Source: Tetramitus jugosus
Lineage: Eukaryota; Heterolobosea; Eutetramitea; Acrasida; Vahlkampfiidae
Direction: 5' to 3'
NCBI GenBank assembly: GCA_937625935.1
Contig: OW569357.1
Coordinates: 491,001 to 555,000 of the forward strand
DNA: 64,000 bases
Shown here: positions 1 to 64,000 of the stretch, piece by piece
How positions within the stretch are numbered: the first letter of the stretch is position 1
Layout of the letters: every line of letters starts with the position of its first letter
The notes under the pieces: generated by a model
Database searches by the model: none
What the model saw: only the letters and a program-made list of their open reading frames with translations
Told to the model about the DNA's origin: nothing
Made by a program: the position numbers and the translations under genes

Positions 1-70
1 TCGTCTGACAAACGAGCGAGATTCAACACAAACAAAATTTTGTACTTGTTTCTTTTTTTAATACAACCCA

Positions 71-1303
71 TTAAAACACTGTTAAGAAGGCAAAGGTCAC
101 ATAGACCAACAACACTGGATACGCCACCAGAGCTTTCTGATTATGCATGGCCAAATGCCCAACAAACATGCTCGCAGCGCTCCACGTGCTCCAAATGACA
201 ACCAACAGAGAAATGACGGATCCCACCGTGCCCATCACTCTCACATCCAACCACAGTGGCAACAGGGCAGAAATAATAGCTAGGAAAACCATGGGCAACA
301 GACCATAGCCCAACACACTCACAGTGTGCTGTATTTCAATATGTTTCTGTGGTGGACACATGAGATTCAATAAAAAGTACATGGCCAAGCAACCAATGGT
401 GCCCACTCCATAAATGTAACCAAAGTGAATTTTTCCGCGCAAGAGCAAAACGAATCCGAGTGCCAAGCAAAAGAGCAGTGGACCAGTGAGATCCATGTCA
501 TTCAAAATGTGATGCAGTTTTTCATCATCACTATTTCTACCAATGCTACTACTATTGTTATATGATGATGATGATGATGAAGTGGTGGTTGTCTGTTGTT
601 GAGAGGAAGAAGTGATTCGATATTTTTGAGAGGCATATCGTCGCATTTTGGACAGAGGATTAAGAACAAATACACTTTTCGTCCAAACATCTCTAAAATT
701 GATTCCAAGTTCTACAGAGATCGTCATACATGTAATGGTACGATTGCCAAAAAAAAAAATAAAAAAAATTTGTTTTTCATGAGTAAGACAAAGGAAAGAA
801 GTGTCACAATGCCAAATATTGAGAGTGAGATACGTACCTTCCAACAATGGAACTTCATCAACCACAGGTTCATACGATTGATATGCATTGTTATTATTAC
901 TACTACTACTACTATTGCTACTAGTGTTATTGTTCATATTGTTACTTGCTGATTTAAACCATGAGGTAACCCATGAGAATGATGATGATGACTGTTGTTG
1001 TTGTTGATCCATCATCATCATCATGTTATTATTGTTGTAATTTGTTGGATTGAACGGTTGTTGTGCGTTAGATGCTTGGAATGAAGTGGAGGGTGGTCTG
1101 ACGTTCATCATGATTGGTGATGGTGTAGTTCCTCTCTGTTGAAATGTTGATGAAGGATTGTTGTTATTGTTGTTGTTGCTAGTGTTGAATTGATCATTTT
1201 GAAAGAAATCATCATCATTGAAATTATTGTTTTGAAAGGATGGTGATTGAGCAGAAGAGTATTGAGTGGAGGAGGGGTGCCTTGGAAATTTGTTGGAATT
1301 CAT
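71..1303 (-). CDS. YIPF5: Yip1-family Golgi membrane protein (YIPF5-like), one intron
   Basis: Likely YIPF5/Yip1, a multi-spanning ER-Golgi protein that binds Rab/Ypt GTPases and supports vesicle traffic. The C-terminal half carries the family core: PLLEELGINF, an NPLSKM stretch, then DLTGPLLFCLALGF, GKIHFGYIYGVGTIGCLAMY and SVLGYGLLPM, followed by about five hydrophobic segments ending in LTVF. The first ~140 residues are Asn/Gln/Ser-rich low complexity. An intron is placed at 712..837 (minus-strand GTACGT...CTGTAG, 126 nt). It is a multiple of three with no stop, so the gene also reads through it, but the intron peptide (GTYLTLNIWHC...) breaks the conserved PLLE-ELGINF junction and splicing restores it. 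Spliced length is 368 aa. The family is seen clearly; Golgi function is by homology. Confidence 0.9.
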   Translation of the reverse strand: MNSNKFPRHPSSTQYSSAQSPSFQNNNFNDDDFFQNDQFNTSNNNNNNNPSSTFQQRGTTPSPIMMNVRPPSTSFQASNAQQPFNPTNYNNNNMMMMMDQQQQQSSSSFSWVTSWFKSASNNMNNNTSSNSSSSSNNNNAYQSYEPVVDEVPLLEGTYLTLNIWHCDTSFLCLTHEKQIFFIFFFGNRTITCMTISVELGINFRDVWTKSVFVLNPLSKMRRYASQKYRITSSSQQQTTTTSSSSSSYNNSSSIGRNSDDEKLHHILNDMDLTGPLLFCLALGFVLLLRGKIHFGYIYGVGTIGCLAMYFLLNLMCPPQKHIEIQHTVSVLGYGLLPMVFLAIISALLPLWLDVRVMGTVGSVISLLVVIWSTWSAASMFVGHLAMHNQKALVAYPVLLVYVTFAFLTVF

Positions 1304-1489
1304 TTTGTTCGGTTAGATACAAGTCGACTGTCAATGATCTTTGATGATTTGATTGTGTTTTTTGATGCGTGGCTTTGTCTTTTTTTGTCTATTTTTGTCG
1401 TGGAAATAAAGAACGAATACAAAACAAAAAGTCGTTCGAACTTGAAGGAGTATTTCTAATAAATTCTTAAGTGTTACAGAATGTTATTA

Positions 1490-2053
1490 TCAGAAATGAC
1501 CACTACTGCCACCACTTCTACCCTTCTTCTTCAGTGAATTCATCTTTTTTTGTTGAATTCTTTCTCGATCGCTCTTTGCACTTCTGCCGAGCTCATGCTC
1601 CATGACTTGCACAGGTTCATAAGCCGCTTTCAAATACTCTCTCAATCGTTCAATTGCATCCTGCATATTATCACTCTGTGTTCGATGAACCGTGCTCTGT
1701 ATCACTATTTCTCCTTGTTTATTCATCTTTGTAGCATAGAGCTCTTTGAGTCTAGCTTTCACCTCTTCTGGTATCCAATCAGCAGAATCAACATTGAACC
1801 GTAGATCCACCTTTGTGTTCACCTTGTTCACATTTTGTCCTCCTGGCCCGCCAGAACGTGCAAAGGAGAATTGTAGTTTCTCCGTTGGTATTTTTCCGTC
1901 GAAAGAGAGGGTCGAGTTGGATTGTTTGATGACCTTGTACCGATCCAGTAGGATTGTTTGTTGGGAACAATGATACAATCTCTGTTTTCCATGGATCAGC
2001 GATGATTCCGAATGCTTGTTGATTAGGCACCTCAAAGACAACGATCGTCGCAT
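1490..2053 (-). CDS. MRPL58: Mitochondrial ICT1/ArfB-type peptidyl-tRNA hydrolase (class I release-factor fold)
   Basis: 187-aa member of the ICT1/MRPL58-ArfB group, which releases stalled peptidyl-tRNA from mitochondrial ribosomes. The catalytic GGQ lies in SGGPGGQNVNKVNTKV at residues ~67-82, and the C-terminus is a basic tail (RIQQKKMNSLKKKGRSG), as used by ArfB/ICT1 to occupy the empty mRNA channel. The release-factor codon-recognition domain is absent, consistent with this group and not mtRF1. Start chosen at ATG 2053 because MRRSLSLRCLINKHSE looks like a mitochondrial presequence; an upstream ATG at 2194 would overlap the divergent neighbour's start and adds a hydrophobic, Cys-rich, non-conserved extension. 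It shares a ~115-bp divergent promoter with the gene beginning at 2169. Confidence 0.88.
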   Translation of the reverse strand: MRRSLSLRCLINKHSESSLIHGKQRLYHCSQQTILLDRYKVIKQSNSTLSFDGKIPTEKLQFSFARSGGPGGQNVNKVNTKVDLRFNVDSADWIPEEVKARLKELYATKMNKQGEIVIQSTVHRTQSDNMQDAIERLREYLKAAYEPVQVMEHELGRSAKSDRERIQQKKMNSLKKKGRSGGSSGHF

Positions 2054-2168
2054 TTTTGTTTCTGTTGCCAGCGTTTCAGTTCCATCGCCGACTGGAATCA
2101 GAAAATTCAGAGCGCAGCACAGATTCCGACAAAAAAAATCGAAGGTTCGACAGGACCAAAAAACCAAC

Positions 2169-4688
2169 ATGTCAACAACAAGCAGAAATACCATGGATCA
2201 CAGTCCGATAACGAACAATACTGGTAGCAGTGTTGGTGATGAAGATCCCACACGATCAACAACAAACATTCATTTATTCAACAACAATGTTGACACTACT
2301 GAAACGACAAGCCATCATCATCACAACAATAATAACAACACACATTCGACTTCGGATTACGATGAAGATGAAGAAGAAGATGCCAATGACGCAGATTATG
2401 AATCATCCAACAATGAAAGTGACTTTGATGAAGATCATCATTCACCAATCATCATTACTACGACTTCTCAACAACAACAGCAGCATGGCTACCTCACAAA
2501 CAAGATGTATGATGATTTGAATCGTCGAAATGATGTACCAGAGGAAAAACGTGTGACTTTTGAACAATGTGCTGACGACTTACTCATACGCAACAGTAGT
2601 ATAGATGATCATTATCACCATCATCATAGCATGTCTGATCCATTTCACATTTCTGATGTTCAAGTCATTCCCGAAGTGACATTGATGGAGGATGAAAATG
2701 ATGATGAACAGGCAATTGCATTATCGTTGCACAAGAACAGCACTAACAATGGCAAGAATTCAATCATGACCAGCAATGGAAACAGTGCTAGTGGTGAAAT
2801 TACAATTCAAATACCATCGTTGCCTTCAGAGACAACCATGTCTCAAATGGATTCTCTGTATGATTTTGGAACTCCACCTTCGTCTGGTGGAGACAAGGAG
2901 CGAATGAATCATTTGAAGAGTCTCATGTTGGCTGATTTGTCTGTTGGTCACGTTCCCTTGACTCAATTCTCTGTGCCATCCACGATTGTTCTTCCATCTG
3001 AGCAGCAAAAGGCCAGAAGCTATGCGATTGGGACAAAGGTTCGACGGAGAGATCGAATGATTCACGAGTCATTTCGTCAGAGGAGACAAAAGCAACGAAC
3101 AAAGCAGAGTGAGAGGCGGTCGGGTAGGGGAATCGGAGAGAGTGTTGATGGTATAAGCACATTGATGGACTCCGGTGATAGAAGAGGCGGCTTTGCGAAT
3201 AGAGATAGAGAAAGTGAGAGGTATTCAATCGATGAAACAGCAGAGTTATCTCTTCCTTCCAACAGTACTTGTATACCGACATCGAGAAGCATAGAGCAGT
3301 TGGATCGTATGGAGTCTCGCTCCTCTCGCTTTGGTTTCACAAAAAGGCATCCATGGGCCAGAAAAATTGCGGATTTCATGCTAGGCGGTCCCTTGTGGAC
3401 AAAGACAAAGCGTTTGAAACGATCAACCAGTTTACAAGATGTTGGAAAGGAGGATGAGAAGGAAGTTCAGGCCACCATCATTGATTTGGGCTATGCGCTC
3501 TCAATTTACGGCACCCCAGCTCACAGATTGGAGTATCATTTGGCACTAGTTGCCAGTTATTATGCTCTGAATTGTACGACATATTCGACACCGAATGGAA
3601 TTTGGATCACATTTGGAAACTATGTAACCGATACGACAACAACGACTCACTTTATTAAGATTCGAGGAGCTTCACTCAACTTGTCCAAGCTATGTTTATT
3701 GGACGAGGTTGCAGAGAAGATTGCGAGTGGTACTATGGCGATTTCTGAAGCTCGAAAGGCAATCAAAGAGGTGATTGAACTAGAGCCAGTGTACAGCAAC
3801 TTTATCTTTATTATTTTCTCTTGCTTTGTTCAAGCAGGAATGTTTAGTGTTTTCTTTGCTGCTAATTTTGGTGAGATATTGGCGTCATTTGCTGCTGGAT
3901 TAATAGTGGGTGCATTGAGTGTTCTTGCATCCAAGTATGAAGCACTCGCTCAAGTGAATACGATTGTATGTGCTCTTGCTGCAGGATTTGTTGGATTGTT
4001 GTTCCGAATCATTATGTCATCCATTGTACCGATATCAGTGTTTGTAGTATCACTCAGTGGAGTCATTTCGTTACTACCTGGATTGACATTTACGTTGGCT
4101 ATTTCAGAATTGTCATCAAGGAATTTGTTGTCCGGATCTACCAGATTGATCTCTGCGTTCGTAACAACGATACAGATTGGATTTGGAGTTCTCGTATCAG
4201 ACAGAGCAAGTCAATATCTATCAATCATAGCATCGGTGCCCGAGGTTGTTACTCGGCATTACCATTCGGTCTTTACGCTGGCTGGCATTATTCCAGTTGT
4301 TGTCATGGCCACAGTGATATCATTGAAGGCACCAAAGTACCCTATTGCATTTGTGTTCATTTTGCTAGATGCATATGCTGCTTTCTTTTGCACGTATTAT
4401 GCGACGAGTTACTTTGGTGTCGAAGTAGGAACAATGCTGGGCTCGTTTGTTGTTGGATTTATTTCAAATGTGTTTGCCGCGGTTTCAGATCATCCAGGTA
4501 TTGTTGTGTCAGCCTGTGGCATTATTTTCTGTCTCCCTGGAGCCCTTGGAAAGAACTCGGCTCGAATCCTCATTGAAGGAGATCCCACTCGTTTTGTTCT
4601 CGAGGTTGTCATCATTGGAATATCGCTTACAGTTGGTCTCATGTTGAGTGATGCGTTTGGATTCAAGAGAAAGAAGTTGAACTTGTAA
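2169..4688 (+). CDS. ThrE/DUF1212 family membrane protein (PRM10-like)
   Basis: 839-aa protein of the threonine/serine-exporter-like family (PF06738/PF12821), called PRM10 in yeast, where its transport role is not settled. Residues 1 to ~430 are low-complexity (acidic, His, Asn and Ser runs) and presumably cytosolic. The conserved N-terminal ThrE block begins near 435 (LSIYGTPAHRLEYHL, YSTPNGIWITFG, IRGASLNLSKL) and is followed by ~10 hydrophobic segments to the C-terminus, with helix motifs such as LPGLTFTLAISELSSRN and the final LPGALGKNSAR. Start is the ATG at 2169 (MSTTSRNTMDH); the open frame upstream lies in the promoter shared with the ICT1-like gene. Substrate cannot be read from sequence. 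Confidence 0.85.
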   Translation: MSTTSRNTMDHSPITNNTGSSVGDEDPTRSTTNIHLFNNNVDTTETTSHHHHNNNNNTHSTSDYDEDEEEDANDADYESSNNESDFDEDHHSPIIITTTSQQQQQHGYLTNKMYDDLNRRNDVPEEKRVTFEQCADDLLIRNSSIDDHYHHHHSMSDPFHISDVQVIPEVTLMEDENDDEQAIALSLHKNSTNNGKNSIMTSNGNSASGEITIQIPSLPSETTMSQMDSLYDFGTPPSSGGDKERMNHLKSLMLADLSVGHVPLTQFSVPSTIVLPSEQQKARSYAIGTKVRRRDRMIHESFRQRRQKQRTKQSERRSGRGIGESVDGISTLMDSGDRRGGFANRDRESERYSIDETAELSLPSNSTCIPTSRSIEQLDRMESRSSRFGFTKRHPWARKIADFMLGGPLWTKTKRLKRSTSLQDVGKEDEKEVQATIIDLGYALSIYGTPAHRLEYHLALVASYYALNCTTYSTPNGIWITFGNYVTDTTTTTHFIKIRGASLNLSKLCLLDEVAEKIASGTMAISEARKAIKEVIELEPVYSNFIFIIFSCFVQAGMFSVFFAANFGEILASFAAGLIVGALSVLASKYEALAQVNTIVCALAAGFVGLLFRIIMSSIVPISVFVVSLSGVISLLPGLTFTLAISELSSRNLLSGSTRLISAFVTTIQIGFGVLVSDRASQYLSIIASVPEVVTRHYHSVFTLAGIIPVVVMATVISLKAPKYPIAFVFILLDAYAAFFCTYYATSYFGVEVGTMLGSFVVGFISNVFAAVSDHPGIVVSACGIIFCLPGALGKNSARILIEGDPTRFVLEVVIIGISLTVGLMLSDAFGFKRKKLNL

Positions 4689-4798
4689 GGTGGGTTGCAA
4701 AATTGAGTGGCGTTGTCCTTCGCCTTGTGGAGTTCTTCCCGTCTTGGAAAATTTGTCATCCAATCCCAAACAAGATAAACACCACACAGCACAACATT

Positions 4799-6586
4799 AT
4801 GATAAGAAGAAGGATCATTCGAATTCGTTTGGGATATCCCATTCATAATAAACACAGGAGCAATGCCATGAAACGTGTCTTTTCTTCGTCCATGAAAACC
4901 GTAAAAGAAGAAAGGGAGTGCACTTTGGAAGAAGGAGTGGATCAGTATCCTTCGCAAGAACAACTCAAAACTTGGAAGTTGGAAAGTGAAGCAAAGAACA
5001 AGGCCTTTGCTCGATCTCTGAATGCCTACAACCTGTTCTTGTGGATGAAGCCCAATGATGCCCTTATCAGATTCAAAAAGGGTCGCATGCTCCTACAGAA
5101 TGGTTACTTGAATGAGGCGATCGAAACATTTCAGTCATCTCTCGAAATTGATGAAAATTACAAGCTATCACATGTTGCTCTGGGATCGGCATATCAGATG
5201 AAGAATTGTAATGGTGTAGCGCTGGAACACTATGTCAAGGCATTGGAAATCGATCCAAACTATAGTCTTGCTCACTTTGGGATCGCTGTATTGTATTCCA
5301 AGCTGCACAAGAATCATGAATCGTTGAATCATTTCCAGAAAGCACTGAGATTGGACTATGAGCAGAAAGTATCTTTTAATACCGTGAGGATGGAGGGGCA
5401 GTACAAGGATCTACTCTATAAAATGTATCAAGACGCAGTGCATGACCCCAGTAAGGTTTTATCGAATATTTACCTCGAAGAGGATTACAAGTACATTGAG
5501 TCAGAAATAACCGGCGATCATACAGTGATTATTCCAGACAAAAGTAAATGCCGCTCGTTGTTCTTGGACTACAAGTCTAAAGCTGGAGATATTGTCGCGC
5601 CAGGAGATGAGATATCATCGGTTGAAATGGAAAAGGTATGCATTAGCTTGTATGCACCAGAAGCAGCCCTCATTACAGATGTGGTGGACAATCCTGAATA
5701 CTCAGTAATCCATCCAGGAACGCCTGTTGTAAAGTACATACCGCTGCAAGTCCGAAAGCTGAAGCCTATCGGACATGGCGACTTCTTACCAACGATACAG
5801 GATGTATCAGCGGAAGATGCGGCAAACATTATCAAAACGGCCAACAATGTTGTAGTTTTGAGCGGTTCTGGCTTATCCAAAGAGAGTGGCCTGAAAACAA
5901 GAAAGGATATGTGGACCACCTTGTCGAGAGAGAAGTATGTCGGCAATTGGAATTTCACACAGGAACCTGAAAGATTATGGGAGTTAGTCAAGGACTTTCT
6001 AGGTGAAGCAAATTTTGATCCTAAACCCAATCCTGCTCACTATGCAGTTGCTGATCTGGAAAAGATGGGATATGTGAAGGCAGTTATTACCCAGAATGTT
6101 GATAATTTGCACCAAGTTTCAGGTAGCACGAATGTCATTGAGATGCATGGAACTTTGTCTGAGACAATCTGTACTACCTGTGATGTTGTCCATGGGCGTT
6201 GTATGGATTATTTGAATAGTGATTTTCCTCCCAAGTGTCCATCATTCCGCAACAAGGAGTGTTGCGTGAATACCTCCAATACAACTGGTATTCTAAAGCC
6301 AAATGTTATCTTATTTGGTGATCTCGTCGATTCAGACAAACTCAAGAAGGCATATGAACTCGTGATGAATTGTGATGTATTGTTAGTTGTAGGAACAGCT
6401 GCTGATGTAACACCTTGCTCAGAACTGCCAGCAATAGTCAGTAAGAACGGTGGTACAATCATTGAAGTGAAGAGGAATCATTCAAGACTTGCCAACCATC
6501 AACTCAAGAACCATAAGTTTGTCTCCGGTGAAGCAGCCACAATTTTACCTGCGATTGTGAATCATATCTCAAAAGGCCGTGACTAA
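4799..6586 (+). CDS. TPR - lipoyl-like domain - sirtuin fusion, probably mitochondrial
   Basis: 595-aa, three-part protein. The N-terminus (MIRRRIIRIRLGYPIHNKHR) is Arg-rich without acids, like a mitochondrial presequence, which decides this start over the open frame from 4703. Residues ~86-186 are three TPR units (NGYLNEAIETFQSSLEIDEN; HYVKALEIDPNYSLAH; HFQKALRLDYE). Residues ~240-313 resemble a biotinyl/lipoyl domain: AGDIVAPGDEISSVEMEKV, YAPEAALITDVV, HPGTPVVKY, with Lys ~279 of VEMEK where lipoyl domains have the modified Lys (ETDK). Residues ~344-590 are a Sir2 NAD-dependent deacylase: LSGSGLSKESG nucleotide loop, TQNVDNLH, EMHGT (catalytic His ~450), Cys pairs at ~458/461 and ~480/488 for zinc, GILKPNVILFGD and VGTAADVTP. 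The usual GIPDFR after the first motif is changed to GLKTRKD. Family assignments are firm for TPR and Sir2, moderate for lipoyl; its substrate is inferred. Confidence 0.85.
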   Translation: MIRRRIIRIRLGYPIHNKHRSNAMKRVFSSSMKTVKEERECTLEEGVDQYPSQEQLKTWKLESEAKNKAFARSLNAYNLFLWMKPNDALIRFKKGRMLLQNGYLNEAIETFQSSLEIDENYKLSHVALGSAYQMKNCNGVALEHYVKALEIDPNYSLAHFGIAVLYSKLHKNHESLNHFQKALRLDYEQKVSFNTVRMEGQYKDLLYKMYQDAVHDPSKVLSNIYLEEDYKYIESEITGDHTVIIPDKSKCRSLFLDYKSKAGDIVAPGDEISSVEMEKVCISLYAPEAALITDVVDNPEYSVIHPGTPVVKYIPLQVRKLKPIGHGDFLPTIQDVSAEDAANIIKTANNVVVLSGSGLSKESGLKTRKDMWTTLSREKYVGNWNFTQEPERLWELVKDFLGEANFDPKPNPAHYAVADLEKMGYVKAVITQNVDNLHQVSGSTNVIEMHGTLSETICTTCDVVHGRCMDYLNSDFPPKCPSFRNKECCVNTSNTTGILKPNVILFGDLVDSDKLKKAYELVMNCDVLLVVGTAADVTPCSELPAIVSKNGGTIIEVKRNHSRLANHQLKNHKFVSGEAATILPAIVNHISKGRD

Positions 6587-7031
6587 ACTCTTGCCTCCAT
6601 AGTGTAAAACCATGTAATGCATCACATGATATTCCTTGATGTAGTCCAAACTACTATCCGGATTCTTTGCTGAGCCTAGAGATGTCACTGGGACACAACT
6701 AAAACAATATTCTGCTCACATAACTTTGCTCCCTTGAGACCACCTCCAATCTCGTCAGTCTCTCTCATGGGTGTCTGTGCTTGAACTTGTGTGGTACTGT
6801 CAGCACTTCTGTGTCTTCTCTTCTTCCTTGTCAGAACCTTTTCTTATCGTTCGACAGTTCATTTCTTGCACTCTCAGCACCCGTAAGGGAAGACAGCTCT
6901 CGAAATCCTTCTTATTTGCTAAACTTTTTTCGTGTCTTCAAGGCAGTCCGTGTACTGAGAGAGTTCTGGAAAAGGTTCATTGTTTCTTGTGTTGTTGATT
7001 AACCAGAGGGGTGACGATAATTTTAATAAAA
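6587..7031. other. Non-coding spacer after the sirtuin gene
   Basis: About 445 bp holding the 3' UTR of the sirtuin fusion and unassigned DNA down to the left target-site duplication of the retrotransposon. Short open frames here lack family motifs and codon bias. No RNA gene was recognised. Confidence 0.5.
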
Positions 7032-7046
7032 AAATTTAAGTGTGCA
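7032..7046. repeat. Left target-site duplication of the retrotransposon
   Basis: 15-bp AAATTTAAGTGTGCA, identical to 9145..9159. It directly abuts the poly(A) tail (poly-T on the plus strand) of the minus-strand element, as expected after target-primed reverse transcription. Confidence 0.9.
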
Positions 7047-7125
7047 TTTTTTTTTTTCTTTTTTTTTTTTTCCATACAACAATTGTTGCCTCTTTATTCA
7101 ATACACTGCTGTGAGTCATGATTCC

Positions 7126-7149
7126 GCTCAGCACCGTCAGGTGCTGAGC
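7126..7149 (-). other. Perfect 10-bp stem-loop spanning the ORF2 stop codon
   Basis: Arms 7126..7135 and 7140..7149 (GCTCAGCACC / GGTGCTGAGC) enclose a 4-nt loop that contains the TGA stop of the ORF2 fragment on the minus strand. Its position near the 3' end suggests a structure recognised by the element's reverse transcriptase, as in other LINEs with 3' stem-loops. That role is inferred. Confidence 0.6.
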
Positions 7150-7736
7150 AGTGCTTCACTCCTCTTCACGACAGAATTAATGTATACATTGTGAAGCGCC
7201 TTGACACAGGCCCTCTTCATGGAATCCACCATGCATCTTATCACCTTCTCTGCCTCCCTTTGTTTCCTGCCAGAGAGCACCATTCCATCTAATAGCTCTT
7301 TCCTGAATCCTCCCTCTTTGCCCATTAGTCCCTCTAACAGTTCTTCAGAGGATCGCTTGTCACTCAGTGTTTGTATCTTGCCCTTTTCATATATCGTATC
7401 GTCAAACCAGAAAACAATTTTTGCTGAATCCGGTAGCGTCAACCTATCCAATTTAGCTTTCATCTCTTCTACGAGTTTCCTCCTGGCCATAATGGCAACT
7501 TCACACTCAACCAACAGATGTAAAATGCTCTCCGGTGCAGCACCACAGTTTAGACACTTTTCATCTAAACCGGCATTGTACAACTTTCTCAACACCATCT
7601 TAGTGTGCAGTGTTCCACTCCTGACTTGATGATAGAACCAAAGTTCCTTCCTTTCTAAGCCGAATGGCCACTTCAGAAATTGGTTCCATTCCTTTTCCTT
7701 TGACATTACAGATTCCAAGGACCAATTCTTGTTCAT
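7137..7736 (-). pseudogene. Retrotransposon ORF2, 3' fragment (zinc-binding region after the RT)
   Basis: About 199 aa from the first ATG, but the same frame stays open further upstream, so the true 5' limit is the deletion junction between ~7740 and 7920. The fragment carries the zf-RVT pattern found C-terminal to LINE reverse transcriptases: LWFYHQVRSGTLHTKM, then CLNCGAAPESILHLLVEC (Cys-x2-Cys...His-x4-Cys). The rest is a charged helical tail. No RT catalytic YxDD, endonuclease or RNase H motif is present, so it cannot act alone. Confidence 0.8.
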
Positions 7737-7922
7737 ACCAATTGCTTCAGCTCTAGCCTTCTTAAACTCTTCCGTCAGACCTTCCCTGAAATTTTTTTTA
7801 ATACAACAAATGGTGCGTGAGCACCACGTTGCGGAACTTTTATTTTTCTTTTGTTTGAGAGCAGGCTTGCCTACTCACAATTGTCTAACATGGTGTGGTG
7901 CTTGCCCAGTGGAGTGGCAGGC

Positions 7923-9131
7923 CTACGCAACAGGATTCATTCTCTTCTTGGAATGTTGTTTTGATCCCTTCTTCAGGGATTCGTTGCGAGGGCCTCCACT
8001 ACCGACTGGAGCACCACTGGTGAGGTCAGATGGCTCCGTAGTCCTAGCCAGTTGGTAGGACCTACGGAGAGCACCTGACTTGATACTGGCCAACCTGGCC
8101 GGGATCTTGTTAGCAGCAGTGTCACCAACGGTGACACGTGCTGATCGTTTCTTGTTCTCGTTGAGTTGGGGACTCTGTAACTCGCAGTCGGGGTTACAGA
8201 GGTCCAACTCAACTGGATCCTCTTGGGTGGTTGTGCTTCTTGCACGGTCCACCATGATTGCTCGGGCAGCAATCTCCTTCTTGGCTCTCTTGAACACCTC
8301 GGAGGTGTTCAATACTAGCTCGAGGATGGCTCTGTTACGAGCATCCTCATCCATGGTGTTGTTGGTTGGCTCTTGGGTGACCGTAGTGGCGGGGTTGGAC
8401 TCCGGCACGATCGACTCCCAGTCGTCGGTCGTAGACGGAGTCGAAGGTTCGAATTCGGAGATTCGGTCCGGCGTCCTTGGAGACGGGGACGCGAAGGGAA
8501 TCCGGTTGACGGAAGCCATTTCTTTTAACACACTGACTTGGTGGCGCAGGTCGTCCACCACAGCCAGGAGTTCTTGATACATCTTGGTCAGCCTCTTGCT
8601 GACAGCCTTGACAGGGTCACGTGGGCGTGGAAGGAAGCGTTTTGCTTCCACCTCCACTGGCATGGCTTGAACGTTCCGAAGCAAAGCTTCGGCATACGTT
8701 TCAGACTCCATCACAACAAAGGCAGTGTTGTGCTTCTTGAGCACATTCTTGACCTTTGTTGTGCCGAGCATGGTAAGACGGAGGACGACCTTCTTGGCAC
8801 AATCAACGTTGTGCTTGAGTGCTGCCTTGCAGCCACTCATCTTCTTGTTGCGGTTGAAGGATTCAACAAATGGGTAAATGTTGTCATCAACAACAGTTAC
8901 CCACGCAACAAACCTCTTGGGGCCCTTCTTGATGACTTGGACCCTGGTGAGCAAATCACCAAAATCCAAGCCAATCTTCTTGGCCAAGGCAGCTTTTGGA
9001 GAGTCATCGCACTTTCCAGTGATGATGACCTCCTTGCTGCTTGGAGCAGTTCCTCTTGGTGCTGTGGTCCACACAGCATAGCGTGGATTCTCATACTCAC
9101 GAACAACAGGGGTGTGTGTTCGTTTTTTCAT
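7923..9131 (-). CDS. Retrotransposon ORF1 protein
   Basis: 402-aa open frame starting 13 nt inside the 5' end of the element. The N-terminal ~190 residues are basic and mixed alpha/beta (RFVAWVTVVDDNIYPFVES, NTAFVVMESETYAEAL), consistent with an RNA-binding fold, followed by a short helical/coiled-coil stretch (VSKRLTKMYQELLAVVDDLR) and a Ser/Thr/Pro-rich, basic C-terminus. By position it is the ORF1 nucleic-acid-binding protein of a two-ORF non-LTR element; I do not recognise a named family. The frame is intact, which argues for recent insertion. Confidence 0.75.
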   Translation of the reverse strand: MKKRTHTPVVREYENPRYAVWTTAPRGTAPSSKEVIITGKCDDSPKAALAKKIGLDFGDLLTRVQVIKKGPKRFVAWVTVVDDNIYPFVESFNRNKKMSGCKAALKHNVDCAKKVVLRLTMLGTTKVKNVLKKHNTAFVVMESETYAEALLRNVQAMPVEVEAKRFLPRPRDPVKAVSKRLTKMYQELLAVVDDLRHQVSVLKEMASVNRIPFASPSPRTPDRISEFEPSTPSTTDDWESIVPESNPATTVTQEPTNNTMDEDARNRAILELVLNTSEVFKRAKKEIAARAIMVDRARSTTTQEDPVELDLCNPDCELQSPQLNENKKRSARVTVGDTAANKIPARLASIKSGALRRSYQLARTTEPSDLTSGAPVGSGGPRNESLKKGSKQHSKKRMNPVA

Positions 9132-9144
9132 CGGCGTTTTTCTG

Positions 9145-9159
9145 AAATTTAAGTGTGCA
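9145..9159. repeat. Right target-site duplication of the retrotransposon
   Basis: Exact copy of 7032..7046. The bases outside the two copies differ, so the duplication is 15 bp. It lies 28 bp before the first base of tRNA-Asp. Confidence 0.9.
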
Positions 9160-9187
9160 AGGGTTTCTGAATGTAGTATATCAATAA

Positions 9188-9258
9188 TCGGTCATGGTAT
9201 AGGGGTAGCATTCCAGACTGTCACTCTGGCGACCCGGGTTCGATTCCCGGTGATCGAG
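9188..9258 (+). tRNA. tRNA-Asp (GUC)
   Basis: 71-nt cloverleaf. Acceptor stem TCGGTCA/TGATCGA (one G-T pair), D arm with TAGGGGTAGCA, anticodon stem CCAGA/TCTGG around loop CTGTCAC (anticodon GUC), T arm CCCGGGTTCGATTCCCGG, discriminator G. No intron. A pol III terminator-like T run follows at ~9263. The internal A and B boxes are intact, so the adjacent retrotransposon should not silence it. Confidence 0.95.
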
Positions 9259-9450
9259 AAACTTTTGTTTTTTGTTCAGTCATTCTTTCATGAACCACAT
9301 CGAAATGGTTCTCTATCTTTTTTGACCGAGAAGTGATCGTTTACAATGGTTTCATTGATTGCAATGAGGATTAACAAACACCAAAATACATTGTTCTAAT
9401 TGCCTGAATTATTAATGTTGACACAAGTTCTCTGAGCCCATACAGTTCGT

Positions 9451-11910
9451 TTATTTTCTCTTGGGTTTGACATTGGCGTTCAACAGATCAAGTGCCTCTT
9501 CGTCATCAGATTCTTCGTCGTTGTCATCGTTTTGTTCGAATACCTTCTGTATTCTATTCTGGTATTCCTCGTCTTGTTCAGTGTCATCCTCGAGTTGCAA
9601 TGCAGGTTGAGAAGTGGATTTTGCAGGACTGCCGCTGGGCTGTGACGTTGAGTTTTGAGACACACTAGCTCGCTTGTCGACAGCCACCTTGGAACTGTCA
9701 ATCCGTGAGAGTCGAATGTCATCCACATTATCACAGCTAGTGGATATAATCGAAACTGGGTCTATGCTATCGTTTGGAGTGCTGATGCTACTGTGTTGAG
9801 AGGTCTGAGAATTCTTGGGCTCTTGTCCAAATTTGGCCTTCCTGAACTTCTTTGCATTGTACACTGTGAAAGATTCCTCCTTCTTCAGACTCTGTTCCTT
9901 CTTTACGAATGATGGTATCAAGTCTACATACTCCACAGATATGAAGCACTCGTAATTTTGTTCTACAGAGTCAGTTGATCGGGCATTTTGAGAGTGAAAT
10001 TCTGACGGATCAATCTTTTGCTTCTTGACAATTGGCTCTGTCTCATACTCTTCACTTTCTTTGTGTTGTTGAGTGGCCTGTGAGAGCTGAGAATTCGCTC
10101 CACGCTTTCGTTTTCGATCTTTCCGGCTCACAATCTTCGTCTCAGGAGCCTTTTCTACAATAACGTCAAGTTCATCTGCCGTTTCATCGTCGTCTTCATT
10201 TGCCCTTGGTTCTTCCTTGATATTCGTTCGTTTGGTAGTGTTCATGGCGTCATCATGGTAACCTACGTCCTCCATCGGTTCTGATTTGACCACGGTGCGC
10301 ATCTTTTGCTGTTTCAACTTCTCAGCTTCTTCCTTCTCCTTTTCTGCCTCATGTTGTTGTTGTTGTTGTTGTTTCCTTCGTTCTTCCTCCTCCAATCTCT
10401 GTCTCTCCTGTAATTGCTCCTGCTCTCGCCTTTGTTTCTCCATTATTCGTTCCGTTTGGGCCTGTTTGTACATGTTGAACGCTGTACGAATCTTTGACGG
10501 ATTCATTAAGGGTAGCTTTTGAACTGAGTTATCAATGATACACTGTGCCAACAATGATGGTTCAACAATTGTGAATTTAAGCTCGCGTTGCATCAAAGAC
10601 AACAATTTCTTCAATGATTCGTTCGAATTCATGGCAGATCGTGTACGATCATTCATTACGAGCACTGACGTTGAACAAGAGTCAACCAGTTTTTGCAATT
10701 GAGTCAAAAATGCCTCGTCAATCTCATCCAAACCACTAAAACTATCCACTAATGCTCTCAGATCATATGTCTGACAAGTTCCACTACCCATGCGTATCAA
10801 TTGACTCAGGTCATCATCGGTTGAAGAACCTGCATCATTATACTTTAAAAACAGTACGTTCTTGTCATCGAACAACAGCTTTCGGTCACCATTACTGTTC
10901 CATGCCAAAAGTGGATCCTTATGGCCTTCTGTTTGATCATCGTTCTGATTGTGTTTGTTGTTCTTTGCATCCAAGATTGAAACAAACAATGACAGTGCCT
11001 CATTGGCCGTAGAACCAATGTTGCCTCTCTCGTTCAAAAATTGAATTAAATTTCTAAAGTATTCAACTGTGACAACACTGTGACCACGCATGAGTGCATT
11101 CAACAATTCAATTGTCCAATTTTCATGAATATTACTCGTGTCATGAACAAAATAAATGACTTGACATGGTTGTCCATGTTGTTGTGGCTTATTACTATTC
11201 CTTAACAACAAGAAATCAGATTGTTTCATGAGACAAATATCTTGAGCATCGCAATCCGATTGCAACGATTGCATGCGAGGATTCATGGAGGCATACGTGC
11301 CAATCAAGTGATAACTCTTTACACTACGAGAACATCAGAAACAAGCAAATGGTTTAACAACAACAAAAGAACACGGCAATAACCACTCTTTCAAAAAAAA
11401 GTAAAGAAAACATACGTAAACTTTGATTCCTTGACACCAAAATGAATATTACAAGCACCATCTGATGACGATGACAATAGCTCAGACAGAGTATACTTTG
11501 TTTTTTCTGTCAATTTTGTTCCATTGATGAACATACCATACTTGCTAAAGTCTTCCACTTGCAATTCTGGAGCTACTGACCCATTTGACCACTTGTTGTT
11601 TCCTCGATCAGATGCTGCTTCTGTTGGAGCAATGGTTGTGAAGACAGAGTGTTTCCTGGAGATGCTATCATCCTTGACCATCAAAATATCACATTCACCC
11701 TCTTATTGTGTGTGAAACAGAGAAGGGAGAGAGAGAGAGAGACGTCATAGAGACGAATGATAGAGATAATCGTGTGAGGAAAAAAGGTGTGACAACAATG
11801 CAATGACAAAGATTTGAAGACATACTCTTACGACCAACAATGTACTGTTGGTTGAGTTTCGGAGGGATGTGGTAGGTGATTCGACCTTGGTGATCAAAAA
11901 AAATCCACAT
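9451..11910 (-). CDS. NBN: NBS1/nibrin, MRN complex subunit (three exons)
   Basis: Joining 11910..11826, 11701..11416 and 11323..9451 (introns 11702..11825 and 11324..11415, GTATGT donors) gives 747 aa. Exon 1 starts MWIFFDHQGRITYH and runs into YIVGRK; exon 2 completes an FHA domain (KDDSISRKHSVF, SKYGMFINGTKL, FGVKESKF). Exon 3 opens with a BRCT-like region (VIYFVHDTSNI, VVTVEYFRNLIQF) followed by a long disordered part rich in Glu/Lys. Near the C-terminus NAKKFRKAKFG resembles the Mre11-binding motif, and the last residues, DDEEALDLLNANVKPKRK, resemble the ATM/Tel1-binding tail of NBS1. It would act with Mre11 and Rad50 in double-strand-break sensing. It is divergent from NSE4. Confidence 0.85.
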
Positions 11911-12033
11911 TTGTGTGTCTTTGCTTGTTCCCAACTTTTTCTTTCAGCTTGTGGTGGAAATTTTTCTCCATCACATTTCCACCTTTTCTTGGAAGTCCAA
12001 GCTATCGGACTTTCTCTCAACTTCAAAAAAACG

Positions 12034-12043
12034 TTTTCGCGCC
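12034..12043. promoter_or_regulatory. E2F-like site in the shared NBS1/NSE4 promoter
   Basis: TTTTCGCGCC fits the E2F/DP consensus TTTSSCGC. It lies 34 bp before the NSE4 ATG and 124 bp before the NBS1 ATG. Factor binding is inferred from motif alone. Confidence 0.4.
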
Positions 12044-12076
12044 TTCATCACAAAACACACAACAACAACAAAAGAA

Positions 12077-13288
12077 ATGAGTAGTAGTAGTCATGATTCG
12101 AGAAAAACAACCACACCCAACAACATTGACCAGAGAAACACACAAGACTTTCGTCGTAACCTTCGAAGAGAGCTCCACAGAGTCGAACAAGACTTGAGTA
12201 GCAATCGACAAAATTTGATTGATCCAACCAGTACAGAGCTCATTGAACTCACAATGGAGGCAAATGAACGGTTTAAAAAAGTGAGACATGCGAGAGAAGG
12301 TGCGATTGATGCTGCTATTTTTGAAACGTTGACAAAGTATGCTGCAGAACAGATCATGTCTGTGCAAGTGGGCATGAGATTGGATCCCGTGCTGTTCCTG
12401 AATCAATTAGGCTCTCGATTCTCCAAATCCAAGAAAAAATCATCCAAGCAGAAACGTCGGAGAAATGAGTCGTCGGAGTATGAAGAACAGCAAGAAGTGG
12501 AAGAAGAGGAGAATCATCATGATGTAGATTGGAGTAGATTGGGTCAGAGTGCATTCAGTTGCTTTAATCGAACTCCGACCATCTCCTTCATGAATGGACC
12601 TTTACAAAAATTGGAGGTCAAACAAACGCAGAGAAAGACACGTGAGAAGAAGAAGGACGATGATGAAGATGATAAGACAAAGGAGACAAAAGTCGATGAG
12701 ATTGGACAGCAGACAAAGGAGGATGAAGCGTCGAAACAAATGTTTAATATGCTAAACAGAGTCAAGGCACTCAAGTTGGTCAAAAGAGACAAGAGTGCTG
12801 CAGCTGCTGCTACGGATGGTGCTGATGCTGATTCTCAAAAGAAGAATGAACGTGTGTCGTTTGTGGATGTGATTATTGATCCAAACAGCTTTACGAAATC
12901 GATTGAAAATTTGTTTTACTTTTCGTTTTTGGTGCGGAATGGAATTGCGTCACTGGATGTGTCACCACAGGATCCAAGTATGATTGAAGTTGATTTGAAA
13001 GCGAACACTCAGGCAACTAGAGGTGACTCTGTTCCAAAACAAGCTGTTATGAAACTTACATTGGACATGTGGAACACAATGAGACAACAGTTGACGCCCG
13101 ATGCACTTGAAGCTTCAAAACAAATTCAAATCAATGCAGCACGTAACAAGGCTCAACAACGATCTGCGCCCAATGGAACCGCTTCTAATTCTCGATCCAA
13201 TGCAAACAAAAGCAAGGATGATGAGTCATCGTCATCATCATCTTCAGCAGAAGAAGACGATGAGCCAAAGCGCAAGCGAAGGAGGTGA
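12077..13288 (+). CDS. NSMCE4: Non-SMC element 4 (NSE4), kleisin of the SMC5/6 complex
   Basis: 403 aa. NSE4 is the kleisin bridging SMC5 and SMC6 in recombination and replication-fork repair. The N-terminal part has the family's LRRELHRVEQDLSSNR...LIELTMEANERFKKVRHAREG helices, and VDWSRLGQSAFSCFNRTPTI precedes the C-terminal NSE4 domain, RVSFVDVIIDPNSFTKSIENL with FYFSFLVRNGIASLDV. The middle is charged and repetitive. Start taken at ATG 12077 (MSSSSHDSRK); the frame is open upstream, but that stretch lies in the promoter and looks non-coding. A polyadenylation-like AATAAA follows at ~13322. Confidence 0.88.
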   Translation: MSSSSHDSRKTTTPNNIDQRNTQDFRRNLRRELHRVEQDLSSNRQNLIDPTSTELIELTMEANERFKKVRHAREGAIDAAIFETLTKYAAEQIMSVQVGMRLDPVLFLNQLGSRFSKSKKKSSKQKRRRNESSEYEEQQEVEEEENHHDVDWSRLGQSAFSCFNRTPTISFMNGPLQKLEVKQTQRKTREKKKDDDEDDKTKETKVDEIGQQTKEDEASKQMFNMLNRVKALKLVKRDKSAAAAATDGADADSQKKNERVSFVDVIIDPNSFTKSIENLFYFSFLVRNGIASLDVSPQDPSMIEVDLKANTQATRGDSVPKQAVMKLTLDMWNTMRQQLTPDALEASKQIQINAARNKAQQRSAPNGTASNSRSNANKSKDDESSSSSSSAEEDDEPKRKRRR

Positions 13289-13439
13289 AGGATTCTTGCA
13301 TCGATCCATGTACACTAACGAAATAAAAACATACATCTCACAACTGCTCGTACAGGTTTACACAAATCGATTTTATTAATCAAGGATTCCTAAGATTGTA
13401 TTTTCTACTCTTACTATTACTATACTCTACTTGTTGTTA

Positions 13440-14276
13440 TTACTGCTGTGGAGGTCCACCTCTACCCATTCCTGGGAATTGTCCTCGTCCAGCACCTGGC
13501 ATCGGGAATGGAAAACCTGGTGGAGGCACACCAGGGCCTCCTCTTCCAGCAAAAGGAGGAATCATACCGGGCATTGGAGGAGGAATCATACCGCCACCCA
13601 TTGGTGGAACACCTCCACTTACTGGAGGCATTGGAGGCATCATACCAGGTGGAGCAACCATACCAAAAGGTGGTGGAGGTGCACCTCCTCTGGCCATACC
13701 TGGATGCATGTGTGGAGGTATCATACCATGCATGGCTCCACTCGGTGGTTGCATGAGACCAGACACAACAGAAGGAGGAGCTACCGTACCTGGTGTCGTT
13801 GTTGTCATTGTTGTTCCTCCACTTACAATACTGATTGGAATGCCTCGAGCGGCCGAATGAGCAATACCTGGATGCAATTGCTGTTGTTGCTGTTGTGATA
13901 ATTGTTGTTGTTGTTGTTGTCTCTTGAGTGCATTGACACGACTGTCTTCGGATGATGGAGGTGCTTCGACAGTCATTGAAACAATGGATTCTCCTCTCAG
14001 CAACAACAGGCCTAATGTTCTCCTTTGTTCTCTCTCTTCACGTACATTGCCACTTGTAGTAGTTGAAGTAGTATTCGTAGTGGTGGTAGTGGTGGTGGTA
14101 TCATTGTTCGATGATGATGATTTGACGTATATGGTTCTATATTCTTCAGTATCGCCCACCACAATGTTCATGTGCTTGTCAAATGCCATAAATTTTCCTA
14201 CGAGTACTCTTCCATCTTGGAGAGTGATCCTCATGCGATAGTTGATGAATTGGGAGAGTTTACTGGATTTGCTCAT
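13440..14276 (-). CDS. SNRPB: Spliceosomal Sm protein B (SmB/SNRPB)
   Basis: 278 aa. The N-terminus is an Sm fold: SKLSQFINYRMRITLQDGR, FMAFDKHMNIVVGDTEEYR (Sm1) and LGLLLLRGESIVSMTV (Sm2), then the long Gly/Pro/Met-rich C-terminal tail typical of SmB (repeated PPGM, GGAPPPPFG, GMGRGG). The loop between Sm1 and Sm2 carries a ~35-residue Ser/Asn/Thr homopolymer before REEREQRRTLG. A second poly-Gln tract follows the Sm domain. It is a core component of U1, U2, U4 and U5 snRNPs, in line with the introns found here. Confidence 0.92.
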   Translation of the reverse strand: MSKSSKLSQFINYRMRITLQDGRVLVGKFMAFDKHMNIVVGDTEEYRTIYVKSSSSNNDTTTTTTTTNTTSTTTSGNVREEREQRRTLGLLLLRGESIVSMTVEAPPSSEDSRVNALKRQQQQQQLSQQQQQQLHPGIAHSAARGIPISIVSGGTTMTTTTPGTVAPPSVVSGLMQPPSGAMHGMIPPHMHPGMARGGAPPPPFGMVAPPGMMPPMPPVSGGVPPMGGGMIPPPMPGMIPPFAGRGGPGVPPPGFPFPMPGAGRGQFPGMGRGGPPQQ

Positions 14277-14298
14277 GATAATGTATGTTGAAAGCTTT

Positions 14299-14307
14299 TT
14301 TGGCGCC
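14299..14307. promoter_or_regulatory. E2F-like site upstream of SmB
   Basis: TTTGGCGCC inside a near-palindromic A/T-flanked block, 23 bp before the SmB start codon on the minus strand. Motif evidence only. Confidence 0.3.
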
Positions 14308-14464
14308 TTTTTTCACGAGATCTCTCCTTGCTTTTTTTTCTTTCTTTGTTGTTTGTGGCACCACCGGAGAAAACCAAAAACGGGAATGGATGCTCAATCT
14401 GATTGAAGTGTATTTTACAGCAAGAAAATTCTTTGTTCGAGAATGTCATCCGGAGAAACTTGAT

Positions 14465-14956
14465 CTACTTGTCACACTCAACAGATTCATTAACAAACAG
14501 GGGGCGATGCTCTGCTTGTGTATAGTCGAGGGCTTCTTGGAGGACTGCCTGTCTGGAAGGTTTCAATAAACTGAATGCTTCCTTGCACGTATAAAAACCC
14601 AAGGTAAACACTTCCTGAGGATTCATTGCACTCAATTGTTTTCCCACTGCACTTGGAGACAAGTGGGCAACAAAATATCGGCAGGACAAAGTATTCTTTG
14701 GTGTCTTTTCGTCAAAGGTTACAAAACTATCAGAGTCCCTTTGTACCAGATTGATATCTTCTTCAGAAAGACCTGATTCCTCCTTTAGTTCGCGCAGGGC
14801 GTTGGTAATAGAACTTTCGCCTTTTTCCCTGCTGCCCTTAGGGAATCCCCAGTTTGATGTCGCCTTGGTTTCCACTAAGAGAACCTTATCTTCGTACAAC
14901 ACGATCACTCCAGCTGTAGGCGCAACAATTTCTTTCGGCTCTGTCTTTATCCTCAT
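14465..14956 (-). CDS. Nudix hydrolase
   Basis: 163 aa with a complete Nudix box, GSREKGESSITNALRELKEESGL (G-x5-E-x7-REL-x2-EE-x-G-L), preceded by WGFPKG. The WGFPKG form and small size resemble Ap4A-hydrolase/diphosphoinositol-phosphatase types, but substrate cannot be assigned. N-terminal strand VAPTAGVIVLYEDKVLLVET starts the fold. Start is the first ATG (MRIKTEPKE). tRNA-Arg lies ~90 bp upstream on the same strand. Confidence 0.85.
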   Translation of the reverse strand: MRIKTEPKEIVAPTAGVIVLYEDKVLLVETKATSNWGFPKGSREKGESSITNALRELKEESGLSEEDINLVQRDSDSFVTFDEKTPKNTLSCRYFVAHLSPSAVGKQLSAMNPQEVFTLGFYTCKEAFSLLKPSRQAVLQEALDYTQAEHRPLFVNESVECDK

Positions 14957-15047
14957 CTTCTTCTCGTCCAGTCTGCTCTATGTTTTTGTGTTTCTGGTGG
15001 AATCCACCTCAGAAATGAAGTTCACAATGCAACTGCCAAGAAAAAAG

Positions 15048-15120
15048 TACCGACGACGGGACTCGAACCCGCGACCACTGGATTAGAAGTCCAGTGCTCT
15101 TCCAGCTGAGCTACGACGGC
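15048..15120 (-). tRNA. tRNA-Arg (UCU)
   Basis: 73-nt cloverleaf on the minus strand: D arm GCTCAGCTGGAAGAGC, anticodon stem CTGGA/TCCAG with loop CTTCTAA (anticodon UCU), T arm GCGGGTTCGAGTCCCGT, discriminator A, then a run of six T as terminator. The acceptor stem GCCGTCG/CGTCGGT has a G-T first pair and one T-T mismatch. No intron. Confidence 0.9.
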
Positions 15121-15310
15121 TTGATATTGAAGCTTTTCCTCATTTTCTGCAAAAATGGAGTTTTTTAAAAAACCGGAGCTGAAAGTTTTCTGTGTGGAAT
15201 ATCAAAAACTGAATCTCGTATGTGGTCATTTGATTGTTAATTATCGTGCCACCAATCACCCTTCAATTCATGGAAATTTTCCGATCTTCGCGATCTTCAA
15301 CTCCAACATC

Positions 15311-17977
15311 ATGACGGGAAAAGATTGTGATGACGACGATTTCACTCATCCGCCACAAGCAAACACACGATTAACGACAAACAAACAAGAACAAGCACAA
15401 CAAACACAACAAAATCACCATTATTACCTTCTCAACCACTACTTACTGATGACTTCACCCACTCAGGAATCCTATCGATTCCCACCATTGTCATCCTCCT
15501 CACAACAACATCAACATCAACATCGTTACTCACCTATTTCATCTTCGACTTCATCACCTTCATCTTCATCACCCTCTCCACCACCACCTCTCTCTCTAAA
15601 CAACAACCCAGCATATCACAATGCGAGTATGAGTGCAAGTGATGTGAGAATGATCAATAATCAAACACCACCAATGGAACAACAACAACAACAACATTCG
15701 CGTCGTCACACAATGAACCACAATCACAACAATGATCATCAATTTTATACTACTCATCCACAACAACAACAACAACAACAGCCATTTTATTCTACTAGAC
15801 AATCACTGCCATCATCATTTGTCATCAAACAACCACCTTTATCAACAACAACATCAACAGCATCATCTCATCAAAGACAACACTCTGTTCTTCACAACAG
15901 TAGTGTACCACCACTTCTCTCAACTAACAATCATCCAACAACAGCAACATCCACCACCACTTCATCAGCAGCTTCATCAGCAGGAACAGCCACAGCTACA
16001 GCCACAGCCACAGCAACAACATCACCAATGATCAACGAACAACAATTGCGCAAATTTTGTCAAATGAATTTGAGTAAACTGATTCCGTTGAGTCATCAGT
16101 TGGAAGACACGATCAATTACTGGTATCAACAAAACTTTAGACAACACCCCGTTCGAGTCCTACTTCAAAAAGGTCCCTTCTATTGGACTCGTCTTCTCTA
16201 TCGGAGATTTATGTCGTGGAGTCGGAGATATTTATTTTCGGATGAACAATCGAGTTCAGCACTGTCACCTGGCAGTGGAAGTGGTGGAATAGGTATTGGA
16301 GGTGGAGGTGGTGGTGGTGTAGGAGCTTCATCTCACCATCATCATCATCACACTCGTCTCCTCAGTGAGCCTCCCTCACCGCTCTATTCTCCGACATCGA
16401 CTTGGCCAAGCGGTAGATTGTTTTCTCCGATCCGCGAAGAAATGACATTGCCCTTCTACGGTGGTGGCGCTCAGCAGCAACAGCAGCAGACGCCACAGCA
16501 TGCACACACGGATCAAAAAATTCAACAAATTGTGACTGCAAAGCAAGACTTGAATCACACGCTATACGAGCTACAAAAATGGTCCAAACTAAATGCTGAA
16601 CTCATTGGAATATCGAGTCAAATACTGAAGGAACTCAATCGCCTCTCCTCACCATCCTCTTTTTACTTTTCACAGCAGCAGCAACAGCAACAACGAAGAT
16701 TCTCTACTGCTGTGACCTCTCCCACTCATCATCATCAGACAATGACAGCTACAACAGCAAGAATGCCCAATGATCACTGCATGGCACTGTTGAACGAGAT
16801 GATTCAATTCTTTCAGAGGAATCGACACTTGTACGAGAAGTCTACTCTGTTTGTCAATGCCAACGGTCCCATGATGATCTCTCAGTGTGGCAAGTTTATT
16901 GATGAGCACGTGTATCAAATTCAAAAACATGTGTTGCCACTGTACAAGCAACCCAATCATTTCACAAGGAATTGGATCAAGTACACGTTTGGTATTTCAG
17001 CAGTGTCATTCTTGGCGTACAAGGTCGCTACGAATAGAGATGAAATTGAGCACTGGGTCCAAGAATCATATGACTCTGTTCTCCGGTTCTACATTCTGCA
17101 TTTGCAAGAACCGATTGTGAACATGTATAATGTGATACGATATGACACGCATAAGCAGTTGATTGATCCAGAGTCGGTCAATGTTTCTGTCAATTCTCTC
17201 GAGAGAATGGTCACTCGGTTCGCACAGGATCACGGATCATCCGATGGAAGACTGTTCTCTGATGAGGAATTGCAAATCGTGGCTCAACAGGCTCGTAGCG
17301 GTAATTTGGACTACATTATGCACAAGTATGAACGTGAGATGACCAATCCGTTGAAGAATGCACTGTTTGGAGACATGGCTCAACTGCTTCTGATTCAAGT
17401 ACAGAAGCAAAAGGTTGACATTGAACGAACAATGGTTCAAATGGACAAACTCATGCAATCGAATGAATTGAACTTTGAGCTGATGGCCACTGTTCCAGCT
17501 GTATTGCTCGCTGTGTTTGTCGTCTATAATGTGTTGACGTATCAACGAAAGACTGACATGCGTGTGTTTACCGCATTCAAGTCTAGCTTGGTTCAGACGG
17601 AGCGTGTACTAAATCGTTTCCCAAAGAACGAACAAGAATCAGTCGCAATTGAGGCGTCCCAGTACATTGAACAACAAGAATCGCCACTCGGTATCAAGTC
17701 GGTAGATATTGATGAGGCTAGTGCTGCTTATAACTTTAATCAAGCATGTGGCTTTGTGCATCTCCATGTGAGCAAGATGAGAAAGCTGCTGAACACCAAT
17801 ATTAACAAGTTCCAAACACATTACAGACGAGAGGCTAGCGTTGCCAGAGATTTGCACTTTGATCTGACAGAACTGAATGATCATCAAATGACACCAGCTC
17901 AAAGATTGAGAACAATTGAGCGAATGTATCGCTCCTACTACTTCCTTCACAATAATTTCATCCAAAATCAAGAATAA
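15311..17977 (+). CDS. NCA2: NCA2-family mitochondrial membrane protein
   Basis: 888 aa. NCA2 proteins sit in mitochondrial membranes; in yeast NCA2 affects ATP6/ATP8 expression. The NCA2 domain occupies the C-terminal ~340 residues: NWIKYTFGISAVSFLAYKV (first membrane span), LQEPIVNMYNVIRYDTHKQ, NPLKNALFGDMAQLLLIQVQ, KVDIERTMVQMDKLMQSNEL and a second span, ATVPAVLLAVFVVYNVL. The N-terminal half is low complexity (Gln, His, Ser/Pro and a Gly run). Start chosen at ATG 15311 (MTGKDCDDDDF); an earlier in-frame ATG at 15155 lies only ~35 bp from the tRNA gene and adds non-conserved residues. Confidence 0.85.
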   Translation: MTGKDCDDDDFTHPPQANTRLTTNKQEQAQQTQQNHHYYLLNHYLLMTSPTQESYRFPPLSSSSQQHQHQHRYSPISSSTSSPSSSSPSPPPPLSLNNNPAYHNASMSASDVRMINNQTPPMEQQQQQHSRRHTMNHNHNNDHQFYTTHPQQQQQQQPFYSTRQSLPSSFVIKQPPLSTTTSTASSHQRQHSVLHNSSVPPLLSTNNHPTTATSTTTSSAASSAGTATATATATATTSPMINEQQLRKFCQMNLSKLIPLSHQLEDTINYWYQQNFRQHPVRVLLQKGPFYWTRLLYRRFMSWSRRYLFSDEQSSSALSPGSGSGGIGIGGGGGGGVGASSHHHHHHTRLLSEPPSPLYSPTSTWPSGRLFSPIREEMTLPFYGGGAQQQQQQTPQHAHTDQKIQQIVTAKQDLNHTLYELQKWSKLNAELIGISSQILKELNRLSSPSSFYFSQQQQQQQRRFSTAVTSPTHHHQTMTATTARMPNDHCMALLNEMIQFFQRNRHLYEKSTLFVNANGPMMISQCGKFIDEHVYQIQKHVLPLYKQPNHFTRNWIKYTFGISAVSFLAYKVATNRDEIEHWVQESYDSVLRFYILHLQEPIVNMYNVIRYDTHKQLIDPESVNVSVNSLERMVTRFAQDHGSSDGRLFSDEELQIVAQQARSGNLDYIMHKYEREMTNPLKNALFGDMAQLLLIQVQKQKVDIERTMVQMDKLMQSNELNFELMATVPAVLLAVFVVYNVLTYQRKTDMRVFTAFKSSLVQTERVLNRFPKNEQESVAIEASQYIEQQESPLGIKSVDIDEASAAYNFNQACGFVHLHVSKMRKLLNTNINKFQTHYRREASVARDLHFDLTELNDHQMTPAQRLRTIERMYRSYYFLHNNFIQNQE

Positions 17978-18331
17978 AAACAAATTGAGATGGATCTGAG
18001 CTTTTCTTTCATCCCACGTTTGGTCGATTGCACCAAAACTAAAACAAACCCAAACCACAAGTATTTTTCATCGGAGATAAAATTTGTGTCGAAACAAGAA
18101 ATACTGCCGTAGTGAAGTAAGAGTTTCAATGCGTCTGAGTCGAATAAGGTCGTGGGGTCTTTATAGACGAGCCCCATAGAGCCGGATTTCGCAGATAGTT
18201 AGTTCACACAGCCTATACCTACTCGCGATGGTGCTCCACTCCGGTGACAACTGTCCTCGCGAATTGACCACATAGGATAGAGTTTTGGTAAACTTTGGTA
18301 TGCCCGTCGTTTATTGTTCTTGTGAGACTCA
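17978..18331. other. Convergent intergenic region
   Basis: 354 bp between the 3' ends of NCA2 and the ankyrin-BTB gene. The block ~18170..18290 is richer in GC than typical UTR and contains two TCGCGA copies ~40 bp apart that could pair. No tRNA or snRNA signature was recognised. Confidence 0.4.
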
Positions 18332-20638
18332 CTACCATAGTTCGTTCATTACACTGAAAGAGATCAGACCCTTCTCCGTCAACTCGTTCGTAATTTGTTC
18401 GAGGGCCTTGGTTTGACTTGAGAGGGAATTAGTCAACTTGTGCAACTTTCGTTTCAGGGCATGGGCACAATCCTTTTTCACTTGATTCGAAAGAGAGAGC
18501 ATCTCAGCAACAACCAAGATGTCGCAAGCGTTATCCGGTGTTACATTCTCCTTCACAATCTCGATAGCTTTGTCTTCCAAGTTCTTCCACGGACCCATCC
18601 TCGTCGACAGCATCAGTGCTTCGATGGCTGTCTCTGGAGTCAACAACTCTTCGTCTGTAAAGCAGTATTGAATGCAATGGGCACCTGCAACCGAAGAGCA
18701 ATCATATAAATCGAAAACAGGAGGCTCGTATGCAAAGTTGTAGTCACGATTCGTTGACTCAATCAATTCCCTCTCACTCTCCATAAATGTGTAAGAATCA
18801 CTGAAGGAACCGCTCAGAGCATGCTTGAAGAACTCTGAACGCCAAACAAGTAATGCCTTTGATCCATAAATTCGCTCGCAACCCACCTCATCCTCAATCC
18901 GTACGCAAATACTACAGGCATCCCTCAGTATCACTTTCACTTTGCGAAGAACTTCATCCTCTACAACATTCCAATGCTTGTTCTTCTTTACAACAAACAC
19001 CGTGTCACCCAAGTTCTGCATATTAACAGTCTTGAGGTGTGATATGATCGCGTCAATCTTTTCCCACTCAGCCTTGTAATCAATGTGTTTTAGTGGCACT
19101 TTTTCATCCTTCTTCTTCAGTGTTGGTCTCCATGTGATTGACTGTTTACCTCGATTTTGGGGTTTCGTTGGTATCACTCTTCTCTCAGGAATCGGAGCTG
19201 AGAGTATGGATCGTTTCAAATCATTGGTACTATTCTTATTGACTCTAGTCATCTTCATTTCATGTAATCGCTCCAAGACTAGCTGAATCCCTTTAATTTT
19301 TGGAACTGTTGTGCCTTCTTCGCCACTCCCATCTCTTTTCGGTTGTGCTTTGTCACTGTCCTTCCTCTGATCGCTGTACCAATTAATCATATTCTGTCTG
19401 TATTTGAGTTGATGTGTGATAAAATCAAGCAACTCATACGCTCCAAAGTAATCACAGACATGTATTAAGCTATCGATCAACGGAAGATGTCTTGTTTCAA
19501 ATCGCTCCACCAACACTATTGATGCATCATTCCAAAACGAGCGCAAACGCTTCTTTCTGTGAGCTGCAACATCCGGGAATAAATTACCAAACAAGAGATC
19601 TCCCTTGAACTTGGCTTGATATCTGGCTTTTCTTTCTGCATCCTGCTTCTTCTTCTCTGCCTCGGATAGTTTCTGTGCCGAAGAAGAGGCCGCACTGACT
19701 GTGGATTTTGGATTGAGAACTTTTTGCTTCTCGGATTCAGCTACTAAGAAAGCTCTGTCCTCTACATTGTGTCGTATTTGTTGTTTCCATGGTATGATCA
19801 ACTTACCAGTGTACAAGTAACGCAAATAAATCTCCAAGCCAACAGAGTTGACCCTAGTGTCCCTAATCTCAATGACTTTTGTCCTACGGAGTTCATGCAA
19901 TCTTGACCGAAGTTCATTATCCGACACTTCTGTTATTGATGTTGGATCGTTTGGCCTATTGAACAATAGTTTCATGATGAATGACTCTCTTCCCTGAGTC
20001 AACAGAACAAACAGATGACATGGAAATTCTTGCACCACTCTCCCTCTCTTGTCATAAAGTACAATGGTAATATCATTATTTGGACTCTCTACATGTTCTT
20101 CTTCCTCTTCACCTCCCTCAACGTCCAAATCATTGTCCGTTGTAGTTGTTGTTGCTTTCTTGACTGGTTCCGGTTCTTGCTTTGTTGGTTGTTCCTCTCC
20201 GCTCTGTTCAATCAACTTGTCCTGTAAATTCTGACTTGTCCTCACGACAAATCGTTCAAACGAACTAGAAATAATTTCCTGAACGCTCGGAGCTCTCTTG
20301 ACACTCCGAGAACTACCAAACAAATGGCTATACACATTAAATCCCTTCAAATACTTTCGAATTTGAATATTGAGCGCATTAAAGTAACACCTTGCATATT
20401 GATCGTCCTTGGCACCCATGCTGCACAACCATCGAACAGCACCAAACTGTCCACACAAGCATGCATAGTACAGTGGAGTATTCATGTGCTCATCTTTTGC
20501 ATCTAGCATTCTAATGTCCCACTTGACAATTTTCTCCAATCTATTGACATCTCCTCTCTTGGCACAGATCCATGGGTCACTCTCTTGAGACAATAGTCTT
20601 GAATCGACTTCAATGGCCTTGTTTTGATTTCTTCTCAT
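18332..20638 (-). CDS. ABTB1: Ankyrin-BTB/POZ protein (ABTB1-like)
   Basis: 768 aa. Residues ~20-95 carry ankyrin-type repeats (DPWICAKRGDVNRLEKIV; NTPLYYACLCGQFGAVRWL), followed by the ABTB1-like CYFNALNIQIRKYLK. Two BTB/POZ regions follow: a first, stretched by Lys/Glu-rich insertions (FPCHLFVLLTQGRESF ... LEIYLRYLYTGKL ... LIHVCDYFGAYELLDF), and a second near the C-terminus (YGSKALLVWRSEFFKHALSG ... EALMLSTRMG). The ankyrin plus double-BTB order is that of ABTB1/BPOZ, a cullin-3 adaptor candidate. Function here is by homology. Confidence 0.8.
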   Translation of the reverse strand: MRRNQNKAIEVDSRLLSQESDPWICAKRGDVNRLEKIVKWDIRMLDAKDEHMNTPLYYACLCGQFGAVRWLCSMGAKDDQYARCYFNALNIQIRKYLKGFNVYSHLFGSSRSVKRAPSVQEIISSSFERFVVRTSQNLQDKLIEQSGEEQPTKQEPEPVKKATTTTTDNDLDVEGGEEEEEHVESPNNDITIVLYDKRGRVVQEFPCHLFVLLTQGRESFIMKLLFNRPNDPTSITEVSDNELRSRLHELRRTKVIEIRDTRVNSVGLEIYLRYLYTGKLIIPWKQQIRHNVEDRAFLVAESEKQKVLNPKSTVSAASSSAQKLSEAEKKKQDAERKARYQAKFKGDLLFGNLFPDVAAHRKKRLRSFWNDASIVLVERFETRHLPLIDSLIHVCDYFGAYELLDFITHQLKYRQNMINWYSDQRKDSDKAQPKRDGSGEEGTTVPKIKGIQLVLERLHEMKMTRVNKNSTNDLKRSILSAPIPERRVIPTKPQNRGKQSITWRPTLKKKDEKVPLKHIDYKAEWEKIDAIISHLKTVNMQNLGDTVFVVKKNKHWNVVEDEVLRKVKVILRDACSICVRIEDEVGCERIYGSKALLVWRSEFFKHALSGSFSDSYTFMESERELIESTNRDYNFAYEPPVFDLYDCSSVAGAHCIQYCFTDEELLTPETAIEALMLSTRMGPWKNLEDKAIEIVKENVTPDNACDILVVAEMLSLSNQVKKDCAHALKRKLHKLTNSLSSQTKALEQITNELTEKGLISFSVMNELW

Positions 20639-20839
20639 TTTAAATAATTATTGTTAGGTATGTGTGTACGTGTGTGGTTGGTTTGTTTGGACGTGACAAA
20701 ATTTGTTGTTGAAATGTTGAGTCTGGCAAAACGAGTCGCGAAGTTGCCAAGTTCTCCACACAGATGAACTTGCGAATTCAGATTGACGTCCAATAATTAC
20801 TCCTACAGAGAAGCCAAAGAAGGAACACCACGCAGAACA

Positions 20840-21757
20840 ATGATGATCAAAAGAAAGCTCTGTGGAGTGCTGGTTGGATCCTCCCGTGCCACTCTTCCCG
20901 GACTGCCATTGTTCACGACTAGTAGTCGTATTGCAATCGGCAACAATCATCGTTTCTTTTCAACAATGAAACAGCAACTGCCACAAGTCGTGAGACACGA
21001 GTCCAAGGCAAATGACCCTCTTTTCCCCAATTGTGAATACATGGAGATCCCAAGTGCTTTGACATTGCTCTCCACGACATCTGACGTCAACATTGCTCAA
21101 TCGTACGCCACGCAGCGCGAATCAAGTGGCGAGAATCTGAGGAGTGAGGGCGAGAGATTGGCTCATGAGACTTTTCCTTTTACGAGAGACATCTCTTTTC
21201 CGATCTCATTTAGTGAGCACATTCAGCAAATGATGGACTATATCAGTCAGCAGGAATCCTCTTCCAACGATACCGGCGAGGATGGTGACCAAGGATCATG
21301 GATGATCATTCGCAAGTCAAGATCCATGGAGGAAAAGTGGGACTGCTATTGTGATAGAAGAACCAAGCAAATCTATTTTGCACGCAGTTGGACAGGAGAC
21401 CTCAAATACAGAGTTCGATTCGATGTTGTGCAAGACAGGATTGTACTCTTGGATTTCGACGTGTATTCAACGAATTCAAAGATGCCAGATATGACCAAGG
21501 AACAAATTGAGTTTGGTGCAAGAGTGTGCGAATGGCTCGTTGGAAACACATTTTTGGGTGTATCGTACTATCCATTGTGGTTGCCTCAAGTTCCACAGTG
21601 GGATAATGATGCCATGTTGGCTGTTTGGATGTTTTCACAGTGTGGGAACCAAGGGTTGTTTGCTGCAGAGAAGCCCTTTAGTCAAACGACAGATTGGATC
21701 ATTGACCGATTGGGTCCAGAAGAAGCAAAACCAACAGAACCAACAGAATCAAGCTGA
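20840..21757 (+). CDS. Conserved-looking protein of unknown function, probably mitochondrial
   Basis: 305 aa from ATG 20840 (a second ATG follows at once). The N-terminus is basic and Ser/Thr-rich without acids (MMIKRKLCGVLVGSSRATLP ... SSRIAIGNNHRFFSTM), like a mitochondrial presequence ending near RFFS. The body has a compact alpha/beta segment, KWDCYCDRRTKQIYFARSWT, then YRVRFDVV and VCEWLVGNTFLGV. The RSWTG turn flanked by strands suggests a small beta-rich domain, but I do not recognise the family. It is divergent from the ankyrin-BTB gene with ~200 bp between starts. Confidence 0.65.
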   Translation: MMIKRKLCGVLVGSSRATLPGLPLFTTSSRIAIGNNHRFFSTMKQQLPQVVRHESKANDPLFPNCEYMEIPSALTLLSTTSDVNIAQSYATQRESSGENLRSEGERLAHETFPFTRDISFPISFSEHIQQMMDYISQQESSSNDTGEDGDQGSWMIIRKSRSMEEKWDCYCDRRTKQIYFARSWTGDLKYRVRFDVVQDRIVLLDFDVYSTNSKMPDMTKEQIEFGARVCEWLVGNTFLGVSYYPLWLPQVPQWDNDAMLAVWMFSQCGNQGLFAAEKPFSQTTDWIIDRLGPEEAKPTEPTESS

Positions 21758-21889
21758 ATGGCACCGACTATCTCACCTGGGCCCAGGATGGAAAGAATTG
21801 TCAAATGAATAGCAAGATAATATTATCTTAAATTCTTTTATTTCAATAGCTCATTGCCACTGATCTGTAAAATAACTTGAATCCTCTCT

Positions 21890-22618
21890 CTAAAGATTCA
21901 ACTTTGTCTTCAAAATGACGTACTTGTTGTTTGTAGTACCGCGCCAATGTGGTGGGAAACTCTTTTGAACAGAATCTCTGTCCTTCACCAATTGGACATA
22001 CTTCTCCAATTTTTCGAATCCATTCTCCTTGAACTCAAACCCAAATCTATCCAATAGCATGAGTGCAGTTCCAGCAACAGCATCCACCAATGAAAAACTG
22101 TTTCCTCCATTCAAGTAAGCACTATCACTGTCAGCGTTCAAATATCCCTCCCATCTACTCAACTCCTCCTTCAACTTGGACAATGCTTCAGTGGCGAACT
22201 CTAGGTTCCACTCGTCTTCTTGCTTGAACCAACATTCTCTGATCAGAGGTGTCAGGACAGGTACCAAGTACGTATCGACTTCATTTGTACGCACCAATGT
22301 GTTACTCACTTCGTGCAAATCGTCAGCAGAGTACAATGGTCCGTGCTTTCTCTCCAAGTAGTGCAAAATGGCCAAACTCTCATAAACGAACACGTGTGGA
22401 GTCACAGTTTGATCCACAAGGACAGGAATTTTACCTCTAGGATTCATCTTCAAGAATTGTTCAGTCTTGTGCTCCTTCTTTGAAAATTCAACCAAGTGAC
22501 TGTCGAATGTCAATTGCTTTTCGTGCAAGTAGACAATGACTCTCCAGGCAAAAGGTGAACCAGATCCCCAGTACAATGCATAATCGTGTTTCTCTTGTGT
22601 AATGTCAGTGCTGCTCAT
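21890..22618 (-). CDS. Glutathione S-transferase-like protein
   Basis: 242 aa with a thioredoxin-like N-terminal domain (~13-95: YWGSGSPFAWRVIVYLHEKQL, FLKMNPRGKIPVLVD with cis-Pro, VYESLAILHYLERK as the glutathione-binding ES site) and an all-helical C-terminal domain (~110-225, with FSLVDAVAGTALMLLDRFG). The YWGSGSPFAWR active-site region places a Ser/Ser-Pro near the GSH thiol, as in theta/omega/zeta-like groups; class not decided. Cytosolic detoxification or redox role by homology. Confidence 0.88.
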   Translation of the reverse strand: MSSTDITQEKHDYALYWGSGSPFAWRVIVYLHEKQLTFDSHLVEFSKKEHKTEQFLKMNPRGKIPVLVDQTVTPHVFVYESLAILHYLERKHGPLYSADDLHEVSNTLVRTNEVDTYLVPVLTPLIRECWFKQEDEWNLEFATEALSKLKEELSRWEGYLNADSDSAYLNGGNSFSLVDAVAGTALMLLDRFGFEFKENGFEKLEKYVQLVKDRDSVQKSFPPHWRGTTNNKYVILKTKLNL

Positions 22619-23061
22619 TATGTCTAAATTGTTTGTTTACTTGTTTGTAGTGTGATTTTGATCTGAAATTGTTTTGTTGTTGATCTGTCAATCTTTTTAT
22701 CTCGATTGTGATCGCGGTGTCTCTGCGCACAAATTTGCGCTGTATTGTTCTGAACAAGGTGAGCTTTTGAGACCATGGTCCAAAGATGGAACTCGTGGAT
22801 GTCAGTCCTTCAATCTGAAGAATAGTGTGAATCACAGGGAGGAATTGAAGTAGTCTTGAATTGCCAAAAAAACAGGTTTTCATGTTGCAATTGCGTACCA
22901 ATTGAGGAGTAACCAACACATTCTCATTTCTTTGGCAGCTGAGATTTTCGCTCAAGTCTGTTAGGCTTAACAGAGACTACAACTTTTCTTACAGTAGTCC
23001 TACAGCCGGTGAAACAACTATATCACCGCCGACTCGAATTTTTGTTCGATCATGGAAAATA
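22619..23061. other. Intergenic DNA between the GST gene and the pogo-like element
   Basis: 443 bp containing the GST promoter. A minus-strand open frame here (22605..22955) overlaps the GST start and has no recognisable motifs. The region ends at the TA target dinucleotide 23060..23061. Confidence 0.4.
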
Positions 23062-24788
23062 CTGTGAATTCTCGGTTACAAGCAACACTCGCTTACTAGC
23101 AACAGCATCTGTTTGGCGACAAAATTAGCCCGGAAAAACTTTGTCCTCTCCTTTTTAAGCTGAAGGTCCCCTGTCTTGTCTTAACCAATACACAACAAAC
23201 GAAATCATGTCTTATCCATTGCGCTCGGCAGTCAATCAACATTCACAATTCCAATCTGTCACTGGTCTTCCTTACGATAATGAACAAGTATCAATGCCGT
23301 TCTTTCCAAAGAAGAAAGCAAGAAAACAATATGATGTTAGTACTAAGCTAAAGTACCTAAAGCTAGCAGAGTTATTTGGCGTTTCGTACGTAGTCTCAAC
23401 AAAGGGTGTCTCGAGGTCTCTGTTGTCTAGGTGGAAGAAACAAGTGCCTCAGTATCTGTTGGCGAAGTCTGAACGCAAGATGTCCAAGAAGAGGATACGT
23501 TCAGCGTCTCATTCCACAGTGTTTACAGAGGACCAAGAGAAACAGATATTTGACAAGATTCAGAAACTCAGAGATGCTATGATACCAGTAAGCGGTCCAA
23601 TGGTCAAGATCTTCGCGCTACAAGTGGCTCGAGAACATCAAATTCAAGACTTCGATGCATCAAATGGATTCGTAACACGGTTCAGAAAAAGGTGGAACCT
23701 GACTCTTCGACGAGGAACAAAGCGCTCTCCAAAGCTCGATAGCGACATCATTAGAAAGCTTGAAGAGATGCAAAGAGATGTGTACAACAAATGTATCCAT
23801 CATGATATTGATTATATTTGTAATATTGATGAAACACCTATTGTTTATGATCTCATGTACGATCATACCTTAGCCAATTGTGGAGATGCTGAGGTTTTGA
23901 TAGCAAAAGTCAAGTCTGCAAAGAAGCGTATTACAAATTGTCTCGGAATATTACTACCTGTTCCTTGGAAACCTGACTTGCCACAAGTATTCAAATGCAA
24001 ACCGATGATGATTTTCAAAGGTATGACACCAAAATGCCTTAATGATGTCTCCAGGGTGCACAAAGAAGACACCACGATATTGATTCGACATCAGAAGAAA
24101 GCTTGGAACGATGCAAATCTGTATGTCGATTTCTTACAACATTCATTGCCAGATGAAATCGTTGGACCCAATAGGAGACAAGACTATAAGATTCTAGTTG
24201 TTCATGACAATGTGGAGTTCCACTTAGCCACACAAGTCAGTGATCTATGTAAGAAGGACTATGGCATTGAACCTCATTGTTTACCACCGAATGCTACGGC
24301 TATCTGCCAACCATTAGATGTTGCCATCAACAGACCATTCAAGGACGGTATGAGAAAAAAACTTATGGAGAATCTGGTCGATAGTTACACTGGTGGAGAG
24401 ATTTTCATCTCCAAGAATGATTTGATTTCGTGGGGAAAAGATGTGTGGTACAACTCAATAAGTAATGATACAATCAAGAAATCTTTCCTCACTTGTGCGC
24501 TGGGAGTGTCCCCTGTAGATAAAGAACAACCAATCTACTGGAAGAGACTCAGGTCATTGCAAAGTCAGCTCCAAGATGAAACTCTACCAAGTATTGCATC
24601 TTTGACTCAGAACTTGTTTAATGGCAACGTGTGGGATGACTCTAATCATCCAAGTGTGTTTTTGTACACTCCAGAGAGATTCAATGTTCCAGTAAACTAC
24701 ATTTAGCTGCCCAAATAAAGAAGCCCGAACCTCCGCCGCAGAGAAATCACAAAGCACGAAGGTGTTGCTTGTAACCGAGAATTCACAG
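23062..24788 (+). mobile_element. Pogo-like (Tc1/mariner superfamily) DNA transposon, apparently complete
   Basis: 1727-bp element with perfect 27-bp terminal inverted repeats at 23062..23088 and 24762..24788 (both start CTGTGAATTCTCGG when read inward), flanked by TA at 23060..23061 and 24789..24790, the superfamily's target duplication. It carries one uninterrupted transposase ORF. Identical TIRs and an intact ORF suggest recent mobility. It sits between the GST and S33-like hydrolase genes. Confidence 0.93.
23207..24706 (+). CDS. Pogo/Tigger-type DDE transposase
   Basis: 499 aa. The N-terminus has helix-turn-helix/CENP-B-like DNA-binding features (STKLKYLKLAELFGVS, VSRSLLSRWKKQV; then VFTEDQEKQIFDKIQKLRD and GFVTRFRKRWNLTLRR). 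The catalytic core is DDE_1-like: NIDETPI (Asp 208), LVVHDNVEFH (Asp 334) and QPLDVAINRPFK (Asp 371), about 36 residues between the last two. C-HCLPPNATAICQPLD is the characteristic run-up to the third acid. All three acids are present, so activity is plausible. Confidence 0.92.
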   Translation: MSYPLRSAVNQHSQFQSVTGLPYDNEQVSMPFFPKKKARKQYDVSTKLKYLKLAELFGVSYVVSTKGVSRSLLSRWKKQVPQYLLAKSERKMSKKRIRSASHSTVFTEDQEKQIFDKIQKLRDAMIPVSGPMVKIFALQVAREHQIQDFDASNGFVTRFRKRWNLTLRRGTKRSPKLDSDIIRKLEEMQRDVYNKCIHHDIDYICNIDETPIVYDLMYDHTLANCGDAEVLIAKVKSAKKRITNCLGILLPVPWKPDLPQVFKCKPMMIFKGMTPKCLNDVSRVHKEDTTILIRHQKKAWNDANLYVDFLQHSLPDEIVGPNRRQDYKILVVHDNVEFHLATQVSDLCKKDYGIEPHCLPPNATAICQPLDVAINRPFKDGMRKKLMENLVDSYTGGEIFISKNDLISWGKDVWYNSISNDTIKKSFLTCALGVSPVDKEQPIYWKRLRSLQSQLQDETLPSIASLTQNLFNGNVWDDSNHPSVFLYTPERFNVPVNYI

Positions 24789-25046
24789 TATCCTTCGCAA
24801 GAAATCCGACAGAAAGAATCTTTGAATTTGCGAGCAGGACAGAATTTCGCACTTCAACTCTCAACAAAAAGCTTCCACTGTCACCACCACCAACACTTCT
24901 GCTTCCCACCTCGATCATCTGATCTGTTGAGTATTTGTGCACTTTCACGATTTGTGTGTTCAAAACACCTGGGTTCGATTCAAAAATAATAAGAAACAAT
25001 TTTTCGGTGGAAAGCAAAAACAAAACTCGGAGGAGAGACGACAACC

Positions 25047-27137
25047 ATGCACCATTATTCTTCGCAGGCCACAATGAAGCTCTTTTTCATTTGTTGCTCA
25101 CTCATCTTTACAACCATTACTTTGCTATCAAGCAACAATGGATTGTTGGTGCTTGCACAATATGCACCAGAGACCTCTATCACGTGGGCCAGTTGTAAAA
25201 CTGTTCAGAGCTGGGTGGAGAGCAGTCGCTACTCTTCATCAATCAATTCTCTATCAAGAGCTATGACTAATGATGATAGTGCGACACAAGAATTGGAGAA
25301 TATGATGATGAGCGCGCGATCCGCTCAAGAAGAAATGACGAGCACAAGTAGCACGACGGACAATGGTAAAAATTTGATTGATTGTACTGCCGTTCGTTTG
25401 CCCTTGATTTGGGACTCTTCTGTAGATTCGCGAAACGTTCATTTCTTTGTCCAGAGAATTCAATGCGGTTCAAAGATTACAACAAGAAGCGGACAAATTT
25501 GGTTGCTGAACGGAAACAAGGGACCTATTGATGGCAGCTCGCTGTACACTTGGGCCACTGCTCTGTGCAAGGAGCTACCAGGATATGACTTGTTGATACC
25601 TGATCATAGAGGTATTGGAAAATCAACAGTGTTAGCAAACAAGTGCACTAGCAAGAATAAGCTCGATCATTTCAATGATTGTATCCAATTTTTGGAGAAT
25701 GAGAGTCCATTGGGCAGCAAGGACGGTATCAAGGGATTTGGCACGTCGCAAGCAGCTGGTGATGTTCTCTACTTTTCAAAGCTATACAAGCAGTATCAAC
25801 AGGACAAGAATAGTGGAGCTTCTGCTCAAGTCATTCTCTATGGATTGAACTATGGCAGTGTGTGGCTGAATAGAGTGTTGCAATTGAGAGAGATTGTTGC
25901 CGATTCAGTTACTGTCGATATGATTGTTGTAGATTCACCATTGGGTGTCGAAAGATCCTCATTGAGTGCTGATGCAATCGATAATCGATATGTTGCCTCA
26001 TGGAACGAACTGTTGAGCAATTGTGTGAGCTCACAAAAGTGTGTCAATCGATTCCAAGCACTTGTGAGTCAATCCACACCAGGCAGAGTTGTAAATACGA
26101 CTGATTCATTGCAAAGCTTGTTGGTTGAGATTATGGAGAAGCAGGATACTGATTCTGCATGCAAGGGAACACACTGGAAATCCAAGAATGTTCAATTGTT
26201 TGACGTCAAGAGACTGAAAAAGTTGTTTGCTGCAATGTTGTATGAAATTCCAGAATCAAAGCTCATTTTCCCTACTCTGTATCGTCTCTATCGATGCGAG
26301 TCAAAGGATAGAATATGGTTGCAAAATATGGGATATCAAATGAGTAGAACGATCGGAGCTGTTGGCAAGGTAGTCAAGCCACTCTTCTTTAAGCCTTCAC
26401 TCACGATTAGTGGACCAGAAGAAGTGCTGTACCACGTGATTGCAGCATCAGAGATGACTACTCAACCCATTGCCACCAATAGCACTTACTGGTTGAACCT
26501 TCAAAAGAATGTGCCACCGTTTGTCAACAGAAATGAGTCTGCCATCACAGTTGCAAAGTTGCTCAATGTGACCACGTACAGTGATCCTCTCGTTGATACC
26601 TGGAACATATTTAATGGTCCAATGTTGATCATGTACGGTACATTGGGCTCCATTGCCACCAAATCATTTGGTGAAGAGTGGGTCAACGAGTACGGAGCTT
26701 CCAATCATACTAGAGTTGCTCTATTCCCTCATGCAATGAACATCATGGCCCAGAGTACTGTGATGGCTAAATCTGGTGATAGCACAATTGCTGGACAGAA
26801 AACGATGGTCGACTTTATTGTGAGTGGTGGAATGAACTCTGTGAACGAGACTCTAATCTCCTTATGGAAGCACAACACTTATAATTTTGACTCATCAGCA
26901 AAATCGGCCACCTATGTTGGATACTCGACCGATAAGACATTAAATCTGTGGGATGATGGACCAAGCAAGACAATCGAAAAGAAGAACCAGCTTCATGTGG
27001 CTAAAAACTTGGGTGCTGGATGTGGCGTTCTCGTGTTCATGTGTGCCATCTTTGCCTTCTGTATGGTCTTGGATGGTACATTGTGTAAATGGTACAACAA
27101 CAGACAGAGCAAGCAATACCTTTTGATGAATCACTAA
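25047..27137 (+). CDS. S33/TAP-like alpha/beta hydrolase homologue with altered catalytic triad, membrane-anchored
   Basis: 696 aa with an N-terminal signal segment (MKLFFICCSLIFTTITLL, residues ~10-28), a large extracellular or lumenal domain and one C-terminal span (GCGVLVFMCAIFAFCMVLDG). The fold matches secreted tripeptidyl-aminopeptidase-like hydrolases: IWLLNGNKGPIDGSS, YDLLIPDHRGIGKS, and the elbow VILYGLNYGSVWLNR. The elbow's nucleophile Ser is replaced by Asn (268). The acid position LIMYGTLGSIAT has Gly (534) where Asp is usual; His 562 (LFPHAMN) is kept. So it is probably not a standard serine hydrolase and may be a receptor, chaperone or inhibitor. Family call is good, function open. 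Confidence 0.8.
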   Translation: MHHYSSQATMKLFFICCSLIFTTITLLSSNNGLLVLAQYAPETSITWASCKTVQSWVESSRYSSSINSLSRAMTNDDSATQELENMMMSARSAQEEMTSTSSTTDNGKNLIDCTAVRLPLIWDSSVDSRNVHFFVQRIQCGSKITTRSGQIWLLNGNKGPIDGSSLYTWATALCKELPGYDLLIPDHRGIGKSTVLANKCTSKNKLDHFNDCIQFLENESPLGSKDGIKGFGTSQAAGDVLYFSKLYKQYQQDKNSGASAQVILYGLNYGSVWLNRVLQLREIVADSVTVDMIVVDSPLGVERSSLSADAIDNRYVASWNELLSNCVSSQKCVNRFQALVSQSTPGRVVNTTDSLQSLLVEIMEKQDTDSACKGTHWKSKNVQLFDVKRLKKLFAAMLYEIPESKLIFPTLYRLYRCESKDRIWLQNMGYQMSRTIGAVGKVVKPLFFKPSLTISGPEEVLYHVIAASEMTTQPIATNSTYWLNLQKNVPPFVNRNESAITVAKLLNVTTYSDPLVDTWNIFNGPMLIMYGTLGSIATKSFGEEWVNEYGASNHTRVALFPHAMNIMAQSTVMAKSGDSTIAGQKTMVDFIVSGGMNSVNETLISLWKHNTYNFDSSAKSATYVGYSTDKTLNLWDDGPSKTIEKKNQLHVAKNLGAGCGVLVFMCAIFAFCMVLDGTLCKWYNNRQSKQYLLMNH

Positions 27138-27160
27138 ACAAAATAAATAATTATATTTTA

Positions 27161-28435
27161 CTAGACTTCGAGGTGATCCTCTGGCGAATATGAATCCGTG
27201 CTTGCTCTTGGTGGTGGTTCTACAACAACTATGACCTCATCTTCCCTGCTCCTCTGTGTTTTCTGCTTCTGATACTGCAATATTCGCTGCTTCAAGGAGA
27301 TTCCAAACTCCTTGATACATTGTTCCTGTAAATCTGTCCGTTCAAACACCATAATACAATTAACATTGCTTCCTATGACTTTGGTTTTCCTTGTTTGAAC
27401 GCTCAAATGTGGATGTCTGACATTGTAGAACTCTGGACTAGCACACTTCAGATCTTTGGCGATGTCTTCAAACCGAATCGCATGCACTGGGACACTGGTT
27501 TTACTGCTATCACCCACTAGAATGTACGTTCGAGATGGAAGAGAAAAACTACCCTCGCTGTATGCATCGAGAGGAGAAGTCGATGATTCATCAAAGCCAA
27601 TCGGTACCATGTAGTGGTTGTGACAATGGTAAATGAGTCCTCTCCTCTTGTTTGTAATTGCCTCCTTCATCAAGTCCTTGGCTCTTTGTTCTGTCATACC
27701 AAGAGTCTTTCCTTTTCCGTGCTCCTTCCACATGATAGCACCCTTTCCATTGACTTTGAAGAAATTGCATAACTCATGGAACCATTTGATAATAGTGTCG
27801 TTTCCTGTGAACGGTCCAAAGCTAATCTCCGAGAAATCTCCAGAAAATCCCAATATTTGCAATAGTTCTGTCTGGGTGATAGGTGGAAGTTCTCCATGAC
27901 CCAAACTACTGAACAAGTAATTCCAGACACCAGTGAGCGAAGATGCTCCACATGAATACTTGTACTGAGGCCTCGAAATACAAGCAAAAGCAACATTGTC
28001 AAAGAATTTTCTCTGTAGAATTGAAGATCGTAATGCATGACCATATTCTAAGCTCTTCTTATGATCAGTCATCATCGCAACCTTTTCCAGAGACAATACT
28101 TTGTGAGGTTCACTCGGTTGTCGTTGCTTATACAGCTCTAAAGCTACTTTCCTTGGCATTTTGTCTCGCTTCTTACTCGAAGCTGTGTGAGCGATTTGGA
28201 TATTGACTCCGTTGCATGCACCATCGACAACCATCCATTGTTGCTCAGAAGAGTGCTCCTCCTCATCAACACAGATCCCATCTTGTTCTCCATCACCTGT
28301 CTCTCCCTTCAACTGATCATTCTTACTACCAAAGCAAACATGATAGCGAGCGAAACCACAGTACAGAAAACCAAGAAGCGACACAAACAAGACAGGAGGC
28401 GCGAGTGACCGATTGGACGTCTGGTCAATATTCAT
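27161..28435 (-). CDS. BIVM: BIVM homologue with possible papain-like Cys-His-Asp triad
   Basis: 424 aa from ATG 28435. One N-terminal hydrophobic stretch (PPVLFVSLLGFLYCGF). The conserved core matches BIVM (basic immunoglobulin-like variable motif-containing protein): YKYSCGASSLTGVWNYLFSS, ILGFSGDFSEISFGPFTGND, EHGKGKTLGMT, GLIYHCHNHYMVPIGF, YILVGDSS, YNVRHPHLSVQTRKTKVIG. Cys 162 in SCGASS, His 274 in HNHY and Asp 309 in VGDSS fall in the order of C39/papain-like peptidases. The homology is confident; the enzymatic idea is inference. It is transcribed toward the S33-like gene with a 23-bp convergent gap. Confidence 0.85.
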   Translation of the reverse strand: MNIDQTSNRSLAPPVLFVSLLGFLYCGFARYHVCFGSKNDQLKGETGDGEQDGICVDEEEHSSEQQWMVVDGACNGVNIQIAHTASSKKRDKMPRKVALELYKQRQPSEPHKVLSLEKVAMMTDHKKSLEYGHALRSSILQRKFFDNVAFACISRPQYKYSCGASSLTGVWNYLFSSLGHGELPPITQTELLQILGFSGDFSEISFGPFTGNDTIIKWFHELCNFFKVNGKGAIMWKEHGKGKTLGMTEQRAKDLMKEAITNKRRGLIYHCHNHYMVPIGFDESSTSPLDAYSEGSFSLPSRTYILVGDSSKTSVPVHAIRFEDIAKDLKCASPEFYNVRHPHLSVQTRKTKVIGSNVNCIMVFERTDLQEQCIKEFGISLKQRILQYQKQKTQRSREDEVIVVVEPPPRASTDSYSPEDHLEV

Positions 28436-28492
28436 GCTTTGTGGTTGCGTTTTATGCACAAGACAATCGTAAAGCGAATCGTCCCAGAAAAA

Positions 28493-28500
28493 GCGCCAAA
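28493..28500. promoter_or_regulatory. E2F-like site upstream of BIVM homologue
   Basis: GCGCCAAA (TTTGGCGC on the gene's strand) 58 bp before the start codon, followed by an A run. Motif evidence only. Confidence 0.3.
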
Positions 28501-28537
28501 AAAAAACTGTTGGTTTTGATGAAAAAAGTTCTTTAAT

Positions 28538-28921
28538 TTAGAGCTTGTTCCAGGTGGCGATTTCATAAGATTGGACATAGTCTTCTTCTTCAGTGATCAT
28601 CTCCTCAATGTCTTCAGCAGAGACCAAGTGGTCATCAATGGTCAAGACACAAACCAACTTGGAAACACCGAAAGCCAAAGGACGCTTTTCCATGGCACCC
28701 CAGACAAGACCTTCTCTGGTCTTGCTTCTGAAGATCTCAGCCAAAGCATCCAAATCAGTCTCAGCTTCCCATGGCTTAACGTCAAGAACAACTTGGGACT
28801 TGGTGTGCTTCACAGCAGCAGTCTTTTGAGCTTGCTTCTTTTCAGCATTCTTTGCGTTCAACTCTTTTTCTTCTTCGGTTTCTTCAGCGAAAATATCGAT
28901 TTCTTCTTCTTGGTTGCTCAT
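28538..28921 (-). CDS. Translation elongation factor eEF1B (EF-1 beta/delta), short form
   Basis: 127 aa. The C-terminal GEF domain (~45-127) is clear: SQVVLDVKPWEAETDLDALA, EGLVWGAMEKRPLAFGVSKL, YVQSYEIATWNKL. It recharges eEF1A with GTP. A short acidic linker (EEEIDIFAEETEEEKEL) precedes it. Start is ATG 28921 (MSNQEEEID). The GST-like N-terminal domain of typical eEF1B-alpha is absent, leaving linker plus catalytic domain, so it may not bind eEF1B-gamma in the usual way. Confidence 0.9.
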   Translation of the reverse strand: MSNQEEEIDIFAEETEEEKELNAKNAEKKQAQKTAAVKHTKSQVVLDVKPWEAETDLDALAEIFRSKTREGLVWGAMEKRPLAFGVSKLVCVLTIDDHLVSAEDIEEMITEEEDYVQSYEIATWNKL

Positions 28922-29249
28922 TGTTTTTGATGTGTGTTTAGTTGTTGGTATTGTGTGTTGGTTTGTTTCTCTCGGCGAGCACCAAGTGAAAAAAATCTTG
29001 GTGGACGTGGGTTGGTGCGTGTGTGAAAAACGAGCAGATTCCCAATTTCCGCTTGATTGAATATTCGTGGCCGCCCAAATATTCGTGTCAACCAAAGATC
29101 AATTCGTTGAAGGATCAAATTCAACAGATTTCACTCTACAGCAAGTTCGTCACAGGATTAGACTTAATGGGATGTAATTGCTCACTGTAAGCTTACACAT
29201 GTATGCGCATGAGTCCCTTCACAGGGTCCTCATTGTTCCCTTTTTCTAT

Positions 29250-29426
29250 TTATCTTCGTAAGCCAATTTTTCCCGCCAACTTCACATCGGGATCTTTTGT
29301 GTTGTTCCAAACTTCCAGATGTGTGATGGACAAGTGCTGCGACATGGTGGTCTTGTTGTTGTAAGCGCTAAAGACGCGCATCCCCAACCAGTTAACACAA
29401 ACAACACCAAGCCAAATCTTCTTCAT
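29250..29426 (-). CDS. Possible small single-span membrane protein
   Basis: 58 codons from the first in-frame ATG (MKKIWLGVVCVNWLG), with one hydrophobic segment and a polar tail. The frame stays open upstream to ~29530 but has no ATG and contains GTAAGT, so a 5' exon could exist. No family recognised. It fills otherwise empty DNA between eEF1B and the next gene; it could also be chance. Confidence 0.3.
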   Translation of the reverse strand: MKKIWLGVVCVNWLGMRVFSAYNNKTTMSQHLSITHLEVWNNTKDPDVKLAGKIGLRR

Positions 29427-29697
29427 TCTTATATTTTTCCAAGCTCTGGCAAAGTATTCCCTTTGGTGTAACCGACTTACATCAAATCCGCTCTTTCCCG
29501 GGAACTTTTTCACCCCAATCTTACTTCCTTTGGTGGTGCAAAGGGCTCACAAAACAATCAGCAATCATCACACAACAAAAGAAGAATAACCACGACGACA
29601 CACGAAGAGAGTGAAAGATACGCTCCCAGAAAACACTACCCAGGTGAAACCACACAATCATCATCACCACACTTGTCTTCTCCACTTCTGAATTGGA

Positions 29698-31449
29698 ATG
29701 TCACAGCAGCAACATTTCAATCATCACAATCAACCGACTCATCCCTCATCATCAGATCATCATGAACTGTTGCAGCAGCATCAACAACCACACTTGAACC
29801 ATCAGATCACAAATTCCTCATCTCATCATCATCATCATCCTCAACATCAACATCAACTTCATCAGCTATTCGACGACGAAGACGACGACGACTTTTCCAC
29901 GATCACAATGCCAATGGACAATAACAACAATAACAAGAGTAGCATCACTACTCATCAACATCAACAACAACAACAACAAAAACAACCACTTTTTCAGAGT
30001 GTAGTGCTCAACAATACAACTCCGACAGTGGCAGTCAATATGAAATCATCACCATCATCATCACCCTCTCCATTATCACCATTGTCACCATCCTCCTCAC
30101 CTGCTCTCCAACCCAGTAACAACATTGCACTGACTCAACAACATATACGAAACGTGCAGAGCATGATTGAAAATTGTTTGACACGATACATGTCAAGGGA
30201 TCAAGTTGAACAACAGTTGAAGGATGTAGATGCGTTTGTCATTGATTTGGGTAAATATTGTATTCTTTTTTTTTAGCTTTTTTTGAGTATTGATTGTATT
30301 AACAATGATTATGATTGTGTCATAGTGTGGGAGAAATTGGAGGAACAAAATCCGCAATTCTTTGAAGCTTATAAGCTACGATTACAAATTTTGCAACAAA
30401 TTGTGCTGTTCAACAAGTTGGTGGCTGAACAAGCACAAGAGATGCATAGAATGGGAACACCCATGTATACCACCACCACCAACACCACCACCACTACATC
30501 ATCTAATCTTCATCCTATGGCTCATCCTCACACTCAACATCCTCATTCTCATCATAGCTCTCCCATTCATTCCTCTTTGTTCACTAATAACAATAATAAT
30601 AACAATAATAACAATAATAGTAATAATACAACGAATGATAGTAACAATCACTCGATTATACTGCAGCCAGATGCGAGTCATCATAGTGCAACTACTATTG
30701 GTGGTGGTGGTAGTGGTGGTTTCAATAGTCACCATTCTCATTCTCATCATACGAACAACAACAACAACAACAACAACAATAATAGTCATAATTCTCCAAT
30801 CAATAATCATGCTTCTCATGACGCGATGCTTTACATGTACCATCATGATACGAATCATCATCAAAATTCATATTCCATGCCATTTTATCCCAACAACAAC
30901 AACAACAACAACAACAACAGTACGAGTAACAATAGTGGTTCAATGTTCATTCATCAACCGAATCAGAATATGGATATGATGACGACGATAATGGGAACAA
31001 CGCACCACGCCAATCTCATGAACAATCACATCCAAAGTAATCATAATACGAATACGAATACGAATAATAGTAGTAGTAGTAGTAGTGGTAGTAGTAGTAG
31101 TAGTCACAACAATACGATTGTGAATCATTTTGATACGAGTAATAGCAGTAGTGGACCCGGTGGAACTCTATATGAACAATTCATTACTACTATGAATCGA
31201 GATTCAAATGTATCGTCTCACAATGTTCCTTCGACATCTACAATTCCTGTTCATTTGTTATCTCATCATGGAAATGAGGATGATGATCACCGGAATGGCA
31301 CTCATGTGAATGGCGATGAGGACTGTGATGATGGAATGAGTGAGATTTATGATGAACGAGGAGCCACAACAATAACGGGAGGAGGAGAAGATGGCGGCGG
31401 CGGATTGTCATTACTATCTGACAATGATCATCATCATCCACTCTGGTAG
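29698..31449 (+). CDS. Protein with plant-type TIGR01589 domain, two exons
   Basis: Joining 29698..30250 and 30326..31449 (intron 30251..30325, GTAAAT...CATAG) gives 558 aa. Residues ~150-223, across the splice, form a clear domain: VQSMIENCLTRYMSRDQVEQ, then VIDLVWEKLEEQNPQFFEAY, then KLRLQILQQIVLFNKLVAEQ. This matches the domain TIGR01589 first described as plant-specific. Everything else is low-complexity Gln/His/Pro/Ser (N-terminal) and Asn/His/Ser/Gly (C-terminal). Function of the domain is not known to me; a nuclear or RNA-related role is possible given the disorder. Confidence 0.8.
30580..31115. repeat. Trinucleotide microsatellites inside a coding exon
   Basis: Several AAC/AAT and AGT runs (around 30585..30630, 30752..30785, 30892..30920 and 31066..31105) encode poly-Asn and poly-Ser. 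They keep frame and are the densest simple repeats in the window. Confidence 0.8.
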
Positions 31450-31534
31450 TGCTTGACACTCATTATTAAATGATCATCGTCATCATCATCATCACATTTG
31501 TGAACAAACAACAAATTGACACAATGTCCTTCTT

Positions 31535-32440
31535 TTATTTCTCCTTGTTCATTGTTTCTTTCAAAGATGTTTCTAATCGTTGCAATTCCTTGATTCTCGA
31601 GTCGACGACTGCAATACTGTCGCGTAGCTTTGACTCGTTTTCACCACTTGGATCCAGATTCTTGTTCAATTTCTTCTCGGCTTGAACCTTGGACAACAAT
31701 TGTTCCTGCTTCAATTGAAAAGCTTGCAAATCCTTTTTCGAATCCAATGTTTGACTCAATTGCTGCACAATTGTACCTGATTGTTGACCATTGTCATCAA
31801 CAAGTCGAATCACAGAATGCTTATCATTGACTTCATCACTTCTACTACTACTATTATTCGCATCATTCTTCCTTGTTGAATCACTTGTTTCTATAGTCAC
31901 TGTAGTTTCTAATGCAGTAGTAGTAGCTGCTTGTTGTTGTTCCTTCTTCATTTGATTCACTTGATAAGCCATATAAAAGAGAACAAAACTGAGCATGACT
32001 AGAACATATCCCAAAACTCTCTTGTTCATTCGTTGCTTGTAATGAGGTGCGTTCGTGTCTTGTCTGTTTAGATCATTAGTCGCTCTTAATTGTGATGATT
32101 CATTGTACTCGACTGATTCTAGGATTTTGGGTGATGATTTTGGTGGCAATGAAAAGGATATGATTGGTCTCTTATTATTCTTGTTGTTGTTAGTTGTGTC
32201 AGATGTTGTGACATTGTCTTGATGATTTGTTGTTGTTGTTGTTGTGGTTGTTGTTGATGAAGAATGATGGTTGAAAATGGAATGATTGGAGTGAAATTGT
32301 GGTGGTGATGATATTGTTGTTGTTAATCGATTGTTGATGAAGGATGGTAGGTTATGATGTAAAAGGTTTTTTGTGGTCAATGTCCATGGACTCGACTTGG
32401 TCACTGCTTGTTGAGAAATTCCACCAATGAGTCGATGCAT
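31535..32440 (-). CDS. Putative mitochondrial single-span membrane protein, unknown family
   Basis: 301 aa. The N-terminus (MHRLIGGISQQAVTKSSPWT) is presequence-like. A Thr/Asn homopolymer region follows, then one hydrophobic span near residues 143-162 (RVLGYVLVMLSFVLFYMAYQ) and a C-terminal coiled coil (LQAFQLKQEQLLSKVQAEKK, SRIKELQRLETSLKETM). The plan resembles inner-membrane assembly or tethering factors, but no family is recognised. Confidence 0.6.
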   Translation of the reverse strand: MHRLIGGISQQAVTKSSPWTLTTKNLLHHNLPSFINNRLTTTISSPPQFHSNHSIFNHHSSSTTTTTTTTTNHQDNVTTSDTTNNNKNNKRPIISFSLPPKSSPKILESVEYNESSQLRATNDLNRQDTNAPHYKQRMNKRVLGYVLVMLSFVLFYMAYQVNQMKKEQQQAATTTALETTVTIETSDSTRKNDANNSSSRSDEVNDKHSVIRLVDDNGQQSGTIVQQLSQTLDSKKDLQAFQLKQEQLLSKVQAEKKLNKNLDPSGENESKLRDSIAVVDSRIKELQRLETSLKETMNKEK

Positions 32441-32512
32441 TTCTTTTGTTTTTTTGCTTGGGTGTTGGATTTTGTGAATGTTTCAAGCGTGGAGGAAATG
32501 AGTGTTTTATGA

Positions 32513-33637
32513 TCAGGCAATTTTTTGGAATATACCGTGGATGAACACTCGATACATGTCGAGCTCAGTCTTCTTGTTTCTTAGCTTGACACAGTGATAT
32601 TCGAGCTCTAATATCCGGAAACCACACTCTGTGAACAATTGTTGACAAAACTCTGTGGAATAAAAGAAGGAGAATGTTCCATCGTCTCTCTTGAATATCA
32701 TTCGATCGTCGAGCAACATTGCTTGTCGATCTGTCTCACTAATTTGGGAAGAACTCTTGCTTTGATTCAATAGTTTGCGCAGGAAGCGAGTGTGAGCCAT
32801 ATCAAACTTTCCATAGTCTCGAAACAATAGAACACCATTCGGTTTCAACAGTGTCCATATATTGTTCAGTGCAGTCTTCATGTGTGAGATTGTAGGCATG
32901 GCCGATAACACAAACACCAACAAAATCTTGTCAATTGAGCCAGAGTAGAGGTTCAATACGCGATCAGTGTCATTTGTTGCTTCATTATCGTCACTTTGTG
33001 TTTCTGTTATGTTGGAGTTTGACTTCATTGAAACATCCCAGACGAACACATCCAACTGCTCTCTATATTTTTCATACAATTCGTGACTCTTTAGTGTTTC
33101 AATTGCTTGCGAGCTAAAATCACAGGCCACAAAGTGCCAAGATGCTCCATTCCGCATCACCAATGGAAACAAGCAACTACCTGTTCCACAACCACATTCC
33201 ATGATTCTCATTTTCATGTTTGACATGTTTGACTGCATTTTCTCATCATCATCATTATTGTCAATCTCTGTTTCCGTGGTCGCAACAGGCAGCAACTCTG
33301 GAAAGCATTTACTGATATAGTTCTTGATTGGAAAAATCTTGTTCTTGTGACTCTGGTAGACTTGATCCCAAGCTTGATAGCAAGTATGCCCATTCTCTTG
33401 ATCTTCATCATCATCATCTTCTTCTTCTTCTACATGTATCTGATGTAATGTAACATCTTCTTCCTCTTGTTCGCTGTTGTTGTTGTTTGGTGGTAGTGCA
33501 CTGGTTGAGAATTGAGACAGGACGAGTTTGGTTAGGTCATCATGAGAGAAATCAGTCTTGTGGAATGAGGGATCCACTGTAAATTTTTCTCCTTGTCGTG
33601 TTGCTCTTGGTTCGATTGGTTGCTGTTGTTCTTGCAT
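32513..33637 (-). CDS. METTL2/6/8-type tRNA m3C methyltransferase
   Basis: 374 aa, Rossmann-fold SAM-dependent methyltransferase. Motif I is MECGCGTGSCLFPLV near residue 145; FVACDFSSQAIETLK and VLLFRDYGKFDMAHTRFLR match the METTL2/6/8 (yeast Trm140) group, which makes 3-methylcytidine-32 in tRNA-Thr and tRNA-Ser. The family-typical stretch FKRDDGTFSFFYSTEF is also present. An acidic, low-complexity insertion precedes the catalytic part. Which member it is cannot be told. Confidence 0.88.
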   Translation of the reverse strand: MQEQQQPIEPRATRQGEKFTVDPSFHKTDFSHDDLTKLVLSQFSTSALPPNNNNSEQEEEDVTLHQIHVEEEEDDDDEDQENGHTCYQAWDQVYQSHKNKIFPIKNYISKCFPELLPVATTETEIDNNDDDEKMQSNMSNMKMRIMECGCGTGSCLFPLVMRNGASWHFVACDFSSQAIETLKSHELYEKYREQLDVFVWDVSMKSNSNITETQSDDNEATNDTDRVLNLYSGSIDKILLVFVLSAMPTISHMKTALNNIWTLLKPNGVLLFRDYGKFDMAHTRFLRKLLNQSKSSSQISETDRQAMLLDDRMIFKRDDGTFSFFYSTEFCQQLFTECGFRILELEYHCVKLRNKKTELDMYRVFIHGIFQKIA

Positions 33638-33720
33638 TTCTGGTCTTCTTGGGCGGGGTTTTGTTTGTCGGTGAAATAAGGATTAATGCTGTGCTATTGG
33701 AGGAACTTGAATCCATTGTA

Positions 33721-34992
33721 TCAAGCAACACCAGTTCTGGCTTTCTTCTTCTCGACAGTTAGGATGGACGTTTGTGGATTGTAGTGGGTCTCAAACTCTG
33801 CAAAATAGAACCATGTAAAAGAGGCATTCATAAACAGAGGACACCATCCCATTTCATCTGACGCCCAGCAGCAACGGTTTCGCTCCGCTACGACTGGTTT
33901 CATGTAGTTATAGTGGACAACAGGAACAAAACCATCTTCGATATTGGGTGAGATTGCAATTTCATTTTCGAGCTCCTCCCTGCCCATGAGAGAGTAAATT
34001 TCATCTTGATCCAGATCTCTTGCACTTTGGTTGTTGTTGGTCAAGTCAGATGGAGAAATATCCTCCTCTCCCAGGAAGATTTCACCTTCTCGACCTGTGA
34101 GAACCGCGTAGCAGAATTGAGACAATGGTATCAACATGTGATCTGTTTTTCGCCCAATCTTGACCATATCGAGCAAAATAGAAGGAACATAACCATTTGC
34201 ATTTAGGAGACTGAGTATGAGTGCTAACTTGTGAACTTGGGTAGATCCATTGAAAGATATCAACTTATACTCACTTATCTCTTGGAGTCTAATTTCAATA
34301 GGACCACTGATTGAATTTTGTTGGCGCTTGAGTGGCCTAGCTAGTGCTGGTATCAAACCGTACAATGACATGTAGGTCGTCATACTAAAAGAAGACGAGA
34401 ATGCAAGACTCTGATTTGATGAGAGGATGTTTGATTCATCAATGGCCTTTCTCTCTTTGAAACACTCCAGAGATTTATCTTGGTTCGTTTCTTGCTCTGC
34501 AATCTTTCCTTTGCCTAATGAACCAAAGAAATCCCTCTACAAGAATTGATCCCAGAGATAGTTCGATGACATAATCGTTCGATCCCAGTTCTTATTCACC
34601 AGTCGAAGTTGGAGTGTTTTGGGACATGAAATATAGCCCATGATTGTAGCTAATGAATCATCATTCAACTCTCCAAGGTGGTTCGTCAGTGGCGTTTGAA
34701 GAATGTCAATTCTCTCGTCTCGGGTAGTGAACTCGTCAACGTTGGTGTCGAAGTTATCCATGAGATGGAGGTATTCTAGAAATTTTTCCTTGTAAATCTG
34801 TTTCTCTGCATCAGATATCAGATACCAGGAGCGATAATTCGAGGTTACTTTGTTTTCTTTGTGTTGAATCTCCTCCTGCTGTGCAAAGTACTCTTCGACA
34901 TTCTTTGACAGTTTTTGGAAATGGATCTTGAGAAGTTTGGCACCTCGTCGTCTCTGTTCCACCGTTTCAAAATGTTGTGTCCGGCCTTCCAT
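33721..34992 (-). CDS. F-box protein with an in-frame TAG or a cryptic intron
   Basis: From ATG 34992 (MEGRTQHFETVEQ) the frame runs through an F-box (LGELNDDSLATIMGYISCPK, LRLVNKNWDRTIMSSNYLWD) to a TAG at 34537..34539. The same frame then stays open to 33721, after a further 51 codons before the next ATG. Two readings: an intron 34385..34540 (GTAGAG...TTTTAG, 156 nt) joins the parts; or the TAG interrupts one coding unit, since the codons after it (RDFFGSLGKGK) look like a normal F-box continuation. The C-terminal part has WCPLFMNASFTWFYFAEF. Likely an SCF substrate adaptor. Confidence 0.65.
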
Positions 34993-35356
34993 CGTTTGTG
35001 TTGTGGTGACAGCGACTTCCGCAATTCTCGAACTGGGACGATGGTATTTTCCGACTCGATGTCCGACCAACAAATCTGTAGTTACTTAACGACAACGCCT
35101 CATTCTTGTGTATTGTATCCTCATGTGAATCTCAAGCGATGCGGTCGGCCAACGATGTCGAGTCTTCCTTCCTTCCAACGCCAAATCGGAACAATACATA
35201 TATATAGCCAATTACTCCTCAACTCCGATTCACTTTTGCTTCTTCCAAAATATCCAGCCATAACAACGCAGAGAATCAAGAAAAGCAAATCACCCTAATC
35301 CAAAGCAAACAAAACCATCAAACCAACTCCAGAAACTTACACAGCCACTGCATATC

Positions 35357-36148
35357 ATGAATAACGATCCATACAATTACAATTACAACACGCAACAAAC
35401 ATCGGGCTATCAGATCCCACCATCGGATTTTCCTCCATTTCCCGCCACTTCTAATTCTCCTCCATACACTGAAAATTACCATGGATTCGACGACCAACAA
35501 CATCAATCGAATGAATACATGGATGATGGCACTCACTCCATTGATCCAACAGCCACTTCCACAGAATTAGAGCCACCTGCACCGACTAACCTCACTCCAG
35601 AACAAGTCGCAAGACAAAGATTTGCTTGGTCAAGCATTGGTCTCTGCATTCTATCCGTGCTGTTGGTCATTGGATGCATATTGTCCACTGTGATCAAAGC
35701 ATTGGACATGAAAGGTGTCAAGGGTATCGTATCACTCGTGATTGGCTCACTTCTCAATTTGGCAGTTGTTATCGTAGCACTGTTTGGTATGGTGAGTTCA
35801 TTGTTGAACAAGAAGGGATTGGAGAATTGGAGATATAGGACTGCTGTTTACAATTTGGTGGGCATGGTCATTCTGTGTCTGCTAGAGACACTGTATCTGG
35901 TGATTACCAATGTGCTGATTCCACTGTTGGGCATTGCCATGTTTTTCATTGGAATGATCTTTGTCGTTTTGTTCTATGGTCCATGCATCTTTGTGGCAGC
36001 CTATCGTCTCTATTTGATGCGATTGATTCCAGGTGCGATTCCACAGGAGGCAAGAGACGCGTTGACTGGATCAGTGTCTTCCGCATCTCGTGCTGTTCTG
36101 GGTCGTATTCTCTCCTCTGGAGCACAACAACAACCGCAACCACAATAA
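35357..36148 (+). CDS. Four-span membrane protein of unknown function
   Basis: 263 aa. A Tyr/Asn/Pro-rich N-terminal ~85 residues precedes four hydrophobic segments (IGLCILSVLLVIGCILSTVI; VSLVIGSLLNLAVVIVALFG; YNLVGMVILCLLETLYLVI; LLGIAMFFIGMIFVVLFYG), then a short amphipathic tail ending in poly-Gln/Pro. The layout resembles small tetraspan vesicle or plasma-membrane proteins, but no signature (such as the CCG of tetraspanins) is seen. Confidence 0.7.
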   Translation: MNNDPYNYNYNTQQTSGYQIPPSDFPPFPATSNSPPYTENYHGFDDQQHQSNEYMDDGTHSIDPTATSTELEPPAPTNLTPEQVARQRFAWSSIGLCILSVLLVIGCILSTVIKALDMKGVKGIVSLVIGSLLNLAVVIVALFGMVSSLLNKKGLENWRYRTAVYNLVGMVILCLLETLYLVITNVLIPLLGIAMFFIGMIFVVLFYGPCIFVAAYRLYLMRLIPGAIPQEARDALTGSVSSASRAVLGRILSSGAQQQPQPQ

Positions 36149-36198
36149 GTGTACACGACTACACATGATAAAATGTTTATATCTACTTTCTACTATTT

Positions 36199-37284
36199 TC
36201 ATTCCTTCTTCTTTTGTTTATCACGCAGAGATGGCAGAACGACAATGACTGGAAACAGAAGGAATCTCCAGGTGAGTTTGACGTTCATTGGCTCGACTTG
36301 TGCATTGGTCCATGGAGATCTCTGTTCAGATTGCTTGGTCAGCATTTCATACATCCACTCGTCGTATCGGTCACCATAGTATGACAAGAGCAACAGAGGG
36401 CTCAAGTAATAACATGCCATTGCTGTGAACAGGTGCCATAGACTGTGGAGCTTCAAGAACTCGAACCTTGGACAAGTCAAATTATCCATGTTCCAAACCA
36501 GAGCTGACAACAAGATACAAACAATGGAGAAACGCAGAGTTCTCTTCTTGGCTGCAGCATGCATATTGACACTCTCCAAAGCAATCGCACATCTCGTCTC
36601 GTCCAATCCTTTCGTCTTGTTCTTGTTATTGTACGCAGGGAATCTTGTCGTATAGTAGTACGACTGTCTGTACACCATGATGAGCATGATAAATGTCAAT
36701 ATTCCAAACATGCTCTGAAACACCAATGGTTCCATTGGATCATAAACAGACAGCAAGAATGCAAACGAAATGACACAGGAAATCATAATCAACATGGATC
36801 GGATACTGTTGAACTGGTTGAAAAAGGTGAGAACAAAGTGATAGGCCTCTTGTCGATTCTTCTCCACACCTTCTGGCAGTTGACTGATTTTGAGTTGATC
36901 CATCGCTTGATGCTTATAGTCATCATATGTCAAACAACAGAAAATGACACAGAGCATGCCAATTAACATGCTTAATTCATCCATGACTTGGAATGGATAT
37001 CGCAGTGTCATGTGAAACATCCAACTTCCAACACCTACCAGTGCTCCAGACAGGGGTAGAGAATACCATCGTTTTGGAAGCGATTGTTTGCTACTGTACA
37101 GCAGCGATCGTAATTGGAACAAAAACAAGAGTGATCCCAACAGATAGAAGGAATTGGATATCGTATTGAAAGTCTCTGCAATGAGAAATGAATGTTGGTA
37201 ATCAGGTTCGCACCAATTGATCGACGATGTGTGCTTTCCCCAGAAACCAGGCTTGTTCAACTCCAAGTTTAATGCTTGATTCAT
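36199..37284 (-). CDS. Alkaline ceramidase (ACER/YPC1 family)
   Basis: 361 aa from ATG 37284 (MNQALNLELNKPG); a longer in-frame ATG exists at 37407. It hydrolyses ceramide to sphingosine in ER/Golgi membranes. Family marks: PGFWGKHTSSINWCEPDYQH, AETFNTISNSFYLLGS, VGSWMFHMTLRYPFQVMDEL (first catalytic His and Asp) and LHSLWHLFTAMACYYL (zinc-binding His pair). About seven membrane spans are visible. It ends 50 bp from the convergent tetraspan gene. Confidence 0.92.
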   Translation of the reverse strand: MNQALNLELNKPGFWGKHTSSINWCEPDYQHSFLIAETFNTISNSFYLLGSLLFLFQLRSLLYSSKQSLPKRWYSLPLSGALVGVGSWMFHMTLRYPFQVMDELSMLIGMLCVIFCCLTYDDYKHQAMDQLKISQLPEGVEKNRQEAYHFVLTFFNQFNSIRSMLIMISCVISFAFLLSVYDPMEPLVFQSMFGILTFIMLIMVYRQSYYYTTRFPAYNNKNKTKGLDETRCAIALESVNMHAAAKKRTLRFSIVCILLSALVWNMDNLTCPRFEFLKLHSLWHLFTAMACYYLSPLLLLSYYGDRYDEWMYEMLTKQSEQRSPWTNAQVEPMNVKLTWRFLLFPVIVVLPSLRDKQKKKE

Positions 37285-37436
37285 AATTTGGTTTGTTTTG
37301 TTGTTTGATTTTTGGAGGTTGTGGACAGCAATGTTTACGCCCTTTGCAATCGTCCGAAATAACTCCGCGAGCTGAAAACAAAAGCCGAGAGAGCCGAGGT
37401 TGACCATTGTCCTGCGGATTCGGGCAATAACAGGTA

Positions 37437-39005
37437 TTATAGATCAGGCATGTATCTGGGAATGTTCTCTGGTGCAGTCGCATTTTGAAGCATCGCATAC
37501 TCGTCAATCAGAGTGTGTATCGCCTCAATACTATCATGGAAGAAGGAATCTTCCATGTATTGTGTATAGTGATGCATGTAAGATTTCTTCTTGTACAGTT
37601 TCATAAATCGATGTGACATGTTGGTGAATGTTTCGCCTATGCAGCAATTATTGGCAAGACACAACAGGGAATAAGCTTGATTCACTGGAGGAACGCTGCA
37701 CGATCCCACCTTAAATCCCTCCTCGTTCCAATGAATCATGTCAATCTCCTTCCTGAGCTTAACAATATTCCGATTGATATCAGAGATTTGAACCTTTCCT
37801 CTGACCATTAACCCAAGAGCGAGATATTTACTGTGTTTAGGATCAACTGTCATTAATTGATAATCCTTGTTGACAGCATCAGCAAACATTGCGTCGATAT
37901 TTCTAGGGCTCATGTAATTCACATCTTTTGGCATAACGAGAGGACTCAAACTACTGAGTAGGAAGTGTAGTCTTGGATAGGGCACTAGATTCATTGTAAT
38001 CTCATTTAAATCCACATTCAAACTGCCTTCAAATCGCATAGAACATGTGAGGTTGGTCAACAAGTTGGCAGCAATGTTGTTCATGTGATCAAAAGGCTTA
38101 CTCTGTGAAGAGGGATCATTTGAATTCGTTGTAATAGTAGTGTTTGCGTCGTAAGCCACCGAACCTCTGTTTCTAAACCGACCACTCTGGGAAACCAGCT
38201 TATTCGCTCGATTGGTTAGATCGAACAATGACTGATTATCAATCGGGAGAACACAATCGGCATGATCTGCGAGTTCCTTCAGCGCCAAAATAGAGTTATA
38301 TGGCGAAGTGATTACATCATCATCTTCAGATGGAAATACTGCAGTGGTGAACCGATAGACGTCCTCGTAATTGTCCTTTAGCAATTTTAAAATATATGTT
38401 CCTAGGCCTGAGCCAGTTCCTCCTCCCATTGAGTGCAACAAGAAGAAGCTTTGCAACGAATCACAACATTCTGTTGCTCTTCTTACATTCTCCAATATTG
38501 TATCTGCATATTGTGGTCCATACACCTCATGTCCATGTGCCCAGTTGTTTCCAGAACCAGACACATCACTGATGAGTGCTCTGTCGTCAAACAACTCTCC
38601 AAGCTTCTTATCTGCAAGCAGTTGGTTGATCACCCCCTCTTCCATATCCACCAAAATAGCTCGTGCTTTTAAGCTTCGAATCTCCTCGTTGGATGAGAAA
38701 CCCAGCTTTTGTTGTTTCTTTGGTTTGGAAGGTTGTGCCTTCTTGAGTCGACCTGCAGTGTTGTTTTTCCTGCCGTACCGAAAGGGATCGTCAAATGAGC
38801 CATGATCATCATCGTCGTCCAAGTTTTTGACATCTGGGCAGTCTTCGTACCTAGAGTCCACATTTCTGAAGAAGGTGCTCAGTGCATCGTTGTACATTCC
38901 GTCCTTTGTGTGATTGGCATGTTCTGATAGAGCTAAATCCCAGAATCTACATCCAATCTGGTTACCACATTGACCTATTTGAATTGTAATGAGTTCTCGT
39001 GGCAT
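37437..39005 (-). CDS. TUBE1: Epsilon-tubulin
   Basis: 522 aa. N-terminal ITIQIGQCGNQIGCRFWDLA, FFRNVDSR, ILVDMEEGVINQLL, ISDVSGSGNNWAHGHEVYG, the GTP-binding HSMGGGTGSGLGTYILKLL and PSEDDDVITSPYNSILALKE distinguish epsilon- from alpha/beta/gamma-tubulin. Acidic and Lys-rich insertions lie after residue ~55. Epsilon-tubulin is needed for triplet microtubules of centrioles and basal bodies, so the organism should build basal bodies at some stage. Confidence 0.93.
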   Translation of the reverse strand: MPRELITIQIGQCGNQIGCRFWDLALSEHANHTKDGMYNDALSTFFRNVDSRYEDCPDVKNLDDDDDHGSFDDPFRYGRKNNTAGRLKKAQPSKPKKQQKLGFSSNEEIRSLKARAILVDMEEGVINQLLADKKLGELFDDRALISDVSGSGNNWAHGHEVYGPQYADTILENVRRATECCDSLQSFFLLHSMGGGTGSGLGTYILKLLKDNYEDVYRFTTAVFPSEDDDVITSPYNSILALKELADHADCVLPIDNQSLFDLTNRANKLVSQSGRFRNRGSVAYDANTTITTNSNDPSSQSKPFDHMNNIAANLLTNLTCSMRFEGSLNVDLNEITMNLVPYPRLHFLLSSLSPLVMPKDVNYMSPRNIDAMFADAVNKDYQLMTVDPKHSKYLALGLMVRGKVQISDINRNIVKLRKEIDMIHWNEEGFKVGSCSVPPVNQAYSLLCLANNCCIGETFTNMSHRFMKLYKKKSYMHHYTQYMEDSFFHDSIEAIHTLIDEYAMLQNATAPENIPRYMPDL

Positions 39006-39072
39006 TTTATATTTGTTGAATTCATTCCTCTGTCTCCAAAGAAAATGCTCCGATGAACCGTAAAGTTAAAAA

Positions 39073-39080
39073 GGCGGGAA
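39073..39080. promoter_or_regulatory. E2F-like site upstream of epsilon-tubulin
   Basis: GGCGGGAA (TTCCCGCC on the gene's strand) 68 bp before the start codon, flanked by A residues. Motif evidence only. Confidence 0.35.
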
Positions 39081-39366
39081 CGCTCGTCTTCTGGATCAGA
39101 AGGCCAAGTAACATTCATCTTTGAAAACCCATGTTCTTGGATGTTGCATTAAATTCTATTCCAGGATTAAGGAACCAGAACCTGATCAGAAGTGGTTCGA
39201 GTTTTTCCTAGAGCGGATAAACTCGCAACAATTCACACGCGATAATCTTTTTCCTCAAGGTCAGAAGAAGCTGTTTTTTGGACTCTCCTTTGCGGATGCA
39301 ACAAAAACGAAAGAAGAAGAAGCCGCCAGCATTCAATCAACAACAACACATCCTCCTCGTGCAAAC

Positions 39367-40599
39367 ATGTCTTCTTCCACAAACAAAAGCAAAGCTCAAG
39401 CATCGTCATCATCAACATCAACATCAACAACAACAACAAGTGGTCAGCAAAGTGAAACATACAAGGCAGCAATTCATTTCGCAGCGGGAGGTCTAGGAGG
39501 CTGCGTCGGTGCTATATTCACACAACCACTCGACGTACTCAAAACGAGGCTTCAATCATCCGTTAAAATTGATTCGATTCAACAAGGACACTACAACCAT
39601 CAAACATCAACAGCAGGCACGACTACAGGAAGATCTTGGAGTCATTTGTTTCGATCAAAAACATTGGCATCGCTTCAACTCACATTCAAGAATGAGGGCA
39701 TGAGCGGACTATTTCGTGGTTTGGCGCCAAATTTGATTGGAATCGTACCCAGCAGAGCCATTTATTTTTCATCGTACAATACGACAAAGAGCTTTTTGGA
39801 AAAGTTTGGATATTTCAATGACAAAAACAAAACGAACAACAATAGTGATGCGAGCTTGGAGCACGCAAGTCCATTGATTCACATTCTCAGTGCTGCTAGT
39901 GCTGGTGTTGTGGTTCCAACGATTATGAACCCTGTTTTCCTTGTCAAGACAAGGATACAGTTGGAACAGTTTAGTCGAACTCATACGACATCTGCATTGA
40001 CATCTGCTGCTACATCATCAGCATCGATATCCACTGGAACACCAAACTACAAGGGCTACTCTGACTGTATCCGCAGAATTTATGCAGAGGAAGGAATTAG
40101 AGGCTTCTATCATGGATTAACGGCCAGTTTCTTAGGTATAGCCGAAACTGCAATCTACTTTGTTCTGTATGAACGAGCAAAAAAGTATTCCCTGCAACAG
40201 AAATTTGCAAAATCAGGGCTGACGGAGGAGGAGTTTTGGAAGACTGAGGCTGCTCGGTCCTTTAGCCCTATGGAGTACATAGTTTTATCTGGTGGTTGCA
40301 AGCTTTTGGCCAGTGCACTCACGTATCCACATGAAGTTGTTCGAACGAGAGCAAGAGAGCGTGTGAATGGCGTTTGCAGATACAACAAGGGTCTGATCAA
40401 TGCCTTCTCAACCATTGCTCGAGAAGAAGGTTACAGAGGATTGTACAGCGGTATGGGAGCTCACATGTTACGTGTCGTTCCCAATACTGCCATCATGTTC
40501 CTGACGTACGAGTTTGTTGTGTGGTTGGCCGATAGTTCCTCTGATGAAAGAAAGAGAGAGGAACTAGCTACTCCCACTGAAGTAACAGACGAAGAATAA
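39367..40599 (+). CDS. Mitochondrial carrier, pyrimidine-nucleotide type (SLC25A33/36, Rim2-like)
   Basis: 410 aa with three Mito_carr repeats carrying PxDxxK-type signatures: QPLDVLKTRLQSS, NPVFLVKTRIQLEQ (Phe in place of the acid) and YPHEVVRTRARERV. The repeat openings HFAAGGLGGCVGAIF, HILSAASAGVVVP and GGCKLLASALTYPHEVVRTR, with IVPSRAIYFSSYN and VPNTAIMFLTYE, fit SLC25A33/36. It would import pyrimidine nucleotides for mitochondrial nucleic-acid synthesis. Start at ATG 39367 (MSSSTNKSKAQ); the frame is open upstream to 39121. Confidence 0.88.
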   Translation: MSSSTNKSKAQASSSSTSTSTTTTSGQQSETYKAAIHFAAGGLGGCVGAIFTQPLDVLKTRLQSSVKIDSIQQGHYNHQTSTAGTTTGRSWSHLFRSKTLASLQLTFKNEGMSGLFRGLAPNLIGIVPSRAIYFSSYNTTKSFLEKFGYFNDKNKTNNNSDASLEHASPLIHILSAASAGVVVPTIMNPVFLVKTRIQLEQFSRTHTTSALTSAATSSASISTGTPNYKGYSDCIRRIYAEEGIRGFYHGLTASFLGIAETAIYFVLYERAKKYSLQQKFAKSGLTEEEFWKTEAARSFSPMEYIVLSGGCKLLASALTYPHEVVRTRARERVNGVCRYNKGLINAFSTIAREEGYRGLYSGMGAHMLRVVPNTAIMFLTYEFVVWLADSSSDERKREELATPTEVTDEE

Positions 40600-41070
40600 A
40601 GTTTTTACTCTTCCTTATGTGAATGCATGCAGTTCTTCCTTGCTGTCACAAGTGTTTTGTAGTTGGATGACCGATCGAATTTCAATATATTTTGACTGGC
40701 CCGACATGATGTCTGAGCGAATTTTTTTCACACCCTGCGCCGATTCTGAATCTTTGAGGCGAATTTTTGTTGATCGCCTTTTGTAAACCCGCTATCAAAC
40801 CGCGAAAACTGGATAAGCTTCTTGATGCTTGCTCAAAAAACTTGGGCTGACCACACATTCCAACGAAAAAAAAAGTTTCAGTCAACACACGTAACACACC
40901 ATCGCTCGAACACACACCATCCACTTTCCCCTCAAACTCTTCATAGCATCATCATCGAGGAATCTACTGGCCAATTCGCTCTATCTACTCTTCTTTTTTT
41001 TTTGATACAAAAAACAACAACAACCTAAACCTACCACCTACTACCTACAACTACCACCACAGCAATAGCA
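40600..41070. other. Intergenic region with promoter of the ATP-grasp-like gene
   Basis: 471 bp. The end nearest the downstream ATG is C/A-rich with CTACCTAC/ACCTACCACC repeats, as expected of a 5' UTR. No RNA gene or conserved ORF seen. Confidence 0.4.
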
Positions 41071-42543
41071 ATGGGCAAACAATCGAAACCTACCAGAGAA
41101 GTTGGAACAGGAGAGTTTGAGACTGACCATCACTTTTACCAAAAAACAATCAATGCTCAAGTATCAAGCGTCGTTCATCATTTTATGAATTTGGGCAATG
41201 AGCGAATCATCTCTCGCTACATGCACTTGAACCCTAATTGTAACCGTGAAGCACTCAGAGAAATTCTGAGCTATAAGCCAAAATTCTTCAAGTGGAGTGG
41301 TGCTGACTTGTTCAATGTCACTACAAGCAACGGTGTGAGAAAGATGGTGCTCATTGAGACCAACAGTTGTCCAAGTGGTCAAAAATCCATGCCAGTCCTA
41401 GCAGAGCACGATGATTATGGTGGTTATCGTGATTTGATGGAAAAGACTTTTAAGCCATTGGTCGAAGAGAGAGAAAAATTAGGATTGTTGCCAAAGGATG
41501 GAAGACTTGCTGTAGTGTATGATAAGAATGTGATGGAGGCGTCTGGTTATGCCACTACTCTGGCTGATTTGTTTGGTGAGCCAGTTTTGTTGGCCGAGTT
41601 TCACTCCATGGAAGATGATCCAAATGTGAGATGGACAGATGACAGAGTCATGGAAGTGAGGGACGCACAAGGTGTGTGGCATCCAATCAAGGCCTGTTTC
41701 CGCTATGTGACACAAAAACCATGGGATCGATTGCCAGTCAATGACACAAAGACTGTTGTTTTGAATCCGATTGCTTGTTGTTTGGCCGGTGGAAGAAACA
41801 AGTTGTTGGCAGCAAAGGCCTACGATTTCTTGAATGCCGAATTGTCCAATTCAGGACTCAAGCTCAACGTTCCAAACACGATTAGAGACGTGGAGAAGAA
41901 TGTTGTTCCTATATGGGTGAACACGATGGGTGGATTTGCTGTTGTGAAGAATCCGTACAGCAATGCCGGTCAAGGTGTATGGACCATTACTAGTGAGGAG
42001 GAATTGGCAGAGTTTATGAGACAGGAGACTGGTTATGATCAGTACATTGTTCAGAGCTTGATTGGTAATCATGAGTGGAGCAGCATGTCACACAGTGGTC
42101 AGTTCTATCATGTAGGAACAGTCCCTGACAAGAAGAACAATATTTATGTGGCTGATTTGAGAATGATGGTCCACTACAATTACAAGAGTCAATCATTCAG
42201 TCCATTGGCACTGTATGCAAGACGTGCTAGCAAGCCATTGGTTGATAATCCAAGCGACATGAAGCATTCATGGGACATTCTGGGAACAAACTTGAGTGTC
42301 AAGACTGAGAATGGAACATGGGACACTGATACGAGCAGATTGATCATTGCTGATAGAAAGGATTTCAACAAGTTAGGCTTGGGTGTCGACAATTTGATTG
42401 ATGCCTATATTCAGACTGTGTTGGCAACTGTTGCAATTGACAAATTGGCATGCCGATTGTTCGACGAGGAAGGTCGATTCAATATCGAACTGTTCAGAAG
42501 TTTGAACAAGGATGATTCGTTGGTCAGAGAAATTGCATTGTAG
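41071..42543 (+). CDS. ATP-grasp-like protein, function unknown
   Basis: 490 aa, globular, without low-complexity runs or signal peptide. MVLIETNSCPSGQKSMPVL near residue 93, PIACCLAGGRNKLLAAKAYDF, WVNTMGGFAVVKNPYSNAGQ and the following QYIVQSLIGNHEWSS look like an ATP-grasp core (nucleotide-binding Lys in VVKNPYSNAGQGVW, Gly-rich loop). YVADLRMMVHYNY may supply metal ligands. The substrate and pathway are unknown to me; a peptide or carboxylate ligase is the family expectation. Confidence 0.65.
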   Translation: MGKQSKPTREVGTGEFETDHHFYQKTINAQVSSVVHHFMNLGNERIISRYMHLNPNCNREALREILSYKPKFFKWSGADLFNVTTSNGVRKMVLIETNSCPSGQKSMPVLAEHDDYGGYRDLMEKTFKPLVEEREKLGLLPKDGRLAVVYDKNVMEASGYATTLADLFGEPVLLAEFHSMEDDPNVRWTDDRVMEVRDAQGVWHPIKACFRYVTQKPWDRLPVNDTKTVVLNPIACCLAGGRNKLLAAKAYDFLNAELSNSGLKLNVPNTIRDVEKNVVPIWVNTMGGFAVVKNPYSNAGQGVWTITSEEELAEFMRQETGYDQYIVQSLIGNHEWSSMSHSGQFYHVGTVPDKKNNIYVADLRMMVHYNYKSQSFSPLALYARRASKPLVDNPSDMKHSWDILGTNLSVKTENGTWDTDTSRLIIADRKDFNKLGLGVDNLIDAYIQTVLATVAIDKLACRLFDEEGRFNIELFRSLNKDDSLVREIAL

Positions 42544-42844
42544 TTTATTGATTTTTTTATAAAGTTTATGCAGCATTTACAACATTTCCATTCTCAATTT
42601 CCTGCATTTCACAACCACATGAAGCTTCAATCACTTGCTCATTTTGGCTGGAATACAAAAATAAAAACACAAGAAACGATCTCATCGATAACACTAAAAA
42701 AGTTCCAATCCAACTGAAAGTTGAGATATTTTACTGCATATTGTTGTGACCACCACGATTCGTAGTGACGCCCAGTATAATTATCTATCTACAACAGTTG
42801 AGATATCAACTTTATTAGTCTCATGATAAAGTACTGTTTGTTAT
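42544..42844. other. 3' UTR spacer between convergent genes
   Basis: 301 bp between the ends of the ATP-grasp-like gene and the large receptor gene. AT-rich, with AATAAA-like signals on both strands; nothing else recognised. Confidence 0.4.
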
Positions 42845-45800
42845 TTATTCCATCTTCAAGAGCCCAACGTCGCCCAATTCTTTGCTCATGGCTCTCACAG
42901 TCATAAACTGAGCGTACTCTGGTGATACTGAGAATCGGGTGAAAGTGTCACAAATGTTCACCAGAAGTTCATTCGAAACATTTAAGAACATTTCTTCAGC
43001 ATCAGCAGCAGACACGTCATCAGTTCTTCCCAACAATGCTCTATAATTCTTCTTCACTTTGCTAGGAATGTTACATTCATAAGGACTTCCATTTGCGATA
43101 CAATCATCATACAAATCCTGCAACATTTTCTTTCTCCTATCTTCAGATGCGGTGATATTGTCAGATCTCACATCTTCCAATCTCTTCCAAAGGATAATGT
43201 TCTCAAGAGCAAACTCCTTCTTGGCGTAGGTGGAGATTGCCAAATACCCATACTCATCTCTCAGCAGATTTTGCAATTGAGATTCAATTGTACTTGTGCC
43301 CGTCTTCAATTCACTCATGTACTGTTTTAGTGTTGCATAGTCTTCATGTTCTCTGTGAAGCTTGGTTCTCTGAACCAGACGAACAAGGGTGGACAAGCCT
43401 CCAAATGCCATTATTCTTAGAGACAGATACATGATGTCGAACAAGAATTCAATGATCTTTGCGGCAGAGTTAGGAGAAGCTCGAGAGTCGAATCGATCAG
43501 TGATACCAACGATGTATGACACTGTCATCACGAAGATGGCACACACCATGAAAATAGACTCAATTCTGAACATCAAGGGGTCATCCGACTTGAAATGATT
43601 CACCATGGTAGAGAAAATCTTGTTAAAGTATGCCAGATCTGCATTACCTTCGTCCATCTTACGGTCTCTTCTCCATAGTTTTCGACTTAGAATAACAGTG
43701 CAGTCCCAAATAAATGTTACCACAATTAGAGCACCCAAAAAGAGTGACATCACGGAGAATGACAGAGCATTGACAGTGGATGCGGCATTGGGTTTGATCA
43801 CATTTGTTGCTTCAAGAATTGATATCACCACAAAGTAAGTGCAGACTGCAACAACAACTAGTGATCCAAGAATAACATATAGCAACTGTGATGATAACAT
43901 CTTCAAGAATCGAATCTTCTTCAAGTTTCGTTTTTCAATATCCATGATAGCATACAAGTTCTTCAAGAAGAAGTAGCGTAACATTTGCCAGAAGTAAATG
44001 AAGAGTGACAATATCACCAAAGGATTCACAATCGTCAGAATGAGATAGGCGATACTATTGATTCCTCTATAATCTCTGGCATTATTGGCAGCAATTAGTA
44101 ACGAGTTTCTGATAATTCCATTCAAAATGCACTCCACAACAATTGCTCCCAACCCAATATAGGGAGCAAGGAAACGAGATTTAACAGGTTGCTTCTTTCT
44201 CCAGAGGAAAGTGATAATCAACAGAGCAACACTTATTACTGCCAAAAGTGAATTGACGATAATACTGGTGATGTAGAGACCATCTGAAGCTTTGTTTGGA
44301 GCAGCTGGATCATAAATGATCATAGCGCTAAAGCTTGTTGTGTGAGTGCAGTGACATACGACACTACTCTCTCCTTCTTCGTACAACCAGCATCCATCCG
44401 TGAACCAAGATGAATTTGTGCTCTCATCCATGAATCGACATTCAAATCTGAATGATGAATTTTCTTTCTCGATCTCTTTGTTCAAGACAATTTCCAAAGG
44501 ATAGTCCATGTTAGACAATTTAACCTTGGTTTCGCCTTGTTTGATTTCAAAATCAACAATAGGAGTACTGAAATTTTGACGGCTTGTGAACTTATAAGGA
44601 TTAAAAGTCTGGTTGAAGCTGATTGATTGAACAATGTACTCCTGTTCAGATGACAACAGAGAAATATTCCGAGGTACATTGACTTGGATGTCACCAGTAG
44701 AAACAGTAGTGCCTCCAATTGTGAAACCCTTTTCCTTCTTCACTGACAACTGGTACGTGTCTGTAGTGATGCTAGTTTGATTCTCAGAGATTAGCTTTGA
44801 ATTTGCGAGCCAAGTCGACACTTTGGAGATTGTAGCAATCATTGGATTATTCAGTAGTGGTTCCTCCTCTTGATACTTGGTAAGTAAATTGGACACTGAT
44901 CGAGCCAATGAATTTGTTGTTGAATCTCTCAATTCCAATTTTCCTTGAGTGCAGAGATCAATAAGTTTATCCACGAGCAAGTGAGAATTCTTCGTCAGAG
45001 TGATGCTTGACCTGTTGTCGTATGTGTTGAATTCAGTCAGTGATTCCAAGGCATTAATACTGATTGTTGCCACATTGGCTGATAGTGATGTATTTTGTGT
45101 GGTATCTCTGTCCAAATTATTGGATACAAAAGATAGTACTGCTTCTACCATCTCTGTTGATTGGTTATGAGCTTGAAGTTTGTTGAACGAACTAGCAACA
45201 ACAGTTAAAATATCCACTGATGATTGATTATTCATGATTGAAATTAGAGATTGCAATACACTTGATGAATTAGAGGACTCAACTAGGCTAATATTGAACC
45301 GAGAAAATGATGCAACACCATAGTTATTGGTTACTGTAGCCTGTATAGTGATTGTACTCGTGCTTAATAGAGGCAATATTGTTTGGATCCTTGACGTATA
45401 CGATGGACTCTGCAGTGGAATAAATCTTTGACTCAGTGAATCATAATATGAGAATACATAGTCCAACGGATAGTATTCTGATTCATCAGTTGCACTAGCG
45501 CTCAGGCTAAATTGAGTTTCCAGAGCCGTTCCATTGCACGGAGAACAACCAGCTGTTTGAATAATGGGCGCAGATGCCGTTCTTCCTGTCACAGATACCA
45601 CTCCATTGTTCGTAAAGTTCGTGTAGCGCACACGTAATGTGAATACATACGTGCTGTTTGCTTTCAGATAGTCTTCTGGAAGAGCAAGTGGAACAACATT
45701 ATATGAACGACCAGCAATGGTCACGCTCTCGTTTGCTTCTTTTCTCTCAATTATCCATTGGTATTCCATCATATGATTAGGTCGATTCTTGGAAACTGAA

Positions 45801-48800
45801 GGCTCAAGACGCAATTTGTACCTCGTATCAAGGATGTTAGGTAATATTGTTATGATTTCTGGAATGGGCATATCAGATAAATCATCAACAACAGTTAGGA
45901 CCACTTCTGCCCTTGCTGTACGAGAAGGATTTTTGGGATCTGAATAGTACACCAGACTGATCGGATAGATTCCAACATCTTCATTGAACAGAAACTTTGA
46001 GCTATTGGTGGCAACAAAGTTCTTACAACCCCCACAACTCCACATGAAGATAGGAGTTGAATTCTTCACGGCATAATCATAGCTCCGTGATGCATCAATG
46101 GTATGATTGTGAAACGATGTCACCATTCTACTTCCACCTGTAATCATGGCCACAGGTATTGAAGGTATCACTACCATTGGAATGTTCAATTCGACTTGGG
46201 TTCCTTGGAACGACAAGGATGCATAGAGATTTCTCGTTTGAGTTGCTACGATATCCACGGTTAGATTGTTTGAGAGTATTCGATAGTTTGTTCCATCGAA
46301 ATACCATCTTTTGTTTTCCGTATCAGCACAAACAGGCAAATTTATGCTCTTCATAACGAGAGAATAAGTTTCATACTGTCTGATAACAATTGTTGCTGTC
46401 TCCCGAATGTAAAGATTGGAAGAGTCAATGACAAATGGGGGCATCGCAACGGAATTAAGTGATTCTCCCACCTTCATTCCCCCGTTAAACACCTCTACTA
46501 AAAAGAGATTGTAAGCTAAACCAAGATAAATTGCCGGCAGAGTGATACTCGAGCCCTTCTGTGCCGCTAGATAGGGATAAATACCAGGTTTTAGGTCACC
46601 ATTGAAAAAAACAGACCACTTATAGGTAAAGTTACCCTGGAGCCCATAGACATACACTGAAAAAATGGCATCCTCGCAATACTTTGTTGGTGTTGTCATG
46701 GTGCTATTCACAACAACAGAGATGTTGCAAGCACTACCATAATACCCAGAGAAACATGTGCAGTCGTCCATACCCACACATTGTCCATGACCTGAACATA
46801 CGTTCAGATCACCTTGATTCAATGAAAAGCATGTAATCGGCTTGCACACCATCAAATCTCGGTTTTGAGTTGCTGAAAGAAGCCTCAGACTCGCATATCT
46901 CAAATTATTGTCTTCTCCTATATAAATTCCGCTAACACCATTCTCATAAAACGGCCCATTCAAGTTCCATGAGAGTGGACTTGAACAATTTGTAAACCAC
47001 CAACCTGAAGTTTGTTGAGTTGCACAGTCAAGAGTTTGTTGAGTTGAGTAGTGATCGAAAGTACCGAAAGGTACTGCTGTATAAGTCTCGTAATTCAGAT
47101 AACCAGTGAGTGCATAGTCGGTGCTTGATGTGCCAATGGAAATGTAACCTGTGTATGATCTCTGATTAGAAGATCCCCATGTTTCTGACATCACATCCAT
47201 TGATGTTCTTGTAAATAATTGAAGATTCTTTAGACCAAGAAATAAATCACCATCTAGATCTCCAAATCCATTTTCGTAAGTTGTCCAATCAACATTAAAA
47301 TCAACATCTCCGAACCTTCTTTTCTGGAGTATAATTCCTTCCGAACCCGTCATTTGACAAGGAACCAACATTGATCTACAGTAAGGATTGATTCTATACA
47401 CGGCAGATGGAGCGTTCGACCACAAGTTACGTACACTCTTGCAATCAACGAGACTATCTGTTTCAGTGCTGTTGAATAAATCATCCTCAATCACATCACC
47501 ACCTAAATCAATGAAGGGTGTGTATAATGTTTTAAAATTTTTCAGAATAGGGGAGCTATTTCCAGCTATGCTTCTGATGAGGGATGCATCTGATGTACCC
47601 CAAGAGTTGAATTGTGCATCCACAACAATCGTACCAGAGTTCACGAGAGTATTGTTGGACAGTTGGAAAGTATTTCGGTTCAATTTCACAGCTCCAGAAA
47701 CACTCACCAGATTCTGAAATGTTGGAAGAAGAAGGTTGTTGGTGATGGTATTGTTCCTGAAGTCAGATAACCGGCAATAGGTTGGATACTTCAGGGTAAT
47801 CACTTGGTTTGAGATAATATTATCCGAGAAAATATTGTCTTGAATCAACATTTGAGAATCGCAAAAGAAACTGTTCTCAAATGATAGAAGACAATCGGCA
47901 TCACTTGCGTTAAAAGTGTTCCTCAGAATAAAGAATAGTCCCTCTCTCTTCTTGACGGACAATGGCCCCTGACAAGAGTCAAAAACATTGTCCTGGATAT
48001 ATGCTTCTGAGGAACTACTGGCAAATGTTGTGATTTTCAATGGATCTGATAGACCTTTGAAATAATTATTGTAAATCTTCAAGATGCCAGGGCCAGCGTC
48101 TATTAGAGATCCTTGAGATCCTGCAGTAAATGAATTGTTATGCATAACAATCGATGACTCTCCTCGCGTATAAATATTCAGCAACGGTGTACCACTGGAG
48201 GAGAACTGATTAGAAATTATACTTATTGAGGATGACAAAGTGTTGTTAGCTTGTGAGATAGATATGACAGGGTTCACAGTAGAATTAATTGATTGAATCA
48301 TGTTGGATTCGATTGTCACATCAGTGGAGAATTGTGTTTGAATAGTGTACTCGGAAGCATCACTAAACTCAGAGTGTCTCACTGTTACCATTGCACCTAA
48401 AGCTTTGATGAGTTTTACCCCTGGGTCAACAACAGAGACATATTCAAGCAAGATGGATGACGTGGCATCAGCAACGATCCTTGGCTGTGGTGATTCATTT
48501 TGACTGTGAATTTGAATGTACTCTTGAAAGGTACCTAGCATTGATAGTGTTGAACCAATGAGTGTAATATTTGCCTCATCATTGAACGCAACCACTACAC
48601 CAGGAGAAAAAGTAAGACTGCCAGTCACTAAGATTGGCCTATCGATGAGATATATCTCATTTGCCCCACTGAACACTTCATCTCCCACAATATCGTGCGA
48701 AATGATAGTAGTTGCACCTAAAACATAAGGACTATGAAAGAAGCACAATAGCACCGAAATAATCAGAAACAGTATCAAAGAAGCTTTCCTGAGGAATGAT

Positions 48801-48811
48801 AAGTCGTGCAT
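42845..48811 (-). CDS. Beta-helix/EGF/GPS/seven-span receptor with C-terminal RGS domain
   Basis: 1988 aa, one exon. Signal peptide (KASLILFLIISVLLCFFHSP) at ~9-30. Residues ~35-430 are repetitive strands with regular N/S-rich turns, like a right-handed parallel beta-helix. An EGF-type module (CSGHGQCVGMDDCTCFSGYY) lies near 665-700, and a PKD/REJ-like region follows (~830-1180). A GPS motif is clear near 1470-1500 (RFECRF...SSWFTDGCWLYEE...VCHCTHTTSFSA), with cleavage expected in HTT. Seven hydrophobic spans occupy ~1507-1807, followed by an RGS domain at ~1855-1980 (LENIILWKRLEDVRS ... LLVNICDTFTRF). Predicted: an autoproteolysed adhesion-type receptor with its own G-alpha GTPase activator. 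Domain calls are by eye; ligand unknown. Confidence 0.82.
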   Translation of the reverse strand: MHDLSFLRKASLILFLIISVLLCFFHSPYVLGATTIISHDIVGDEVFSGANEIYLIDRPILVTGSLTFSPGVVVAFNDEANITLIGSTLSMLGTFQEYIQIHSQNESPQPRIVADATSSILLEYVSVVDPGVKLIKALGAMVTVRHSEFSDASEYTIQTQFSTDVTIESNMIQSINSTVNPVISISQANNTLSSSISIISNQFSSSGTPLLNIYTRGESSIVMHNNSFTAGSQGSLIDAGPGILKIYNNYFKGLSDPLKITTFASSSSEAYIQDNVFDSCQGPLSVKKREGLFFILRNTFNASDADCLLSFENSFFCDSQMLIQDNIFSDNIISNQVITLKYPTYCRLSDFRNNTITNNLLLPTFQNLVSVSGAVKLNRNTFQLSNNTLVNSGTIVVDAQFNSWGTSDASLIRSIAGNSSPILKNFKTLYTPFIDLGGDVIEDDLFNSTETDSLVDCKSVRNLWSNAPSAVYRINPYCRSMLVPCQMTGSEGIILQKRRFGDVDFNVDWTTYENGFGDLDGDLFLGLKNLQLFTRTSMDVMSETWGSSNQRSYTGYISIGTSSTDYALTGYLNYETYTAVPFGTFDHYSTQQTLDCATQQTSGWWFTNCSSPLSWNLNGPFYENGVSGIYIGEDNNLRYASLRLLSATQNRDLMVCKPITCFSLNQGDLNVCSGHGQCVGMDDCTCFSGYYGSACNISVVVNSTMTTPTKYCEDAIFSVYVYGLQGNFTYKWSVFFNGDLKPGIYPYLAAQKGSSITLPAIYLGLAYNLFLVEVFNGGMKVGESLNSVAMPPFVIDSSNLYIRETATIVIRQYETYSLVMKSINLPVCADTENKRWYFDGTNYRILSNNLTVDIVATQTRNLYASLSFQGTQVELNIPMVVIPSIPVAMITGGSRMVTSFHNHTIDASRSYDYAVKNSTPIFMWSCGGCKNFVATNSSKFLFNEDVGIYPISLVYYSDPKNPSRTARAEVVLTVVDDLSDMPIPEIITILPNILDTRYKLRLEPSVSKNRPNHMMEYQWIIERKEANESVTIAGRSYNVVPLALPEDYLKANSTYVFTLRVRYTNFTNNGVVSVTGRTASAPIIQTAGCSPCNGTALETQFSLSASATDESEYYPLDYVFSYYDSLSQRFIPLQSPSYTSRIQTILPLLSTSTITIQATVTNNYGVASFSRFNISLVESSNSSSVLQSLISIMNNQSSVDILTVVASSFNKLQAHNQSTEMVEAVLSFVSNNLDRDTTQNTSLSANVATISINALESLTEFNTYDNRSSITLTKNSHLLVDKLIDLCTQGKLELRDSTTNSLARSVSNLLTKYQEEEPLLNNPMIATISKVSTWLANSKLISENQTSITTDTYQLSVKKEKGFTIGGTTVSTGDIQVNVPRNISLLSSEQEYIVQSISFNQTFNPYKFTSRQNFSTPIVDFEIKQGETKVKLSNMDYPLEIVLNKEIEKENSSFRFECRFMDESTNSSWFTDGCWLYEEGESSVVCHCTHTTSFSAMIIYDPAAPNKASDGLYITSIIVNSLLAVISVALLIITFLWRKKQPVKSRFLAPYIGLGAIVVECILNGIIRNSLLIAANNARDYRGINSIAYLILTIVNPLVILSLFIYFWQMLRYFFLKNLYAIMDIEKRNLKKIRFLKMLSSQLLYVILGSLVVVAVCTYFVVISILEATNVIKPNAASTVNALSFSVMSLFLGALIVVTFIWDCTVILSRKLWRRDRKMDEGNADLAYFNKIFSTMVNHFKSDDPLMFRIESIFMVCAIFVMTVSYIVGITDRFDSRASPNSAAKIIEFLFDIMYLSLRIMAFGGLSTLVRLVQRTKLHREHEDYATLKQYMSELKTGTSTIESQLQNLLRDEYGYLAISTYAKKEFALENIILWKRLEDVRSDNITASEDRRKKMLQDLYDDCIANGSPYECNIPSKVKKNYRALLGRTDDVSAADAEEMFLNVSNELLVNICDTFTRFSVSPEYAQFMTVRAMSKELGDVGLLKME

Positions 48812-49046
48812 TAGTCGTTGTTGTTTTTGGTTGTGGATGTTGAGAACTGGGATTTCTCAGGATGGTCAAACGCTTCTCTTTTTTTCTCGACAGCCAAGAT
48901 TCTAGTTCGAAGCTGACCCAGGGTCACACGTCAAACGGGCCGGAGTAAACATGACAGGACAGAAAAAAGGAGTTACGGAAGTGAACCAAGATATCTTCGT
49001 TGATGCCCGAACTGCACCCAACAAGTCAACAGGAGCCTCATTTTTC

Positions 49047-49085
49047 CACGCGTTGACACGGTGACTTTACTAAATCCAACGCGTG
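49047..49085. promoter_or_regulatory. Inverted pair of ACGCGT (MCB-like) boxes
   Basis: CACGCGTTG at 49047..49055 and its exact inverse CAACGCGTG at 49077..49085, 21 bp apart, in the 523-bp divergent region between the receptor gene and the DUF4291 gene. ACGCGT is the MluI cell-cycle box of fungi; here its role is inferred. The rest of 48812..49334 holds nothing else recognised. Confidence 0.35.
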
Positions 49086-49334
49086 ACCTGACGCTATACG
49101 ATTACAAAGAATAACGATACAGTGTCAGATATCTGTAGATGCTTCCCATCCAGAAACCGAGCAAAAACTGTTCAATCATTTTGGTGAATTTTCTCAGTGT
49201 TTTTGCGACTCCCAAAGTTCAGAACTTCAAATGGGAAAAACTATCCTCTTGGATGCATTTCTTCTTTTTGAGGGAAGTTTGGATCACACTCTGCTGAGAA
49301 ACAAATCAACAACACAACCCAAGCAAATACGACA

Positions 49335-50045
49335 ATGAGTCTTTCAAGATTTAATCAACTCCCAAAAATCCAATGGTCAAAAGCCCAGCAAACACTGTAC
49401 ACTGGCAAACAAATCACATGTGCGTATTCAGGTGATGACATTGTTGTCTATCAGGCGTACAATGAACAGATTGCGAATTATGCTGTTCAGAATCAAACAT
49501 TTGAAGGATGTCCTCAGTTCAATATGAAGCGAATGACATGGATCAAGCCAAATTTCCTTTGGATGATGCACAGAGCTGATTGGGCCACAAAGGACGTAAA
49601 TCAAGCTCGAATTCTCGCTCTCTTTGTGAACAAGGACGATTTTGAGAGAGAAATTTTGAAGAATGGTATTTTGACATCGGATCCATTCTCCTCAGAGTTC
49701 TTTGATCCCAATTGGACTCACTACAGCTCAAAGGAAGAGTGGATGAAGGAAGTTGCAGACACAAAGAATTCGTCAGATCGTATTAGAGTACAATGGGATC
49801 CATACCATCCTCCATCTGGTGAAAAAATGGGTAACACAAGGGCAATTCAGCTTGGACTGAAGGGTATGTTTGTTAAATCACTTTTGGACTGTGTTACAAA
49901 GATTGAGGACATCACAGATTTTGTGAGGGAACAGAATGAACTGAGATTAGCAGGGGAAGATGTACTGATTCCCCTCGAAACTGTTTATTCTGTACAAGAT
50001 GAGAGCATTGCCAAGAAATTGTCTGTTCAAAAGTCACAGGAATAA
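49335..50045 (+). CDS. DUF4291 family protein
   Basis: 236 aa covering the whole family length. Typical blocks: VVYQAYNEQIANYAVQNQTF, MKRMTWIKPNFLWMMHRADW, ILALFVNKDDFEREIL, VQWDPYHPPSGEKMGNTRAI and QLGLKG. Biochemical function unassigned; the family is found in bacteria and eukaryotes. No signal or membrane segment. Confidence 0.88.
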   Translation: MSLSRFNQLPKIQWSKAQQTLYTGKQITCAYSGDDIVVYQAYNEQIANYAVQNQTFEGCPQFNMKRMTWIKPNFLWMMHRADWATKDVNQARILALFVNKDDFEREILKNGILTSDPFSSEFFDPNWTHYSSKEEWMKEVADTKNSSDRIRVQWDPYHPPSGEKMGNTRAIQLGLKGMFVKSLLDCVTKIEDITDFVREQNELRLAGEDVLIPLETVYSVQDESIAKKLSVQKSQE

Positions 50046-50656
50046 AGAAAAGAAGTCTCCTCAGCATATCAAATGATTCATCTCTTGAGCGTTTTCCTTT
50101 GGGCGAATTTTTATCGGATAATAGCGACACAATTTCACACAATAATTATACCGACATGATACAGCAAAAAAGAAGTAGTTTGATATTAGTTATAACAACA
50201 TCATGTGTGGTCACATTACGGACCAACCTTCGTTGGGGTATTTGGACGTTCGCGCGTAACGTACCGATCGTTACACTCATGGATCTCGAACCCATGGCTT
50301 GCAGGTCACTGCCAGCGTGTGAATCGATTTACACGTTCGTTGTTGTCGATGCTAACTTGCGACATTCTATCTATGGCTAGAGATTCATTGAGAAATGATT
50401 CTCACCCCTTGAAAAGCCGCAATCCAACGGATTTTCGCCCCACAAGTGTTGAGCTTTTCGTTTCAAATTTTCGGAGCAGACACTACTTTTGGTGCAATGC
50501 CTCGGGGCAATCAGATTGTTATTGCCAGTTTTGTCATTGAAATATGACAACATAACTTTGGTCTTGATCCTAGGGCCCAATATCCATAGGTGAGAGAATT
50601 GATAAATACGAATCTACCCTACAGAAATCCACACACCACAGAAAAGAAAACAAACG
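50046..50656. other. Intergenic region before the RGS-oxidoreductase gene
   Basis: 611 bp. The block ~50255..50345 is GC-richer and contains a T-arm-like sequence on the minus strand (ATGGGTTCGAGATCCAT), but no matching acceptor, D or anticodon arms. The last 60 bp, A/C-rich, look like a 5' UTR. Confidence 0.4.
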
Positions 50657-53491
50657 ATGGCAAGCACAATGGTACTCGATATCCAAAACAACAAGAATGT
50701 TCCTTCCAATGAGCATCTTCATGGAATGACTATGCAAGACAAACCAAGAGTGGACCAACAAGTAGCAGAACTGAACAAATTACATTGGTCCATGGAAAAA
50801 TTGTTTGATGATGCAGAGACTCGTTCTCTCTTCGAACAGTTTCTACTGGATGAAGTTACGACTTCCACAACGAGAAACCTACCGAATGCTTCCATTAGTC
50901 CAAGAGCTAATTCGTCATCCATTTCTACTACATGTGGTGGATATGCTCTTTTGAAGTTTGTTAGTGCTGTTGATCAGTTCAGAGAGTTGAAATCTCATGT
51001 CAACAGATTCGTGAGAGCCAAAGCAATTATTCACCAATTCATAGGAGATATCAGCATCGTAGAAAATGCTGGAGAATCGTCATTGATCAATGACCAACTT
51101 AAGGAATGCTGTGAATATGAATTGAATATCTCCCTAGATTCCAGAAAACAATTTCTTCAACAATTTGTAGCAAAGTATCACACAGAGCGATGTCCAAAGT
51201 CCATATTCGACTCGATCGCAGATGTTAAGTTCTTGGAGCTCCAGTTGGACAGTTTCAAACGCTTTGTTCGATCTGAAAAATTCGTAAACTTCATGACTAA
51301 GAAGAAGACAAGGATGGAATGGAAGGATTTCGTTGATTCCTACGTTCAGAAAAATATTGAGGGTACGATTTATATGAACCAAGTTGGCTTCAAGAATTGT
51401 TATTCACAAGAAACTGGTCCAGAACGGAATGGTGAAAGTTCCAATGTCCAGAAAGAGAGAGATGAACCTAGATTTGTAAATAGAGGAATCCAATGGATAC
51501 AAGCTGAGCTTCCTGAGGAAATTTCCGTTGACCAAATGGATCCAATGCTTCAAAAGCTAATGCATCCAAAGATGGGAATTCCCTTTGTTTTCACTTCTCC
51601 AGCAAAAACCAAATTTTGGAGTAAGCTCAAAACTTCGGTCGTTCAACTCAAGAGGAAAATGAAGAATAGGAGAAACCGGAGCGATATCAATGATGGAGTT
51701 GAGGCAACTTCAGTTGCTGCTGAAGCAGTTGCTGCTGAGCAAAAGGCCAAGAGAGAATTCTCAGGTGCAACACTGATTGATCACATGTGTGATTACTTGA
51801 AATTCAATAGGCAAGATCAGGATAGTAGAAAGAAAATGATACAACTGGCAACATTGATGCTCAATAAGAAGGTGATTGGTGCAGTTGCCACTCAAGCTTC
51901 TACTGCCCATTTGTTCTCTGAGAAAGATCTTTACACATTTCTGTTGAAGAAGAAATTAGTCATTGTTGGTGGAGGAGGAATGGGCGCGTTCCTTGTATTC
52001 AAAGCCCTCCATGCAACCAATCAATTCGATATAACAGTTATTGATAAGAGAGCTAATTGGGAGTACATGATCAGTTTTCATCATCTGATCAGTGTTCCTG
52101 AAAAGTTATCAGAAATACAAACATCAATTGCAGAAGAGATCAGCTCGATCAATCAAGGAGTAAGTAGCAGTAAATTCATCAAGGGAATGGCAAAGCACAT
52201 TTCGGAATATGCTGTTCATGTTCAACTCATTGACGAATACGATAAGATAGAAGATGAGACGACAGTTGTGCCCTTTGATTACCTGTTGGTTGGAACAGGC
52301 AGTTCTTATCGTAATCCATTCCCCATTGTTAGAAATGAAACAGAACCGATGAATAATGCCACTATCATCTATCCATATTCAAGCTCTAGTATTGTCAAGA
52401 ACATAGATGCTATTAGAAGTGCTCGCAACATTGTTGTGATTGGAGGAGGTCCAGTAGCAGTAGAATTTGTGGGTGAACTGTGCTATCATGCCAATGAAAC
52501 ACAAAAAGTTCATCTCATTTCACAGTGCGACGTACTGTTGGAGAGATTGTCTGAGGAAGCTCATTGGTCGACATTCGCCACTCTTGCCTCTTTCAAGAAC
52601 ATTCAATTCCTTTTCAACAGACGAGTTACACAAATTGTGGGTAACACGATTGAATATTGTTTCAACGAAGATATTAGTCAAGATTACTTGTGTAAGGGTG
52701 AGATCGAGGCTGATGTTGTATTTTGTTGTGTTGGTTTCCAGCCAAACACTAATTGCTTCGAGCGATTCATGGGTGACTCATTGACTGACAAAGGGTACGT
52801 AAAGATAAATCCTGATACATTTCAAGTTCAAAGGACAGGAGCGAAACCCACACCCTATTCATGGAATGATAAACTGGCAGTAGATGTAGATCCGATGGGC
52901 TTTACTCTCAAGTCAATGAATCGAAATATTGTCATTCGAGAAGACATGTTAAGAAAGGAACAAGAAGAGTTGAAACTACTTTCAAACAGCCAACAGCAAG
53001 ATATTTCAACCGTAGAGGAATCAAACATGATGGGGTCAAAATCGCACGTAAGTGATGAAGATTTCTCTGATGAAGCCCAAGTAGCAGAAGTAATGCCCAC
53101 TTTGATGGATATTTTCACCCCAAGCCAAAATCCAGAGGATTTCTATGCTCAATTTGGTCCTGTGTCAGAGACAGAGTATTATGACCATATATTTGCAATT
53201 GGAGATATCACTTACACAGTCGAGGAGAAGTTGGCTCATGTTGCTAGATGTCATGCCGCAGCGTTCATCAACATTATCCAGAACGCAGAGAACAGAGAGG
53301 TCTTGACACCGTACAAAGCCACTGGATATCGGCTTCAAGTTATTTCTTTGGGACCGAAAGGTGGCGTAGCTATCAAGGGTAAGAAAGTGCAAGCAAAGGG
53401 CCCAGCAGTGATCAAACTAAAGTCCTTTGTGGAGTTGTCAGTTGTAAGAGACTACAAGCCAAGTTTCAGCGGGCGCCAAAAACGGAAATGA
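50657..53491 (+). CDS. RGS-like domain fused to AIFM2/AMID-type FAD oxidoreductase
   Basis: 944 aa. Residues ~40-215 form an RGS-like helical bundle (LHWSMEKLFDDAETRSLFEQF ... LLKFVSAVDQFRELKSHVNR ... FLELQLDSFKRFVRSEKFVN). A charged linker follows. From ~430 the protein is a pyridine-nucleotide-disulphide oxidoreductase: KLVIVGGGGMGAFLVFKAL (FAD), DYLLVGTGSSYRNPFP, NIVVIGGGPVAVEFVGEL (NAD(P)H, ~594) and HIFAIGDITYTVEEKLAHVA (second FAD site, ~844). The order and the C-terminal ITYTVEEKLAHVARCHA/VISLGPKGGVA match AIFM2/AMID (ferroptosis-suppressor-type quinone reductases). An insert (~745-830) with acidic and Ser-rich runs precedes the last FAD site. The redox part is confident; RGS is moderate. 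Confidence 0.82.
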   Translation: MASTMVLDIQNNKNVPSNEHLHGMTMQDKPRVDQQVAELNKLHWSMEKLFDDAETRSLFEQFLLDEVTTSTTRNLPNASISPRANSSSISTTCGGYALLKFVSAVDQFRELKSHVNRFVRAKAIIHQFIGDISIVENAGESSLINDQLKECCEYELNISLDSRKQFLQQFVAKYHTERCPKSIFDSIADVKFLELQLDSFKRFVRSEKFVNFMTKKKTRMEWKDFVDSYVQKNIEGTIYMNQVGFKNCYSQETGPERNGESSNVQKERDEPRFVNRGIQWIQAELPEEISVDQMDPMLQKLMHPKMGIPFVFTSPAKTKFWSKLKTSVVQLKRKMKNRRNRSDINDGVEATSVAAEAVAAEQKAKREFSGATLIDHMCDYLKFNRQDQDSRKKMIQLATLMLNKKVIGAVATQASTAHLFSEKDLYTFLLKKKLVIVGGGGMGAFLVFKALHATNQFDITVIDKRANWEYMISFHHLISVPEKLSEIQTSIAEEISSINQGVSSSKFIKGMAKHISEYAVHVQLIDEYDKIEDETTVVPFDYLLVGTGSSYRNPFPIVRNETEPMNNATIIYPYSSSSIVKNIDAIRSARNIVVIGGGPVAVEFVGELCYHANETQKVHLISQCDVLLERLSEEAHWSTFATLASFKNIQFLFNRRVTQIVGNTIEYCFNEDISQDYLCKGEIEADVVFCCVGFQPNTNCFERFMGDSLTDKGYVKINPDTFQVQRTGAKPTPYSWNDKLAVDVDPMGFTLKSMNRNIVIREDMLRKEQEELKLLSNSQQQDISTVEESNMMGSKSHVSDEDFSDEAQVAEVMPTLMDIFTPSQNPEDFYAQFGPVSETEYYDHIFAIGDITYTVEEKLAHVARCHAAAFINIIQNAENREVLTPYKATGYRLQVISLGPKGGVAIKGKKVQAKGPAVIKLKSFVELSVVRDYKPSFSGRQKRK

Positions 53492-53675
53492 AACTGAAAT
53501 TTTTTCAGAACACTTGAGATGAGTCGCTGCAAACATCACTTTCTAATTTAGCTCGTATTCACACTTAATATCAGTTATTGCAATCAAATCACTGATGCTG
53601 CATTCGTTCATCTTCTAATTTAACTGATATTCATACACTTTATGAGTAATTGCAGCACAGACTTCCATTTATTTA

Positions 53676-54674
53676 CTAAAACTTTGTGATTGTCAGATTA
53701 ACCTTGTAGAGAGTAGTATAATAACCTGATTCACTTACACTGAGGAAGACAGTGCCTCCTCCATCACTCTGAATCTGAACGGATGATGAAACAGTTTGTC
53801 TCGGAGAAGCACTTGCGCTTTTCTTGAAATCATAGTTGAATTCATTGGGATATCTGAATGATCTTTCGTTTGATGCATACAAGGTGAACTGATTGGATTC
53901 ATTCTGGTTTGTAGTTGTCATTGTAACATTGACTATGGATCTTGGAGCGACATTTGGAACACTGAAAAAGATGTATGAAGTCTCTTGCATAGTGTATGGC
54001 ACACGGAACTGAACTTCTGGTGCTGATAGAACTATTGGATCCAGTAATACATCTTGGACTTTGGTTGGGAGCACCAAGTCTGGAGTATTGGATACGAGTG
54101 TCAAAAATAGGGGTTGATAAGCTTCTCGGTCTATGTCTGATCCATTAGGCCTTGGTATAATGAGAGTGACACTATGACCTTTAGATGAAAACTGATGATT
54201 AATCAGAGATGGATTACCAGTACCAGATGTTGAAGCATACGCAAGTAGGGCAGTATCATTCTGTCCTTGCAGAAGAATGGCCAAAAACTTTACATTTCTG
54301 TTAAAGTGAACTTCTGCAACATAATTATCTTTGAAGGAATTGATGAGATTGTTGCCAAATGCAGTGAAATCTTTGGCATTTTTTGGAGTATCTGGTGGAA
54401 CACAGAATGTATGTGTTTTCCAAGCTCGAGGACTATTATCTGGACATTGAATACATTTGGACATTGCGTGATATGGGGCAATGGTATTATCGGAGCAAGG
54501 ATAAAAGTGATCATCACCAGGACAAAAATTTCCTCTTTCACAATCATAACAATCAATTTCTCCCCTGATAGGCCTGAGATAATACTGACCTGCTGGACAT
54601 GTAACAGTAAGTTGCCCAAATACAAGTGATGCAATCACGAGCAAAGAGAAGGTAATGGTCACGAGTTTCGACAT
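53676..54674 (-). CDS. Secreted cysteine-rich protein (ephrin-receptor/GCC2-like repeat)
   Basis: 332 aa. Signal peptide SKLVTITFSLLVIASLVFGQ (~2-21), then a Cys-rich module (CPAGQYYLRPIRGEIDCYDC, CERGNFCPGDDHFYPC, CIQCPDNSPRAW) of the kind found in ephrin-receptor-like/GCC2_GCC3 domains. The rest (~100-332) is beta-rich without Cys clusters. No membrane anchor. Role unknown; possibly surface or extracellular matrix. Confidence 0.7.
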   Translation of the reverse strand: MSKLVTITFSLLVIASLVFGQLTVTCPAGQYYLRPIRGEIDCYDCERGNFCPGDDHFYPCSDNTIAPYHAMSKCIQCPDNSPRAWKTHTFCVPPDTPKNAKDFTAFGNNLINSFKDNYVAEVHFNRNVKFLAILLQGQNDTALLAYASTSGTGNPSLINHQFSSKGHSVTLIIPRPNGSDIDREAYQPLFLTLVSNTPDLVLPTKVQDVLLDPIVLSAPEVQFRVPYTMQETSYIFFSVPNVAPRSIVNVTMTTTNQNESNQFTLYASNERSFRYPNEFNYDFKKSASASPRQTVSSSVQIQSDGGGTVFLSVSESGYYTTLYKVNLTITKF

Positions 54675-55151
54675 GGTTGTTTCCTCTTAAAATTCTCAAA
54701 GCGACTTCCGTTTTAATAGAAGTGAGAAGGCGAAATTGCTTGCTGCGCGCATTCCAGTTCAATCACAGAGTTCTTGTCCTTGGAGAAGTCGAGCGCATCT
54801 TCAGGGCAGAATTCTCGTCGGATCAAGATGAACCTTCACCCGAACCACAGGCGCCTGTAGATGTCCACCGTGAAAAATCTTTTCAGATTAATCGGAGGTC
54901 CCAATCACAGCAGTATTATTACTCTTTAAAAACACTGGTTGATAGACAATCATTCAACTTGATAGACAATTCACATATGGACAGGGTTTCATACAAAGTG
55001 TTGATTCCTGCAGACCACGTGTTGTTTTTTCGGAAGCTGTCGTTTCGGAAGGTTTCATTTTGCAATTTCCGAGTTCTTGCTGATTCTGAACTGGGATTGA
55101 CAGAATAAAAAAGGGATTTTGAGGGGCAACAAATTATAATGGATCAACACA
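54675..55151. other. Intergenic region before an F-box gene
   Basis: 477 bp holding the divergent promoters of the Cys-rich secreted protein and the F-box gene. A plus-strand open frame (54677..55108) has no motifs and starts 2 bp after the neighbour's ATG, so it is not called. Confidence 0.4.
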
Positions 55152-56000
55152 ATGGCTACATTATTTAACGATACTCTCCAGGATATTTTCCTGTATCTTG
55201 AACCAAAAGATGTTTATAAGGCGTCACAAGTTTGTCAACAATGGCAAACTGCAGTTATTGGAGGTGGAGGTGAAGTGAAGGAAATGAACATTCTTTGGTA
55301 TAGATTGTTTGTTCGTGACTTAGCTCAACATCTATCAGAAGAAACAATGAACGATTTGATTCAAGATTCCAGAAAGTTGTCAAACGGAACAGAATTGAAC
55401 AAGGGACAATTACAAAGAATGAGGAGAAACAAGAAGCATAAGAAGAAGAGCATGAAAAAGGATGAAAATTGTGAATCATTCCATCATCAATTCAGAGTGA
55501 ATGAATTGGTGAGATACTGGGAAAGGATGTATTGGTATCATTTGGAGAAAATGAATAGAAATGCTGATCTTAAGCAGAAATTAACAGAATTGCAGAAGGA
55601 TGCTTGTTCTTCGTATTTTTGTAGTGCTCCCAATTGGCATAGAATCGTACCAACATTTTGTTATTGGAGAAGAACTGGAACAGGAAGTGAATGTTGTGAC
55701 TTACAGTTCGAAGAAACAGTCGAGGACGGTCTAACAAAACACACAGTCCATTGTACCAAATGCAAAGCTGCCATGTCAACAACTGAGTTGGACATTTCAA
55801 AGAAGAATTACTCTGATTTTTATGGTCAACATAGAGCAAAGTTCTATCCATTGAAACTTCTTCCGATTTCAGGTTTCAATTATGATACACTCGAAGGAGA
55901 GATTCATCCAATAGCTCGTGGTCAGAATATCGATCAATTAGCTAGAAAAGTGAGTGGGTCACGTAGATTTGTATTATGGGAGGATCAATATGACGAATAG
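55152..56000 (+). CDS. F-box protein
   Basis: 282 aa. N-terminal F-box: MATLFNDTLQDIFLYLEPKD, VYKASQVCQQWQTAV, then LWYRLFVRDLAQHL. A Lys-rich stretch (KKHKKKSMKKDE) follows, then Cys/Trp-rich sequence (SYFCSAPNWHRIVPTFCYWR; HCTKCKAAMST) that could bind metal. Likely an SCF ubiquitin-ligase adaptor; the substrate region is not a known repeat type. Confidence 0.75.
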   Translation: MATLFNDTLQDIFLYLEPKDVYKASQVCQQWQTAVIGGGGEVKEMNILWYRLFVRDLAQHLSEETMNDLIQDSRKLSNGTELNKGQLQRMRRNKKHKKKSMKKDENCESFHHQFRVNELVRYWERMYWYHLEKMNRNADLKQKLTELQKDACSSYFCSAPNWHRIVPTFCYWRRTGTGSECCDLQFEETVEDGLTKHTVHCTKCKAAMSTTELDISKKNYSDFYGQHRAKFYPLKLLPISGFNYDTLEGEIHPIARGQNIDQLARKVSGSRRFVLWEDQYDE

Positions 56001-56250
56001 TGTACCATGAACTCACCATATCATCGTGCTTCATGCATTGCAATAAATCCAAATTCTATCATTCAGTTCCTTTATTTGACTCGAGTTGTAAAAGTGAACA
56101 AGAATTGCACAGACCAATTAAATTAAATTTTAACAAGTAGATTTCATTCCATGGTTAACTCCAAGTGGTTGAATTAATTACTAGACAAACTCTGATTCGT
56201 GGGCGACCTATTGTCGAACATTTAGTGATCAAGCTGAATCAGACCAGAAG

Positions 56251-56694
56251 ATGTTACTATCTCAAACTGGTTTGGACAACGTTCAACTCACTTCAATGAC
56301 AAGCGACAAAATCACCAGACAACTAGTACGTCATGTAAAAGAGAAACAACAAATCATTCAAGTCGAACAATACCTCAACGATGTAACAAGTACTGTAGCA
56401 TTTCGAATCAAGTTGGATGAAGAAGTTCTCCTCTCAGTGGCTGGAACCAGAGTATCTGAGGAGCATGTTCAACAACTAAAGGAGCTCTTATTTGCGGATG
56501 CAGATGCTACTATTCCAAGGATTACCATTGTTACCAGGAAGGCACATAATGACGCTGATGATGTCATTTCTTCGGAATGTTTGACAAGTAAATTCAATTA
56601 CTCGTGTGATGCCTCCTCTCATTCCTCGAGTAAAATAGTCCCTGTTTCACAGCATCGAACTGGTGGAAGATGGGCAAAGAGAGTTTGCATTTGA
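56251..56694 (+). CDS. Hypothetical protein, possibly a remnant
   Basis: 147 aa, no membrane segment or known motif. The middle (VAFRIKLDEEVLLSVAGTRV, EEHVQQLKELLFADAD) has good codon regularity, so it may be real. It lies directly before a decayed coding region. Confidence 0.35.
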   Translation: MLLSQTGLDNVQLTSMTSDKITRQLVRHVKEKQQIIQVEQYLNDVTSTVAFRIKLDEEVLLSVAGTRVSEEHVQQLKELLFADADATIPRITIVTRKAHNDADDVISSECLTSKFNYSCDASSHSSSKIVPVSQHRTGGRWAKRVCI

Positions 56695-56739
56695 TGAGAG
56701 TATTTTGAGAACAAGTGTTGAATTTATTGACTGTTCATT

Positions 56740-57178
56740 GCTGAAGAACGAGAGACTGTTGAACCAGTGGTTGCCATCGAGGGTGTTGTTGATGAATCAA
56801 CTCCAAATGTAACTGCACAAGAACCAGTTGAACAACAATAACCACAACAGCAAGAAGAAGAAAAGGTTGTTTGAACGACCAGTTGAACAAGAAACTGTTG
56901 CTACTCCTATTGTTGAATCCACTCCAACAACACAAGAACAAGTCAAGCCAACTAGTACTGAAGCTCAACAACAAGAAGAACAAACAGAATTCATTCATGG
57001 ATCATTGGCATTTTCTGTGTCATCTTTTAGAGTTCGTGACAGGATTCCTTCAGGAAAGTATTTCACTTCACAAGTGTCATATGGTGATGCTATTGCTATT
57101 CAACGAATTACTCAAATCAATTTAGGAATCCTTTTCTATCTTCCTCATTCTATCAAGACTGAGGCCCCGCTTATGTAA
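56740..57178 (+). pseudogene. Decayed gene, Glu/Pro/Thr/Val-rich
   Basis: From 56740 one frame reads AEERETVEPVVAIEGVVDE up to a stop at ~56840; a second frame continues with similar ERPVEQETVATPIVESTPTT and then a globular end, VSSFRVRDRIPSGKYFTSQV, to 57178. Stop plus frameshift between alike sequences points to a pseudogene. A missed intron is the alternative. Family unknown. Confidence 0.4.
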
Positions 57179-57320
57179 GTGTTTGTAAAACAACAGAAAT
57201 GTACCATTGATCATCATGTTTAATTTGTGTCTCTATTTTGTTTTCGTTTTGAAACGAGTCAAGAAGAAATTCTGCACGCAATAGTATTCAACAAACGCAC
57301 AACTTCACATCATCAACATT

Positions 57321-58286
57321 ATGCCTAAACGCAAGCGTCAACAGAGTAGTTACAAAGCAAGTGCTATTGACAATGTAACCACTGGACAAGCAACACGTTT
57401 CAATGAACTGCCACAAGAACTCACTTCAAACATTATTGATTTCATTCCATTGCAGGGAGAAAGAGAACCTCAAAAGAAGGCATTCTCATTCATGTATGAC
57501 TTTGATGATAATTTGGATGTTATTGATAACAATATGGATGGACATAGTACAATGTCACACTTTCAATTGACATGTAAAACAGTTGCAGATGCATTTCAGA
57601 AACATCCTAGATATGTATTTCATCATGTTAAAAGTTCATTATCATCTGCTCTACAATATCTGCATGATAGCAATCAACCAGATCATTGTGAAACAGAATT
57701 GAAACTCTTGCGTCAATTATTGGATAAATCTATTGATAAGTTAGAACTAGTAAATAAGTATAAGACATGGAAGTTAATCTGGGATGATTGGGTGAATGGT
57801 TCACGACCACAAAGTGCTCGTATGAAAATACAATACCCTCGTAGTCTGAAATTGTCTGAACAACAGAAACGAGATATATATGACAAGATATATAGTCGTG
57901 TTAGATTCGAATCATCAACTATGAAACGTGGATTGACTAATCATGACACTGGTAATGTTGCAGTGAAACGAACGGCTGAGATACGATTTCCTGCAACAGA
58001 AACTGGATCAACTACAGATATTGTATTGAAATACACTGGATCGAAATACCATCAAGATATATCTGATTTCATCAACTTGAAATTGGCATCAGATGACTTG
58101 AACTTTGATATTTGTGTTATGTCACATGAAGGAGGATATGATCCATTTGATGAATCATATTGTTTGGAGTGTTTGGATGGATTGGCTGCCATGTTTGGAT
58201 TGCAGAAACCAACGAACAAGAATGACTATCATGATCTGGTAGATGTGTTTCTATTTGCATTCCCTATAGACATGTCACCTTTGTAA
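57321..58286 (+). CDS. F-box-like protein, lineage-specific
   Basis: 321 aa. After a basic N-terminus (MPKRKRQQS), RFNELPQELTSNIIDFIPLQ and FQLTCKTVADAFQKHP make a divergent F-box split by an acidic insertion (FDDNLDVIDNNMDGHS). The C-terminal half is globular with no motif recognised (DFINLKLASDDLNFDICVM, CLECLDGLAAMFGLQK). Probably one of an expanded, fast-evolving family, as its sequence is unlike the F-box gene at 55152. Confidence 0.6.
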   Translation: MPKRKRQQSSYKASAIDNVTTGQATRFNELPQELTSNIIDFIPLQGEREPQKKAFSFMYDFDDNLDVIDNNMDGHSTMSHFQLTCKTVADAFQKHPRYVFHHVKSSLSSALQYLHDSNQPDHCETELKLLRQLLDKSIDKLELVNKYKTWKLIWDDWVNGSRPQSARMKIQYPRSLKLSEQQKRDIYDKIYSRVRFESSTMKRGLTNHDTGNVAVKRTAEIRFPATETGSTTDIVLKYTGSKYHQDISDFINLKLASDDLNFDICVMSHEGGYDPFDESYCLECLDGLAAMFGLQKPTNKNDYHDLVDVFLFAFPIDMSPL

Positions 58287-58397
58287 ACTGGCACCATGTC
58301 ATAAAACATGTGTCTCATAAATTCAATTGATACAAATGTTGTGTATGGATACAAAGATGATGTTGTTCTGATATTTAGGTCGAGAATCGACTGGTGA

Positions 58398-58959
58398 GAT
58401 ACTGAAGAAACATACGAAAAGCAATTATCAGAGGCAATGTCAATAATTGAGCAACAGAGAATGGATCTGAGTCCTAATGACTTAGTTTATTAACGGTTCT
58501 ATACACAAAGAATGGAAAAGAACACCAGAAACCATTCTTATGATTACACTTGATATCCTTTAGAATCGAGTACTCACACCAAAAGTGGTCACCCTGGCAA
58601 CTGGTCTACCACCAATTACAGCGTTGTTGGTTCGTGTGTGATCGACAGTAACACCAATATTTGGAGTAGGCGCGAATCTTACTCCAGCTGAAACAGTGTT
58701 GATGCCATATGACGGGTTATTGTATGTTTGTTATGGTTCGCTTAGAAGACCCACATGTTCCATTTATACACTCGGCCACGTGTTTTGCTTGAAGGAGTGT
58801 TTTGTAACGTGGCATACCTTGTAACTCAAGTAACTGGACAGCAGGAAAGGACATGTGGTTATGGCACGCCTTATGATCAATGTCACAAAAATTGTGGTGG
58901 AACAAAGGACTGTATGGACTAAGCGAAAAAGAAGGACCCTGCGTGCGCGTAATAGTCAT
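58398..58959. pseudogene. Gene debris on both strands
   Basis: Plus strand 58398..58493 reads DTEETYEKQLSEAMSIIEQQ and on to a stop, like a C-terminal end without its gene. Minus strand 58730..58560 reads PSYGINTVSAGVRFAPTPNI and continues cleanly to a TAA, and 58959..58717 holds CHNHMSFPAVQLLELQGMPR. The two minus pieces may be exons or remnants of one gene. None has a recognised family. Confidence 0.35.
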
Positions 58960-59139
58960 GACCGCCTATTGCAGGATTAAAACCATGGATGTGTGCAATA
59001 TTTACCTCTTCCTGTCACTGTATCCCACCAGTAATCATATGTTTTCTCGCGCAATGGAAAACGCGGTTTCTCTTTTCTACAACTGACAGTTGACATGAAC
59101 AAAAATTTGCAGGAGTGGATGAGTTTTCTCCAAGTTTGA

Positions 59140-60088
59140 TTAAGAAGAGTAGAGAATTTGATTGAGAGCAGACTGGTAGATCTCTGTCACGTTGAAATTA
59201 AATGGCCCCATCATGGCCCGGGGTAATGGAAGTTTCACGCTCACGGCAGATAGGAATCCAAATAAAGAACTCAAGCCACCACCAAGCTCAAAGGCCTCTG
59301 GAAGCATAGTTCTAGTGATCACGGTCATGAGAAATATTTTGATGGGATGCCTCTAGTCTGAGTACTACTGTGTCTTGTAAACTTGGCGATCGCAACCACT
59401 GGTTTGTTGGACATGGGATGCATATAGTTTTGACCAAATACATCGTATTGGCCCATTTCCTTGCATTCCTTACACATCAGATCTGGAATATCAGTTTCAT
59501 TGAGATCTGCTATAGATGAAACATCAACAGTCTCAGTGTTCTGATCTGGATTATTTTCATGCTCTTCAGGTCTCAGCAGAACCTTACCAGACAAGATAAA
59601 GTACAGTGATGAATACACATCAATAGAGTAAAAGATCACCTCTCCTTCCTTGAACTCTTGTCGCTTCATTCGTTTAAATAATCGCAAGAGATCAATGTGA
59701 TTTAGACCTTGAAAAGCCTTCACTTTGGCCAATTCCAGAGTTCGTTTTGCCATTCTAACTTTAGCTTTCTGAATTACAAGTCTGGTACGATGCAGATTAC
59801 GAACAATGGCACCAAATGAGTTGAGAATATAATTCATAACTTCGAACAGTATACCACCCAATATGCACCCGTGATAACAACCACGAATGGCCACTTCTTC
59901 GTTTCAGTATTCAAATGGTGCATAGCCTCCCCAAATAGTTCAAGCGAGACAGCACAAAGTAACGCACCAGCTCCAAATGCCTATTGCTCCAGATGCAATC
60001 GATACAACAACATTGTATTTCAGCGCATCTCTTGCTTGAATCGGTTCCTTAACAACAAGAGACCAACCATCAAGAAGAGTGACCTGAG
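59140..60088 (-). pseudogene. ZIP-like metal transporter with inserted cyclic-nucleotide-binding domain, frameshifted
   Basis: Reading minus-strand fragments in order: SLVVKEPIQARDALKYNVVV then IASGA; AFGAGALLCAVSLELFGEAM; GCILGGILFEVMNYILNSFG (frame shifted near 59870); a soluble part with LLRLFKRMKRQEFKEGEVIF and SSLYFILSGKVLLRPE, a cyclic-nucleotide-binding fold; and after another shift at ~59327, RTMLPEAFELGGGLSSLFGF. The membrane pieces match ZIP (SLC39) helices IV-V and the last helices. At least three frameshifts separate them, so the copy is dead. Its upstream end is cut by the Mutator-like element at 60089. The ZIP call is moderate. Confidence 0.6.
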
Positions 60089-62532
60089 TTTGACATCAAA
60101 AAATAAACTTTTTGTGTAGGAGACTTGACATAAAAATGTTTTATGGTTGTCCAAATGACATAAAAAAATTTTTTCACAAACAAACCACATCAACTTTTGT
60201 TCGATATCCGGACGAAAAGAAATAGTAAAATTGTATTATAGGTAGTTGAACAAAACACGCGTTCTGATCCACATAACTGGAATGTGGCCATTGAGAACCC
60301 ATCTGCTCTGCAGGCAGTAGAAAATGGGAAAAGGGTTGTCGCCTTCGGGTTAATGCTCCGCTCGCTGCTTGGGTAAAGAGAAAATCATCAAGGCTGATGA
60401 TGCGGAACCAAGCAAGCGAGACTGGTTTTTGACATCCTACTCTTTTCTCGTTAGTTTTGAGAGAGGAGAAGTGCTGGCTGGACTCACTGGATCTGTTCTC
60501 TGAGGTCTTGGTCGTCTTCTCCTATCCTTTCTAGAAACGACAGGTGTAACAGAAAGGGAACAGTGACCATCAGTTACTGAGTCTACTTGTTCAGTGGGAG
60601 GAACTGAATCATCTTCCGATTCATCGACATTGGCTACTGAGTCCACAAATCGCTGCAATCCAGTCCAGTTCTCCTTACTCCTCCCAATCCCTTGCGAAAT
60701 AGTATCAGGTGCCCTTCCGTCATTGAAATATCTCTTTGTCCTCCGTTTCTCTGCTCTCTTTAAACGCGCATCAATGTTGTTACTCTTGTATGACAGATCA
60801 ACATTTGCAAGAATACTTCTGAATTCTAGGAACGCTCTTTCATCAATGTCAAATAGAGTTGAACTATTGACCACTACATTCTTGGTGTGAACCAATTGCA
60901 TAATGTTGTGTAGTGATTCCACATTATTCGTCGTGTGTGGTACATCACACCAATTTTCAACTAGACTGTAGGCGCGAGAAAGTAGTCTGATATTAGAGTC
61001 CCTAGTCCACCAATCTACCCATGATCTTGCACCTGGATAAGTGATCCCTATGACTTTGAATATGGTTGTGACGGATTCACAATCCTTCTCGAATGGGATT
61101 GTTTTGCAGAAGTTCACAAAAGCCTCCTCTTTGTCAGGAGAACAGATCAACTTGGCTATTCTCTTACAGGATCTTAGCCAGTGTACATGACATCCTTTGA
61201 TCAACGATTCCGCCAAATCGTTCTCCCCGAAGATCTCTTCTAACGCTAGTTTATAGCCTTGGTATTGGGCTGTTGAAAAATCGACCAAAATACCTGAAAT
61301 CTCATCAAACAATAGGTTGATGTCAATCCCGTCGTCCATTAGAGTGTTCAAAAACTGAATGAACGCCATACGATAGCTATCGGCAGTTAAACTATTCAAC
61401 TGGACTCGGCAAAGCATGACAGTTTTGTTCATCACAGGTACAAATCCACAGATCCCAAAGTGATGTAAATTGCTATCATGCTTTACATCGATTACCAAGC
61501 AATCCACCAGTGGTACTAAGTAGCTTTGGAAGAAAGACTGAGTTTGGATCCACGTGTTGGAATCAGTAACCACAAAATTCCGAAGGTATGGAAATAACCA
61601 GTAGGAAACAGTCATGCCCTTGAATTGTTGTTCATCATAATTCTTTTTGACCAAGTTTTCCTTCAGCGAAAACATTCTGGGAATAGAATAAATATCCAGA
61701 GGTCCACCGTACACTTTGGAGAGGCAGTTTCTTCGCAGCTCGTTCAATCGATCAATATTGGCCAAAGAGGGACATAGAGCTGCGGCCTTGTTTGGAAGTA
61801 ATTCACCGAGGGATAGCTGAAGACCAGTGATATTAGGCTTTTGAGTCACAGCTCTCTCTATTAATAGCCTTACAGATCGAGAAATTCTGTGTTGAGGTGG
61901 CTCCTTGTGGGAATGTTCACCGAAAATTAATAAGCATTCCTCCGGGAGGTCACAGATAAAGTGGTATATAGTTGATGTGCATGGAAATCGTGTCAAAGGT
62001 GTATTGTGGACATCACAGACAGATCGAAGCTTCTGAATAGGCCTTGAAATAGGTGTAAGTATGAAAGCATAAGAATAAACAAAAGTAGCCTACCTTACAA
62101 AATTACAACCCGTTGTTGTACATTCTTTTGTACCGAGACATCTTGCCTGCCTTTTCCTCCACACCACACCTGACCACTTGAAGGTAGAATCTGAATACTT
62201 TCCTAAACTGTATTGAATAGCATTGAACAGTGGACGTGATTGTAGTTGAACCTCCTCTAATGTTCTGACTCTCTTATAGACCTGAAAGGCGAGGTAAGTG
62301 TTGTGTATGCCCTCCACAACGATGTGGCTGGTGGTGTTGTCCAGAAGCGGTCTAATATTGTTATACTTCCCTCTTGTAGAAGGCCTCATGTCGATTGTTT
62401 TGTTTTTGAGTTTTTGTTGTTTCTTTTGGTTGACTCAAGTGGTTGACCGCGCAAAAGTTTTATGTTCAAGGAATGACAGGAAAAATTTATGTCCTGTAAT
62501 TTACAGAAACCGGTTTATTTTTTTATGTCAAA
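60089..62532 (-). mobile_element. Mutator-like DNA transposon with 20-bp inverted repeats
   Basis: 2444 bp bounded by 60089..60108 and 62513..62532, inverted copies matching 19 of 20 bases (left starts TTTGACATC). Subterminal GACATAAA motifs recur inside both ends. It carries the transposase gene at 60437..62389. The flanking 9-11 bp show no clear target duplication, so ends may have diverged or the boundary be slightly off. Confidence 0.7.
60437..62389 (-). CDS. MULE-type transposase, two exons
   Basis: Exons 62389..62094 and 62042..60437 (51-nt intron 62043..62093, GTAGGC...TTTCAAG) give 633 aa. The splice joins an N-terminal zinc-finger-like region: WSGVVWRKRQARCLGTKECT, TTGCNFVRPIQKLRSVCDVH and CTSTIYHFICDLP (FLYWCH/WRKY-GCM1-like Cys/His set). 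The catalytic core fits Mutator-like DDE transposases: LVIDVKHD (Asp 284), LVDFSTAQYQGYKLA (Asp 353), GCHVHWLRSCKRI (Cys-His motif) and NNVESLHN (Glu 474). The C-terminus is basic and disordered. All frames are intact. Confidence 0.75.
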
Positions 62533-62649
62533 TACCATGCACCCCATCAAGAAATTGATCAAGATTCTCCAAGTTGTTGCTCGACTTTCATATCAACAAA
62601 AAGTTGTATGATCAGCAGTCGTACACCAGCGCTCTTTGAGAGTGTAATA

Positions 62650-63960
62650 GACAGAGGATGAAGAGGAAAGCAGCAGAGCTCAGAAGAGCTTAAAGGTTAC
62701 TCGTTGCTGCAAAACAACCTCAGTCAACCTCTACTACTTTCAGCTCTGTTTCTGCGACTACTTCCAACTCTACCTTGAATGCCATTGAACAAGCATCCAA
62801 TGAAGGAAGAGGGATTCACTATGTGACGCTAGTGATAATATGCCACAAACACCATTGAGTTCATCCGTGTTAGATGGATCATTGAATGAATCTACGGACA
62901 GCTTATCCAGCGCTCTTGTAGTGACTGGAGATTCAATAGAACCAAAGCAAGCCATATAGTTGGATTGTGACGAGAGATAATGATCAATCCTTCAAGGAGG
63001 AAACCAAAGGATTGTATTATCATAAGGAGCATCGTTCGGTGAGCGTCCAGGTATTATATTCACCTCTGACCCCCTCCCTGCCTGTTTTGAATTAATTTGA
63101 ATAACAAGTTTTCCTGTAAATTCGAACGTTACATTAATTCTCCTACTAGGATTGGGATCAAGAGACTCCCTATGAATAAATATTTGAATAAATTTCTCAG
63201 ACCCCCTCCCTAGGGTGGCCGTAAGAAATATCTGGACGCTCCCTTAATGACGGTGAAGTATATAGGAGAATTGCTGCTCCTGTGACAACAACCAAAGGGG
63301 GCTACTCCTTTCTGGTGAAATATGACGGTGCCACAAAGTGGAAGAGCAGTCTCGTTACTGCCATTCCCATTTTCATGGTGTGCAACGAGCTGCCTTTCAA
63401 CGAGAGAATGAAGATTGAAAATGTCATCTTTCTGTGGCGTGTGGTTTGGCAAGAACAAACCAATGTCGAACATTTTGTTCTCAGTGCTAGCCACTGAATT
63501 GAAGGAATCTGATCAAGGTATTAGGGGGCAAGATGCACATGGTAGAGAAGAGTTGTTCCGGCTCCGATGTATCAACTCTTGTTGTGATCTACCTGCTAAA
63601 GCAGCTTTGTTCATGCAACCACAACATGGTGGAAGGGGTGGCCTGTGGATTTTGCAACCACTCTGGTTGCACCATTGAAAAGAGGTTTTGTTGAGACGAT
63701 TCCAAGATATTTTGTTTGATCACTCCCTGCGAACTGAGAGTCAAGTGAAAGAAGTGTACAACAAGTACCGAACATTACTCAGTGAAGGAGTGGCTTGGTC
63801 AGATCTACCAGTTATCAATGGACACACTGACATTTCGATCTTCTCAGAAATGCTTCCTTACGGGGAATGGACAAGTTTTGGAAGGGTTGGGTTTGGGTTT
63901 GGGTCTGTCTTGTTGTTAAGGAAAACCCGAGAATTTAGCTGTATTTGGTATCAGAGCGTT
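62650..63960 (+). pseudogene. Decayed En/Spm (CMC)-type transposase, split by a foldback element
   Basis: Fragments in changing plus-strand frames: Ser/Thr-rich N-terminal pieces (62700-62955), WIVTRDNDQSFKEETKGLYY just before the insertion, then LNDGEVYRRIAAP, FLVKYDGATKWKSSLV, NELPFNERMKIENVIF, FCGVWFGKNKPMSN, LFSVLATELKES, CDLPAKAALFM, VACGFCNHSGCTIEK and LRTESQVKEVYNKYRTLLSE. The order (DG, NELP-R-EN, G-WFGKxKP, CDLPA, Cys-x2-Cys, LRT) follows Tnp2-type transposases. Several frameshifts and stops show it is dead. The C-terminal part runs to the window edge. Confidence 0.55.
63041..63241. mobile_element. Short foldback element (MITE-like)
   Basis: Inverted repeats 63041..63055 (GAGCGTCCAGGTATT) and 63227..63241 match 14 of 15 bases around a ~200-bp AT-rich body without coding capacity. 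A GACCCCCTCCCT motif occurs near both ends in the same orientation. It interrupts the reading of the decayed transposase. No target duplication is evident. Confidence 0.5.
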
Positions 63961-64000
63961 GAAATTTACAGTTTAGTGTAAAAAAAAATTGAGTTCGGTT

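Follow-up and report, generated by a model that had tools for sequence, protein, structure and literature searches.

A gene of Tetramitus jugosus encodes a single chain in which a sirtuin from a small divergent clade appears to be joined to an E2-type lipoyl domain like those of the 2-oxoacid dehydrogenases. Sirtuins strip chemical groups off proteins, and lipoyl domains carry lipoic acid. The explanation that we favor, with a probability of about 0.5, is that the protein is a nuclear-encoded, probably mitochondrial sirtuin deacylase that captured the E2-type lipoyl domain and is docked to, or gated by, lipoyl chemistry. This reading overlaps with its rivals, and the probabilities need not sum to one. 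At the level of sequence, the analysis established the domains, the presence of Lys279 at the candidate attachment site, the intact catalytic core, the clade, and a second copy in the genome.

Gene and domain layout

The gene was found in the window (the whole 64,000-nucleotide stretch of DNA that was analysed) as a single intact plus-strand frame of 595 amino acids at positions 4799-6586, with the ATG at 4799 and the stop codon at 6584-6586. Its product has, in this order, a presequence-like N-terminus, TPRs, an E2-type lipoyl-like domain and a full SIR2 domain. The features are as follows:

4799..6586, plus strand: whole coding frame, 595 amino acids and stop, intron unnecessary (frame reading)
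4799..4906, plus strand: presequence-like stretch, residues 1-36 (composition)
5009..5368, plus strand: TPR region, residues 71-190 (Pfam TPR_2/TPR_11; AlphaFold helices)
5525..5758, plus strand: E2-type lipoyl-like domain, residues 243-320 (sub-cut-off Pfam match, the relative P0030, hhalign, model)
5633..5635, plus strand: codon of Lys279 (VEMEK), candidate lipoyl attachment site (ungapped offset onto the E2 ETDKA turn)
5801..6574, plus strand: SIR2 domain, residues 335-592 (Pfam; sequence and structure matches)
5894..5911, plus strand: KTRKDM loop, residues 366-371, replacing PxFRGxxGL (sirtuin alignment)
6146..6148, plus strand: catalytic His450 of the HG motif (sirtuin alignment)
6170..6265, plus strand: zinc cysteines Cys458, Cys461, Cys480 and Cys489 (sirtuin alignment)
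6470..6475, plus strand: Lys558-Arg559, the first position being Asn in 107 of 116 other sirtuins (sirtuin alignment)

The first 35 residues include ten Arg or Lys and no Asp or Glu, the first acidic residue being residue 37. The presequence-like N-terminus described in an earlier, sequence-only reading is thus present as judged by composition only, and on the same basis the protein is probably mitochondrial. That reading had also counted three TPRs, which is about right: TPR_2 was above its Pfam cut-off in three stretches (50.8 bits against 27), and the AlphaFold model has helices in series across residues 53-188, with pLDDT values of 79-96 at residues 71-180 and 64 at residues 181-190. The SIR2 match (E 3.5e-33, residues 356-539) was above the curated PF02146 cut-off. 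By sequence, the nearest solved relatives of the sirtuin part were Plasmodium Sir2A (1e-42) and then other Sir2 proteins (2e-37), which we take to be archaeal.

The upstream neighbor of the gene, at window positions 2016-4688, encodes a ThrE-like membrane protein. Downstream, the minus-strand frames at 7137-9131 look retroelement-like by eye (CLNCGAAPESILHLLVEC), and the 402-amino-acid frame at 7923-9131 (minus strand) had no Pfam match at 1e-6. A frame resembling Tc5-type DDE transposases lies at 23207-24706 (PF03184, 3.6e-17; PF03221, 2.7e-11).

The altered sirtuin and its clade

The altered loop was common to all nine relatives collected, namely the window protein, L006, P0002, P0003 and P0030 to P0034. 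L006 is the second genomic copy (G000:C44:97525-101076), a TPR-lipoyl-sirtuin of 582 amino acids that is 75% identical to the window protein. In the clade the loop reads SGLxTR[KQ][ED][LM]W (SSLKTRKDLW in P0030), whereas that of ordinary sirtuins reads SGxPxFRGxxGxW. The change of the PDFR motif to KTRKD, already noticed from the sequence, is real: L006, P0002 and P0003 share KTRK[DE]MW. An assembly error in this loop was ruled out by the occurrence of the same motif in L006 and in the metagenomic P0002 and P0003. In a tree of 125 rows, the root of which is arbitrary, the nine altered-loop sirtuins formed one branch (support 100/100); P0032 and P0033 stood apart from the other seven (99/85), followed by P0034 (remaining six, 100/90). 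These support values are rough because the bootstrap had not settled. In a tree built without the loop and the altered pocket columns, and with half of the other rows, the nine grouped again (SH-aLRT 100), as did the seven lipoyl-bearing members (89).

The lipoyl-like domain is present in seven of the nine members and occupies two positions, N-terminal in P0034 and between the TPR and SIR2 parts in the other six. P0032 and P0033, bacterial-looking by composition and gene form only, consist of TPR and SIR2 parts with no lipoyl signal, and the altered motif is therefore independent of the lipoyl fusion. P0031 (721 amino acids) has an extra C-terminal stretch resembling protein kinases (Pkinase, E 1.8e-4, below cut-off). 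When genomes were scanned with the clade alignment, the altered motif was seen in none of the best 80 of at least 591 relatives. Among genomes sampled evenly across one phylum, 4 of 297 gave a match at E 1e-45, an overlapping sample of 297 gave these same four, and none of the four has the motif; a further overlapping phylum sample gave no match at E 1e-52 in 395 genomes. Ordinary relatives were found in 12 of 12 genomes of one set and 8 of 10 of another. On viral contigs the motif was absent from all eight loci, five of which have an ordinary TFRD/TFRG loop. Other fusions of sirtuins were seen through precomputed Pfam accessions: the sirtuin shares its chain with PF03253 (urea transporters, as we take it) in P0036, P0037 and P0048, with PF04002, presumably RadC-like, in P0044, and with PF00520, presumably an ion channel, in P0004 (Effrenium voratum).

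The active sites of the nine clade members and of 116 other sirtuins were compared in the same alignment. Gln432, Asn433, Asp435, His450, Gly451, Cys458, Cys480 and Cys489 are kept in all nine members and Cys461 in eight, and the full Sir2 domain with catalytic His and pairs of zinc cysteines (458/461/480/489) was correctly recognized at the outset. The Phe or Tyr found in the cofactor loop of 115 of the 116 other sirtuins is Arg in every clade member. Position 534, Ser in 110 of the others, is Ala in eight of the nine; position 558, Asn in 107, is Lys in eight and is followed by Arg in eight; Asp536, invariant in the clade, is outside the six commonest letters among the other sirtuins. The window protein lacks the typical PxFRG loop, the GTS and the pocket Asn, and by fold and profile it is a divergent Sir2 (PF02146) member. 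Position 558 would be the equivalent of the conserved Asn258 of SirTM, which contacts the 2′- and 3′-OH of the adenine ribose according to passages of PMC4518038, and a Lys there might alter the choice of cofactor.

The Tyr-x-x-Arg pair with which Sirt5 is described as reading carboxylates (passages of PMC5686155) corresponds to Val397 and Phe400 in the window protein; the Tyr occurs in 62 and the Arg in 63 of the 116 other sirtuins. The best structural match of residues 330-595 of the AlphaFold model was PfSir2A, and the title of one PfSir2A structure entry states that fatty acyl lysines of medium and long chain length are preferred. Since lipoyl is an eight-carbon acyl group, the window sirtuin could plausibly have a lipoyl-type substrate. 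Plasmodium falciparum Sir2A differs in that it keeps an SFRG loop, and its solved chains (265-290 residues) are without lipoyl or TPR parts.

The lipoyl-like segment and its constraint

Biotin_lipoyl (PF00364) aligned to residues 255-311 of the window protein with an E value of 0.043 and 14.1 bits against a cut-off of 22.1; the score being below the cut-off, this match alone is not significant. Scores under the cut-off were also obtained for the isolated 87-residue piece (18.1 bits), L006 (17.3 bits), P0003 (16.8 bits) and P0034 (20.7 bits), and P0031 gave no match at E 1. P0030, which has the domain order of the window protein and a lipoyl domain beginning ITMPSITP, scored above it (34.3 bits, E 2.1e-8). 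In hhalign comparisons with the PDH-type lipoyl domains of the same genome, the window protein and L006 together scored 36.1 (maximum of 200 column shuffles, 22.1), and the window protein, L006, P0030 and P0031 jointly scored 42.3 (maximum of 200 shuffles, 18.1). Of the 26 sliding windows taken on the window protein/L006 pair, the four starting at residues 201-257 scored 28-36 and the other 22 no more than 13.9. The column shuffles and sliding windows ruled out a chance match. The same family segment scored 36.4 against the genome's biotinyl-type domains, compared with 42.3 for the PDH-type, and within these two sets of profiles the carrier domain looks like the E2 subtype; H-protein folds were among its structural matches too. 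A protein search with the lipoyl region alone recovered only P0002 and P0003 (2 of 56 candidates). The lipoyl-like segment claimed by the sequence-only reading was upheld by the E2-type profile match and by P0030, but not by the window protein's own PF00364 score.

The Lys of VEMEK is residue 279, and by an ungapped offset it coincides with the lysine in the ETDKA turn of E2. That the attachment turn carries a Lys had been pointed out before, and this residue is kept in the window protein, L006, P0030, P0031 and P0034, the turn being VEMDK in L006 and canonical-looking in P0030 (ESDKM) and P0034 (ETDKM). On the far side of the hairpin, the window protein has Ala ("EAALI") where P0030, P0031 and E2s have Gly. 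The proposed check for a flattened beta-barrel with an exposed Lys did not refute the lipoyl reading, but the models are of too low confidence to settle the fold. The AlphaFold model of the isolated segment is all-beta, with a mean pLDDT of 54; strands 271-277 and 280-285 flank Lys279, which sits in the hairpin turn, and in a structure search this low-confidence model resembled lipoyl, biotinyl and H-protein folds. In the full-length model, the segment has a pLDDT below 50 and residues 216-331 are not resolved. By title, complexes of PDH kinase with the L2 domain of E2 are among the structure matches to the lipoyl model.

Selection was compared between the window gene and L006. The dN/dS ratio was 0.09 for the SIR2 domain (Fisher p 3e-30), 0.23 for the TPR part (p 1e-7), 0.35 for the linker at residues 198-242 (p 0.02) and 0.69 for the lipoyl part at residues 243-320, which is the least constrained of the three domains and whose ratio is not shown to be below 1 because the Fisher p is 0.35. 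Residues 258-296, around Lys279, gave 0.46 (p 0.14) and residues 297-330 gave 1.56 (p 0.51). Lys279 and the preceding acidic residue are kept in both paralogues. The lipoyl part also has a lower dS, which may reflect gene conversion or noise. The sirtuin part, including the altered motif, is under strong purifying selection. Between the paralogues, constraint on the lipoyl part could not be detected, which is the chief argument against a strict role as a carrier.

Two alternatives turn on this segment. The sirtuin could mainly delipoylate its own Lys279, the lipoyl arm being a built-in, NAD-gated switch; this would be the proposal of the sequence-only reading less its ADP-ribose part. The sharing of one chain by enzyme and candidate substrate, the conservation of the Lys in five members and the hydrophobic pocket positions agree with such a switch. 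However, we consider it unlikely, since the geometry differs between P0034 and the other lipoyl-bearing members, constraint on the lipoyl part was undetected, and the full-length AlphaFold model does not resolve the relative placement of the domains. The segment could instead be a decaying or never-modified lipoyl-like fold, a mere spacer between domains. The sub-threshold PF00364 score, the ratio of 0.69 and the Ala of "EAALI" would fit a spacer; the retention of the Lys and its acidic neighbor in both paralogues and the canonical-looking turns of P0030 and P0034 would not, and we find this account unlikely as well.

Lipoate supply, known systems and proposed role

In the source genome assembly (26.3 Mb, 56 contigs), L089 is a PDH E2 of mitochondrial type (685.4 bits, cut-off 445) and L094 a further E2-like protein that stays below that cut-off (388.8 bits). 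The assembly also encodes an OGDH E2 above cut-off, a GcvH-like protein slightly below cut-off (110.6 against 117) and a biotin ligase above cut-off (L101). One ligase of the LplA/LipB type is present (L115), with 52.9 against 27 for PF21948 and 45.4, far below 280, for the NCBIfam lipoate ligase. Lipoyl synthase was not found in this genome with TIGR00510 or PF16881, two models that did give hits in control genomes (12 and 9 out of 14). If the assembly is near complete, this suggests that the organism scavenges lipoate, and the turnover of lipoyl groups would therefore matter. A search for SIR2 gave 14 matches, the best eight of which were read as loci; by our reading of motifs and tree, one of these loci looks like an ordinary class III protein and others resemble SIRT6/7. 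The adenosylhomocysteinase of the genome is closest to 5v96 (822.5 bits) and 6uk3 (810.6 bits), which we take to be from Naegleria and Acanthamoeba and which would fit an amoeboid protist. Elsewhere in the genome, a 222-amino-acid frame (L090, G000:C8, about 66574-67047, minus strand) contains two lipoyl domains of the PDH type (IDTDKA, VETDKA), and its C-terminal tail is hydrophobic. This frame is without an E2 catalytic domain; it could encode a lipoyl protein anchored by its tail, or be a single exon of some larger gene.

In the deacylase that we favor, Lys279 would be lipoylated by the LplA-like ligase of the genome. Lipoyl domains recruit PDH kinases, and the lipoyl and TPR parts of the window protein would bring the sirtuin to the pyruvate and 2-oxoglutarate dehydrogenase complexes. 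The sirtuin, with its hydrophobic pocket, would cleave lipoyl, or other acyl groups of medium chain length, from lysines of E2, with NAD setting the rate, and its own lipoyl-lysine may also act as a cis substrate or an active-site competitor. A bolder proposal, which we hold to be distinctly doubtful, is that of a new sirtuin subfamily whose nucleotide pocket was rebuilt (loop Phe lost, adenine-ribose Asn changed to Lys, with Arg next to it) for another cofactor, for example NADP, or for a different reaction. In several eukaryotes a captured E2 lipoyl arm would be attached to this subfamily, allowing a single chain to sense and edit the lipoylation or acylation of 2-oxoacid dehydrogenases in an organism seemingly unable to make lipoate.

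To our knowledge, SIRT4, CobB and SrtN have no lipoyl domain or TPR in their chains and keep a PxFR-type loop; in the window clade, by contrast, the loop is shorter and the NAD contacts differ. These three sirtuins are reported to remove lipoyl from lysines of 2-oxoacid dehydrogenase E2 and GcvH (passages of PMC5596343 and PMC5686155), and the values quoted for the lipoyl kcat/KM of SIRT4 on two different peptides are 170 +/- 230 and 7.7 +/- 1.3 (PMC5686155, same passages). The reported decrotonylation of PDH E2 by a Fusarium sirtuin is a further link between sirtuins and E2 (part of PMC8730727). Sirtuin lipoamidases and the SirTM-GcvH-L system are already known (PMC4518038, PMC5596343, PMC5686155 and PMC11490716). 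No lipoyl-sirtuin fusion was found among the open-licence papers listed, as judged by title and abstract opening, and passages of a review of protozoan sirtuins (PMC3484402) mention none. The window protein resembles PDH E2 lipoyl domains in its profile match with the attachment Lys aligned and differs from PDH E2 in that the lipoyl domain is joined to a sirtuin and not to E2 catalytic and binding domains.

SirTM is described as tied genetically to the lipoylated carrier GcvH-L, with LplA2, and as having QG instead of HG, a GVGx[NT]TP motif and a macrodomain partner (passages of PMC4518038). The window protein, in contrast, keeps HG, has VGTAADVTP and an E2-type-looking carrier, and holds carrier and enzyme in one chain, in which Pfam found no macrodomain match. 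HG is present in all nine clade members and the QG of SirTM in none. Membership in the SirTM class M was ruled out by the HG and by VGTAADVTP in place of GVGx[NT]TP, and the link to SirTM drawn in the sequence-only reading was not supported. It is improbable that the altered loop makes the protein an ADP-ribosyltransferase or NAD hydrolase guided by the lipoyl group, like SirTM with GcvH-L. The loss of the cofactor-loop Phe/Tyr speaks for this activity, as does the suggestion that a lipoyl group could enter the SIRT4 channel from outside as an anchor (passages of PMC5686155), but it is less likely than the self-delipoylating switch because the SirTM features are absent. Also improbable is a sirtuin fold that has lost catalysis and would sense NAD or some other nucleotide, passing the signal on by way of its TPR and lipoyl parts: several cofactor-contact positions changed together in the clade, but the clade retains the His, the Asn, the Asp and the zinc cysteines, and the whole SIR2 domain is strongly constrained (dN/dS 0.09).

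In our reading, it is still debatable to what extent lipoyl proteins are substrates of sirtuin lipoamidases in vivo. A gene that fuses a sirtuin with a lipoyl domain, in two layouts and with three or four diverged sequences known, provides independent evidence for a joint function, and the window protein is a one-chain system for a direct test of the sirtuin-lipoyl reaction. The altered sirtuin is a clade of nine relatives rather than a single oddity, and the changes in its active site fall at positions that hardly vary among the 116 other sirtuins of the comparison.
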